The notes under the pieces: model-generated | Told to the model about the DNA's origin: nothing | The model's input: the letters and a program-made list of their open reading frames with translations, nothing else | Databases searched by the model: none | Source: Prosthecobacter sp. | Lineage (GTDB): Bacteria; Verrucomicrobiota; Verrucomicrobiia; Verrucomicrobiales; Verrucomicrobiaceae | DNA length: 41,938 bases | Assembly (NCBI GenBank): GCA_021733925.1 | Contig: JAIPJY010000058.1 | Span: 1-41,938 of the forward strand | Reading direction: 5' to 3' | Part shown: positions 1 through 41,938 of the stretch, in pieces | How positions within the stretch are numbered: position 1 is the stretch's first letter | How the letters are laid out: each line of letters begins with the position of its first letter | Translations under genes and position numbers: made by a program

Positions 1-113
1 GCCCGCCCCAGCTCCAGCGCTTCGCAAAGCTCGCGGCTCCGCACCGTTGCCAACCGCTGAAGTGCTCCGCCCGCTCCCGCCCCTGCCGCAAAGAAGTGCG
101 TGCGAAACGGGGG

Positions 114-139
114 AAAAAAACATGCCAAAAAAACATGCC
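114..139. repeat. 13-bp perfect tandem duplication
   Basis: Seven A residues followed by CATGCC occur twice in direct succession (114-126 and 127-139). The unit is not a multiple of three, so it shifts any frame crossing it. It lies just before the small Ala/Pro/Lys-rich frame at 153-308. Confidence 0.8.
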
Positions 140-152
140 TGGCATCATGTAG

Positions 153-308
153 GCCACCAGCGCTGCCCCCAAGCCCAAGAGCAGCACGCCTGCTCCGCAG
201 CCGAAAGCGGTCGTGGCCACTCCCGACAAGCCAGCGACTCCACCGGCAGCCCCTGCGGTGGATCGCAGCAAGCTTCTCAAGCTCATGCGCGAGCCGACGG
301 AGCGCTGA
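153..308 (+). pseudogene. Possible remnant of an Ala/Pro/Lys-rich protein tail
   Basis: From 153 to the TGA at 306-308 one frame reads about 51 residues rich in Ala, Pro, Lys and Thr, ending in a short charged segment (DRSKLLKLMREPTER). This looks like the linker and tail of a real protein. An in-frame TAG at 150-152 directly follows an ATG, and the 13-bp tandem duplication lies just upstream, so no good start joins it. It may be a decayed gene end or a very short gene using a GTG codon inside. No function can be given. Confidence 0.25.
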
Positions 309-598
309 TCCGGGCAGGCGTACGCCCAGCGTGAAGTGACTCACCCGTGCAGCAAGGAAGTGTCATCCTTTTCACAACCCCCTCTTGAGGTAGAGGCACG
401 TACAAGTCACACTACGATTCACTGAAAACAGATCAGTCCCTGAGCCTGTGCAGCCTCTGCGCGCGTGACTGCACCACGGCCCCTCTTCAGATCCAAATGG
501 AAGGTTACAGGCGGCGCATGCAGGGTCAGGATGTGTGCGCTGGGGACGGAGGCTTTTAGAAAGGGGGCATGCTGATGAGGCAGCAGCTCACGATGGGA

Positions 599-782
599 CG
601 AAGGACTCCAGGGACGCGCACAACGCATCCCTACCATCCAGAGTAGCGCGTGCCGCAGGGCTGGAAGGGAACCGCTGTGCGGGTCCGAAATTTCGGCTCT
701 GTAGCGTCGCGGGCGCTGAAAAAGGTGCGCCGTCCTTGGAATGTGGAAAGGCAGGAAAGATGGGCCGTTGCTGCGATGGTTT
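599..782 (+). repeat. Dispersed repeat, copy 1 (inverted copy at 19136-19319)
   Basis: These 184 bases match the reverse complement of 19136-19319 at about 88% by eye with no obvious gaps. One frame stays largely open in both copies and shares the peptide ALKKVRRPWNVERQE. Base differences fall in all codon positions, so this looks more like a repeat family than a gene. No transposase, terminal repeats or target duplication was found around it. Confidence 0.8.
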
Positions 783-859
783 GCGGGTGTGGTTGCTGCC
801 GGGGGGTGGAGGCATACGTTGACGTTCGTCTTGGCGCAGGGAAGAGCACTCGATGATGC

Positions 860-888
860 GGAGCGCTGCGGAATAAATTCCGCGCTCC
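860..888. repeat. Imperfect hairpin
   Basis: GGAGCGCTGCGGAAT and ATTCCGCGCTCC are separated by AA. They pair over about 12 bp with a three-base bulge in the left arm. It lies 45 bp downstream of the minus-strand LysM gene. No T-run follows, so it is more likely an intergenic repeat than a simple terminator. Confidence 0.5.
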
Positions 889-933
889 AAAGAAGCTGAG
901 CTTCCGCCAATTGGGCAGGTGATTTCAACCACC

Positions 934-1584
934 TTAAAACGCCCAGCGATAGGGGGCGTTGTGGATGAGCTTGGTTTTTGGGTAGGCGGAGATGCGGACC
1001 TGATTCTTGGAGTTGCCGCTGAGGAGCCAGACGTTGGTGGCGTCCTGTGCGTGGAGGAAGCCGATGTGGCCGCTGCTGGCCTGATCCACGGTGAGGGGCT
1101 GCAGGATGCAGATGGCGCCATAGGTGGCGGCGACGGGACGACCCCAGCCCCACCAGTCGGAGACTTTGGCGCTGCCCTGTGGGCGGTAGCCGGAGCGGAG
1201 CACGCACCAGTTGACGAAGGCGGCGCACCAGGCGGTTTCATCGTGCAGGAGGCTGCCACCGATGCCGCAGCTCTTTAAGTACTCAAGGATGCGCGGGTTG
1301 TCCGCTGCTCCCGCCCATTCCTGCACGCCGACTTCCATGATGGCCATCTGCATCCACGGGGGTGGCGCGGCGAAACTTGTGGGGGCACTTGCGGTGGTGT
1401 CAGGAGGCAGGCCCGTGACCTCGCCGTTGACGTTCACGATCTGTCCCGGGAAGAGAACCTTCCAGTTGCCGGAACCCCATTCGACGAGCCCGGGGTTGAG
1501 CTTCTGAAATTGGGCGAGCGTCATGCCAAAGGACTTGGCGATTTTGGTGGGGTTGTCGCCGGGCTGGACAGAGTATTGGGCCAT
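934..1584 (-). CDS. LysM domain protein with NlpC/P60-like amidase domain (TIGR02594 type)
   Basis: Predicted 216-residue peptidoglycan-binding and -cleaving protein. Residues about 3-52 form a LysM module (QYSVQPGDNPTKIAKSFG... FPGQIVNVN). A Pro/Ala/Thr linker follows, then from about 76 to the end a domain of the TIGR02594 cysteine-peptidase type. The nucleophile would be Cys120 in ETAWCAAFVNWC and the general base the His of SGHIGFLHA, with the later SGNSKNQVRI strand typical of the family. There is no signal peptide or lipobox, so export would need lysis, a non-classical route or an upstream start. I chose the ATG at 1584 because LysM begins directly after it; a TTG at 1620 in the same frame would add 12 residues. 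Neither start has a clear ribosome-binding site. The family is common in phage and in bacterial accessory regions; no other phage genes are nearby. Confidence 0.85.
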   Translation of the reverse strand: MAQYSVQPGDNPTKIAKSFGMTLAQFQKLNPGLVEWGSGNWKVLFPGQIVNVNGEVTGLPPDTTASAPTSFAAPPPWMQMAIMEVGVQEWAGAADNPRILEYLKSCGIGGSLLHDETAWCAAFVNWCVLRSGYRPQGSAKVSDWWGWGRPVAATYGAICILQPLTVDQASSGHIGFLHAQDATNVWLLSGNSKNQVRISAYPKTKLIHNAPYRWAF

Positions 1585-1792
1585 GGGCTGATCATTGGCG
1601 TAGCGAGTTGAATACTTCAATGATCAATAAAACCTTAATCATCCATGGTGAATCGCGCAGGTCTTGACGCGCTGCAGGCGGAGGATTGACGATTGATGAG
1701 CAATCGATTTTTGATTTTTGAGGTGGTGAATGGAAGGGCGGGATAGGGACGACCGCTGCGGGCAGGAGTGCCCACATCACTTTCCTGACTAA
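1585..1792. other. Intergenic region upstream of the LysM gene
   Basis: A moderately AT-rich stretch (about 1690-1735, with runs of T and repeated GATTGA-like words) would hold the minus-strand promoter of the LysM gene. No clear -35/-10 pair could be fixed. A short hairpin repeat sits at 1760-1780 and the MITE target duplication CTAA at 1789-1792. Confidence 0.4.
1760..1780. repeat. Short hairpin repeat, family GGCAGGAGTGCC, copy 1
   Basis: GGGCA-GGAG-TGCCC followed by ACATCAC matches the unit at 33237-33260 (TGCAGGCA-GGAG-TGCCTGCA then TCAC). Loop and 3' flank are kept while the stem changes in a compensating way, which suggests a structured dispersed repeat. Confidence 0.6.
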
Positions 1793-2121
1793 TTCTACTT
1801 TGGTAAGTTATCGGGGTTTGGGGGGCTGGCGGTACGCACTGAGCGCGGCGGAGCTTCTTGCAAACGCTGCTGGTGGGCGTTGTGTGCGGCGAAGACGCTG
1901 GGTTTGCTTTCCGGTGATTGACGTCCGGTACCAGGGTAGCCTCGCTGAGGCTCGGCAACCCTTCGCTATGATGCGCAGTCCCGTTGGGACTGGTGAAAAG
2001 CGGAGTGGGATGACGAAAGACCATGGCAACCTGCCAAGAACATTCCACGGCGTAAGATGTGATGCCGAAGGAAAAACATCCCGATGGATTTTATGACCTC
2101 TGATAACTTACCACAGTAGAA
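1793..2121. mobile_element. MITE-like non-autonomous element, 329 bp, with TSD CTAA
   Basis: The ends are 20-bp inverted repeats matching at 19 of 20 positions (left TTCTACTTTGGTAAGTTATC at 1793-1812; right arm 2102-2121). The element is flanked directly by CTAA on both sides (1789-1792 and 2122-2125), a 4-bp target duplication. No open frame inside encodes a transposase, so it must be moved by an enzyme encoded elsewhere. A CTAR-type 4-bp target is known for part of the IS5 family, but family assignment is inference. The centre (about 1835-2035) holds a palindromic repeat also seen at about 30580-30790. The right target duplication contains the complement of the TAG stop codon of the adjacent ABC ATPase gene, so that gene was left intact. 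Confidence 0.8.
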
Positions 2122-2871
2122 CTAAGCGGCGAGGCCGTAGTGTTCGCCGATGACTTTGCCGCGGAGGCGGTCGGCTTTGGCGCCGGCTTGATCCTGCTCT
2201 ATGACGCCGTCGCGGAGGCGGATGATGCGGGTGCAGCGCTGGACCATGCGCTCGTCATGGGTGACGAAGACGAGGGTTTTGCCCTGCTGATTGAGGTCGT
2301 CGAAGAGATCGAGGATTTCCTTGCCGGACTTGGAGTCGAGGTTGCCGGTGGCTTCGTCGGCGAGAATGACGATGGGGCTGTTCGAGAGGGCGCGGGCGAT
2401 GGCGACACGCTGCTGCTGGCCGCCGGAGAGTTCGGTGGGCTTGTGGTGGAGACGGTGCTCCAGCCCGACTTGAGTGGCGAGGCGGGTGCCGGTCTCAATC
2501 ATTTCGGACTCTTTGGCACCGCCGTAGTACATGGGCACGGAGATGTTTTCGATGACGCTGAGCTGCTGGATGAGATTGTAGCTCTGGAAGATGAAGCCGA
2601 GGTTTTTGTTCCGTGCAGCGGAGAGATCATCGTCCTCAAGATGAGCCACGTTGAGACCGCCTAGGTAGTAATCCCCGGAGGTGGGCTGGTCCAGGCAGCC
2701 GAGGACATTGAGCAAGGTGGACTTGCCGCAGCCGGAGGGGCCCATGATGCAGACGTATTCTCCGGGATAGATGGAGAGTGAGACGCCCTGCAGAACGTGC
2801 TGGGTGATGTCCCCCATCTGGTAGCTCTTGCAGATGTCCACCAGCTTGATGATGGGATCAGGATCTGGCAT
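2122..2871 (-). CDS. ABC transporter ATP-binding protein, MacB/LolD type
   Basis: Cytoplasmic ATPase subunit, 249 residues, normal for the LolD/MacB/FtsE group. Visible motifs are Walker [10 protein letters not shown] at about residue 44, the Q-loop in FIFQSYN at about 94, the signature LSGGQQQR at about 148, Walker [10 protein letters not shown] at about 167, and the switch His in VTHDE at about 205. The ATG at 2871 shares one base with the adaptor stop codon (TGATG); a GTG three bases upstream is also possible. It is the third and last gene of an operon with the adaptor and the outer-membrane protein. The expected next gene, a MacB/FtsX-like permease, is absent: the stop codon is followed at once by a MITE-like element. 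The energised permease must be encoded elsewhere or has been lost. Confidence 0.95.
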
Positions 2872-4676
2872 CACGGTGTGGCCACCGCCACGGCTTTTTC
2901 CTTGGGCTTGGACGGTTTGGATTTGGGAGCGCCCGGCTCAGGTTCGGATCTGCCCGGTGCGCCCATGTCGGCCTCGGCTTTTTTCGGGAGAGCGAGGGCG
3001 ACGGCTTCGCCGCCCTGCAGACCATCACGCACCTCGATGAATTCATCGTTGAAGAGCCCGGTGCTGATCTCCCGGCGTTCCAGGGCGCCGTTGTTGCTGA
3101 TGTAGCAGAAATGATGATCCTGCTCGACCTCGATGGACTGGACCGGGACGTAGAGGACGTCAGCGAGCTGATCGACGATGATCTCGACCTTGGCGTTCAT
3201 GCCCGGCTTCATCCACGGGTGGTAGCCGTTGATGTGGATGGTGCAGGGATAGACTTTCAAATTGGGCGTGTAACGGCTGCTGCTGGAGTCCGGCAGAACG
3301 GCGAGTTCGGCGACGCGACCGTCGAGTTCTTTGCCGGGTTCGGCATCGACACGCACTTTGACCGGCTGGCCGATGCGCACCTTTTTGATCTGAGATTCAT
3401 GCACGTTCACGCGCACGCCCATCTGGCTCATGTCCGGGATGGTGAGCAGGGTCTGGCGCAGGCGCACCGTGGCACCTTCTTCGATGCTGTTGGAGTAGTT
3501 GTAGGATGAACTGGCGTTCAAATCACCGTAGGCCACCAGACCAGGCTGAGGGGCTTTGATCACGCAGGCCTTGAGCTGAAGCTCCAGATTTTCACGCTGA
3601 GCCAGCTCCATTTCGTAGCGTCGTTTGGCGGTGGTGAACCGGGTCTCCGCCTGGGCCATGCGGGAACGGTTGGCGCGGATGGTGCGCTGAAGCTTGTTCA
3701 GCGCCTCACGATAAGCGGCGAGGTAGATGGCGCACTGCTTGCTGAACTCGTATTTTTTAAACAAGGCCAGGGCGGTCTCCGAGGTCTTGACTGAAAGCTG
3801 CACCTTGTCGTAACTCACGAGGTCATTTTCCATCTGGGCGGCGGTGACGAATTTTTTCTCCGCCAAACGCTTTGAGGATTCAACCTTCTGTTTGGCCAGG
3901 GCGAGTTCGGAACGATGCAGAAGCAGATCATCCTCCAGCTGCCGGAGCTTCTGCTGAGCCTCTCCATCGCTTTGGGCCTTCTGCTCGAGGAAAGGAGAGA
4001 AGTCGATCATTTCACTCACGGGAGGAGTCACCACTGATTTTTTGGAGGCACCTACCTTGGAAGCTGCGCCACGTTTCGAAATGGCAGCCTCGGAGGTGAC
4101 CGAGGTGTTGGCCTGCGTTTCAAGCACGGCGGCATATTTTTCAAAGGCATCCACGTCCGACGGCAAAGCCGCCGCCGTCAGGATGGCACCGGTGACCTCA
4201 CGACCGAGATATTTTTCAAAGTCCATCAGGGCAAAAATCGCGGTCTGCTTGGTGTCGCGCACCATGGTCTGATTTTCACTTTTCTGGATCTCCCGGTTCT
4301 CATCAGCGTCGATGTAGTTGGAAACGGTGGTCTGAAAGTCGATCTCGTGGGTCTCGATCTTGGTTTTGAGGTCGGTGCTGTCGAGTTCGATCAAGACCTT
4401 GCCGTCTTTGACGTCCTCTTCGGAAATCAGATAACCTTCTGGAATGAGGCTGAGAATTTTGGTGGGGATCTCGATTTCGCTCTTCACCTCATTGTTATGC
4501 AGGGCGCGAATTTCTCCGCCTTGAAGCACGCTGATCTCCAGCGGGCCGCGCTGCACCAGGCGCGTGGGCACCTTTTCAGCTGCAGAGCCACCGCCGGACA
4601 GGCTCCACCAGCCGACTGCCGCGAGAACGCTGACGCCTGCGATGATGATACCTTTGTTGGATTTTCCTTTCTTCAT
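2871..4676 (-). CDS. HlyD/MacA-type periplasmic adaptor (membrane fusion protein)
   Basis: Links an inner-membrane pump to a TolC-type channel. The 601-residue chain begins with a short basic segment and a membrane anchor (GIIIAGVSVLAAVGWW), then a first beta/lipoyl half (LVQRGPLEISVLQGGEI). A very long, charged helical section (about 100-385) contains EQKAQSDGEAQQKLRQ and SELALAKQKVESSKRLAEKK. The second lipoyl half CVIKAPQPGLVAYGD starts near 390. A beta-barrel segment (VRVNVHESQIKKVRIGQPVKVRVDA) and a C-terminal Pro/Lys-rich tail follow. It is longer than typical MacA/AcrA (about 370-400) because of an insertion before and within the hairpin. Its ATG overlaps the TolC-gene stop by four bases (ATGA), so the two are translationally coupled. 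Substrate unknown. Confidence 0.9.
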   Translation of the reverse strand: MKKGKSNKGIIIAGVSVLAAVGWWSLSGGGSAAEKVPTRLVQRGPLEISVLQGGEIRALHNNEVKSEIEIPTKILSLIPEGYLISEEDVKDGKVLIELDSTDLKTKIETHEIDFQTTVSNYIDADENREIQKSENQTMVRDTKQTAIFALMDFEKYLGREVTGAILTAAALPSDVDAFEKYAAVLETQANTSVTSEAAISKRGAASKVGASKKSVVTPPVSEMIDFSPFLEQKAQSDGEAQQKLRQLEDDLLLHRSELALAKQKVESSKRLAEKKFVTAAQMENDLVSYDKVQLSVKTSETALALFKKYEFSKQCAIYLAAYREALNKLQRTIRANRSRMAQAETRFTTAKRRYEMELAQRENLELQLKACVIKAPQPGLVAYGDLNASSSYNYSNSIEEGATVRLRQTLLTIPDMSQMGVRVNVHESQIKKVRIGQPVKVRVDAEPGKELDGRVAELAVLPDSSSSRYTPNLKVYPCTIHINGYHPWMKPGMNAKVEIIVDQLADVLYVPVQSIEVEQDHHFCYISNNGALERREISTGLFNDEFIEVRDGLQGGEAVALALPKKAEADMGAPGRSEPEPGAPKSKPSKPKEKAVAVATP

Positions 4677-6358
4677 TCTCCTTTTGGCTTCTCCTTGTTC
4701 AATACGTCCACCCAGCCGCCGTCTTTCTCAATGAAGAGAACCCCCATGTCCCGCCAGAGGCGCAGACGCACGAGAGTGTGATTGATGGTGGTGGAAACCA
4801 TGAGGTTTCGTGTGGTGTTCATGTCGCGCTGGGCATCGACGAGGTTGATGGCGGTGCCGAGGCCTTCGGCGTTGAAGGCTTCTTCAACTTCCAGACGCTG
4901 TGTGCTAATCTCCATCCCCAGCCTGGCGAGTTCATACTGCTTGCGCGCGAGCTGTAAATCACGCCAGCCAGTACGGACGTCGCTGCGGGTGTTTTCTTCA
5001 AAGAGATCCAGCGCACGTCTGGCCTGCTGCTCGTACACGATGGCGGCGCGCAGCACGTTACGTTCGGGCTTTTGATTGAGGTTCAGATCGGCGTTCAGCT
5101 CCATGCTGTAGTTCTTGTTGCCGGGCACCAGCCTGAAATCATTGTGGTCAGGATTATCAAGCATGTTGTAATTTGCCAGCGCGTTGAGGCTGGGCAATGC
5201 CTGCTGTTTCGCGATTAGAACCTTCCGGCTCGTGTCTTCAACCTGATCCCGAAGATTCCAGATGTCGAGGCGGTTGGTCATGGCGATGTCGATGGCTTCC
5301 TCCAGAGTTCCTGGGGATTCGATGATCTGAAGGGCGTCTTTGTCCTTGTAGTCCACGATAAAGCGCTCGGTGACGGGCAGGCCGAGATTGACCTTCAGGT
5401 CATCCATGGCCTGCTCGTAGTCGCGGATGGCACTGAGCCATGAACGCTCGAAAACGATGCGGGACTGGACGAGACGAAAGACGGAGGACTTGGTGCTGTT
5501 GGCCGCATTTTCCTTCTGCATGGCGGTTTCGCGCGCCACCACGAAATCAAAGGCCTTGAAGGCGAGGTAGGCATTGCGGGCGGTCTCGCGAGACTGGATG
5601 ACGCCGTAGTACTGGGCGGCAATGTCCACAGCGAAGGATTTGCGATACTGGGCAAAAGTACGAATGGCGTAAAGGACGCTACGCTCACTCTGGGTGAGCA
5701 CTTCTGAGGCGGAAAGATAACCGGCACCGCTGAGCAGCGGCTGAGTGAGGGAGAAGCCTAGATTGGAGATGCCGCTGTCTTTCCCACCGGTGAAGAACCG
5801 CACAAAATTTGTGGTCAGATTCGTCGCGAGCAGGGCGCCCGTGCGGGTCAGCGCGGAGAAGCCCAGATTGCCGGTGGTGGTCAGAGTCGAGGTCCGCACG
5901 AGATTGTTGATGCCGGTGATGGCGTCCGTGCTGGCCTTGGTGGTGGAACCGCTGCCGCCGAAGATGGGGCCGTACTGCTGCCGGATAAGCGTGAGATTCA
6001 GCGCGGCGAGGTAAACCGTTTCCTTCTGCACCAGATAAGGACGGTTGCGATGGACCGCAAAGTCCAGCGCCTCAGCCAGACTGAGCACGCGTGCATTCTC
6101 CTCCAGATAGGCACGGTTCCCCAAAAACTCCTCCTTCTTCATGTTTTTGCGGAGTTCCTCCAACTTCACCGGTGGTGGGGGGGTGATGTTCAGAAACGCC
6201 TGCCCTGAGTTCGGCACCTTGCTGGCTTTTTTGCGGAGGATGCCAAAGACCTCCTTGTCCGCCCATTTTTTGTAAAAACCCGTGCTGCACGCGCTCAATC
6301 CCAAGGCCAGCAGCGTGAGAAACGCGATGGCAGGCTGAAAGGGGCGATGTTTTGGCAT
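4673..6358 (-). CDS. TolC-family outer-membrane efflux lipoprotein
   Basis: Outer-membrane channel of the tripartite exporter, about 561 residues. The N-terminus is a lipoprotein signal (MPKHRPFQPA then hydrophobic stretch, lipobox LSAC with Cys24). The body has the two-repeat alpha-helical pattern of outer-membrane efflux proteins, for example SLAEALDFAVHRNRPYLVQK and, later, TLEEAIDIAMTNRLDIWNLRDQVEDTSRKV. I chose the ATG at 6358 because the signal peptide begins there; an ATG at 6376 and a TTG at 6421 lie upstream in frame. It is first in the three-gene minus-strand operon and is divergent from the sigma factor, sharing about 150 bp of upstream DNA. Confidence 0.9.
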   Translation of the reverse strand: MPKHRPFQPAIAFLTLLALGLSACSTGFYKKWADKEVFGILRKKASKVPNSGQAFLNITPPPPVKLEELRKNMKKEEFLGNRAYLEENARVLSLAEALDFAVHRNRPYLVQKETVYLAALNLTLIRQQYGPIFGGSGSTTKASTDAITGINNLVRTSTLTTTGNLGFSALTRTGALLATNLTTNFVRFFTGGKDSGISNLGFSLTQPLLSGAGYLSASEVLTQSERSVLYAIRTFAQYRKSFAVDIAAQYYGVIQSRETARNAYLAFKAFDFVVARETAMQKENAANSTKSSVFRLVQSRIVFERSWLSAIRDYEQAMDDLKVNLGLPVTERFIVDYKDKDALQIIESPGTLEEAIDIAMTNRLDIWNLRDQVEDTSRKVLIAKQQALPSLNALANYNMLDNPDHNDFRLVPGNKNYSMELNADLNLNQKPERNVLRAAIVYEQQARRALDLFEENTRSDVRTGWRDLQLARKQYELARLGMEISTQRLEVEEAFNAEGLGTAINLVDAQRDMNTTRNLMVSTTINHTLVRLRLWRDMGVLFIEKDGGWVDVLNKEKPKGE

Positions 6359-6467
6359 GGGAGGTCTGACCGGCATTGGGGTGGTTGGGCCGGAATTGGT
6401 TTTTTTGGGGGGGCAATTCAATACGCCTTTTTGCGGGGTGATCTATCGAATGGATGACAAAACGTCG

Positions 6468-6498
6468 TTGCCTCCACCGAAGCCACCGTTACTATAAC
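6468..6498 (+). promoter_or_regulatory. Candidate promoter of the sigma-factor gene
   Basis: TATAAC at 6493-6498 is a good -10, with a weak -35 TTGCCT at 6468-6473 (19-bp spacing). The start site would fall at about 6505-6506, so the mRNA would be nearly leaderless; no Shine-Dalgarno sequence precedes the ATG at 6507. The same block must also hold the promoter of the divergent efflux operon. Confidence 0.35.
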
Positions 6499-6506
6499 GC
6501 CCCCGC

Positions 6507-7181
6507 ATGTCCGACCTCCCGAAAGTCGCTGAAACTGAAGAACTCCTGAAGGAGACCTCTGGATCGCCCCCGACCCGGAAGACGCTCATTGAAAAATTGG
6601 ACAATTGGGATGACTGGGCGAGCTGGGATGAGTTCTACCGCACGTATTCAGGATTCGTCTTCCACGTGGCCCGCAAGACCGGCCTGAGTGATGACGAGGC
6701 CAATGATGTGGTGCAGGAAACTTTCATCGGCGTGGCGAAGAACCTGCAGAAGAAGAAGTTCGACACCAGCCTCGGCTCCTTCAAATCCTTCCTTCTGAAT
6801 CAGGCGCGCTGGCGCATTCTGGACCAGTTCCGCCGACGCAAGAAGCAGCAGAGCCGCGAGGCCAATCTGTACGCCGACGAAACCGACGAGCGCCGCACGG
6901 CGCCGATCGACCGCTGTGCTGATCCCAATGGCGTGGCTCTGGAAAAGCTCTGGGAAAAAGAATGGCAGGACAAGGTGATGGACCTCGCGCTGCGCCGGGT
7001 GCGTGCGCTGGTGTCTCCACGTCAGTTCCAGATTTTCTCCTGCTACGTGATCAAAGGCTGGAGCCCTGAACGTGTGAAGAAGGAGCTGGGGGTGAACGCG
7101 GCGCAGGTGTATTTGGCGAAGCATCGCGTGGGACGGATCTTGAAACGCGAGGCGGCGAAGCTGTCTGAGGCAGAGCAGTAG
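6507..7181 (+). CDS. RNA polymerase sigma factor, ECF-like sigma-70 family
   Basis: 224 residues, the size of an ECF sigma factor. Region 2 runs from about 35 to 115 (WDEFYRTYSGFVFHVARKTG, then DVVQETFIGVAKNL and the DNA-melting/-10 helix FKSFLLNQARWRILDQFRRRKKQ). Region 4 runs from about 165 to 220 (LVSPRQFQIFSCYVIKGWSP and the helix-turn-helix VKKELGVNAAQVYLAKHRVGRIL). The linker between them is longer than usual and charged. No anti-sigma gene (zinc-finger or membrane protein) is next to it, which is frequent for planctomycete and verrucomicrobial ECF factors tied to other control routes. It is divergent from the efflux operon, so it could control that operon; this is inference from position only. 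Confidence 0.9.
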   Translation: MSDLPKVAETEELLKETSGSPPTRKTLIEKLDNWDDWASWDEFYRTYSGFVFHVARKTGLSDDEANDVVQETFIGVAKNLQKKKFDTSLGSFKSFLLNQARWRILDQFRRRKKQQSREANLYADETDERRTAPIDRCADPNGVALEKLWEKEWQDKVMDLALRRVRALVSPRQFQIFSCYVIKGWSPERVKKELGVNAAQVYLAKHRVGRILKREAAKLSEAEQ

Positions 7182-7205
7182 AGCCGCCCCAAAATTCCGC
7201 ACGCC

Positions 7206-7781
7206 GTGTCTGAAGTTCTGCCATTGCCGGTCATCCTTGCCCGTCGTGTAATGACAGGCGTTTCAGTGAAGGAGCTGCAGGGGATTGCGGTGTCATGGAT
7301 TGAGAGCGGCCATGACTTTCCTGCTTTGCACGAATTAGCATGGGACCCTGTTTTATCGTGGAGGGATGCAGACTTTCTTTTTGACGCAGTGGCATCCACA
7401 GTGGGGCTCTCCCTACCCTCAAGGGCGGAAGCGTCCGAAATCCTAGTCTATTACCACATTCGTCGCATTGCGCAGGGACACTGCACTCCGGAGGGAGGAC
7501 TGGCCGGGATCATGAGAGATGCATATTGGCCTGAGCTTTCCAAAAAAACTTCATTGGTCTATGTCGGCGACGCCGACGGCCTGGAACACTTTATCGGCGC
7601 GTATTGGGGCTATGATGATCTTCGCGACTCGCCTGATGTGGTTGGATATGACGGGCTTTATGGGGAGGAGGCAGTGCAGGCATTTGATATGCATGTGCGG
7701 AATCTCGCGGCAGAGTGGCTGCTTCAACATCCAGCGCCAAATGACCTGGCGTGCCTTGATGGAAAGCCCTTTGCTGACTGA
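7206..7781 (+). CDS. Hypothetical protein, 191 residues
   Basis: Not recognised. A soluble acidic protein without signal peptide or membrane segment. A central part reads RRIAQGHCTPEGGLAGIMRDAYWP and is followed by an aromatic/acidic region (HFIGAYWGYDDLRDSPDVVGYDGLYGEEA). The pattern of a basic Ile-Ala-x-Gly-x-x-x-Pro-x-x-Gly helix start followed by an acidic domain occurs in uncharacterised bacterial proteins. Start taken at GTG 7206; an ATG at 7251 is an alternative that removes 15 residues. It lies 24 bp after the sigma-factor stop and 6 bp before the next gene, so the three may be cotranscribed. Base composition is somewhat less GC-rich than its neighbours, hinting at a recent arrival. 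Confidence 0.7.
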   Translation: MSEVLPLPVILARRVMTGVSVKELQGIAVSWIESGHDFPALHELAWDPVLSWRDADFLFDAVASTVGLSLPSRAEASEILVYYHIRRIAQGHCTPEGGLAGIMRDAYWPELSKKTSLVYVGDADGLEHFIGAYWGYDDLRDSPDVVGYDGLYGEEAVQAFDMHVRNLAAEWLLQHPAPNDLACLDGKPFAD

Positions 7782-7787
7782 CACAAG

Positions 7788-8186
7788 ATGAGGCGATATT
7801 TAATCGGATTGATCCTGGGCTTGGCGCTGACGGCGATTTTCGCTGTGGTGTATCTCTTCTCCCCTCGTCGTGATGCGGAAGTGGCTTTGGGAGTGAGGTG
7901 GCTGCCATGGTCGGAGCGCAACCTCCTGGTTAGCCGGGATGTGTGGGCTGGCTATGTGGTGAGGGGCTACATCGAGGTCTCGCCCGAGGATTTTGAGCGC
8001 CTTTTAAGTTCGCGCGCCTATGAGCGCAGCGACCATCCAGAATTCACACTCTCCGAGGAGCCTCTGCCTACGGGGAGAAATCTGACCTCTGCCATTTCTT
8101 ACTATTGGGTTCAGGGAGACTCACGTTGTGAACTGAAATGCGATGGGACGCGGTCATGGATTTGGTTTTTGTATTCCACGGATTGA
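7788..8186 (+). CDS. Hypothetical single-pass membrane protein, 132 residues
   Basis: Not recognised. One N-terminal membrane segment (MRRYLIGLILGLALTAIFAVVYLF) precedes a basic stop (SPRRD), so the rest is probably periplasmic. The soluble part contains GYIEVSPEDFERLLSSRAYER and ends SWIWFLYSTD. Two Cys occur close together (SRCELKC) and could form a disulfide. It begins 6 bp after the preceding unknown gene and probably shares its mRNA. Confidence 0.7.
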   Translation: MRRYLIGLILGLALTAIFAVVYLFSPRRDAEVALGVRWLPWSERNLLVSRDVWAGYVVRGYIEVSPEDFERLLSSRAYERSDHPEFTLSEEPLPTGRNLTSAISYYWVQGDSRCELKCDGTRSWIWFLYSTD

Positions 8187-8252
8187 GGCGAATTCGGCTG
8201 ACTGCCATTGAGCTCTCTGAAAGCGCCTGCCGTTCAGTCGCGTAGCGATGTG

Positions 8253-9653
8253 ATGATGTTTCGCACACTTGCCTGCTTTCTGGTCGTGGCTTCCCTGCAT
8301 GCAGCGGATCCCGTTTCGCTTTTCATCGAGGGCTACGCGGGACAGCGCAGCATCGCGCAGGGGGAGGAAATTCCGATTCATGTAAGCACGACGGCGGCGA
8401 AGTATGAGATCGAGGTGGCGCGGCTGGGGGCGGTGCGGGAGGTGGTGTGGAAGAAGAGTGATGTGCCGGGTGTTGCGTATCCCGTGCCAGAAGATGCCTC
8501 GGCGAATGGGTGCCGCTGGCCGGAGAGTGTGCGAGTGCCGAGCACGACGGCGTGGAAGTCGGGCTACTATGAGGTGGTCTTCCGTGCAGCGGATGCAGGT
8601 GGCAAATGGACACATCGCGGCAAACGTACGGCGGAGAGCAGCGCGTGGTTCATCGTGCGTGAGGCGAAGCCGGGCACGACTTCAAAGATCTTGCTGCAGC
8701 TTTGCACGAACACCTACAACGCGTACAACAACTGGGGCGGCTTCTCGGTGTATGCTTACAACAGTCTGTCGAACAATCAGGGGCATCGCGTGAGCTTTGA
8801 GCGGCCCTGCCCTTCGCAGTTTGCGCGGTGGGAACTGCCCTTTGTGCAGTGGGCGGAGAAAAATGGCTATGCGTTGGAATTCGCTGCGAATGAGGATCTG
8901 GAATTTCGTCCGGAGTTGCTAAAGAGTTACAAGCTGGTGCTGAGTGTGGGCCATGATGAGTACTGGAGCACACCGATGCGTGACCACCTGGAAGGCTGGA
9001 TCGGCCAAGGGGGCAATGTGGCTTTTTTCAGCGGGAACACGTGCTGCTGGCAGATCCGCACGGAGGACGAAGGGCGCGCCTTCACGTGCTGCAAGCAGAA
9101 CTACCACCTCGATCCTGTGTTTGCCTCGCGCGATTTCAAAACACTGAGCACGGCGTGGAGCCACCATCTGCTGAAGCGGCCTGAGAACGAACTGACCGGG
9201 GTCGGCTTTCTGTGGGGTGGGTATCGCAAAAGCCATGGGCAGTTCATGACTGATCCGGCGGAGTATGAGGTACACCGCCCGGACCACTGGGTGCTGGCGG
9301 GCAGCGGCCTGAAGCGTGGAGACAAGTTCGGAGGGAAGGACACGATCGTCGGTTATGAATGCGATGGCTGTGAACTCGAATGGAAGAAAGGCCTGCCATT
9401 TCCGACTTTCAAGGATGGCACGCCGAAGACTTTTGAAGTGCTGGCCACCTGCCCGGCACGCTGGCACCCTGATGATGCGGAGTGGTATGAGAAGTGGGAG
9501 ATCGGCCGCACGGGCGCAGCCTGCCTGGGACTCTACACGCGTGGTGGCACTGTCTTCACGGCCGGCACGACTGACTGGGCGCATGGCCTGCAGGGTGGTG
9601 ACGCAGCCGTGATACGCATCACACAGAATGTGCTGGAACGACTGTCAAAATAA
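8253..9653 (+). CDS. Secreted N,N-dimethylformamidase beta-subunit-like protein
   Basis: Exported protein of about 466 residues. A signal peptide (MMFRTLACFLVVASLHA, cleaved before ADP) leads to an Ig-like beta domain (about 20-135). A large C-terminal domain similar to the catalytic beta subunit of N,N-dimethylformamidase follows. It is recognisable by NTYNAYNNWGGFSVYAYN, then LVLSVGHDEYWSTPMRDHLEGWIGQGGN and NVAFFSGNTCCWQIR. In characterised DMFase the subunit binds iron in a Tyr/Glu/Glu site; I cannot assign those residues here. Family members in Verrucomicrobiota and Planctomycetes are mostly of unknown substrate. The start is ATG 8253 (a second ATG at 8256), chosen for the signal peptide; a TTG at 8208 would put 15 residues before it. 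It lies 66 bp after the membrane-protein gene, possibly its own unit. Confidence 0.8.
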   Translation: MMFRTLACFLVVASLHAADPVSLFIEGYAGQRSIAQGEEIPIHVSTTAAKYEIEVARLGAVREVVWKKSDVPGVAYPVPEDASANGCRWPESVRVPSTTAWKSGYYEVVFRAADAGGKWTHRGKRTAESSAWFIVREAKPGTTSKILLQLCTNTYNAYNNWGGFSVYAYNSLSNNQGHRVSFERPCPSQFARWELPFVQWAEKNGYALEFAANEDLEFRPELLKSYKLVLSVGHDEYWSTPMRDHLEGWIGQGGNVAFFSGNTCCWQIRTEDEGRAFTCCKQNYHLDPVFASRDFKTLSTAWSHHLLKRPENELTGVGFLWGGYRKSHGQFMTDPAEYEVHRPDHWVLAGSGLKRGDKFGGKDTIVGYECDGCELEWKKGLPFPTFKDGTPKTFEVLATCPARWHPDDAEWYEKWEIGRTGAACLGLYTRGGTVFTAGTTDWAHGLQGGDAAVIRITQNVLERLSK

Positions 9654-9745
9654 GGTGGCGAACATGGCGGTTAGAGAGCATCTTACGCTCAGGATCACGC
9701 AAGATGCGTGAAGCCACTCGAGAGATGGAATACGATCTAGCAGTC

Positions 9746-10012
9746 ATGAATCCTCAAACACCACCGCACGCAGCCGAGCTCTCCCTTCATCAAACCCTGA
9801 AGCGTGTTGAAGATTATGTGCGTGAGGAACCCACGAAGGCTGTGGTAGTGGCGCTTGGGACAGGGCTTGTTCTAAACTTGCTTCCCACGCGCATGCTGGC
9901 CGGAGTGACGGCCAGCCTCGCGACCCGACTGCTCCCGCCGGTGCTCCTCGGACTGGGCGTTCTTAAAGCCTTTGAAATATGCTGTGAAAAAGAGGATGCC
10001 CGGGTGCCTTGA
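9746..10012 (+). CDS. Small DUF883/YqjD-like membrane protein
   Basis: About 88 residues. A short amphipathic helix (LHQTLKRVEDYVREEPTKAVVVALGTGLVLNLLP) with the EEPTKAV-A-G arrangement typical of DUF883/YqjD ribosome-associated inner-membrane proteins leads into one or two hydrophobic segments (LLPPVLLGLGVLKAFEI). The start at ATG 9746 gives the family-like N-terminus; ATG at 9725 and upstream codons are possible. An imperfect inverted repeat GCATCTT/AAGATGC lies just before it (9678-9707). The role in these bacteria is unknown; YqjD-type proteins are stress-linked in E. coli. Confidence 0.65.
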   Translation: MNPQTPPHAAELSLHQTLKRVEDYVREEPTKAVVVALGTGLVLNLLPTRMLAGVTASLATRLLPPVLLGLGVLKAFEICCEKEDARVP

Positions 10013-10048
10013 GCCGATTGGGTTCGTTTTAACCCAGCGCTTATTTTT

Positions 10049-10330
10049 TCACAGCAGAGGACTGTCATCGCCCAGAAGCAGCAGCACCGGTTCAGGATCG
10101 TCTGCCAGATTGTCCCAATGCAGGCTGCCATCTGGTTTCACACAGGGTGGAGGATCACGCGGATGGTACAGCGCGCGCACTCCTGAGAGTTGCGCTCCGC
10201 CCAGGTGACCACCCAGCACAACGCTCTGCTTCACCAAAAGCCGCAGGCACTGGCAGGTGTCCCTCCAAGGACAGTCCAGAGAGCATTCCAGGTTGGTGGC
10301 GTGCTTTTTCATGGTCGGAATGTTGCACAT
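10049..10330 (-). CDS. Small Cys-rich hypothetical protein
   Basis: 93 residues, not recognised. Codon third positions are strongly G/C as in neighbouring genes, and the translation is well balanced, which supports real coding. Four Cys cluster near the N-terminus (ECSLDCPWRDTCQCLR), followed by LGGHLGGAQLSGVRALYHPRDPPPC, suggesting a small metal- or disulfide-stabilised domain. An internal ATG at 10312 (MKKHATN) may be the true start. It is convergent with the DUF883-like gene (36-bp gap), and the next minus-strand gene is at 10428. Confidence 0.5.
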   Translation of the reverse strand: MCNIPTMKKHATNLECSLDCPWRDTCQCLRLLVKQSVVLGGHLGGAQLSGVRALYHPRDPPPCVKPDGSLHWDNLADDPEPVLLLLGDDSPLL

Positions 10331-10427
10331 TCATCAAGCGCGTTTCGCCGCGCTGTGTCCATGCGTAATACCACGTCCCTGCCCATACTACATTCCAGTA
10401 GGATGCGAAGCTGGCGGCTCGTTTTGA

Positions 10428-11363
10428 TCAATCGGCCGCGCCTTGATTCAAGGTGAGGGCCATGTAGGCGGCGTAGAGGACCAGCAGCAGCATGCCGCGC
10501 CAGCGGGGAATGTGACCGCCGCGCCCAGGGATGATCAGCAGGGTGGTCACGGCGCCGAAGAGCAGGCTCGGCAGAATCTCGCGCAGGTTCACGGCATACG
10601 GATGGATCATTGCCGCCACGGCAGCCACGAGGAGCACATTGAAGATGTTGCTGCCAAGGATGTTGCCCAGTCCCACATCATGATGGCCGCGCATGCGGGC
10701 GATGAGCGTGGTGGCCAGCTCCGGCGTGCTGGTGGCCAGGGCCACAACGACTGCGCCCACAATGAAGGGGCTCCAGCCGAGCGCGGTGGCCACGCCTTTG
10801 CCGCCATGCACGACGAACTGCGCCGCGCCGATGAGCATGCCAAGACCTAGCAGGCTGAAGCCGAGCATCCTGATCACAGGAATTTTTTCCACAGAGATGG
10901 CACGTGTTGCCGCATGGGCACGGGCATGGCGGACCACCACCATCATCCAAGCGAAGAAGCAGGCCATCATGATCGCGGCATCCTGGCGTGAGAACCAGCC
11001 GTCCATGAGCAGCACGTAGACAAGGCCCGGCACCAGCAGGGAGATGAACCAGTCCCGCCGCACACCGCCGTCCTCGGCCTTCATGCCGGAGAGCGCCACG
11101 ACGACAGCGAGCACCAGCGATACATTGACGACATTGCTGCCGAGTACATCTCCCAGTGAGATTTGCGGAACGCCAGCGAACGCAGCATCGATGGCCACCA
11201 TCAGCTCCGGTGACGAGGTGCCAAACGCCGCCACGGTGACGCCGATGACAGCCGTGGGCCAGCGAGCCCAGGCGGCGAGGCCGATGCCACCTCTCACAAA
11301 GAATTCGCCACCGAACCAGGCGAGCACGACACCGGCGAGGAGATACAGAATGGATTCAGTCAT
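10428..11363 (-). CDS. Calcium/sodium antiporter, CaCA family (YrbG-like)
   Basis: Inner-membrane cation/Ca2+ exchanger of about 311 residues with roughly ten hydrophobic segments in two inverted halves. Both alpha repeats are present: VIGVTVAAFGTSSPELMVAI with LGDVLGSNVVNV in the first half, and VGAVVVALATSTPELATTLI with LGNILGSNIFNVLLV in the second. The acidic residues in the two PEL motifs bind the ion in characterised exchangers. The start is ATG 11363; a longer frame upstream lacks membrane character. It is next to a P2-type ATPase on the other side of a dehydrogenase gene, so this stretch may serve Ca2+ or Na+ handling. Confidence 0.92.
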   Translation of the reverse strand: MTESILYLLAGVVLAWFGGEFFVRGGIGLAAWARWPTAVIGVTVAAFGTSSPELMVAIDAAFAGVPQISLGDVLGSNVVNVSLVLAVVVALSGMKAEDGGVRRDWFISLLVPGLVYVLLMDGWFSRQDAAIMMACFFAWMMVVVRHARAHAATRAISVEKIPVIRMLGFSLLGLGMLIGAAQFVVHGGKGVATALGWSPFIVGAVVVALATSTPELATTLIARMRGHHDVGLGNILGSNIFNVLLVAAVAAMIHPYAVNLREILPSLLFGAVTTLLIIPGRGGHIPRWRGMLLLVLYAAYMALTLNQGAAD

Positions 11364-11448
11364 AGATGTCAGGGGTTGCGGCTCACCCCTCGCCAAGAGC
11401 GAATGCTGCGGCAAGTGCGATCGCCGCGTGTTTTTGCAATGGACGCCT

Positions 11449-12276
11449 TCAACGCTGCCCGATCACGCTGAAGTCGAGATCTCCTTTGCCGGAGTCCACA
11501 CCGGCGCGCATCTCCGCTGCGGTGCATTCGAGCGCAGGCGTGCTGAGCATGGCCTCGGCGGCGAGTTCGCGGGCGAAGTCGGCGTCCTTGAGCATGTTGC
11601 GGAGGGCGAAGTGGGGCTCGAAGTCGCTTTTGATGATGGCGGGCAGCTTCATGCCGATGAGCGTGGAGAAGTTGGCGTTCGACTCCAGCGCCTCGTGCAG
11701 GCGTTCGAGCGGGATGCCATTGGCCTTGGTGATGTCTGCGGCCTCGGCCACGGCTTCCATGATCACGGCGGAGACGAGATTGGTAACGATCTTGAGCACC
11801 ATCGCATCGCCAATGGCGCCGAGAGGGAGGATCTTGGCGGCACTGGCGGCGAGCACGGGTCTGGCGCGCTCAAGCAGCAGATCACTGCCGCCGATGTAGT
11901 AGCAGAGCTTGCCGTTCTGAGCCGCCATCCTGCTGCCGGTGAAGGGGGCATCGAGAAATGCCGCGCCGGTTGCTTCGACGAGCTGTGCGGCCTCCAGTGT
12001 GGCCCTTTTACTCACGGTGGCGTGATTCATGATGAGATGACCGGCCTTGAGAGCGGGCAGCATGTCTTCAATCGCTTCGATCAGCGCGGCGCTGTCGCGC
12101 ACGAAGATTTGGATGATGCCAGCGGCTTCGGCCACTTCACGCGGTGAAGCGAGGAAGTTTGGGACGGGGCGTGCGCTGCGGCTCCAGACAAAGACCTCGT
12201 GACCTGCTTTGCGCAGGTTGTCCGCCACACGACTGCCGATGATGCCGAGTCCGAGAATGCCAACGTTTTGTTTCAT
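11449..12276 (-). CDS. NAD(P)-dependent beta-hydroxyacid dehydrogenase family protein
   Basis: 275-residue oxidoreductase of the 3-hydroxyisobutyrate dehydrogenase/GLYR1 group. The N-terminal Rossmann motif is GILGLGIIGSRVADNLRKAG. A substrate loop corresponds to the DAPxSG motif (LDAPFTGSRMAAQNGKLCYY). The catalytic Lys lies in GDAMVLKIVTNLVSA at about residue 171, where the family usually has GxGxxxKxxxN; the first part of that motif is altered (GAIGDAM). Size is typical. The substrate cannot be told; members reduce succinic semialdehyde, glyoxylate or tartronate semialdehyde. It is divergent from the P-type ATPase across 87 bp and is followed, 85 bp on, by the Na+/Ca2+ exchanger on the same strand. 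Confidence 0.88.
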   Translation of the reverse strand: MKQNVGILGLGIIGSRVADNLRKAGHEVFVWSRSARPVPNFLASPREVAEAAGIIQIFVRDSAALIEAIEDMLPALKAGHLIMNHATVSKRATLEAAQLVEATGAAFLDAPFTGSRMAAQNGKLCYYIGGSDLLLERARPVLAASAAKILPLGAIGDAMVLKIVTNLVSAVIMEAVAEAADITKANGIPLERLHEALESNANFSTLIGMKLPAIIKSDFEPHFALRNMLKDADFARELAAEAMLSTPALECTAAEMRAGVDSGKGDLDFSVIGQR

Positions 12277-12363
12277 GCCACGCCCTTAGCGCGCATTTGC
12301 CATTGCGCAACCCATGGGGAGAATTCCCCATGGCAGATGTCGTGATCGGAATTATGGTTCGCG

Positions 12364-15036
12364 ATGCAGGAATTTCCATCGCTCATCTGGCACGCGGCAG
12401 AATCTCGAACGATTGTGGCAGCGCTGGAGAGCGACGCACATGCGGGACTGAGCGGCAGCGAGGCGGCTGAGCGTCTGAAGCAGCATGGGTTGAACGAACT
12501 TCCCAAGGACAAGCACAAGCCGATGTGGCGGGTGTTTGCATCGCAGTTCGCGAGTCCCTTGATTTACATTTTGTTCGTCGCGGCGGTGATCTCTTTTGCA
12601 ATGGGGCATGCCAGTGACGCGGTGGTGATCCTGGTGGTCGTGCTGATCAATGCACTCATCGGCGCTGTGCAGGAGGGCCGGGCGGAGCATTCCATGACGG
12701 CGCTGCGCAAGCTTTCGGCGCTGAAGGTGCGCGTCGTTCGGGATGGAAAGGAATCGATCATCGAAGCACGGGAACTGGTGCCGGGAGACATCCTGCTGCT
12801 CGGCGCTGGAGATCAGGTGGGGGCCGATGCGCGACTGCTGGAAGCGGCAGCCTTGGAAGCCACCGAAGCTGAACTCACAGGGGAGTCGCTGCCGGTTTCG
12901 AAAAACACCGAGGTGGTGCCTGAGGACGCTGGGCTGGGTGACCGCAGGAGCATGATTTACTCCGGCACGCACCTCACCGCAGGTCGTGGTCGCGCGATGG
13001 TGGTGGCCACGGGCCTGCAAACCGAGGTGGGGAAGATTGCCAGCCTCACGTCAACGGCGGAGGAACCCCAAACGCCGCTGGAAGCCCGGCTCAAGCAGTT
13101 TGGAAACTGGCTGGTGGTCGCCTCCATCGTGCTTTTTGTCTTGATCCTCGCTTTCGGCCTGCTGCGGGGCATTCCCTTTGTGACGATTTTCATGGTGGCC
13201 ATCAGTCAGATGGTTTCGATGGTGCCGGAGGGTCTGCCTGTGGCCATGACGATCGCGCTGGCGGTCGGAATGCAGCGAATGGCGCGCCGAGGGGCCATCG
13301 TGCGGCGTCTCGCTGCGGTGGAGACGCTTGGGTCCACCAGCATCATCTGCAGTGACAAGACGGGCACACTCACGAAAAATGAGATGACTGTCACGACACT
13401 GATTCTGCCGGATGGTCGTGAAATCGAAGCTACGGGGGCGGGATATTCGCCTGAAGGAGAGCTGCTCGATACCCGCGAAGACGATGCCGCGCTGAGGGCT
13501 TTGCTGGAGGCGATCACGCTTTGCAATGATGCGAATCTCGTGCCGCCCGAGGCGGAAGAAACACGGTGGAGACCCTTGGGGGATCCGACTGAGGCGGCTT
13601 TGCTGACGGTTGCACTCAAAGGTGGTGTGGAACCCGAGACGCTGCGCCATGAGTGGCCGCGCCAGGCGGAGATTCCCTTCGACTCAGCGGTGAAGATGAT
13701 GGCCACGCAGCATGGCCGAGATGGAAAGTGTCGGGTGCTGATCAAGGGGGCGCCCGAGAAGCTGCTGGATCTGTGCGATCCTGAGACACTGGATCTGGCA
13801 CAGGTTCATCAAACGTCCGAAAAACTCGCCAAGCAGGCGCTCCGTGTGCTCGCTGTGGCGGAGGTGTACGACATGCCACTTGATGAAGAGGCCGGTTTTG
13901 AACCCTGGAGCGGGCGACTGCGTTTTCTGGGTCTGCTGGGACAAATGGATCCACCGCGTGATGAGGTGAAGGCGGCCGTGGCCGAGTGTCTGGCGGCGGG
14001 CATCAGGCCAGTGATGGTCACCGGAGATCACAAGGCCACCGGGCTTGCCATCGCGACCGAGCTGGGCATCGCGAAGCCCGAAGACATCGCCCTGGACAGT
14101 GCGGAACTCGAAGCGATGTCCGAGGCTGATCTGTGCGCCAGTTTGGAACGAATCTCCGTTTTTGCGCGGGTGCAACCGGCGCAGAAGCTGCGCATCGTCA
14201 AAGCCTTCCAGTCACAGAAACAGGTCGTCGCCATGACCGGAGACGGCGTCAATGACGCTCCGGCGCTCGCAGCGGCGGATGTCGGCGTGGCCATGGGCAT
14301 CACCGGCACGGAGGTGGCCAAGGGCGCGGCGAAGATCGTGATCACGGATGACAACTTCGCCACCATCGTCAAGGCCATCGAGGAAGGCCGGCTCGTGTAT
14401 CAGAACCTCAAGAAGGTGGTGCTGTTCCTGTTTGCCACCTCCATCGATGAAGTCCTCGTGCTGCTGCTGGCGTTGCTGTGCGGCTACCCGCTGCCGCTGG
14501 CGGCGGTGCAGATCCTGTGGATCAACATCGTGACCGAAGGCGCGGTCACGGTGAATCTGATCATGGAAGGCCTGGAGGGCGATGAAATGCGCCGCCTGCC
14601 CACGCCGATGAATGAGCAACTCATCACACGGCCGATGCTCCAACGGCTGCTGCTCATGGTCAGCACCTCGGTGGTGGCCATCTTTGGTTTCTTCCTGTGG
14701 CGGGAGGCCAGCGGCGTTCCGTTTGCACTCGTGCAGACGGAGACGTTCACACTGATCGCAGTGACCCAGTGGTTCAATGTTCTCAACTGTCGCAGCGCCA
14801 CCCAATCCTCCATCAGCCTCGATGTGCTGCGCAATCGGTGGATCGTCGGCGGCCTCATCCTTGGCAACGCGCTGCACATCCTCGTCATCTATACCGAACC
14901 GATGAACCGGATTTTCCACACGGTGCCGATCCCGCTGGCGGATGTCGTTCTACTTGGTCTCATCGGCAGCAGCGTGCTGTGGGCCGAAGAAATCAGGAAG
15001 TGGTGGGCACGGCGTCAAGGGGCCGGTTCAGCGTGA
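12364..15036 (+). CDS. Cation-transporting P-type ATPase, P2 (PMCA/PacL-like)
   Basis: 890-residue inner-membrane pump with the N-terminal cation-ATPase domain. Motifs in order are TGESLPVSK (actuator), MVPEGLP in M4, CSDKTGTLTKNEM with the phosphorylated Asp, KGAPEKLLD (nucleotide domain), MVTGDHKATGLA, and MTGDGVNDAPALAAADVG. PEGLP in M4 and a chain of about 890 residues fit Ca2+-type P2A or Na+-type P2 pumps. M5 has ATSIDEVLVLLLAL. M6 reads LWINIVTEGAVTVNLIMEG, with Glu where most P2A pumps have the ion-binding Asp of NxxTDG, so ion choice is uncertain. The 3' end overlaps the convergent parvulin gene by 22 bp. The ATG lies 87 bp from the divergent dehydrogenase; no strong ribosome-binding site. 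Confidence 0.93.
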   Translation: MQEFPSLIWHAAESRTIVAALESDAHAGLSGSEAAERLKQHGLNELPKDKHKPMWRVFASQFASPLIYILFVAAVISFAMGHASDAVVILVVVLINALIGAVQEGRAEHSMTALRKLSALKVRVVRDGKESIIEARELVPGDILLLGAGDQVGADARLLEAAALEATEAELTGESLPVSKNTEVVPEDAGLGDRRSMIYSGTHLTAGRGRAMVVATGLQTEVGKIASLTSTAEEPQTPLEARLKQFGNWLVVASIVLFVLILAFGLLRGIPFVTIFMVAISQMVSMVPEGLPVAMTIALAVGMQRMARRGAIVRRLAAVETLGSTSIICSDKTGTLTKNEMTVTTLILPDGREIEATGAGYSPEGELLDTREDDAALRALLEAITLCNDANLVPPEAEETRWRPLGDPTEAALLTVALKGGVEPETLRHEWPRQAEIPFDSAVKMMATQHGRDGKCRVLIKGAPEKLLDLCDPETLDLAQVHQTSEKLAKQALRVLAVAEVYDMPLDEEAGFEPWSGRLRFLGLLGQMDPPRDEVKAAVAECLAAGIRPVMVTGDHKATGLAIATELGIAKPEDIALDSAELEAMSEADLCASLERISVFARVQPAQKLRIVKAFQSQKQVVAMTGDGVNDAPALAAADVGVAMGITGTEVAKGAAKIVITDDNFATIVKAIEEGRLVYQNLKKVVLFLFATSIDEVLVLLLALLCGYPLPLAAVQILWINIVTEGAVTVNLIMEGLEGDEMRRLPTPMNEQLITRPMLQRLLLMVSTSVVAIFGFFLWREASGVPFALVQTETFTLIAVTQWFNVLNCRSATQSSISLDVLRNRWIVGGLILGNALHILVIYTEPMNRIFHTVPIPLADVVLLGLIGSSVLWAEEIRKWWARRQGAGSA

Positions 15037-16070
15037 TCAATGACCTCGGCGTGATACAAGACCGACTGCGGCGAGTTCTCCCGGAGTTCGGCGATGAGAC
15101 TCTTCACCGCCTCCGCGCGCTGTTTGCTGGTGAGCAGCGCGGTGATCTCGACTTTCGCTTCAGCCAAAGCCGGCAGTCGTGAGGCATGGCGCTCCAGCAC
15201 GATGATGAGGTGCCAGCCGAGCTGCGTCTGCACCGGCTCGCTGAAGTGGCCGATCTTGAGGTTTTGAACTGCGGCGATGAAATCCGCCGGCATACGCTCC
15301 GGGGTGAACCAGCCGAGGTCGCCGCCCAAGGACTTGCTGCGAGCATCCTCGGAATGTTCCTTCGCCAGTTGAGCAAAGGTTTTCTCCTTCGCCAGAAGCT
15401 GGCGCTGGATCTCACGGATCTCCGCCAGGCGGTCAGGCTTCGTTTGGTCGTGCCGGGTGAGGAAAATGTGCGCCGCATGGTGAGCCTGAGGGATGCGCAG
15501 TGTCTCCTTGAACTGGTCATACCACGCACGCAGGTCCTGCTGGGTCATCTCTTTGAGGCGAGGCTGAATTTTCTCTGCGATCCACGCTTCATCGAGCTGC
15601 GCGTCGTAGATTCGGGCCTGCAGTGACTGGGGAGTCAGACGTTGAGCGGCCAGGCGACGAGGAAACTCCGCTGCATCGGCGAACTGACGCTGCATTATCT
15701 CTGCCTCGCGCTTCGCAGCGGCCTTCGATCCCCCCGTGTCTGGGCCGCTCGCGCTGCGACTGGCACGCAGGATGCGGTCGTTTACCAAATTCTCCAGAGC
15801 CAGCCAGCGCGTCTGCTTGCGCTCTTCCGGACTGAGACTGGCCCATGCTTTGTTGCGCTTCCAGAGCTGCTCCCGCATGGCCTCCTCCAGATCCAGCCGA
15901 GTGATCGGCAGGCCAAATACTTCCGCCGCCACACCCCCGCCCTGCCCCCGTCCCTGCATGATCCGCGTATGCAGCGGCCCCTTGAAGACGAACAAGTCCG
16001 CCAGGAGGTAGCAGGCTGCGATGGACGAGACGACAAGCCACCACGGAAAGCGCTGGAGCGAACGGGACAT
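15015..16070 (-). CDS. Membrane-anchored parvulin-type peptidyl-prolyl isomerase
   Basis: About 351 residues. A cytoplasmic basic N-terminus and one membrane anchor (WWLVVSSIAACYLLADLFVF) precede a SurA/PpiD-like helical region (VFGLPITRLDLEEAMREQLW). A parvulin domain runs from about 205 to 310 (AAHIFLTRHDQ, FAQLAKEHSEDARSKSLGGDLGWFTPERMP, IGHFSEPVQTQLGWHLIIVLE). The GGDLGWF and GWHLI signatures are complete. It probably folds exported proteins at the outer face of the inner membrane. The start is ATG 16070 (GTG 16073 directly before it). The last 22 bp overlap the convergent P-type ATPase gene. Confidence 0.9.
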   Translation of the reverse strand: MSRSLQRFPWWLVVSSIAACYLLADLFVFKGPLHTRIMQGRGQGGGVAAEVFGLPITRLDLEEAMREQLWKRNKAWASLSPEERKQTRWLALENLVNDRILRASRSASGPDTGGSKAAAKREAEIMQRQFADAAEFPRRLAAQRLTPQSLQARIYDAQLDEAWIAEKIQPRLKEMTQQDLRAWYDQFKETLRIPQAHHAAHIFLTRHDQTKPDRLAEIREIQRQLLAKEKTFAQLAKEHSEDARSKSLGGDLGWFTPERMPADFIAAVQNLKIGHFSEPVQTQLGWHLIIVLERHASRLPALAEAKVEITALLTSKQRAEAVKSLIAELRENSPQSVLYHAEVIDHAEPAP

Positions 16071-16222
16071 CACAATTCCGAGCCTAGGACAGCCCCAGCC
16101 GATGGCAAGCCAGTGCTTTTGCTAACAAACCAGGTGCATCCACCCTGTAAGAATGTATATTTTCATAATAATCACAAAATAAACCTAGATTTATTGAGCC
16201 TCTGCCATAAATTTCATACATC

Positions 16223-17014
16223 ATGACATTCCGAAGTCTAATCCCCCTGCTCATTGCGGCCTGCACCGCCTCGGCTGCTGCTGCAACCATCAGCGTGACC
16301 GGGTTGGACAACGGCGGTGATTCGATCGGCCAGTATAGCATCAATGGCCAGACCTACTGGTGGCTGTGCATCGAGCCCGGCGTGCCTGCTTTGAGCAACC
16401 AGACCATCACTGCAGAGACCTATTCGATTCATGATGGGTGGACTGTGCAGAACACCGAGCGCAACGATATCTACCTGTCCGACCCCTCTTTCTACGCCAG
16501 CATCATTACGAAACAGGTCTCTGTCATGGAGTACGTCCTCGACACCTACCTGCCCTGGGACACGCTGGCAGGCGCCTCGGGTCGCTTCCTTGAGCGGAGC
16601 GGCGACTACAACAATTTCGGGAACAACGACACGTTTTACAACGCGATGTTTGCCGTGCAGAACTTCCTGGCCCAGACCGAGGGCAAGCCGCCCAAAGCAG
16701 ACTACACGGACATGAGCGACTATCTGGACTACTACATCGGCCTCGGCAATGCCACGGCTGATGCCCGCTCCGCCATTTTCCAAAGCATGCTGAGCGATGT
16801 GGCCTCCAAGGATTCTTCGAACTTTTTCGACACCTACACCGCCCAGCACCAATACTTCACCGTCAGCACTTTGCTTCCCGAAGCCGACATCAACAACTGG
16901 CAGGACGGTCTGGTCATCGGCGGATTTACTCCTGTTCCTGAGCCCGGCGGGGCCCTCCTCATCGCCAGTTTCGGCATTGCGTGGACACTGCGCCGCCGCC
17001 GTCGGATTGTGTGA
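16223..17014 (+). CDS. PEP-CTERM surface protein with possible thioester domain
   Basis: 263 residues with signal peptide (MTFRSLIPLLIAACTASAAAA) and C-terminal sorting signal: VPEPGG, a hydrophobic segment and RRRRR. Exosortase would process this signal and send the protein to the exopolysaccharide layer or surface. The body starts with a beta segment ending in YWWLCIEPG (Cys49) and later has AMFAVQNFLAQTEG (Gln146). A Cys in an aromatic-Cys-Ile-Glu-Pro setting, followed about 100 residues later by a hydrophobic-Gln helix, resembles the Cys-Gln pair of thioester-domain adhesins (PF08341-like). That assignment is my inference. The upstream 16140-16220 stretch is very AT-rich and probably contains the promoter. 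Confidence 0.85.
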   Translation: MTFRSLIPLLIAACTASAAAATISVTGLDNGGDSIGQYSINGQTYWWLCIEPGVPALSNQTITAETYSIHDGWTVQNTERNDIYLSDPSFYASIITKQVSVMEYVLDTYLPWDTLAGASGRFLERSGDYNNFGNNDTFYNAMFAVQNFLAQTEGKPPKADYTDMSDYLDYYIGLGNATADARSAIFQSMLSDVASKDSSNFFDTYTAQHQYFTVSTLLPEADINNWQDGLVIGGFTPVPEPGGALLIASFGIAWTLRRRRRIV

Positions 17015-17240
17015 AAGGCAATAGCAGTGACTCACTGCGCCGCCTGGCCCAAGGCCTCAAATCACGCTCTGGTGAACTGCGGGTCCAGCCAGCTGTAAAA
17101 GGCCATCACGAGCATGGTTTCTCTTTGACCTTGGGAAACTGCGCCACCGCAAGCGTGAGAGTCTCCAATTTACAAACACCTGACTTGTCAGTCTATGCTC
17201 ATTATAGAAAGTGTGTTGCAAACGACAAGTATCGTCATTT

Positions 17241-19025
17241 ATGCGCTGCATCTTCACGACACCCCCGCATTCTAGGGCGCCTTTCTGGCCTTGGGCATGG
17301 TTGATGGTGTCCTTCTGTGCCTTGCTGCTCACGCTGCCTGCCTTGGGGCAGGATCTGCAGCTGGAGATCGTGCCGATGGCGAATGGTCAGGCGCTGCGGC
17401 TGAATGAGCCGCTGGCACTGGCGGTGGCAGCGCAGGTGACGCGACTCGACTGCCTTCTCTCAGGGCTGGCTTTGCAGAAAGAGGACGGCACCTGGCTGGA
17501 ATCGCAGGACTGGTTTGCGTACCTGAGTACGGCTGCGGGTCGCCTGACGGCGAAGGTCTCGGGCATGCCTGCGGGCGAGTACATGGGCATCCGATTCCGC
17601 ATTGGAGTGGATGAGGCCACGAACAAATCTGACCCGAATCGTTATGCGGCGGATCATGCGCTCAATCCGCAGGTCAATGGCCTGCACTGGGGCTGGCAGG
17701 GCGGTTATATTTTCATGGCGCTCGAAGGCCGCTTTTCGAATGAGGGAAAGGAGAGCGGGTTCTCGTATCACATGGCCAATGCGCCACAGTTGATGACGGT
17801 GGAACTGCCGGTGGCATTTCGGGGGGGACGTCCGCTGACACTGGCAGTGGAGTTTGATGTGCAGCGCGCGCTGGCGGGCATCGACTTCGCCAAAGAAGGC
17901 ACCTCGACGCATTCGCGTGCGGGCGATGCACTCGCGGCGAAGCTCAAGACGAACATCGAGCAGGCATTCCGGGTGCGCAGCATGCACTACGATGTGTATC
18001 AGACACCGACGTTCGCGACGACGCCTGCTCCCCTGCCCGCAGGCACCCATACGCTGACACCAGCGATGACGCAGCGTTTCCCGCAGGTGCAGCTGCCCGC
18101 CGACAATCCGCTGACGCAGGAAGGCGTGGCGCTGGGCCGGGAGTTGTTTCATGACACGCGGTTGTCGGTCAATCGCACGCAGTCCTGCGCGTCCTGCCAT
18201 GATCAAACGCATGCCTTTGCCGATGCGCGGCGCTTCAGCCTGGGCGCGCAGCAGCAGAAGGGCAGGCGCAATGCGATGCCGTTGTTCAATCTGGCCTGGC
18301 AGCCGTCTTTCTTCTGGGATGGCCGTGCGGCAACGCTGCGTGAGCAGGTGCTGATGCCGATCCAGGACGCGCATGAGATGAATGAGACGCTGCCGAAGGT
18401 CATTGCCAAGCTGAGCGCGGATGCGGAGTGCAGGCAGGCGTTTGCGAAAGCCTTTGGTTCCGCTGAGATCACGCCGGAGCGCATCGCGAAAGCGCTGGAG
18501 CAGTTTCTGCTCACCCTCGTCTCGCAGGAATCACGCTTTGACCGTGCGGTGCGCAAGGTGGCGGAACTGACCGAAAGCGAGAAGCGCGGGCTGCAGCTCT
18601 TCGTGACGGAGTTTGATCCCAAGCGCGGGCTGCGCGGTGCCGACTGCTTTCACTGCCACGGCGGCACGCTGTTCGCGAGCCAGTCGTTTGCCAGCAACGG
18701 TCTTGAACTTGCGGAGGATGACCTCGGCCGAATGGCGGTGACGCAGAACGCCGCTGACCGTGGGAAATTTAAAACGCCCAGCCTGCGCAACGTCGCCCGC
18801 ACAGCGCCCTACATGCATGATGGTCGTTTCAGCACGCTGGAGGAGGTGGTGGAACATTACAGCAGCGGCGTGCGCCGAACCGCCACGCTGGACCCGAACC
18901 TGGCCAAGCATCCGGAAGGAGGCATTCAACTCACGACGCAGGAGAAGGCTGATCTGGTGGCCTTTCTCAAGACGCTGACGGATGAAAGCTTCATCGGTGC
19001 ATCCGCCACCACTGCAGCAAGATGA
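17241..19025 (+). CDS. MbnP-like copper protein fused to MbnH/MauG-like di-heme domain
   Basis: Exported protein of about 594 residues with two parts. After a signal peptide (hydrophobic core WLMVSFCALLLTLPALG), residues about 40-235 match the MbnP/TIGR04052 type. It contains VNGLHWGWQGGYIFMALEGR (His149, Trp150, Trp152) and a second His in FSYHMANAPQLMTVELPV. Residues about 280-585 are a di-heme cytochrome c peroxidase/MauG-like domain with CASCH at 316-320 and CFHCH at 469-473. It also contains FFWDGRAATLREQ and FKTPSLRNVARTAPYMHDGRF. In known systems MbnH oxidises a Trp of MbnP to kynurenine, which then helps bind copper; they are normally two adjacent genes. Here enzyme and substrate lie in one chain. 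Start ATG 17241. A small palindrome (CTGACTTGTCAG, 17180-17191) lies upstream. No methanobactin or TonB gene is nearby. Confidence 0.85.
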   Translation: MRCIFTTPPHSRAPFWPWAWLMVSFCALLLTLPALGQDLQLEIVPMANGQALRLNEPLALAVAAQVTRLDCLLSGLALQKEDGTWLESQDWFAYLSTAAGRLTAKVSGMPAGEYMGIRFRIGVDEATNKSDPNRYAADHALNPQVNGLHWGWQGGYIFMALEGRFSNEGKESGFSYHMANAPQLMTVELPVAFRGGRPLTLAVEFDVQRALAGIDFAKEGTSTHSRAGDALAAKLKTNIEQAFRVRSMHYDVYQTPTFATTPAPLPAGTHTLTPAMTQRFPQVQLPADNPLTQEGVALGRELFHDTRLSVNRTQSCASCHDQTHAFADARRFSLGAQQQKGRRNAMPLFNLAWQPSFFWDGRAATLREQVLMPIQDAHEMNETLPKVIAKLSADAECRQAFAKAFGSAEITPERIAKALEQFLLTLVSQESRFDRAVRKVAELTESEKRGLQLFVTEFDPKRGLRGADCFHCHGGTLFASQSFASNGLELAEDDLGRMAVTQNAADRGKFKTPSLRNVARTAPYMHDGRFSTLEEVVEHYSSGVRRTATLDPNLAKHPEGGIQLTTQEKADLVAFLKTLTDESFIGASATTAAR

Positions 19026-19453
19026 AGCGGCGGTGATGAGGCAATAATACCATCAGCGGTTGAAAAGGAGTCTTGCAGCCTCAAGCGGAGAGGCTGAGCT
19101 GTTTTCCAACGATTGTTGCATTACATCACACCTGGAAACCAGCGCGGCAACGGCCCACATCTCCTGCCTTTCCACATTCCATGGACGGCGCACCTTTTTG
19201 AGCGCCAGCGACGCCGCAGACCCGAAGCTTCGGACCCGCACAGCGGTTCCCTACCAGCCTTGCGGCACGCGCTGCTCTGGGTGGCAGGGATGCGCTGTGC
19301 GCGTCCGTGGAATCCTTCGCTCCAGCGTGGTCTGGCAACTCAAAGCGTTCCCCCTTGCCAAAAGCCCCCGCCCGCAAGAACACAAGTCCTGGCCTGCGCC
19401 GTGAATTGACGGTGAAAAGCGGATTTCATCGCATCAAACAACCTCTTTCAGCG
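19026..19453. other. Intergenic region with dispersed repeat
   Basis: No gene is supported between the di-heme protein and tRNA-Gln. The middle (19136-19319) is the inverted copy of the repeat at 599-782. Open frames here share only the repeat's translation. No clear terminator follows the di-heme gene. Confidence 0.6.
19136..19319 (-). repeat. Dispersed repeat, copy 2 (inverted relative to 599-782)
   Basis: The reverse complement matches 599-782 along its full 184 bases with roughly 21 differences counted by eye. Similarity stops sharply on both sides. In the shared frame this copy has a stop codon (TAG) ahead of the conserved peptide, arguing against a conserved protein. Confidence 0.8.
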
Positions 19454-19527
19454 TGGTTACCCCGCAAGGATTCGAACCTTGAACGAGAGAATCAAAATCT
19501 CCTGTGTTACCATTACACCACGGGGTA
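19454..19527 (-). tRNA. tRNA-Gln (anticodon TTG)
   Basis: Minus-strand 74-nt tRNA including encoded CCA. The acceptor stem TACCCCG pairs with CGGGGTA, giving the U1-A72 pair typical of glutamine tRNAs. The anticodon stem GGAGA/TCTCT-type arm encloses loop TTTTGAT, so the anticodon is TTG. The T arm contains GGTTCGAATCC. It reads CAA (and CAG by wobble). Confidence 0.95.
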
Positions 19528-19545
19528 GTAGGTGCGCCGAGCGCG

Positions 19546-19573
19546 ATATTAGAGCCTCCTTTTCGCTGTGCAA
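19546..19573 (-). promoter_or_regulatory. Promoter of tRNA-Gln
   Basis: Read on the minus strand: -35 TTGCAC (19573-19568), 16-bp spacer, -10 TAATAT (19551-19546), then a GC-rich discriminator and the tRNA 18 bp further on. A GC-rich discriminator is typical of stable-RNA promoters under stringent control. Confidence 0.6.
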
Positions 19574-19781
19574 GGGCGGCTTGGGGCTGAATTAAACGGT
19601 TTAATGGGGAGTGGAAGCGTATCCCGTGATGAGAAAGGCGGCTGAACCTGAGGTTTGTTTAACTTTTTTCGCCACGGGACGAGAAGGGCGGGATGACGCT
19701 ACAAGCCTTGAATTTGCTTGATTCCAGCTCCTAAAGATAGCTTTACTGTATTGAAATTATGGAATTGTGGAATATTTATTC

Positions 19782-19810
19782 TTGCAATGTTTATTTTTTT
19801 ATCATAATAG
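19782..19810 (+). promoter_or_regulatory. Sigma-70-like promoter of the P-loop NTPase gene
   Basis: -35 TTGCAA at 19782-19787, exact 17-bp AT-rich spacer, -10 TAATAG at 19805-19810. Transcription would start near 19817, giving a leader of about 17 bases before ATG 19834. No good Shine-Dalgarno sequence is present (TAAGAAAATCATT). Confidence 0.6.
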
Positions 19811-19833
19811 CTTTGCAATTTAAGAAAATCATT

Positions 19834-20577
19834 ATGAAGAAGCTCATCCTTATCCAAAACGATTATCCTGGCACCGGCAAGAGCACCCTGGCGCTCTGCT
19901 TCCACCGCTACCTCCAGCAGTATGGTGTCACACATCAACTCCTCTCCCTCACCGAAGATGATACCCACACTGCCGCAGGGGGCACCGCCCTTGATGCCAG
20001 TTCACTGACCCCGCGGTCCTTCCTCGCCCATGTCGATGCCTCCCCACTGACCATTTTGGACGTGAGCACCGGCCTCGGCGAGTTCTTCAACAAGTTTTAC
20101 CAAGGCTGTGAAATGGACCAGATTCTCCAGGCAGCGGGAGTGGCACTCTCCGTGGTCCTGCCGGTCACGGCCGATCGTGAGAGCTTTGACTCGGTCATCG
20201 ATGCGGCGGAGGTTTACTCTGACAACGCCGAATACCTGATCGCCCACCTGGTGACGAGCTGCTACGACGAAGACGACAAGGTCTGGGACACCAGCTATGC
20301 CGCACGTGTGATGGACATGTTTGAAGCCGTTGAACTGCACATCCCGGAAATCACCTTCCAGGCCGAACTGAGCACCGAGCGCATGAGCCTCGACAGCGCC
20401 CTGCAGCAGGACGATGCCGAAGAACGCCTGGGCAAGGAATACACCAAATGGCAACGCCGAGTCACGGGCCAGGTGGACAGCGCCCGCCAGTATCTCTTTG
20501 GTGATGCCTTCCGCCCCACGATGGCGCCGAAGCCAGCCAAGCCGGTGCGCAAGAGCAAAACCAAGCTGGCTGCATGA
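19834..20577 (+). CDS. Solitary P-loop NTPase of ParA/MinD-like (SIMIBI) appearance
   Basis: About 247 residues. The chain starts MKKLILIQNDYPGTGKSTLALCF, so the Walker A is PGTGKST directly after the first beta strand. A Walker B-like strand LTILDVSTGLGEF lies near residue 70, and SVVLPVTADRESFDSVIDA resembles the later strand of ParA-like proteins. The region in between (SLTEDD...) is acidic. The deviant KGG-type Lys of true ParA is missing, so it is not a standard partitioning ATPase. The C-terminus is Pro/Lys-rich (MAPKPAKPVRKSKTK), a possible nucleic-acid or membrane tether. Start ATG 19834; upstream codons would add an unlikely hydrophobic leader. It stands alone between a tRNA gene and convergent ptsI; function unknown. 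Confidence 0.8.
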   Translation: MKKLILIQNDYPGTGKSTLALCFHRYLQQYGVTHQLLSLTEDDTHTAAGGTALDASSLTPRSFLAHVDASPLTILDVSTGLGEFFNKFYQGCEMDQILQAAGVALSVVLPVTADRESFDSVIDAAEVYSDNAEYLIAHLVTSCYDEDDKVWDTSYAARVMDMFEAVELHIPEITFQAELSTERMSLDSALQQDDAEERLGKEYTKWQRRVTGQVDSARQYLFGDAFRPTMAPKPAKPVRKSKTKLAA

Positions 20578-20679
20578 GGAGGCAGAGTTTGCGGTGGCTG
20601 AACAATTGTTGACGGTGGTTGACTGTTGTTTCCAATCCACCTCCAACGACTGTCAGCTTTTCTCAATTACCTCCAACAG

Positions 20680-22440
20680 CTACTCGAACAATTCGGGATA
20701 GTTTCGGTCCGCCACAGCCCGGCTGAGAGCACGTATCTCGGCCGGGCTGGCGCATGTCAGGACGGCTTGCGCGAGCGCTTCACACTCCTGCACGTCCAGA
20801 CGGCGCACGGCATGCTTCACCCGTGCGATCTGGGTGGTGGCCACACTGAGTTCATTCAGGCCGAGGCCGATCATCAAGGGGGTCAGAGAAAGGTCCGAAG
20901 CCATTTCACCGCACATGCCGACGCGGATGCCTGCCGCGCGGGCCGCCTTGACCGACATGCCGATCAGCCGCAGCACCGCAGGGTGGGTGGGCTGGTAGAG
21001 TTTCGCCACACGGTCATTGAGCCGGTCCACCGCGATGGTGTACTGAATCAGGTCATTGGTCCCCAGGCTGAGGAAATCGACTTCTGCCGCGATCAAATCT
21101 GCCGAGAGCGCCGCGCTGGGAATTTCGATCATGGCGCCGATCTCGATTTCGTCCGGCACATCCACGCCTTCTGCCGTGAGCTCGTCTGCGCAGTCATTGA
21201 GCACGGCTTTCGCCTCCAGAACTTCCTGCACGCCGGACACCATCGGAAACATGATGCCCACGCGTCCATGCACGGCGGCACGCAGCAGAGCACGCAGCTG
21301 GCGCTTGAAGAGATCGAGCCGGCCCAGTGAAAGCCGGATGCCGCGCCAGCCGAGGAACGGATTGGGCTCAGGGTCCAGGGCGAGACACTCATCCACCTTG
21401 TCACCGCCGAGATCCAGCGTGCGGAACACCACACGCTTGGGAGCCTGGGATTTCACCACTTTGCTGTAGGCTGTGGTGAGCTGGTCTTCCGTGGCATCTG
21501 GATTCTCCAGATGCAGGAACTCCGTGCGGAAAAGGCCCACCTCTTCGGCGCCGCTATCTTCCACGATCCGCATTTCTTCGATGAACTCCGCATTCGCACC
21601 CACGCAGATGGCGGTGCCACAGCGTGTGAGCGACGGTTTGTGCCGCTCCAATTGAAATACGTCCTCCCGCCGTTCCGCCTGCTCCTCCCGCAGGCGGTAG
21701 CGCGCCAGGGTTTCAGCGTTCGGATTCTTGATCAACAATCCGCCTTCACCATCCAGCAGCACCGTGTCACCGCTGTGCAGTTCTTCGCAGATGCCATGCA
21801 GCCGCACCACTGCCGGGAGGGCCAGAGAGCGGGCGATGATGGCCGCATGTGATACCGCGCTGCCCGTTTCGAGGGCAAAGCCCAGCACCTTGCTGCGGTC
21901 CAGTTGCACGGTGTCCGAGGGCGTCAGGTCATGCGCCACCACGATCACCGGCTCGTCAAACATCGGGTGGTCGAGAAGCTCACCGCGCAGATGACGCATC
22001 ACGCGCTGGGTCACATCCTTGACGTCCAGAAAGCGTTCGCGCAGATAGGTGTCTGAAAGACCGCGCAGGGCGTCCATGTGCTTGCACATGAGCTTGTAGT
22101 AGGCCCAGTCCACGCACACCTGCTGCTCGCGCACGGTTTTTTCTGTCTGCTTCAGAATTGTCGAATCCTGCAGGATCAGAAGATGGGTCTCAAAAATCTC
22201 GCTTTCGGAGCTGCCGTGCTCCCCGGCCATCACGCGCTGCAGTTCCTCGATTTCTTTGGCGGTGACCGCCAGCGCAGCATGCAGGCGCTCCATCTGCTGG
22301 GCTTCCGTCCCGGGCTCGATGCTATCCTCATCCGGCTCGTCAAAGTGATCCTTAAGCACGTGCACCACCGCATGCGCGACCCCATCGGACACTGCGGTGC
22401 CGGTCCAGGTTTTTTCTTGCAAAGGGGAGGGAGAACTCAT
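20680..22440 (-). CDS. ptsI: Phosphoenolpyruvate-protein phosphotransferase (PTS enzyme I)
   Basis: 586 residues, close to the usual 570-580. It takes phosphate from PEP and passes it to HPr in the cytoplasm. The N-terminal EI domain carries the phospho-His at residue 198 in GSAVSHAAIIARSLALPAVV; the Thr usually before Ser-His is Val. The PEP-binding TIM barrel has FRTEFLHLE, FRTLDLGGDK, and the active Cys510 in GMCGEMASD. Another shared motif is FLSLGTNDLIQYTIAVDR. The N-terminal region before the swivelling domain contains the expected coiled helices. No HPr or sugar permease gene is in the window. In many Verrucomicrobiota the PTS is incomplete and regulatory, so a control role is likely. 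The TPR gene lies 52 bp upstream on the same strand. Confidence 0.93.
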   Translation of the reverse strand: MSSPSPLQEKTWTGTAVSDGVAHAVVHVLKDHFDEPDEDSIEPGTEAQQMERLHAALAVTAKEIEELQRVMAGEHGSSESEIFETHLLILQDSTILKQTEKTVREQQVCVDWAYYKLMCKHMDALRGLSDTYLRERFLDVKDVTQRVMRHLRGELLDHPMFDEPVIVVAHDLTPSDTVQLDRSKVLGFALETGSAVSHAAIIARSLALPAVVRLHGICEELHSGDTVLLDGEGGLLIKNPNAETLARYRLREEQAERREDVFQLERHKPSLTRCGTAICVGANAEFIEEMRIVEDSGAEEVGLFRTEFLHLENPDATEDQLTTAYSKVVKSQAPKRVVFRTLDLGGDKVDECLALDPEPNPFLGWRGIRLSLGRLDLFKRQLRALLRAAVHGRVGIMFPMVSGVQEVLEAKAVLNDCADELTAEGVDVPDEIEIGAMIEIPSAALSADLIAAEVDFLSLGTNDLIQYTIAVDRLNDRVAKLYQPTHPAVLRLIGMSVKAARAAGIRVGMCGEMASDLSLTPLMIGLGLNELSVATTQIARVKHAVRRLDVQECEALAQAVLTCASPAEIRALSRAVADRNYPELFE

Positions 22441-22492
22441 TTCCGCGCCTACCTTTCATGCGGACGAAGCGTTTGGCAAACGCCACAGTGCA

Positions 22493-23341
22493 TCAAACTG
22501 CCGCCAGCACCTTTTCCATGCGCTTTTTCAAGGCTCCAGCCTTGCCGTCCTCGCCAATAATTTCCAGCATGGCGACGTAGTCGGTGCCGATGGCCTCGTA
22601 GCTGCGTGCTTCATGAGGCAGTTGCGCCTCCAGAATTCTCAAACCCTTCTCAAAATGCTGCTGCGCGGCCTCATTATCCTTCAGTTCATGGCATGCCGTG
22701 GCCAGATTGCACAGGGACTGGGCCACATCACGGTGATTCTCACCCAGCACCTCGATACGGATCTGCAAGCCATCCTCAAACATTTCCTTGGCCTGATCTG
22801 GAAATCCGGCCGCGTAATACAGGCTGCCCAGGTTGTTGAACACACAGGCCACGGACTCAGACTTGCGTCCGCGCTTGTTTTCCAGCGTTTCCAGCGCGCG
22901 CAGGTAGTGCTGCTCCGCCAGGGCAAACTTGTCCATGCACTTGTAGGTCATGGCCAGATTGTTGCGCAGCTGCGCCGCTACTTCGACGTTGTCACCGCCG
23001 AGCGCTTCGTGGTTGCTGATCGCTTCTTCGTAATAAGGGAGCGATTCCGTCTCCCGCCCGCTAAAATCCAGCAGCGTCGCGAGACTCGTCCGCACATTGG
23101 CCATCACATCTGCCGGCAGTTCGAGATCCTTCCCGGCCTCCAGAGCATCGAGGAAGGTCGCCTCGGCTCCGGCAATGTCGTCCGCATCGCGCTGGGCATC
23201 TCCCAGAGCCTGAAGTGCACGCACCAGACCGGGGGCTTTGCCCGGAAATTCCTTCACGGCTTCACGCTGAACCTCCACCGCCTTGCGAGCGGCTTGGATG
23301 ACAGAATCGGCAGTGGCAGCTGAAGAAGTAATTTCGGGCAT
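22493..23341 (-). CDS. Tetratricopeptide repeat protein (kinesin-light-chain type)
   Basis: 282 residues of tandem TPR-like helical pairs spaced by about 42 residues, as in KLC-type repeats. Units include ALQALGDAQRDADDIAGAEATFLDAL, RTSLATLLDFSGRETESLPYYEEAI, RNNLAMTYKCMDKFALAEQHYLRALETL, FNNLGSLYYAAGFPDQAKEMFEDGL and CNLATACHELKDNEAAQQHFEKGL (each quoted in pieces). No signal peptide, so a cytoplasmic scaffold is likely; partner unknown. It is directly upstream of ptsI on the same strand. The upstream region carries heptamer repeats (23449-23479). Confidence 0.85.
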   Translation of the reverse strand: MPEITSSAATADSVIQAARKAVEVQREAVKEFPGKAPGLVRALQALGDAQRDADDIAGAEATFLDALEAGKDLELPADVMANVRTSLATLLDFSGRETESLPYYEEAISNHEALGGDNVEVAAQLRNNLAMTYKCMDKFALAEQHYLRALETLENKRGRKSESVACVFNNLGSLYYAAGFPDQAKEMFEDGLQIRIEVLGENHRDVAQSLCNLATACHELKDNEAAQQHFEKGLRILEAQLPHEARSYEAIGTDYVAMLEIIGEDGKAGALKKRMEKVLAAV

Positions 23342-23448
23342 GATCTCGACAAAAATCTGGTCGGGTTGGTATAGACGTACCTTCGTGGACAGAGCCGCCC
23401 CCCGTCAAGTGCCGCGTTTGTCCCAAAGCACAAAACTCGGGGGGGGAG

Positions 23449-23479
23449 TTTCAAGTTTAATGTTTCAAGTTTCAAGTTC
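23449..23479. repeat. Heptamer tandem repeat, GTTTCAA type
   Basis: Four seven-base units in register: GTTTCAA, GTTTAAT, GTTTCAA, GTTTCAA, then GTT. It lies in the 204-bp gap between the TPR gene and the esterase-like gene. Confidence 0.7.
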
Positions 23480-23545
23480 TGGAAGCACTGGGGAGCCCAT
23501 GGGGGCAAGGGGCGGTCAGGGGCCTGACATGCAAATCTTCCCTTC

Positions 23546-24628
23546 TCACGGCTTGAGCCAGTATTCGAAGAAGCGGTAGATCTGCTCATTGGATTCCTCG
23601 TTGGGTTCATGCTTTTCGCGGTTCGTCATGGCCACGCGGCTGGTGGTGCCGAGAAGTTGATTCACGGCGATGGCGTGATTGAGCGCGGCCCAGCGTTTGG
23701 GTGGGTCTTCGGCACCGCCGGAGACGAGGAAGGGGCGCGGGGCCATCAGCGCATGCAGTTCCTGCAGATCGTGGCCTTGTTCGATGAGGGTCTTGTAGGC
23801 ACCGGTGCGCGGGCTTTCGTCGCTGACCAGCCCCGGCTTGCGGGTGAGGGCGGGATCCAGACCGAGATACCAGGGCTCCTGGTAATTGATGCTGCCGCGT
23901 GTTTCGTCAAAGACGATGCCGGGATCGCTCCACACGGCGCAGGCGTATTTGTCCCACAGGCAGGAGCCAAAGAGGGACCACTTGCCGCCATAGGAATGGC
24001 CGACGATGCCGATGCGCGTGGCATCGACCTCTGGCAGCGAGGCGAGCGCCTGCCACATGTTGGCGCTGATGTAGCCGAGATAGGACAGTGGCTGGCACTT
24101 GGCGGCGGCACTCAGTACGGGCTTGCGGGCATCGCCGCCGGGTGAACCGATGGAGAGAGTGACGAAGCCGCGCCGTGCTAGCTGCCAGGCGAAGTCGCGC
24201 AGCGGTTTATCGCTGAGGCCGGCGCTCGTTTCTGGATCGTAGTAGGGCACGAACACGGCAGGGCGCTTGCCTTCGTTCGCAGGCAGCAGCAGGTAGCCAT
24301 CGCCGGTTTGGCCGGGGGCGATTTCGACGCGGACCTTGCGCTGGGTGATGTTTCCTTCCCGCTGTGTTGTCTCAAGGATTTCAAGCTTCGGCTTCTCTAT
24401 GACTGCAGGCCATGCGCCCATGATGGCGTGCCAGTCGGCGAGGATTTCTGTACGGCGCTTGGGCCAGTCCTCTGCGGTCTTCACCTTGCTGCCATCTTTG
24501 AAGACGAGCGGTGATTTTCCTGGCGAGAACTGGCCCGCAAATTCAGCGGGGACCTGGGTGAATGGGAGATTATCGGCGTGAGCGAGCACGGCAGCGGCCA
24601 GGAGGCCGGAAAGGAACAAGGATTTCAT
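23546..24628 (-). CDS. Secreted alpha/beta hydrolase, acetyl-xylan-esterase/dienelactone-hydrolase-like
   Basis: 360 residues with a signal peptide (MKSLFLSGLLAAAVLAHA). The hydrolase core shows the nucleophile elbow GIVGHSYGGKWSLFG with Ser at about 208, and an earlier strand/oxyanion region (RPAVFVPYYDPETSAGL). A late acidic/His pair is likely in VSGGAEDPPKRW and TNREKHEPNEESN. The layout resembles secreted carbohydrate esterases and abhydrolases in polysaccharide-degrading Verrucomicrobiota. Substrate is not determined. About 170 bp of repeat-containing DNA separates it from the next minus-strand gene. Confidence 0.82.
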   Translation of the reverse strand: MKSLFLSGLLAAAVLAHADNLPFTQVPAEFAGQFSPGKSPLVFKDGSKVKTAEDWPKRRTEILADWHAIMGAWPAVIEKPKLEILETTQREGNITQRKVRVEIAPGQTGDGYLLLPANEGKRPAVFVPYYDPETSAGLSDKPLRDFAWQLARRGFVTLSIGSPGGDARKPVLSAAAKCQPLSYLGYISANMWQALASLPEVDATRIGIVGHSYGGKWSLFGSCLWDKYACAVWSDPGIVFDETRGSINYQEPWYLGLDPALTRKPGLVSDESPRTGAYKTLIEQGHDLQELHALMAPRPFLVSGGAEDPPKRWAALNHAIAVNQLLGTTSRVAMTNREKHEPNEESNEQIYRFFEYWLKP

Positions 24629-24754
24629 GAGGTTGTTGTTTCAAGAACGTGACTTCTCAGGGGTTCCATGCGGGCAAGTCAATTTAGCTGAATGGATTGG
24701 CTGGATTGGCCGCAAAAAGGCGCAAAGACGATCCCAAAAATGATGAGTCCAGAG

Positions 24755-24791
24755 GCCGGGACGGGCTAAAGCCCGAACTACGTACAAAGAC
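24755..24791. repeat. Hairpin repeat family GGCTAAAGCC-ACTAC, copy 1
   Basis: Stem CGGGC/GCCCG with loop TAAA (24762-24775), followed by GAACTACGTACAAAGA. It matches 35592-35627, where the stem is CCGGC/GCCGG with loop TGAA and the 3' flank is GACTACAATACGAAGA. Stem changes compensate, flank is conserved. Confidence 0.65.
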
Positions 24792-24795
24792 GCGT

Positions 24796-26460
24796 TCAGC
24801 GCCCTTCGCGCCCGCTTTCCTGCAGATGCTCGTGCAGGACGCGTACGACTTCCTGCACGACTTCCGGGCGCTCGACGCAGCTGTGCCAGCAGGGGACGAT
24901 TTTTTCGGACTTCGCGCCATCGAGATGGGCGCTCCAGTAGGGGACTGCGCCGTCGGAGCTTTCCTGCAGAGGTTTATGACCGAACTGCCCGATGATGGAG
25001 TGATACGGCACAGGAATTGGCACGGCGTTCAGCCCCTCATAGAAGGGATGCTCATTGGAGAGGGTGCCGATGCTGAGGAAGGCGAAGAAGCCCCAGTTGC
25101 GAATCTGCGGCGAGAGTGCGTCGGAGTTGCCGGTGAGGAGCTGCTTGGACATCAGCAAGGTGTCCACCGGAAGGCGGATGAGGGAGGCGAGGCGACGCAC
25201 CAAGTTTGTACCGGCGATGTCGCTGCCACGTTGCGGCGTGGTGATGAAGACGAGACGTTTCACTTCGGGCTGGGGCTTGAATTTGAGAGAGCTGACAAGG
25301 CGCTCACGAACGGGCTCGGAGACGTTCAACTGCTCCGGCGGTTTGCGAAACATGGCGTCCCACAGCTTGTCGCTGGGATCGATGGCCTGCATGCGGCTGA
25401 GAAGGCCGCCCATGCTGTGGCCCACGATGACCATGCGTTTCATGCCGGGATCGTTGTGATCAGGATCGAAGTGATTGCTGGCCTGCTGCAGCGAATCGCG
25501 CAGGCGTGCGGAGGTCTGAGGTACGCCCAAGCCGGTGGGATAGAGGAAGTACCAGGGCTGATATTTTGCGCGCAGTTCGGGGTCTGAGCTGATGGCATTG
25601 ACCGCGTTCAGCCAGATGTGTGGGTCTGACATGAGGCCATGGACGAAGACGACGGGGATGCGCTGAGGATCATAGCCGTCCATGCAGTAGAGGTGGCTGT
25701 CACCGAGAGTGCGCTCGGGATAGAACAAGCCCAGCAAGGAAAAGATGCCGAGGGATTTTTTGGACAGGGCCAGGTCTTTGGCGGCGGTGAAGTTTGCCGC
25801 CAGCAGGCGATCATCTTTCTGCATCTTCACGGACTCCACGTTGAGGGCATTGTGCAAATGCAGGCGGCAACGGCGTGGCGTGGCTGGATTGGCGTCATCG
25901 TCCTCCATTTCCATCACGGCGGTCAGGGTGAGGTTGCCACCGTTCGGCGGCAGGAAGGGCTGCTCTTTGCGCGTGGTATCCGTGCGGTAAATGTGGCCGA
26001 CGACTGGCACCCCCAGGCCGGACCGCTCTGAGAGTGTGTCATCCTCTTGCGATTTTTTGCGCGTGGCGAGCATGAGCTGGTCGATCTGCGTGGGCGGCAC
26101 CTCCGTTTTGGGGCTGGTCACGGTGTCCAGTTCGATCTGAAACGTGTCCCGCTTGGAGGCAAACATGGTGCCGTTCTGCCAGTAGCGCGGGCATTGATGC
26201 GCGTCCCATTCACGCAGGAACCTGGCGAGGGCATTATCGTAACGATCCTCTGCGGCACGCCGTGCGGAGGAACTGCCCTGCTGCATGCCATCCCAGCCAG
26301 CCGCCACTTCATCCAGAAGTACGGCCATTTGCTTCTTCTCACGTGTGGTCAGCACGGTCTCGGCGCGAGTCACCTCCACTCGCAGCACCGAATGGCATGA
26401 AGTCAGTGCTACGCAAAATGCGAAAGCGATAATGCGCAGCGCAGGCGTGGGCGGGATCAC
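24796..26460 (-). CDS. Lipase-like alpha/beta hydrolase lipoprotein
   Basis: About 554 residues. From the GTG at 26460 the protein begins IPPTPALRIIAFAFCVALTSC, a lipoprotein signal with Cys22. About 300 residues of uncharacterised N-terminal domain follow. The hydrolase domain then shows VVFVHGLMSDPHIW (oxyanion loop), MVIVGHSMGGLLSRMQ (nucleophile Ser), and VFITTPQRGSDIAG. A likely catalytic His sits near the C-terminus (PCWHSCVERPEVV). This resembles PGAP1-like/triacylglycerol lipases. The GTG overlaps the TGA of the upstream DUF1080 gene (GTGA), so the pair is translationally coupled. An in-frame reading upstream of 26460 is open but runs inside the DUF1080 gene and looks non-coding. Confidence 0.82.
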   Translation of the reverse strand: MIPPTPALRIIAFAFCVALTSCHSVLRVEVTRAETVLTTREKKQMAVLLDEVAAGWDGMQQGSSSARRAAEDRYDNALARFLREWDAHQCPRYWQNGTMFASKRDTFQIELDTVTSPKTEVPPTQIDQLMLATRKKSQEDDTLSERSGLGVPVVGHIYRTDTTRKEQPFLPPNGGNLTLTAVMEMEDDDANPATPRRCRLHLHNALNVESVKMQKDDRLLAANFTAAKDLALSKKSLGIFSLLGLFYPERTLGDSHLYCMDGYDPQRIPVVFVHGLMSDPHIWLNAVNAISSDPELRAKYQPWYFLYPTGLGVPQTSARLRDSLQQASNHFDPDHNDPGMKRMVIVGHSMGGLLSRMQAIDPSDKLWDAMFRKPPEQLNVSEPVRERLVSSLKFKPQPEVKRLVFITTPQRGSDIAGTNLVRRLASLIRLPVDTLLMSKQLLTGNSDALSPQIRNWGFFAFLSIGTLSNEHPFYEGLNAVPIPVPYHSIIGQFGHKPLQESSDGAVPYWSAHLDGAKSEKIVPCWHSCVERPEVVQEVVRVLHEHLQESGREGR

Positions 26461-27122
26461 TTCGTCTCGGTGATCGGAGTCAGCTTGACGTTGCGAATCG
26501 CCGCCATGGTGTTGAAGGTCGTCAGCGAGAGGGGCAGGTAGCTTTCGATGGGACCGGAACGAACGCTGATTTTTTTGCCCTCGATGTCCTCGTCGACGAT
26601 TTGTTTGTCGCCCAGCCAGACGCTGATGTTTTTCGGGGTGACGCGCAGCTTGATGGAGTACCACTCGTCATCCTTGTAGCGCTGGTAGGTGGAGGTGTTG
26701 TTGTCGGAGGCATCCATGCTGTCGATGCAGGAGATGCCGGTGACGCTGCCGCCCCAGCCGCCGCAGATCAGGGTGGCGCAGTGTTTGAGATCGCCGACGG
26801 GAAAGGTGAGGCCGACGAAGAAATCGACGCCCTGCATGCGCTTGGCATCCAGCGTGATCTCGTAGTTGGTCGTTGGCAGTGTGTCCGCTTTCTTGTAAAT
26901 GGCACCACTCACATTCTCGCCTTGATTGATGATCATGAGACCACCCTCCAGTTCCACCTCCCCGCTGCCGCCGACGTCCACGGACTCCCAGTCGTCGAGT
27001 GATTTGCCGTTGAAGAGCATGATCTCCTTGGCAGCCTCCGGCTTGGCTGGGGCAGGTTTGTCTTCAGCAGTGGCAAAGGCGGTGCCGAGCACCAGAAGAG
27101 CGGTCAGAGTTGGGAATTTCAT
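26457..27122 (-). CDS. Secreted DUF1080 (3-keto-disaccharide hydrolase-like) protein
   Basis: About 221 residues with a signal peptide (MKFPTLTALLVLGTAFATA). The remainder is a concanavalin-like beta-sandwich typical of DUF1080: ELFNGK-type opening (IMLFNGKSLDDWESVDV), EVELEGGLMIINQGE, and EWYSIKLRVTPKNISVWLGDKQIVDED. The family is very abundant in Planctomycetes and Verrucomicrobiota; some members cleave 3-keto-glycosides. Start ATG 27122 chosen because the signal peptide begins there. It is first in a two-gene unit with the lipase-like gene (GTGA overlap) and divergent from gluconokinase across 66 bp. Confidence 0.85.
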   Translation of the reverse strand: MKFPTLTALLVLGTAFATAEDKPAPAKPEAAKEIMLFNGKSLDDWESVDVGGSGEVELEGGLMIINQGENVSGAIYKKADTLPTTNYEITLDAKRMQGVDFFVGLTFPVGDLKHCATLICGGWGGSVTGISCIDSMDASDNNTSTYQRYKDDEWYSIKLRVTPKNISVWLGDKQIVDEDIEGKKISVRSGPIESYLPLSLTTFNTMAAIRNVKLTPITETK

Positions 27123-27188
27123 GGCTTCGACCCGCACCCTCAGCGTGGCATGCCCCACGGTCAAGCGTCACAAAAAACACCTTCAACC

Positions 27189-27701
27189 ATGCTCCACCCC
27201 GATCTAAAAACAATCATCCTCATGGGCGTCTCCGGCAGCGGCAAGTCCCTCATCGGCAGCCTGCTGGCCGCAAGGCTCGAAGGCGTCTTCGAAGACGGCG
27301 ACGATTTCCACCCGCCCTCCAACAAGGCCAAGATGTCTGCCGGTACGCCGCTGAATGATGACGACCGCTGGCCTTGGTATGCGACGCTGCGGCAGCGCAT
27401 CGAGGACATGCGGCACCTGACGCCGAACTACGTGCTCGCCTGCTCCGCGCTGAAGCCGATCTATCGTGATAAGCTGCGCGCCCACGATCACCCGGAGACG
27501 CTGCGCTTTGTGCTGCTGGACGGGACGAAGGAACTCATCGCCTCGCGGCTTGCGGGGCGCAAAGGGCACTTCATGCCGCCCACCTTGCTGGACAGCCAAC
27601 TGGCCACGCTGGACCCGACGCCTGACATCATCCGTGTTTCCATTGATCAAACACCTGAGGAAATCGTGAACGACATCATTCAGAAGTTGGAGCACGTATG
27701 A
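27189..27701 (+). CDS. gntK: Gluconokinase, GntK family
   Basis: About 170 residues, the usual size. Phosphorylates D-gluconate to 6-phosphogluconate. Walker A GVSGSGKS is at residues 13-20. The GntK-specific DGDDFHPPSNKAKMSAGTPLNDDDRWPW segment, quoted in outline, gives the typical gluconate loop. YVLACSALKPIYRDKLR and the lid GRKGHFMPPTLLDSQLATLD are standard. Start ATG 27189 gives the classic short N-terminus. Its TGA overlaps the ATG of the following nuclease gene (ATGA), an odd pairing of sugar metabolism with DNA repair that is probably just transcriptional economy. Confidence 0.93.
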   Translation: MLHPDLKTIILMGVSGSGKSLIGSLLAARLEGVFEDGDDFHPPSNKAKMSAGTPLNDDDRWPWYATLRQRIEDMRHLTPNYVLACSALKPIYRDKLRAHDHPETLRFVLLDGTKELIASRLAGRKGHFMPPTLLDSQLATLDPTPDIIRVSIDQTPEEIVNDIIQKLEHV

Positions 27702-30532
27702 GCGACGCGATTCAGCGGCTGTTCTGGGGCTGGGAGGCGCCCGTCATCGATCAAGCTGTGGCCTTGCTCTGCCGCGACTGGGATTCTGCGCGTGCGCTGG
27801 ATCTCAGCAGCACGCTGCTGCTGGTGCCGAATGGTGAAGCGGGACGGCGGCTGCGTGAGGCGCTGGCGGTGGCGACGAACCAGACGGGCACTGCGGCCAT
27901 CGTGCCGCATCTTTGGCTGCCGGAGCAGGCGCTGCTGCCGCAGACGCGACGATTTGAAGCTGCTACTACTGTACAAGCGCAGATGGCCTGGCAGAGGGCG
28001 CTTGAACGTGTGCCGCTGGATTCACTCACTGCGCTGTTTCCCAAGCCTCCTACGAATTCAGGCTGGGGCTGGCAGGCGGAGACCGCGCGCATGCTGGCGG
28101 AACTCAAAATGCTGCTCGGAACGGGCGGACTGACCTTTGCAGATACAGCCGCCCATCCTGCTGCACAGCGGGATGCCGCACGCTGGCAGGATCTAGCGAA
28201 GATTGAGCGTGCTTATTTCGAAGAACTCGCGAAAGCGAAAGTGGCGGATGCTCAGGTGCTCAAGCGTGGGTATGCGCACGAACCTGCATTGCCGGAAGGG
28301 GTGCGGCGCGTTGTCGTACTCGCCTCGCCGGATTTGCCGCCCTTGCTGGATGACTGGATTGCGGGCTGTGCCAAACGTGGACTGCAGGTGGTCATCGCGA
28401 TTCAGGCTCCGCAGTCGATGGCGCATTCCTTTGATGCGTGCGGACGTCCGCTGCCGGAATGCTGGGGCGAAGACGCGGGCAGCAGTCTGCCGTTTCAAGA
28501 TGAGCAGATCCACGTGGCGCGTGATCCTGCCACGCAGGCGGTGCTGACGCTTGATCTCATGCGGGAGCTTGTGCCGACAGGACGCACGGCGCTGGGTGTG
28601 TGCGATGCCGAAGTCGGCAGCCTGTTGCTGGAAAAGCTCACGCTCGAAGATGCGCGCAGTTTTGAGCCCGGAGGTGTCCCTGTGCAGCGTGAGGGCATGT
28701 GGCATGTGCTGGATTGCTTCCGTCTGTTGCTGAGTTCAGGGGCATGGCGTGCCTTTGCCGCACTGCTGCGCATTGAGGAGTTTCGTGATGCTGTCATCCC
28801 CGGCAATGAGAGCACCGCTGCGCTGCTGCGTGAAGCGGATGACTTTGCCAGTGAGCATCTGCCCGTGACTCTGGCGCATGCGCTGGAACTGCCGCTGGCG
28901 GACCTCCCTGCCCTGCTGCCTGCCGTTGAGAACACGCTCGCCTTGCTGGATTCGCTGCGGCGTCTCACGCCGGCCAAAGCGGCGCGCACGCTGATCTTGA
29001 AGCTGCTCGGTGAGCAGGAGTTCAGCCCCGATGCACCCGGTGATAGGGAACGCACGGAACTGGCCACCGAGTGGCTGCGCATCACGGAAGAACTCGAGCA
29101 GGAGGCGAAGCGATTTGGATTGCAGCCGAAGGCGGAAGACACCCTGGCGCTTTCGCTGGAATGCCTTGCGCAAAGCCGACTGGCAGAGCCGCGTGGAGAC
29201 ATCGACCTCGTGCTGCAGGGGTGGCTTGAACTGCTGTGGGAAAAAGCGCCGAACCTCATCGTCACGGGTCTCAATGAGGAGCATGTGCCGGGCATTTTTA
29301 TCAGCCATCCGTTTCTGCCGGACAGTCTGCGCAAAGCACTGGGGCTGCCTTGTCAAAACACCCGCTTTGCGCGTGACGCCTTCATCCTCGCTGCGCTGGC
29401 GCATCAGCGTCTTGGAGAGCGCGGACGCCTGAGTTTGCTCTGCGGGCAGTGGAGTGAGAGTGGGGATGCCCTGCGACCTTCTAGGCTGCTGTTTTTGTGC
29501 GATGATGTGGCGCTGCCGCAGCGTGTGGCGCATCTGTTTCCGAAGGAAGAGGATCAAGCATCCGCAGCCGAGCCGCCGCGGACGCTGGCTTGGAAATTGC
29601 AGCCGGACTGGAGCGCGAAGACGCTGGACACCATCTCGCCTTCGCGCTTGCGCGAGTATCTGAACTGTCCGTTCCGCTACTACCTGAGTTGCACGAAAAA
29701 CATGGGTGCCATCGAGACGGGCAAACGTGAGCTGGATGCGGCAGAGTTTGGCAATCTCATTCATCATGCGTTTCATCGTCTGAGCCTGGATGCAGGCATG
29801 CGCGACTGCACGCATCCGGCGCAAATCGCTGAATGCCTCGAAGCAGCGGCGCGTGACCGGGTGCGTGAAATTCATGGTCAGAGACCTGCGCCGCTGATCA
29901 CGCTGCAGCTGGAAAGCATTTTGCAGCGATTGAAGAAAGCGGCGGAGATCGAAGCCAAGAACCGGCAGGAGGGGTGGCAGTGCATTGAAGCGGAATTGCT
30001 CATCGGCGACAAGGAAGAGGTCACGCCCTTCAAGATTGCTGAGGCGCGGCTGAGAGGCCGCATTGACCGGGTGGAACGGCATGTGGACGGCACGCTGCGC
30101 ATTGTTGATTTCAAGAGTTCGGACAAACCGCGAACGCCGCAGGAGGCGCATGTGAAAGTGATCACATCCCGAACGAAGCTGACTGAGGCGGATGAATGGA
30201 AGTGTTTTGATCTGCCCGATGGGAAGCGCGGGATGTGGCTGGATTTGCAACTACCGCTCTATGCAGCCGCCTTGCAAAAACGTGGTCAGTCTATCAGCAG
30301 TGTGGCCTACTTTGCCCTGCCCAAGAGCATTCAGGACACGGCCATCTTACCGTGGGAGGGATTTGATGCAGCATTGATGGACTCTGCGCACCAGTGTGCT
30401 GCGGAGGCGGTGCAGCGCATTCGCAGGGGTCAGTTTTGGCCACCGGCGGAGCGCTCGCCCAATGCCACGTTTGATGAGATGCTGCTGGGGGATGCTCTGC
30501 AGAGCGTGCAGCCGCCAGAAAGTGAAAAGTGA
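27698..30532 (+). CDS. AddB-like protein with C-terminal PD-(D/E)XK nuclease domain
   Basis: 944 residues. The N-terminal two thirds resemble the inactive helicase-like fold of AddB (STLLLVPNGEAGRRLREAL near residue 45 in place of Walker A; no GKT). The C-terminal part from about 650 is a RecB-family nuclease: SPSRLREYLNCPFRYYL, FGNLIHHAFHRL (His), LRGRIDRVERH (Asp), IVDFKSSDKP (DxK motif) and LDLQLPLYA (Gln-Tyr motif). The Fe-S cysteines of Bacillus AddB are not complete here. It should act with an AddA-type helicase-nuclease in double-strand-break processing, but no addA gene lies in the window. It overlaps gntK by four bases. The last codons run into a heptamer repeat, and a diverged copy of its 3' end lies at about 30816-30885. 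Confidence 0.9.
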   Translation: MSDAIQRLFWGWEAPVIDQAVALLCRDWDSARALDLSSTLLLVPNGEAGRRLREALAVATNQTGTAAIVPHLWLPEQALLPQTRRFEAATTVQAQMAWQRALERVPLDSLTALFPKPPTNSGWGWQAETARMLAELKMLLGTGGLTFADTAAHPAAQRDAARWQDLAKIERAYFEELAKAKVADAQVLKRGYAHEPALPEGVRRVVVLASPDLPPLLDDWIAGCAKRGLQVVIAIQAPQSMAHSFDACGRPLPECWGEDAGSSLPFQDEQIHVARDPATQAVLTLDLMRELVPTGRTALGVCDAEVGSLLLEKLTLEDARSFEPGGVPVQREGMWHVLDCFRLLLSSGAWRAFAALLRIEEFRDAVIPGNESTAALLREADDFASEHLPVTLAHALELPLADLPALLPAVENTLALLDSLRRLTPAKAARTLILKLLGEQEFSPDAPGDRERTELATEWLRITEELEQEAKRFGLQPKAEDTLALSLECLAQSRLAEPRGDIDLVLQGWLELLWEKAPNLIVTGLNEEHVPGIFISHPFLPDSLRKALGLPCQNTRFARDAFILAALAHQRLGERGRLSLLCGQWSESGDALRPSRLLFLCDDVALPQRVAHLFPKEEDQASAAEPPRTLAWKLQPDWSAKTLDTISPSRLREYLNCPFRYYLSCTKNMGAIETGKRELDAAEFGNLIHHAFHRLSLDAGMRDCTHPAQIAECLEAAARDRVREIHGQRPAPLITLQLESILQRLKKAAEIEAKNRQEGWQCIEAELLIGDKEEVTPFKIAEARLRGRIDRVERHVDGTLRIVDFKSSDKPRTPQEAHVKVITSRTKLTEADEWKCFDLPDGKRGMWLDLQLPLYAAALQKRGQSISSVAYFALPKSIQDTAILPWEGFDAALMDSAHQCAAEAVQRIRRGQFWPPAERSPNATFDEMLLGDALQSVQPPESEK

Positions 30533-30556
30533 AAAGTGAAAAGTGAAAAGTGAAAA
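30522..30556. repeat. Heptamer tandem repeat (GTGAAAA)5
   Basis: Five perfect copies of GTGAAAA. The stop codon of the nuclease gene (30530-30532) is inside the array, so changes in copy number would alter the C-terminus and frame. Confidence 0.9.
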
Positions 30557-30579
30557 GGGGGTGGGCAGTATTGGAGCGC

Positions 30580-30790
30580 GGTCTGAACGCGGCGCGTATG
30601 CGCGGCGGGATTCAGTGCAGACGCTGCTGGTGAGCATGGAGTGTGGCGGCGTGCTGGGTTTGCTGCCCGCTCGTGTGGTGTGATACCCAGGGTCGCCTCG
30701 CTTAGGCTCGGCTGACCCTGGGCTGTAATCCGCAGCCCCGATTGGGGCTGGTGTGCGGCGGGGAGATGGGGAGAAAGGTGGCTCAGGGGC
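30580..30790. repeat. Palindromic repeat shared with the MITE core
   Basis: Matches about 1835-2035 in the same orientation. Shared blocks include ACGCTGCTGGTG, GCTGGGTTTGCT, AGGGT-GCCTCGCT-AGGCTCGG, CGCAG-CCCG-TTGGG-CTGGTG. Two internal small stems are visible: GCCTCGCTTAGGC-like, and GCCCCGATTGGGGC. The 20-bp TIRs of the MITE copy are absent here. Confidence 0.65.
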
Positions 30791-30815
30791 TGTGCATCGC
30801 AGCCGTAGCGGCTTG

Positions 30816-30885
30816 TTCTGGCCACCGGCGAAGTGAGCCCAATTCCACGTTTGATGAGATGCTGCTTGGGGGATGCGATGCAAGC
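30816..30885 (+). pseudogene. Diverged duplicate of the nuclease gene 3' end
   Basis: Aligns with 30434-30502 inside the nuclease gene at about 85-90% by eye, including the block CACGTTTGATGAGATGCTGCT. Relative to the gene it has a two-base deletion, giving TGA after codons for FWPPAK, and a one-base insertion later. Weaker similarity may extend about 25 bp upstream. A non-functional fragment. Confidence 0.65.
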
Positions 30886-31003
30886 ACTGAACTCAAGGCG
30901 GCTGGATTGTGGAAAGGAGATTCACTTTCTTTGTGCCATGGCAACGGAGATGGTGGTGGGAGGCTTTGATCCAAGCAGAGCCAGCAGTAGCGGAATTTTG
31001 AAC

Positions 31004-31036
31004 CACTCATCGGACACTCATTAAACACTAATCAGA
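31004..31036. repeat. Three 11-bp direct repeats upstream of dapB
   Basis: CACTCATCGGA, CACTCATTAAA and CACTAATCAGA follow each other with exact 11-base spacing, about one helical turn. They end 57 bp before the -35 of the dapB promoter, where a regulator could bind on one face of DNA; no regulator is known. Confidence 0.55.
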
Positions 31037-31093
31037 GGCCGGAACCGATCAGATTTAACGGTGAAAGTTACTCGGGGAGTGTTCAGCCGCCTC

Positions 31094-31122
31094 TTGCATC
31101 ATTACAGCTGCCCGTTTATTAA
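31094..31122 (+). promoter_or_regulatory. Sigma-70-like promoter of dapB, near-leaderless
   Basis: -35 TTGCAT at 31094-31099, exact 17-bp spacer, -10 TATTAA at 31117-31122. Transcription should start near 31129, only about five bases before the ATG at 31134, so the message would have almost no leader and no Shine-Dalgarno sequence. Confidence 0.6.
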
Positions 31123-31133
31123 ACCGGCTCATT

Positions 31134-31874
31134 ATGTCTGACATCAAACTCCTCATCACCGGCAGCAAAGGCCGCATGGGCCAGGCGATCATTCGTGCCG
31201 CCGAGGCTCAAAACGTCAACGTCGCCTCCACCGTAGACGTGGGCGATGCATTGTCCCCTGCGCTCGCCAAGGCGGACATTGTGATCGACTTCTCTTCGCA
31301 CACTTTCTGCGATGAACTGCTGGGCGAATGCCTCAAGCAGGGGAAGAGCCTGGTGATCGGTACCACGGGGCACACCAATGAGGAACTGGCTCACATTCGT
31401 GAAGCCTCCAAGGCGCTGCCGATCGTGTTTGCCTCCAATTACAGCATTGGTGTGAACACGTTGTTCTGGCTCACGCGCAAAGCGACTGAGTTGCTCGGCC
31501 CGGACTTCGATCTTGAGGTCGTCGAGATGCATCATCGCATGAAGAAGGATTCCCCGAGCGGCACGGCACGTACGCTGGTCGAGATCCTCGCGGATGTGCG
31601 CGGGCTTGAGTATGACAAGGACTGCAAGCATGGCCGCTTTGGCGATGTGGGCGCGCGCACACCGAAGGAGATCGGCGTGCATGCCATTCGTGGCGGCGAT
31701 GTGGTGGGTGATCACACGGTGATTTTTGCCAACGTGGGCGAGAGAGTTGAGCTCACGCACAAGGCCAGCAGCCGTGACACCTTTGCCACGGGCTCGGTGC
31801 GAGCGGCCCAGTGGCTGGCGGGGAAGCCTGCGGGGCTGTATGACATGCAGGATGTGCTGGGACTGAAGGGCTGA
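31134..31874 (+). CDS. dapB: 4-hydroxy-tetrahydrodipicolinate reductase
   Basis: 246 residues, normal length. Reduces HTPA with NAD(P)H in the diaminopimelate/lysine pathway, feeding peptidoglycan. The N-terminal nucleotide motif is ITGSKGRMGQAI. The substrate/catalytic motif is VEMHHRMKKDSPSGTA, with the catalytic His and Lys. GTTGH, FASNYSIGVNTLFWL and the C-terminal HTVIFANVGERVELTHKASSR are all typical. It is monocistronic here; other dap genes are not in the window. A strong promoter with almost no leader precedes it, and a hairpin repeat follows the stop codon. Confidence 0.96.
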   Translation: MSDIKLLITGSKGRMGQAIIRAAEAQNVNVASTVDVGDALSPALAKADIVIDFSSHTFCDELLGECLKQGKSLVIGTTGHTNEELAHIREASKALPIVFASNYSIGVNTLFWLTRKATELLGPDFDLEVVEMHHRMKKDSPSGTARTLVEILADVRGLEYDKDCKHGRFGDVGARTPKEIGVHAIRGGDVVGDHTVIFANVGERVELTHKASSRDTFATGSVRAAQWLAGKPAGLYDMQDVLGLKG

Positions 31875-31953
31875 GTTTGCGATGGCTGGCCGTGGTTTGC
31901 CATTATTTGCAATGGTTTCCAAACAACCCAAACTCCAGCCATCAACCGCAAAC
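31875..31953. repeat. Long imperfect inverted repeat after dapB
   Basis: GTTTGCGATGGCTGG at 31875-31889 pairs with CCAGCCATCAACCGCAAAC at 31935-31953, allowing a four-base bulge. The first word recurs as GTTTGCGGTGGCTG just after the stop codon of the P-loop gene (from about 20588). There is no terminal T-run. Confidence 0.55.
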
Positions 31954-31991
31954 CATGTTCGGCCCCTTGATTTCTGCCAAAATCCCAGCCA

Positions 31992-32681
31992 ATGTCCTCC
32001 CATGAGCTTAGCCGACCAACTGAGGGAGTCCCGCTCCAAGCACACGTTGAAGAATTACGCCGCCGCTGTGAAGCAGTTGCGCGTGTTCAAGGCGGTTCTA
32101 CCCATTACCTCGAAGAAATTCGAATCTTCCGAGATTACACGCGTGAAAGAGGACTTTTCCTGCAAGGAACAATCGAGGCACTGAGCCGCCCACCCGATGA
32201 TGAGGGGAATGAACATCAAGTTTGGTTCCAGCAGGAGACTAACACCTACTTGAAAGTAACCTGGCCTGATTTCTTCGGCATGCTTGTGATGTATCGAATG
32301 GACGAGGAAGAGCGTGCCTCACCGATTGCCTATCTGGAGCGCTGGCAGCTTCACAACGAACTGTTTGGCGACAATGTGGAGTTTCTTGGAGTGTTGGAGG
32401 ACCATGGAGTGTTTCGAATGGTCATCCAGCAGAAGGCCATTGAGGGCAAGCCTGCCACCTTGCATGAGATCAATCACTTTTTCACTCACAGCGGCTGGAA
32501 GCGCTTCTTCACCCATGATGAAGTGGCCTATTTCGATCCCGAACGCCAGGTGGTGATTTCCGATACGCACCGGGGAAACATCATTCTGATGGCCGACGGC
32601 CTGCTGGCGCCCATCGATCTGCGAGTTCAACCACTTAGCGGTGCCCTGCTGGATTACGTGGTGAAAGCCTGCCGCGACTGA
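31992..32681 (+). CDS. Kinase-like protein resembling polyvalent-protein kinase domains
   Basis: 229 residues. An N-terminal helical part of about 55 residues leads to a domain starting NEHQVWFQQETNTYLKVTWPDFFG (beta strands with a possible ATP-site Lys in LKVT). The end reads VVISDTHRGNIILMADGLLAPIDLRV. The H-x-x-N spacing followed by I-D resembles the catalytic loop and metal-binding Asp of the compact Ser/Thr/Tyr kinase-like domain in phage and conjugative polyvalent proteins. Such domains usually sit inside giant proteins of mobile elements; here it stands alone among housekeeping genes. A second frame from ATG 32002 is open to 32184 but ends without domain features. The assignment is moderate. 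Confidence 0.65.
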   Translation: MSSHELSRPTEGVPLQAHVEELRRRCEAVARVQGGSTHYLEEIRIFRDYTRERGLFLQGTIEALSRPPDDEGNEHQVWFQQETNTYLKVTWPDFFGMLVMYRMDEEERASPIAYLERWQLHNELFGDNVEFLGVLEDHGVFRMVIQQKAIEGKPATLHEINHFFTHSGWKRFFTHDEVAYFDPERQVVISDTHRGNIILMADGLLAPIDLRVQPLSGALLDYVVKACRD

Positions 32682-32729
32682 TCACAGGCAACCGTCAACT
32701 CTACCTCCCCCTTTCTCCCTTCCCTTCTC

Positions 32730-33194
32730 ATGCTCTTCGGCATCGCCCTCGGCTCCAATCTGGGTGATCGCGCTGTGAACATTCAGCGGGGTGTTGAGAT
32801 GCTCATGGAACGCGTGCCGGGCATCCGGCTCAATGGCCGTGCGCGGGTGTATGAGACGGAGCCGGTGGATTGTGCGCCGGGGACGCAGGCGTTTTTGAAC
32901 ACGGTCATTGAAGTCGCGGCTGACTGCCTGCCGCATGAGTTGCATGCGCATCTCAAGGCCATCGAGCAGGCGCTGGGGCGGCCGGAGCAGCGGGAGAGGA
33001 ACTCGCCGCGCACGCTGGATCTGGATCTGCTGTATGCGGATGATGTGGTGAGCGATGACCCGGTGCTGACGCTGCCGCATCCGCGCATGCACCTGCGGCG
33101 CTTTGTGCTGGAGCCGCTGGCGGATATTCGGCCTGAGCTGGTGCTGCCGGGGCAGAAGTCGTCGGTGGCGGAGCTGTTGGCGGGATTGGAGTAA
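32730..33194 (+). CDS. folK: 2-amino-4-hydroxy-6-hydroxymethyldihydropteridine pyrophosphokinase
   Basis: 154 residues, typical HPPK. Transfers pyrophosphate from ATP to the pterin in folate synthesis. Motifs: ALGSNLGDRAVNIQRGVEML at the start, YETEPVD, the metal- and ATP-binding PRTLDLDLLYADD, and LPHPRMHLRRFVLEPL. It lies 48 bp after the kinase-like gene. A short hairpin repeat follows before the next gene. The usual partner folP/folB is not in the window. Confidence 0.95.
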   Translation: MLFGIALGSNLGDRAVNIQRGVEMLMERVPGIRLNGRARVYETEPVDCAPGTQAFLNTVIEVAADCLPHELHAHLKAIEQALGRPEQRERNSPRTLDLDLLYADDVVSDDPVLTLPHPRMHLRRFVLEPLADIRPELVLPGQKSSVAELLAGLE

Positions 33195-33236
33195 GGCGGG
33201 GATTTTTTACGCTAGGAGGTCTGGGGGCACCAGAAT

Positions 33237-33260
33237 TGCAGGCAGGAGTGCCTGCATCAC
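33237..33260. repeat. Short hairpin repeat, family GGCAGGAGTGCC, copy 2
   Basis: TGCAGGCA-GGAG-TGCCTGCA (8-bp stem, loop GGAG, 33237-33256) followed by TCAC. Same family as 1760-1780. It lies between folK and the next gene; without a T-run it is not a classical terminator. Confidence 0.65.
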
Positions 33261-33312
33261 TTCGCGGATTCTGCGTGGCATGACGCTAAATCTTGCTATG
33301 GAGTGATGTCCC

Positions 33313-34071
33313 ATGACTGATGCCCAACCCATCTCTGCTAATCCTGGACGCTGGATTCGATTCGCGCTCGTCATGCTGCCTGTCGGCACGATTTTGCTGG
33401 GGATTGCTTCGTTTGGCATCTGGCAATGGAAGAAGGACCAGGCGGCTGATCGTTCGTTTAAGTATGCGCTGGCGCTGCGGCGGCAGATCAGCCCGGAAGG
33501 CATTGAACGGTATGCGGGGATCGTGCGGACGGCTTTGGGCAAAGTGGATCGTGATCTGAGCATCCCGGGTTATCTTGAGTCCACGATGGGCGCGGAGAAC
33601 ATGGGCTACACGGTGCGACGTGAGCGCTTTGGAGCAGAGCTGTCGAATGTGGACGCTGAACTGACGGGCACCAAGCGCCCGCTGGAAATCGTGATGGTCC
33701 TGGCTCTCTACGGAGGTCAGGCGGATCAGCAGGAAGGCACGGCGCAAGCCATCGCCGAATCGTTGTCTGTGGCGCATGAACTAACGGGCGAAAAGGTGGT
33801 GCGTTCATTGCGTTTTGCCTTCATCCCCGATACTCCGCAGGCGCTGAAGCAGTTGAAGGATGGACTGCAGCGTGATGGCGAGCGGCTGATGCATCTGCTG
33901 GTGCTTGGCGGGCCTGAAGTTGCTAGCATTGAGGGCATCTCCACGGCTCTGGACACGACGGCCAAAGGCACGCGGGTCTTGTCTCTGCCTGCCACAAAGA
34001 CGACGCAGGAAACCTTGCAGTCGGCCCATCAACTCAAAGGCATGCTGCTGGAAGCAGCGGAAGTCCCATGA
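33313..34071 (+). CDS. Hypothetical membrane-anchored protein, 252 residues
   Basis: Not firmly recognised. One N-terminal membrane segment (WIRFALVMLPVGTILLGIASFGIW) precedes a soluble, probably periplasmic domain. The domain contains LGKVDRDLSIPGYLESTMGAENMGYTV, KRPLEIVMVLALYGG and LRFAFIPDTPQALKQLKDGLQ, spread across an alpha/beta fold. The order recalls M28-type aminopeptidase domains, but the metal-binding His and Asp residues are not evident, so it may be an inactive relative. Its TGA overlaps the ATG of the next gene (ATGA), so it is co-translated with the NAD(P)H-hydrate repair enzyme. Confidence 0.75.
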   Translation: MTDAQPISANPGRWIRFALVMLPVGTILLGIASFGIWQWKKDQAADRSFKYALALRRQISPEGIERYAGIVRTALGKVDRDLSIPGYLESTMGAENMGYTVRRERFGAELSNVDAELTGTKRPLEIVMVLALYGGQADQQEGTAQAIAESLSVAHELTGEKVVRSLRFAFIPDTPQALKQLKDGLQRDGERLMHLLVLGGPEVASIEGISTALDTTAKGTRVLSLPATKTTQETLQSAHQLKGMLLEAAEVP

Positions 34072-35573
34072 TCGTCACCTGTCGGCAGATGCAGCAGTGC
34101 GAGGAGGCAGCCTTCGCACGCGGTGTGAGCGCGGCGGCTTTGATGGAGGAGGCGGGGCGCGGCATCGCGGATGTGGTGCGACAGTTTGCGCCAAGAGCGG
34201 GCTCGCTGGTGCTGTTTCTCGGCAAAGGGAACAACGCGGGTGATGCACTCGTTGCGGCGCGTGAACTGGTTGCTGATGGGTGGAAGTTGTATGCGCGGCT
34301 GAGTGGTGAGCCTGCTGAGATGAAGGCACTGCCGCGCGCGCATCTGAGCGTGCTGGGCAGTCATGTGCGCATCCTGGAGGAAGCCACGGCGTTTGATTTT
34401 CCTGCGGGGCCGATTGTGAGTTTGGATGGACTGCTTGGCATTGGTGCCAAGGGGCCAATGAGGCCGGAGTTGCAGGTGCTGGCGAGGGAAATGAATGCGC
34501 TGCGTACGCAGCGGCATGCGCTGACGATTGCGATGGATATTCCTTCTGGTCTCGATGGTGATCATGGTGATGCGTGTGAGGACGCGGTGGAAGCGGATGT
34601 GACCGCTGTGGTGGCGCAGATCAAGGCGGGGCTGCTGGAAGATGGTGCTGATCATTACGTGGGCCGCATCGCGCTGGTGCCGCTGCAGGCTTTGTCGCAG
34701 ACTGATGGCGATGCGAAGGCGGAGGTGCTGACATCCCGGCTGCTGCGCTCCTGGCTGCCGCGCCGTGCCAATGACATGCACAAGGGAGATGCGGGGCGCG
34801 TGGGCATTCTGGCCGGTTCTCCGGGATTTCTTGGGGCGGCGGAACTGGCCTGTCGTGGTGCCATTCGTGCCGGTGCGGGACTCGTCACGCTGCTGGTGAA
34901 GGAGGATGTGTATCCACTCATCGCGCAGCGCCTGCCTGCGGAGGTGATGGTGAAGGCTGTGGACGATTATCGCGATGTGCTGGAGATGCGCTTCGATTCG
35001 CTGGCCATCGGGCCGGGGCTGGGCTTTGCGCATGAGAAGGAAGTTCTCGAAGTGCTCAAGAGGACCAAGACTCCCACTGTCGTGGATGCCGACGCGCTGA
35101 CAATGCTGGCGAAGCACCCCGAAGTGATGGATGCCTTGGGCAAGCTGCCACGCCTCATGACGCCGCATCCCGGGGAGATGGACCGACTGCTGCGCAACTT
35201 CCCCGGCTGGCATGGCATGGGGCGTCGCAAGCTCGTTGAAGCTCTGACAGAATCCGCGCCGGGGCGCACGCTGCTGCTCAAAGGGACGCGGACGGTGATC
35301 GCCACGCACGGTCAGCCGACTTTGTTTAACAGCACGGGCAACGCTGGCATGGCCAGTGGTGGCATGGGCGATGTTTTATCTGGGGTGTGCGCGACCTTTG
35401 CCGCGCAGCATCTGACGCTGCATCAGGCGGCGGGTTTGGGGGCTTGGGTGTGCGGGCGGGCGGCGGAGCGGTTTGTCATTCAGGAGCGCTCGGCGATGGA
35501 AGCTGTGGGCGCGAGTGATGTCACGGCGCATCTGGGTGGTGCGCTGCTGGATTTGAAGGAAGGGCGGTTTTAG
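34068..35573 (+). CDS. nnrD/nnrE: Bifunctional NAD(P)H-hydrate epimerase / ADP-dependent dehydratase
   Basis: 501 residues, the usual fused size. It repairs damaged NADHX/NADPHX. The N-terminal epimerase (YjeF-N) half shows LMEEAGRGIADV, LVLFLGKGNNAGDALVAARE and MDIPSGLDGDHG. The C-terminal dehydratase half (ribokinase-like, from about 225) shows KGDAGRVGILAGSPGFLGAAELA and RAGAGLVTLLV. It continues with LAIGPGLGF, VDADALTML, MTPHPGEMDRLL and NAGMASGGMGDVLSGV, the last with the catalytic Asp. Translationally coupled to the preceding unknown gene. Confidence 0.95.
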   Translation: MIVTCRQMQQCEEAAFARGVSAAALMEEAGRGIADVVRQFAPRAGSLVLFLGKGNNAGDALVAARELVADGWKLYARLSGEPAEMKALPRAHLSVLGSHVRILEEATAFDFPAGPIVSLDGLLGIGAKGPMRPELQVLAREMNALRTQRHALTIAMDIPSGLDGDHGDACEDAVEADVTAVVAQIKAGLLEDGADHYVGRIALVPLQALSQTDGDAKAEVLTSRLLRSWLPRRANDMHKGDAGRVGILAGSPGFLGAAELACRGAIRAGAGLVTLLVKEDVYPLIAQRLPAEVMVKAVDDYRDVLEMRFDSLAIGPGLGFAHEKEVLEVLKRTKTPTVVDADALTMLAKHPEVMDALGKLPRLMTPHPGEMDRLLRNFPGWHGMGRRKLVEALTESAPGRTLLLKGTRTVIATHGQPTLFNSTGNAGMASGGMGDVLSGVCATFAAQHLTLHQAAGLGAWVCGRAAERFVIQERSAMEAVGASDVTAHLGGALLDLKEGRF

Positions 35574-35591
35574 CTGGGCTGCTCGCGCTGT

Positions 35592-35627
35592 CCGGAACCG
35601 GCTGAAGCCGGGACTACAATACGAAGA
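35592..35627. repeat. Hairpin repeat family GGCTGAAGCC-ACTAC, copy 2
   Basis: CCGGC-TGAA-GCCGG (35598-35611) followed by GACTACAATACGAAGA. Partner of 24755-24791. It sits between the convergent 3' ends of the nnr fusion and the methyltransferase gene, a common place for repeats of this kind. Confidence 0.65.
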
Positions 35628-35634
35628 GGCTTAC

Positions 35635-36309
35635 CTACTTCACTGCTTCATACAGTGATGCGATGCCGAGGGTGAGCTGGCGGGAGGTGGCGCTGCTGAA
35701 ACCGTTGGAGCAGATCAGGGATTCCATGTCGCGGCCGGAGGGGAAGCGTTCGATGGAGCCGCAGAGGTAAACGTAGGCTTCGCGTTTGCCGGTGATCCAG
35801 CCGGCGATGCGGGTCATGATCTGCTTGAGATAGAAGAGGTACAACTGGCGGATGCCGGGAATGCGGGGGATGGAAAAATCGAGGACGAACAATCGGCCAC
35901 CGGGGCGCAGCACGCGGTTCATTTCCTGCAGGGCGGCGGGCCAGGAGGCCATGTTGCGCAGACCGAAGGCGACGGTGAGGACATCGAAGACGCCGTCCTG
36001 AAAGGGCAGCGCGAGGCCGTCTGCGGCGATGAGGCTGCGAAGCTGGCGTTTCTGTGCCTCGCGCATCATGGGTACGGAAAAATCGGCACCCAAGACTTTG
36101 GCCTGCGGACAGGCGGACTGGATGGCCTGGGCGAGATCCCCGCTGCCGGTGGCGAGGTCGAGCACACGCTGTGGATTCAGCTCAGCGATGCGTTTGGCGG
36201 TGGTGCGGCGCCAGAGGCAGTCGATGCCGAGACTGAGGACGTGATTTGCCAGCACATAACGCGATGCGATTCCCGCAAATGCCTGCCTCACGAATCCTGC
36301 GTCTTGCAT
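35635..36309 (-). CDS. ubiE: UbiE/COQ5-type demethylmenaquinone methyltransferase
   Basis: 224-residue SAM-dependent C-methyltransferase, normal length. It makes menaquinone from demethylmenaquinone (or acts in ubiquinone synthesis). Motifs: IASRYVLANHVLSLGID near the N-terminus, SAM motif I VLDLATGSGDLAQAI, motif with VLTVAFGLRNMASWP, and MNRVLRPGGRLFVLDFSIP, followed by the family's LYLFYLKQIMTRIAGWITG. Menaquinone is the probable product in this phylum. Start ATG 36309 (MQDAGFVRQAF). The tRNA-Leu gene lies 51 bp upstream on the same strand. Confidence 0.93.
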   Translation of the reverse strand: MQDAGFVRQAFAGIASRYVLANHVLSLGIDCLWRRTTAKRIAELNPQRVLDLATGSGDLAQAIQSACPQAKVLGADFSVPMMREAQKRQLRSLIAADGLALPFQDGVFDVLTVAFGLRNMASWPAALQEMNRVLRPGGRLFVLDFSIPRIPGIRQLYLFYLKQIMTRIAGWITGKREAYVYLCGSIERFPSGRDMESLICSNGFSSATSRQLTLGIASLYEAVK

Positions 36310-36360
36310 GTCACTTTCTGTGTTAACCGGTTACCCTGAGGCGGCACTGTTGCCGCTGGA

Positions 36361-36445
36361 TGGTGCTCACGACTGGACTCGAACCAGCACAATGTTACTT
36401 ACTAGAACCTGAATCTAGCGCGTCTACCAATTCCGCCACGTGAGC
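36361..36445 (-). tRNA. tRNA-Leu (anticodon CAG)
   Basis: Minus-strand class II tRNA of 85 nt including encoded CCA. Acceptor GCTCACG pairs with CGTGAGC. The D-arm region is GGCGGAATTGGTAGACGCGC, typical of leucine tRNAs. Anticodon stem CTAGA/TCTAG encloses TTCAGGT, anticodon CAG. A long variable arm (AGTAAGTAACATTGTG-type) and GGTTCGAGTCC follow. It reads CUG, a frequent codon in this GC-rich genome. Confidence 0.95.
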
Positions 36446-36554
36446 AAAGGAGTCGGGTTAACCGGGTCGAGAGTTTTGACCAAGCCCAAGAATACTCAAG
36501 CGGGAAAATGACTTTCTTCTGGCGACATGACGGGCTTCGGGTTAGGCGCGTGGT

Positions 36555-37442
36555 ATGTCCTTTCGTCTTGAGATGCTGCAAGTGGCCCGGCTGGCTCCGA
36601 AACTCCTCGGAGAGTCTGCGGAGCTGGTGGAAGCTTTTTTGCGTTCACGCCTGTCTGCTGAAGGCGGCTTCCTGGATCGCAATGACAAGCCGGATCTTTA
36701 TTACACGGTGTTTGGGCTGGAGGGATTGCAGGCGCTGTCCGTGGATGCCAGTACGATTCCCGATGTGCGGCCATGGCTGAAGCAGTTTGGCGATGGAGAG
36801 CGACAGGACTTTGTACACCTCTGCTGTCTGGCGCGCTGCTGGGCGAATGCTGGCCTGCAGGATTTCCCCGATACAGCGCGTGAGGCGCTGGCGGCACGCA
36901 TCGAGGCCTTTCGCTGTGCGGACGGTGGCTATCATCAGGCACCCAAGCGTGCGAAGGGCAGTGCTTATGGCTGTTTGCTGGCCTGGGGGGCGTATCAGGA
37001 TCTCGGTGGCATACCGCCTGAGCCCTGGCGGCTGGTGGAATGCATGGGCGGGCTGCGCACGAAGGATGGTGCGTGGTCCAATGAGCCCAACATTCCCGTG
37101 GGCTCCACGACGGCAACGGCGGCGATGGTGGCGCTGCACCGTCATATGGATATCGCCCCGCCTGCTGAAGCGGTGGACTGGCTGATGCGTCAATGTTTGC
37201 CCGCAGGTGGGTTTCTTGCGTTGCCTGCGGCTCCCCTGCCCGACTTGCTTTCGACCGCTGTGGCCTTGCACGCACTGGATGCGGTGCAGGCGGATTTTTC
37301 GCGGCTCAAGGAGCCTTGCCTGGATTTTGTTGATTCACTGTGGAGTGCGACGGGCGGGTTTCATGGGAACTGGACGGATGATGTGCTGGACTGCGAGTAC
37401 ACGTACTATGGCATGCTGGCTCTGGGGCATTTGTCGCTGTGA
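36555..37442 (+). CDS. Prenyltransferase/squalene-oxidase repeat protein
   Basis: 295 residues, built of alpha-alpha barrel repeats with the QW/GG signatures of protein prenyltransferase beta subunits and terpene cyclases. Units include FLRSRLSAEGGFLDRNDKPDLYYTVFGLEGL, RCADGGYHQAPKRAKGSAYGC, RTKDGAWSNEPNIPVGSTTATAAM, LPAGGFLALPAAPLPDLLSTAVAL, and SLWSATGGFHGNWTDDVLDCEYTYYGMLAL. The last has the Asp-x-Glu-Tyr-Thr-Tyr-Tyr-Gly arrangement where protein prenyltransferases carry zinc ligands. Bacteria of the PVC group encode such proteins with unknown substrates. No terpene genes are adjacent. Confidence 0.82.
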   Translation: MSFRLEMLQVARLAPKLLGESAELVEAFLRSRLSAEGGFLDRNDKPDLYYTVFGLEGLQALSVDASTIPDVRPWLKQFGDGERQDFVHLCCLARCWANAGLQDFPDTAREALAARIEAFRCADGGYHQAPKRAKGSAYGCLLAWGAYQDLGGIPPEPWRLVECMGGLRTKDGAWSNEPNIPVGSTTATAAMVALHRHMDIAPPAEAVDWLMRQCLPAGGFLALPAAPLPDLLSTAVALHALDAVQADFSRLKEPCLDFVDSLWSATGGFHGNWTDDVLDCEYTYYGMLALGHLSL

Positions 37443-37590
37443 AGGGGAAGTGAAAATGAAAGCGGGAGTGAGAGCCGGAGGTGGCCCCTCACCCCGAGGA
37501 GGAATCCTTGATGCAACGTATATCAGGGGCGGGGAGAGGGAGATCCGCATTATCTCCGACTTCAGCGACCTCAGCCCGCAGGCACAAAAA

Positions 37591-37615
37591 ACCCGGACAT
37601 TGCTGTCCGGGTTTT
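37591..37615. terminator. Bidirectional rho-independent terminator
   Basis: Stem ACCCGGACA/TGTCCGGGT (nine pairs) with loop TTGC. It is followed by TTTTC on the plus strand and by a run of six T on the minus strand (AAAAAA at 37585-37590). It serves the minus-strand DUF1501 gene and could also end plus-strand transcription from the prenyltransferase-like gene. Confidence 0.85.
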
Positions 37616-37640
37616 CTGAATGATTTGCTGGGGCGTCGAG

Positions 37641-38975
37641 TTACGCGAGGGCTTCCGTGAGGACGCGACCGCCATTGACGATGTCGATCGGACGACCGCC
37701 GTCGGCCATGATGCGCTTCTCGCTGTTGATGCCGAGGAGGCGATACATGGTCTTGGCAAGATCTTCAGGACCCACCGCGTCGCGGTCGGGTTCGCCACCG
37801 AGGGCATCGGAGGCACCGTGGATATAGCCTTCTTTGAAACCGCCACCGGCCATGGCGACGGAGAACACGCGTGGCCAATGGTCACGACCATTGGTGCCGT
37901 TGATCTTGGGGGTGCGGCCGAATTCGGAGCTGACCATGACGAGCGTGCGCTTGAGCATGCCGCGATCAGAAAGGTCGGTGATGAGGCGGGCGAAGGCCTG
38001 ATCGAAGTTTGGAGCCTGACCGTCGAAAGCACCTTTGATGTTGGAGTGGTGATCCCAGCCGCCGTAGTTGACGGACACCATGCGGACGCCGGACTCAACG
38101 AGACGGCGGGCCAGCAGGAAGCGCTGACCGGCGGTGTTGCGGCCGTATTCGTCACGCAGCTTGTCGGTTTCCTTGGTGAGGTCGAAGGCTTCACGGGCTT
38201 TCTGGCTGCTGATCAGACCATAAGCGGCTTGATAGAAGCTGTCCATGGCGCTGATGGAGTCGGCTTTTTCCACGGCTTTGAAATGTTCGTCCACGGTGCC
38301 CAGCAGGTTGCGGCGGCGGTCGAAACGCTTCTCATCCACATCTTTCGGAGTGAGCAGGTCGCGCACGGTGAAGCCTTTGTCAGCAGGGTCGCTGCCGAGT
38401 GCAAAGGGGCCGAAGGCGCTGCTCATGTAGCCAGTGCCTTGTTCAGGAGCGACCATGTTTGGCACCACCACATAGGGAGGCAGATTGTTGCGGCTGCCCT
38501 GTTCGTGGGAAATGACGGAACCGAAGCTGGGGAACTTGATCGCCGGGCTAGGACGGTAGCCGGTGAACATGTTGTGCGTGCCACGCTCATGGGCGGCTTC
38601 ACCGTGGGTCATCGAGCGGATGACGGTGAGCTTGTTCATGATCTTGGCGATGTTCGCAAACTTCTCACCAACGTATTCGCCGGGGATGGAAGTTTTGATC
38701 GGGGTGAAAGGGCCGCGATAGTCAGGTGAGGCAAAGGGCTTCGGATCCCAGGACTCATGCTGTGCCATGCCACCCGGAAGGTAGATGTGAATGATCGAGT
38801 CAGCGACAGGCTTGAAGGTTTCCACTTCAGGCATGACCTGAGCGGCTTGCAGGCGCAGCATCTCAGGCAATGTCAGGCCGAGACCGCCGAGCATGCCAAC
38901 GTAGAGGAAATCACGACGGCTGGCTCCGGAGCGCAGATCAAGGTGATTGCCTTGGCAGAGAGAGTGCATTTTCAT
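37641..38975 (-). CDS. DUF1501 domain-containing protein (Tat-exported sulfatase-like)
   Basis: 444 residues. The N-terminus carries a twin-arginine signal (SGASRRDFLYVGMLGGLGLTLP). The domain is related to alkaline phosphatase/sulfatase folds: DSIIHIYLPGGMAQHESWDPKP, GEAAHERGTHNMFTGYRP, SVNYGGWDHHSNIKGAFD and VMVSSEFGRTPKING, which are standard for DUF1501. The family is highly expanded in Planctomycetes and Verrucomicrobiota and is usually paired with DUF1549/DUF1553 cytochrome-like genes. No such partner lies here; the gene stands alone, closed by a strong terminator. Substrate unknown. Confidence 0.92.
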   Translation of the reverse strand: MKMHSLCQGNHLDLRSGASRRDFLYVGMLGGLGLTLPEMLRLQAAQVMPEVETFKPVADSIIHIYLPGGMAQHESWDPKPFASPDYRGPFTPIKTSIPGEYVGEKFANIAKIMNKLTVIRSMTHGEAAHERGTHNMFTGYRPSPAIKFPSFGSVISHEQGSRNNLPPYVVVPNMVAPEQGTGYMSSAFGPFALGSDPADKGFTVRDLLTPKDVDEKRFDRRRNLLGTVDEHFKAVEKADSISAMDSFYQAAYGLISSQKAREAFDLTKETDKLRDEYGRNTAGQRFLLARRLVESGVRMVSVNYGGWDHHSNIKGAFDGQAPNFDQAFARLITDLSDRGMLKRTLVMVSSEFGRTPKINGTNGRDHWPRVFSVAMAGGGFKEGYIHGASDALGGEPDRDAVGPEDLAKTMYRLLGINSEKRIMADGGRPIDIVNGGRVLTEALA

Positions 38976-39078
38976 AAGGGGGGAGGAGTATTGTTACAGG
39001 AATCGAGATGGATTACGGGTCCGCCCGGAGGTTCTTGCATATCTTGCGAAAAATGATGCGAATCCTGGTTTTGAGCCA

Positions 39079-40287
39079 TCAGGGGGTCACCCAGCCAGAC
39101 TGCACGAACTGCTGGATCCAGACCTGAAAATCCACGGGAGCATCCGGGGGGAACTTGAGCCGCAGAATCATTGGCACCGTGGCATCCTCGCTTTGCTGAA
39201 GCTGGAAATCCAGCGCCTTGGCGATGGGGCCGCTCTTATCTGCATAGCCATAGACCACTTTGGCCCCTGGTTCGGAAATGTTGCGCAGGCTGTAGCACTG
39301 GAGCTTGGAGGGATCTCCAAACTGATTTTCAAAATGTCCCGCAGGAGAAACGAGCACCCGAAAGAGGGTGGGGGCGGCCTGTTTCAATTCAAGGAAGTCC
39401 GCCCAGCCCATTTCGCCTGATCCCACGAATGCCTCCCAATCCACACGAGGCCCTGCCGCGGTGTGTTCCACCGTGGCAACGCGCCGGCCACCGCCTTCGA
39501 ACACCACGACATGCTGGCTGAACTTGGGGGAGGTTTCCGTGGCTTCGACGATGGAATCAAACGCCAGCGGGCCATCCGCATTTTTTGAATAGTAGATGCT
39601 CATCAGCGGGGCCACGCGCAGGCGGTCGCGAACCAGCAGGACGCGCTGTTTCCAAGTGGGAGTTTCCAGAAATTTGGCAATCACTTCCTCCGCAGCGGCC
39701 AGCTTTGCCAGATCTCCTCCTGTCACTTTTGGCAGGGCACTGGCGGTTTTGAGGTCCTCGCTTCCGGGTGGACGAAACACCAGATTGCCCGAGTTCACCT
39801 GGGGCAACGGTTCATCAGGCTGCATCAGAGACGTCCCTGGCGGAAACACCAGTTTCCCACCATTCTCCGAGGGCGAATCACCCGCTTTGGCCAATTTGGA
39901 TGCAAGCGTTTCACCTTTCTTTTCCTTTACCGGTGATGGCAACAAGCTCCAGACCACAATCAAGACCACGATGAGGGCCACGGCCCCAGCTCCAAGCATC
40001 AACTTCCGCCGAAACTGCTGGATCTCGGGATCCATGCGCATGCGATCAAAGGCATCCCCAGACAGCGGTTGCGGTTCCTGGAAAACAGCGGGACTCGGAG
40101 CAGGCGTAGTGACCGGCTCATTCTGCGTCATCAGCAAAGCACGACGCTTCGTTTTGGTGGTCTTCTCCGCCATCTGCAGCATCACCATCTGCCCGCACTC
40201 AGGACAGGGGCGTGAGCGCGTCACTGACGAAACCTGGATTTCGACAATTTTTTCGCAGTGAGGGCAAACAAGGGTGGTGGCCGGCAT
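39079..40287 (-). CDS. Zinc-ribbon membrane protein of unknown function
   Basis: 402 residues. An N-terminal zinc ribbon has two CxxC knuckles (VCPHCEKIVE and PCPECGQM). A Pro-rich linker and one membrane segment (LMLGAGAVALIVVLIVVWSLL) follow, then a periplasmic part. The periplasmic part includes FLETPTWKQRVLLVRDRLRV, a tract on GGRRVATVEHTA, and a C-terminal ALDFQLQQSEDATVPMILRLKF. This arrangement is common for verrucomicrobial hypothetical proteins. The zinc ribbon on the cytoplasmic side suggests contact with RNA, DNA or another protein. It lies 103 bp upstream of the DUF1501 gene on the same strand. Confidence 0.8.
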   Translation of the reverse strand: MPATTLVCPHCEKIVEIQVSSVTRSRPCPECGQMVMLQMAEKTTKTKRRALLMTQNEPVTTPAPSPAVFQEPQPLSGDAFDRMRMDPEIQQFRRKLMLGAGAVALIVVLIVVWSLLPSPVKEKKGETLASKLAKAGDSPSENGGKLVFPPGTSLMQPDEPLPQVNSGNLVFRPPGSEDLKTASALPKVTGGDLAKLAAAEEVIAKFLETPTWKQRVLLVRDRLRVAPLMSIYYSKNADGPLAFDSIVEATETSPKFSQHVVVFEGGGRRVATVEHTAAGPRVDWEAFVGSGEMGWADFLELKQAAPTLFRVLVSPAGHFENQFGDPSKLQCYSLRNISEPGAKVVYGYADKSGPIAKALDFQLQQSEDATVPMILRLKFPPDAPVDFQVWIQQFVQSGWVTP

Positions 40288-40356
40288 TCGTGGCTAGACG
40301 TTGATGAAGGGTAACCACATTGGCTGCTGGAATGAAGCGCCGCAACTTGTGGTTGT

Positions 40357-41316
40357 TCAATTTCCCATCCAAGCATCCGCCGTCAGGCCGCCGCGGGAAC
40401 GCAGCTTCTGCAAGCCCCAGCTCATCATAATCCGAGCGTCCTCCCAGATGTACTTCGTCTTGGTGCCGAGCTGCACGAGAATGACCTCACGGCTACCGCT
40501 GGCGGCACTGGAGATCAAACAGCGCCCGCTGGCCACGGTGTAGCCGGTTTTCATGCCATTGCATTCGGGCATGACACCCAGAAGGTCATTAGTATTCGAG
40601 AGCGTGATCACACGCCCATCTGCACGCCGGAAGCTAAAATACTTCCGCCGCACTACATCACGAATCACGGTGTTGCGATATGCAGACATTGCCACCCGGG
40701 CCATGTCACGTGCAGTAGAGTACTGTCCGCTGACCGTGAGGCCGTGAGGGTTTTTGAAGTTGGAATTCGAACAGCCCAGTGCGCGCGCCTTGGCATTCAT
40801 TTTGGCGGTGAAAGCGCTGATGCTGCCCGCATTGTCACGAGCCAATGCATTGGCCACATCGTTCGCGCTCTTCACTAGAAACGCATAGAGGAGCTCACGG
40901 CGCGAGTACGACTCCCCAGGTTTGATGCCCAGCCGTGTCGGCTCCACGGCCACATCGGAGGACTGCACGCGCACCATTTTGTCGAGATTTCCGGTGTCCA
41001 GCACCACCAAGGCGGTCACCAGTTTCTGCGTGCTGGCCACGCCGCGTGCCGTTTCAAAGCTGCGCCCCGCCAGATGCTGACCCGTACGTGCATCCAGCAG
41101 CAAGTAGGAGGCGGCACGGATCGAAGGACCGGAGGTGGCCACGAGCATGGGCCGCTCAGGCAGCAGCACAGGCATGATCTGAGCACTGTCCCCCTGGGCA
41201 TACATGTGCTGGGAATTCGGCGCGACGGGGATGGCACGCACCACGCCCTGGTCTGCACAACTTGCCAGCAGCCCAGCGGCCGCGCCTGTCATCAAAAATT
41301 GGATCAATCTCATCAT
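40357..41316 (-). CDS. D-alanyl-D-alanine carboxypeptidase-like serine hydrolase (S11), lipoprotein
   Basis: 319 residues. Lipoprotein signal MMRLIQFLMTGAAAGLLASC with Cys20. A penicillin-binding-protein fold follows with all three active-site motifs: SxxK as STQK in RGVASTQKLVTALVVLD, SxN in LVKSANDVANALARDN, and KTG in CNGMKTGYTVASGRCLISSA. It probably trims the terminal D-Ala of peptidoglycan stem peptides in the periplasm. It lacks the C-terminal amphipathic membrane helix of PBP5, its anchoring being through the lipid. Start ATG 41316 (second ATG next to it). It is divergent from the partial chaperone gene, with about 130 bp between. Confidence 0.92.
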   Translation of the reverse strand: MMRLIQFLMTGAAAGLLASCADQGVVRAIPVAPNSQHMYAQGDSAQIMPVLLPERPMLVATSGPSIRAASYLLLDARTGQHLAGRSFETARGVASTQKLVTALVVLDTGNLDKMVRVQSSDVAVEPTRLGIKPGESYSRRELLYAFLVKSANDVANALARDNAGSISAFTAKMNAKARALGCSNSNFKNPHGLTVSGQYSTARDMARVAMSAYRNTVIRDVVRRKYFSFRRADGRVITLSNTNDLLGVMPECNGMKTGYTVASGRCLISSAASGSREVILVQLGTKTKYIWEDARIMMSWGLQKLRSRGGLTADAWMGN

Positions 41317-41446
41317 TATGAAGGAACGCCAGACCTGCCCGCAGTTTTCATGCCTTACAAAGCAACCATGGCAAACTGCATCTAGGCCACCCCGAGTTTG
41401 TTGTCAAACCTTGCACCCTCCGCGAGGCGCTCCATGTTCGGCCCAT

Positions 41447-41938
41447 ATGGCACTTATCATCAACGGCGAACAGATCGACGACGAAATCATCGAGGCGGAA
41501 TTCCGCCACATCAAAGGCCACTACGAGCGCACCCTCCAGGTGGCCTGCTGTGAGCGTGACCCTGAATTTCGCGGCATCGCGAAGGACAACCTCACCTCCC
41601 GCGCCCTCCTGGGCCAGGAAAGTCGCCGCCGTCACCCCGAAGTCTCTGAGGCTGATGTCACCGCGCGCCTGACGAAGCTCATCGACGAGGCCGGTGGTGA
41701 AACGCAGTTCTACATGAACATCGGCATGCAGGTCAAAGACGAGGCCGTTGTGCGTGAGAATGTCGCTGGTGGCGTCAGGCTCGACAAAACATTGCAGGAA
41801 ATCTACGCCCCGGAACCGGAGCCGACCGAGGCCGAGCTGAGGTCCTGCTACGAGGCCAATCTCAAGCACTACATGTCCGAGGAGGAGATTCAGGCCTCCC
41901 ACATCACCAAAAGTCTCCAGGGCGCCACGAGCCGCCAG
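41447..41938 (+). CDS. SurA/PpiC-type peptidyl-prolyl isomerase, 5' part (runs off the window)
   Basis: The frame is open from ATG 41447 to the window end (164 codons). It begins MALIINGEQIDDEIIEAEFR, the typical opening of SurA_N/parvulin proteins. Charged helical segments follow (AKDNLTSRALLGQESRRR, EADVTARLTKLIDEAGGE). A PEPEPTEAELRSCYEANL hinge leads to MSEEEIQASHI, the usual start of the parvulin domain, so the catalytic domain lies beyond the window. No signal peptide is seen, so a cytoplasmic trigger-factor-like or nitrogen-fixation NifM-like role is possible. It is the second parvulin-family gene in the window. Confidence 0.85.
   Translation, partial: MALIINGEQIDDEIIEAEFRHIKGHYERTLQVACCERDPEFRGIAKDNLTSRALLGQESRRRHPEVSEADVTARLTKLIDEAGGETQFYMNIGMQVKDEAVVRENVAGGVRLDKTLQEIYAPEPEPTEAELRSCYEANLKHYMSEEEIQASHITKSLQGATSRQ

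Follow-up and report, generated by a model that had tools for sequence, protein, structure and literature searches.

An exported MbnP-MbnH-type fusion protein in Verrucomicrobiota and its genetic link to a galactose-oxidase-like enzyme

In the known systems of separate proteins, the di-heme enzyme MbnH turns a tryptophan of its partner, MbnP, into kynurenine for copper binding. MauG makes TTQ in methylamine dehydrogenase. In the separate pairs that we examined the two genes are adjacent, with MbnP first. The methanotroph protein CorA is described as holding copper through two histidines, a water molecule and a kynurenine, and as being separate from CorB (PMC3912023). The sources likewise assign a two-histidine and kynurenine site and a MauG-like di-heme partner to both CorA/CorB and MopE/SACCP (PMC3912023; PMC3621798), and state that MbnP has no marked sequence similarity to MopE or CorA (PMC3621798). 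In Streptomyces, maturation of GlxA at low copper needs Sco and the heme peroxidase DtpA, the latter being proposed to remove the H2O2 made by GlxA (PMC4736821).

The gene analyzed here lies in a 41,938-nucleotide stretch of Prosthecobacter sp. DNA (the window) and is a variant of the MbnP/MbnH kind. An uninterrupted ORF with an ATG start (17241..19025, + strand, as all features below) encodes 594 amino acids plus stop. Residues 1-36 (17241..17348) look, by eye, like a putative signal peptide, and are followed by an MbnP domain at residues 37-223 (17349..17909), recognized by Pfam PF20243 with an E-value of 9e-34 and 117.5 bits, above the gathering cut-off of 27. A linker of about residues 246-285 (17976..18095), with approximate boundaries taken from Pfam and structure-relative matches, leads to the MbnH/MauG-type di-heme domain (18096..19007), delimited by the place of its TIGR04039 match and recognized by PF03150 (CCP_MauG; E 1.4e-56, 191.7 bits against a cut-off of 25.6, best stretch 294-439). 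Translation and alignment locate the two CxxCH heme motifs at residues 316-320 (18186..18200) and 469-473 (18645..18659). The initial annotation had read MbnP-type and MbnH/MauG-type domains in one exported chain, and this is confirmed by the single ORF with both Pfam domains over cut-off.

By NCBIfam cut-offs, neither half is a canonical member of its family. TIGR04039 (MbnH family di-heme enzyme) is the best-scoring NCBIfam model, at 260 bits, below its cut-off of 362.85; TIGR04052 (MbnP family copper-binding protein) reaches 40.3 bits against 140, and TIGR03791 (MauG) 200.8 against 443.85 for the fused chain. Among solved chains, the best relative of the fused protein is 6e1c, titled 'Di-heme enzyme', which we take to be MbnH (E 1.2e-53). 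With the N half alone as query, only 7l6g is matched (E 0.21; its title is 'Metallo-mystery pair system four-Cys motif protein'); a profile built from six canonical MbnPs matches the same chain at 9.2e-101.

Compared with the separate pair (PF20243/TIGR04052 and TIGR04039; 7l6g and 6e1c), the fusion has the same domain families in the same order, the WxW motif, one conserved histidine, two CxxCH and the Tyr and Trp columns described below. Unlike the pair, it is a single chain, below both NCBIfam cut-offs, without the four-Cys motif and with a histidine in place of the invariant methionine, and its genome holds no MbnB over cut-off: its N domain is an MbnP by PF20243 and WxW, but not a canonical one. 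The annotation had also seen no methanobactin locus nearby, which stands as far as MbnB is concerned: the best match in the genome to TIGR04159, the MbnB profile to which this check was confined, scores 44 bits against a cut-off of 325.

The HWGWQGGY segment begins at His149, and its HWGW (17685..17696) comprises His149, Trp150, the predicted kynurenine, and Trp152. When 7 fused and 8 separate MbnPs are aligned, the two Trp of WxW show no variation, nor do Gly155, Phe158 and His177; WxW is also invariant in 19 fused sequences chosen without regard to this motif. An alignment of 68 fused sequences (A3: the window copy, plus the 67 loci that remain of 72 complete ones when L024, L026, L028, L033 and L041 are left out) was chosen using WxW and is not counted as evidence for its conservation; another alignment, A2, was made without the broken genes G108 and G121. 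His177 (17769..17771) and His224 (17910..17912), by which the 68 sequences were not selected, are invariant in all of them; both are predicted copper ligands.

His224 belongs to an STHS motif and is placed, by both MAFFT and hhalign, in the column of the single invariant non-initiator methionine common to the six canonical MbnPs. There, the Cys and Met of a GCMS sequence are invariant in the six separate proteins; the fused ones have STHS and no matching Cys. Both separate Deinococcus MbnPs also have His in this column. Since the MbnP site reportedly consists of His, Met, water and kynurenine, and that of CorA of two His, water and kynurenine, the fused proteins are predicted to carry a CorA-like ligand set (His/His/Kyn) in an MbnP framework; the likeness to CorA and MopE is drawn from published descriptions.

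In the C-terminal domain, Trp359 (18315..18317) falls in the column of the MauG inter-heme Trp, with Trp in 41 of 41 rows, and Tyr540 (18858..18860) in that of the axial Tyr of MauG and MbnH, where every fused, MbnH, Deinococcus and MauG row carries Tyr. The Tyr540 column is Tyr in 24 of 24 fused rows, and Met in four and Tyr in three of seven cytochrome c peroxidase (CCP) rows, which favours, without proving, a MauG/MbnH-type enzyme over a classical bacterial cytochrome c peroxidase. Both the conserved Trp of WxW and the MauG-type heme motifs named by the initial annotation are found again across fused proteins, the former in separate MbnPs as well. Although mean identity over the 68 sequences is 42% in the N half and 61% in the C half, the residues predicted to be key in either domain do not vary. 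A motif search located STHS in 65 rows and missed it in 3; its distance to the first CxxCH is 86-101 in 64 of the 65 and 124 in the remaining one. Such near-constancy across the linker fits a defined geometry, rather than demonstrating action within the chain.

In a tree of 41 di-heme domains, the 24 fused rows included form one clade (100/99), joined to the separate MbnH and Deinococcus pairs at 85/86 by a node that is not starred. MauG, which is like the fusion in being di-heme with conserved Tyr and Trp columns, differs from it in lying outside the fused and MbnH group, on a long branch. The idea of a standard cytochrome c peroxidase whose N-terminal extension has nothing to do with MbnP is rejected on the Pfam domains, the MbnP residue columns and the heme-domain tree with its Tyr column.

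The fusion is a recurrent architecture, neither chance nor artefact. PF20243 was found in 16 of 288 Verrucomicrobiota genomes and in none of 14 control genomes; the 16 genomes hold 21 such genes, 19 intact and 2 broken (G108 and G121), and all 19 intact ones are fused, with both CxxCH in the same frame. The window's genome has a second fused gene, a 599-aa frame on contig 49. An assembly error, or a stop codon hidden between the domains, is excluded by the uninterrupted ORF, this second copy and the fusions in other genomes. When GTDB was scanned with the N domain, 329 relatives were confirmed: among the best 80 of them, 72 have both CxxCH in frame, 6 run off the end of their contig, and one CxxCH is left in L043 and none in L057. 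The two surveys overlap, since L055/L020 and L076/L012 are at zero distance. Across 68 sequences, N-half distances and C-half distances show a correlation of 0.88, the highest of 1000 permutations giving 0.18, which indicates that the halves travelled together.

Of the same best 80 of 329, 79 are titled as Verrucomicrobiota taxa; the other, L093, is a fused copy in a bin labelled Pseudomonadota, with a galactose-oxidase domain in the same genome, and is either a mislabelled bin or a fusion outside Verrucomicrobiota. Broken fusions show transposase-like ORFs between the pieces (G121 contig 1, L121) or frame breaks (G108 contig 3, L120, and L043). None of the 401 plasmid records with a match reaches at least 80% of the fused chain; five plasmid records (L122, L123, L124, L125 and L126) contain di-heme MbnH-type genes whose product is apparently misnamed, as 'methanobactin export MATE transporter MbnM'. 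A search of titles and abstract openings, outside the main MbnP and MbnH papers, found no paper on the fusion or its galactose oxidase link. Those two papers, Manesis 2021 PNAS (MbnP) and Kenney 2019 JBC (MbnH), may already mention fusions.

Immediately downstream of the fusion, many GTDB loci have a gene for an exported protein (about 1300 aa within the available sequence) which matches galactose oxidase (9g43, E 3.4e-90; 1gof, E 2.8e-63) and features Kelch, galactose-oxidase-like E-set, PKD and beta-propeller-like matches. Some copies have two CxxCH near the end; those reaching far enough have two C-terminal CxxCH. All 20 aligned copies keep the Cys and Tyr columns of the cofactor and the Tyr-His and His columns of the ligands. 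Two oxidase frames, L025:6674-10618 and L153 (G000 contig 75, from about 138060), could encode a copper radical oxidase with hemes of its own.

With no gene in between, the oxidase gene comes after the fusion in 25 of the best 80 of 329 GTDB loci and in 6 of the 19 intact survey loci; the linked pair at L038 belongs to a cultured species, Brevifollis gellanilyticus. Stop and start codons overlap as ATGA in 19 of the 25 GTDB cases, or 18 of 24 without L043, whose fusion frame is broken. In a tree of 86 fused proteins, all 29 oxidase-linked rows fall into one group of 38 (84 SH-aLRT), together with nine unlinked rows, the window among them. The window copy has no oxidase beside it, and its nearest relatives in the tree are mixed (L023 unlinked, L025 linked). 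Its genome encodes one galactose-oxidase-like protein, a 3129-aa frame on contig 75, which keeps HDMFC, RWYN, RNYHS and THS.

The association extends beyond adjacency. The galactose-oxidase E-set domain occurs in 7 of 288 genomes, all 7 being among the 16 with a fusion (Fisher 3.8e-10, phylogeny ignored); oxidase and fusion are adjacent in 6 of them, the exception being the window's genome. Twelve genomes hold a fusion of or near the window's subclade with no adjacent oxidase seen: 10 have an oxidase elsewhere, the two without being those of L033 and L051. Among the loci of these twelve, L024, L028 and L033, which are off the tree, were assigned on the identity of their N domains, while the position of L093 is immediately beyond the 38-row group; at L024, L028, L031 and L033 less than 1 kb is visible downstream (166 bp at L033), so that adjacency is not fully excluded there. 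For comparison, 24 loci in 23 genomes were hand-picked, in advance of the outcome, among the YHYH- and GSDH-linked part of the tree, along a deep split with 72 SH-aLRT only. An oxidase over cut-off was found in 3 of the 23. In two of these genomes there is also a fusion belonging to the window's subclade (L024 or L030); the record prefix of the third is that of L047, a fusion copy truncated at a contig end and outside the subclade assignments. One more genome has a match below cut-off (23.3 bits). With those three removed, the comparison is 10/12 against 0/20 (Fisher 1.0e-6, for hand-picked twelve and 24 loci and with phylogeny ignored). An oxidase presence due to adjacency alone is rejected by the in-trans counts (10/12 against 3/23 genomes). 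The window's fusion falls in a subclade tied to the oxidase either through translationally coupled genes or through an oxidase gene at another place in the same genome.

Other loci feature different neighbours. Among the best 80 of 329 GTDB loci, 16 have a YHYH protein (PF14240) encoded on the fusion's strand at a distance of up to about 1 kb, and in 8 a GSDH protein (PF07995) follows the fusion; none of the three partners is found in 28 of these 80, 10 of which have less than 1 kb downstream, and 3 more are unscored. In the survey, YHYH proteins are found beside the fusion at 9 of 19 loci (six by the distance rule; L140, L143 and L145 added on inspection), with another ORF in between at four (L136, L140, L142 and L143), and 4 of the 19 intact loci, window included, have none of the three. 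All 16 fusion genomes have YHYH proteins, as do 14 of the 272 other genomes. In the tree, the paralogue from the window's genome is placed with a YHYH-linked row, and it sits after a YHYH gene. The YHYH proteins beside fusions of other subclades, as at L069:3028-4860 and, next to the paralogue, at L119, are possibly metalloproteins: 11 copies, when aligned, share the YHYH motif and several conserved His. The GSDH-like exported proteins after the fusion (L059, L065, L075, L078, L081, L087, L088 and L092) go with one tree group (88 SH-aLRT). We know of no copper role for YHYH or GSDH proteins. At L140, L142, L143 and L147, genes resembling, by eye, response regulators or histidine kinases adjoin the fusion; copper-responsive control is possible.

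Around the window gene itself, a copper operon was looked for and none was seen: by Pfam, the seven neighbours scanned are a P-type cation ATPase, a PPIC isomerase, a PtsI-like, a TPR and an S9-like protein, and two without match. Upstream lie a PEP-CTERM-like protein (16223-17014, by eye, no Pfam match) and the P-type cation ATPase (12364-15036), whose ORF clusters recur in 8 and 5 loci, respectively. Besides the oxidase, no recurrent copper gene was seen by eye in the neighbour clusters of the loci, few of which were scanned with Pfam. The initial description of a 'stand-alone' copper-protein system is misleading: genes for exported partners lie beside many of the related fusions, and the window's subclade is tied to the galactose-oxidase-like copper enzyme.

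The explanation that we prefer, to which, as a whole, we assign a probability of about 0.5, is an exported MbnP-MbnH fusion with a kynurenine Cu(I) site, acting as copper donor or maturation factor for an exported partner. The C-terminal di-heme domain would oxidize Trp150 of the N-terminal domain to kynurenine, which, with His177 and His224, would complete the Cu(I) site; the matured N domain would then serve the partner, which in the window's subclade would be the galactose-oxidase-like copper radical oxidase. Homology makes the Trp150 step, and genetic association the copper supply or maturation of a partner, the most likely course of events; maturation within the chain is possible. The company that relatives of the fusion keep with a galactose-oxidase-like copper enzyme points to a role in preparing this enzyme or in loading it with copper. 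A functional parallel is the service of Sco and DtpA to GlxA, where copper handling and a heme peroxidase likewise attend a galactose-oxidase-family enzyme, through separate proteins of other families (Sco and a DyP-type peroxidase; PMC4736821). Counting against the preferred explanation are the window copy itself, whose genome has its oxidase on another contig, the partnerless loci, the YHYH and GSDH neighbours, the Tyr found in 3 of 7 CCP rows, and both missed NCBIfam cut-offs.

Those three unrelated neighbour types would be readily accommodated if the kynurenine site served general copper uptake, storage or sensing, the neighbours being co-regulated rather than clients. CopC and CopD genes close downstream of one of the two separate Deinococcus pairs, and the location of methanobactin-linked MbnP/MbnH pairs in copper-uptake loci, point the same way; we nonetheless consider a general role unlikely, as the galactose-oxidase domain occurs only with the fusion in 288 genomes and, in one subclade, the association also holds in trans. 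The di-heme domain might instead work for the partner, by oxidizing one of its residues, removing the H2O2 of the oxidase or passing electrons with its C-terminal hemes, the N domain mainly docking or holding copper. The C-terminal CxxCH pair of the longer oxidase copies and the activity proposed for DtpA (PMC4736821) speak for such a task, which the conserved WxW and His of the N domain, and a Tyr where 4 of 7 CCP rows have Met, make still less likely than a general copper role. Finally, missed profile cut-offs and the absence of the canonical Met and four Cys might reflect a fusion that lost kynurenine formation and copper binding, both domains having turned to another redox task; predicted key residues that stay invariant while the two halves diverge render this loss highly improbable.

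Returning to the donor or maturation role, its broadest form is a tentative one, which we hold to be somewhat doubtful: a single-chain, self-maturing copper maturase for exported enzymes in Verrucomicrobiota, whose own kynurenine site, made by its heme domain, would load copper into a dedicated galactose-oxidase-family enzyme, or help its Tyr-Cys cofactor to form; by extension, the YHYH proteins (PF14240) beside sister fusions would be copper enzymes on the same plan. Gene order, translational coupling and co-occurrence all connect the fusion with a single defined copper enzyme, which gives a testable client; its chain is a 1:1 construct of enzyme and substrate for studying Trp-to-kynurenine maturation. 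For the MbnP family, it predicts a His/His/Kyn site, and its neighbours point to YHYH proteins as possible metalloproteins.
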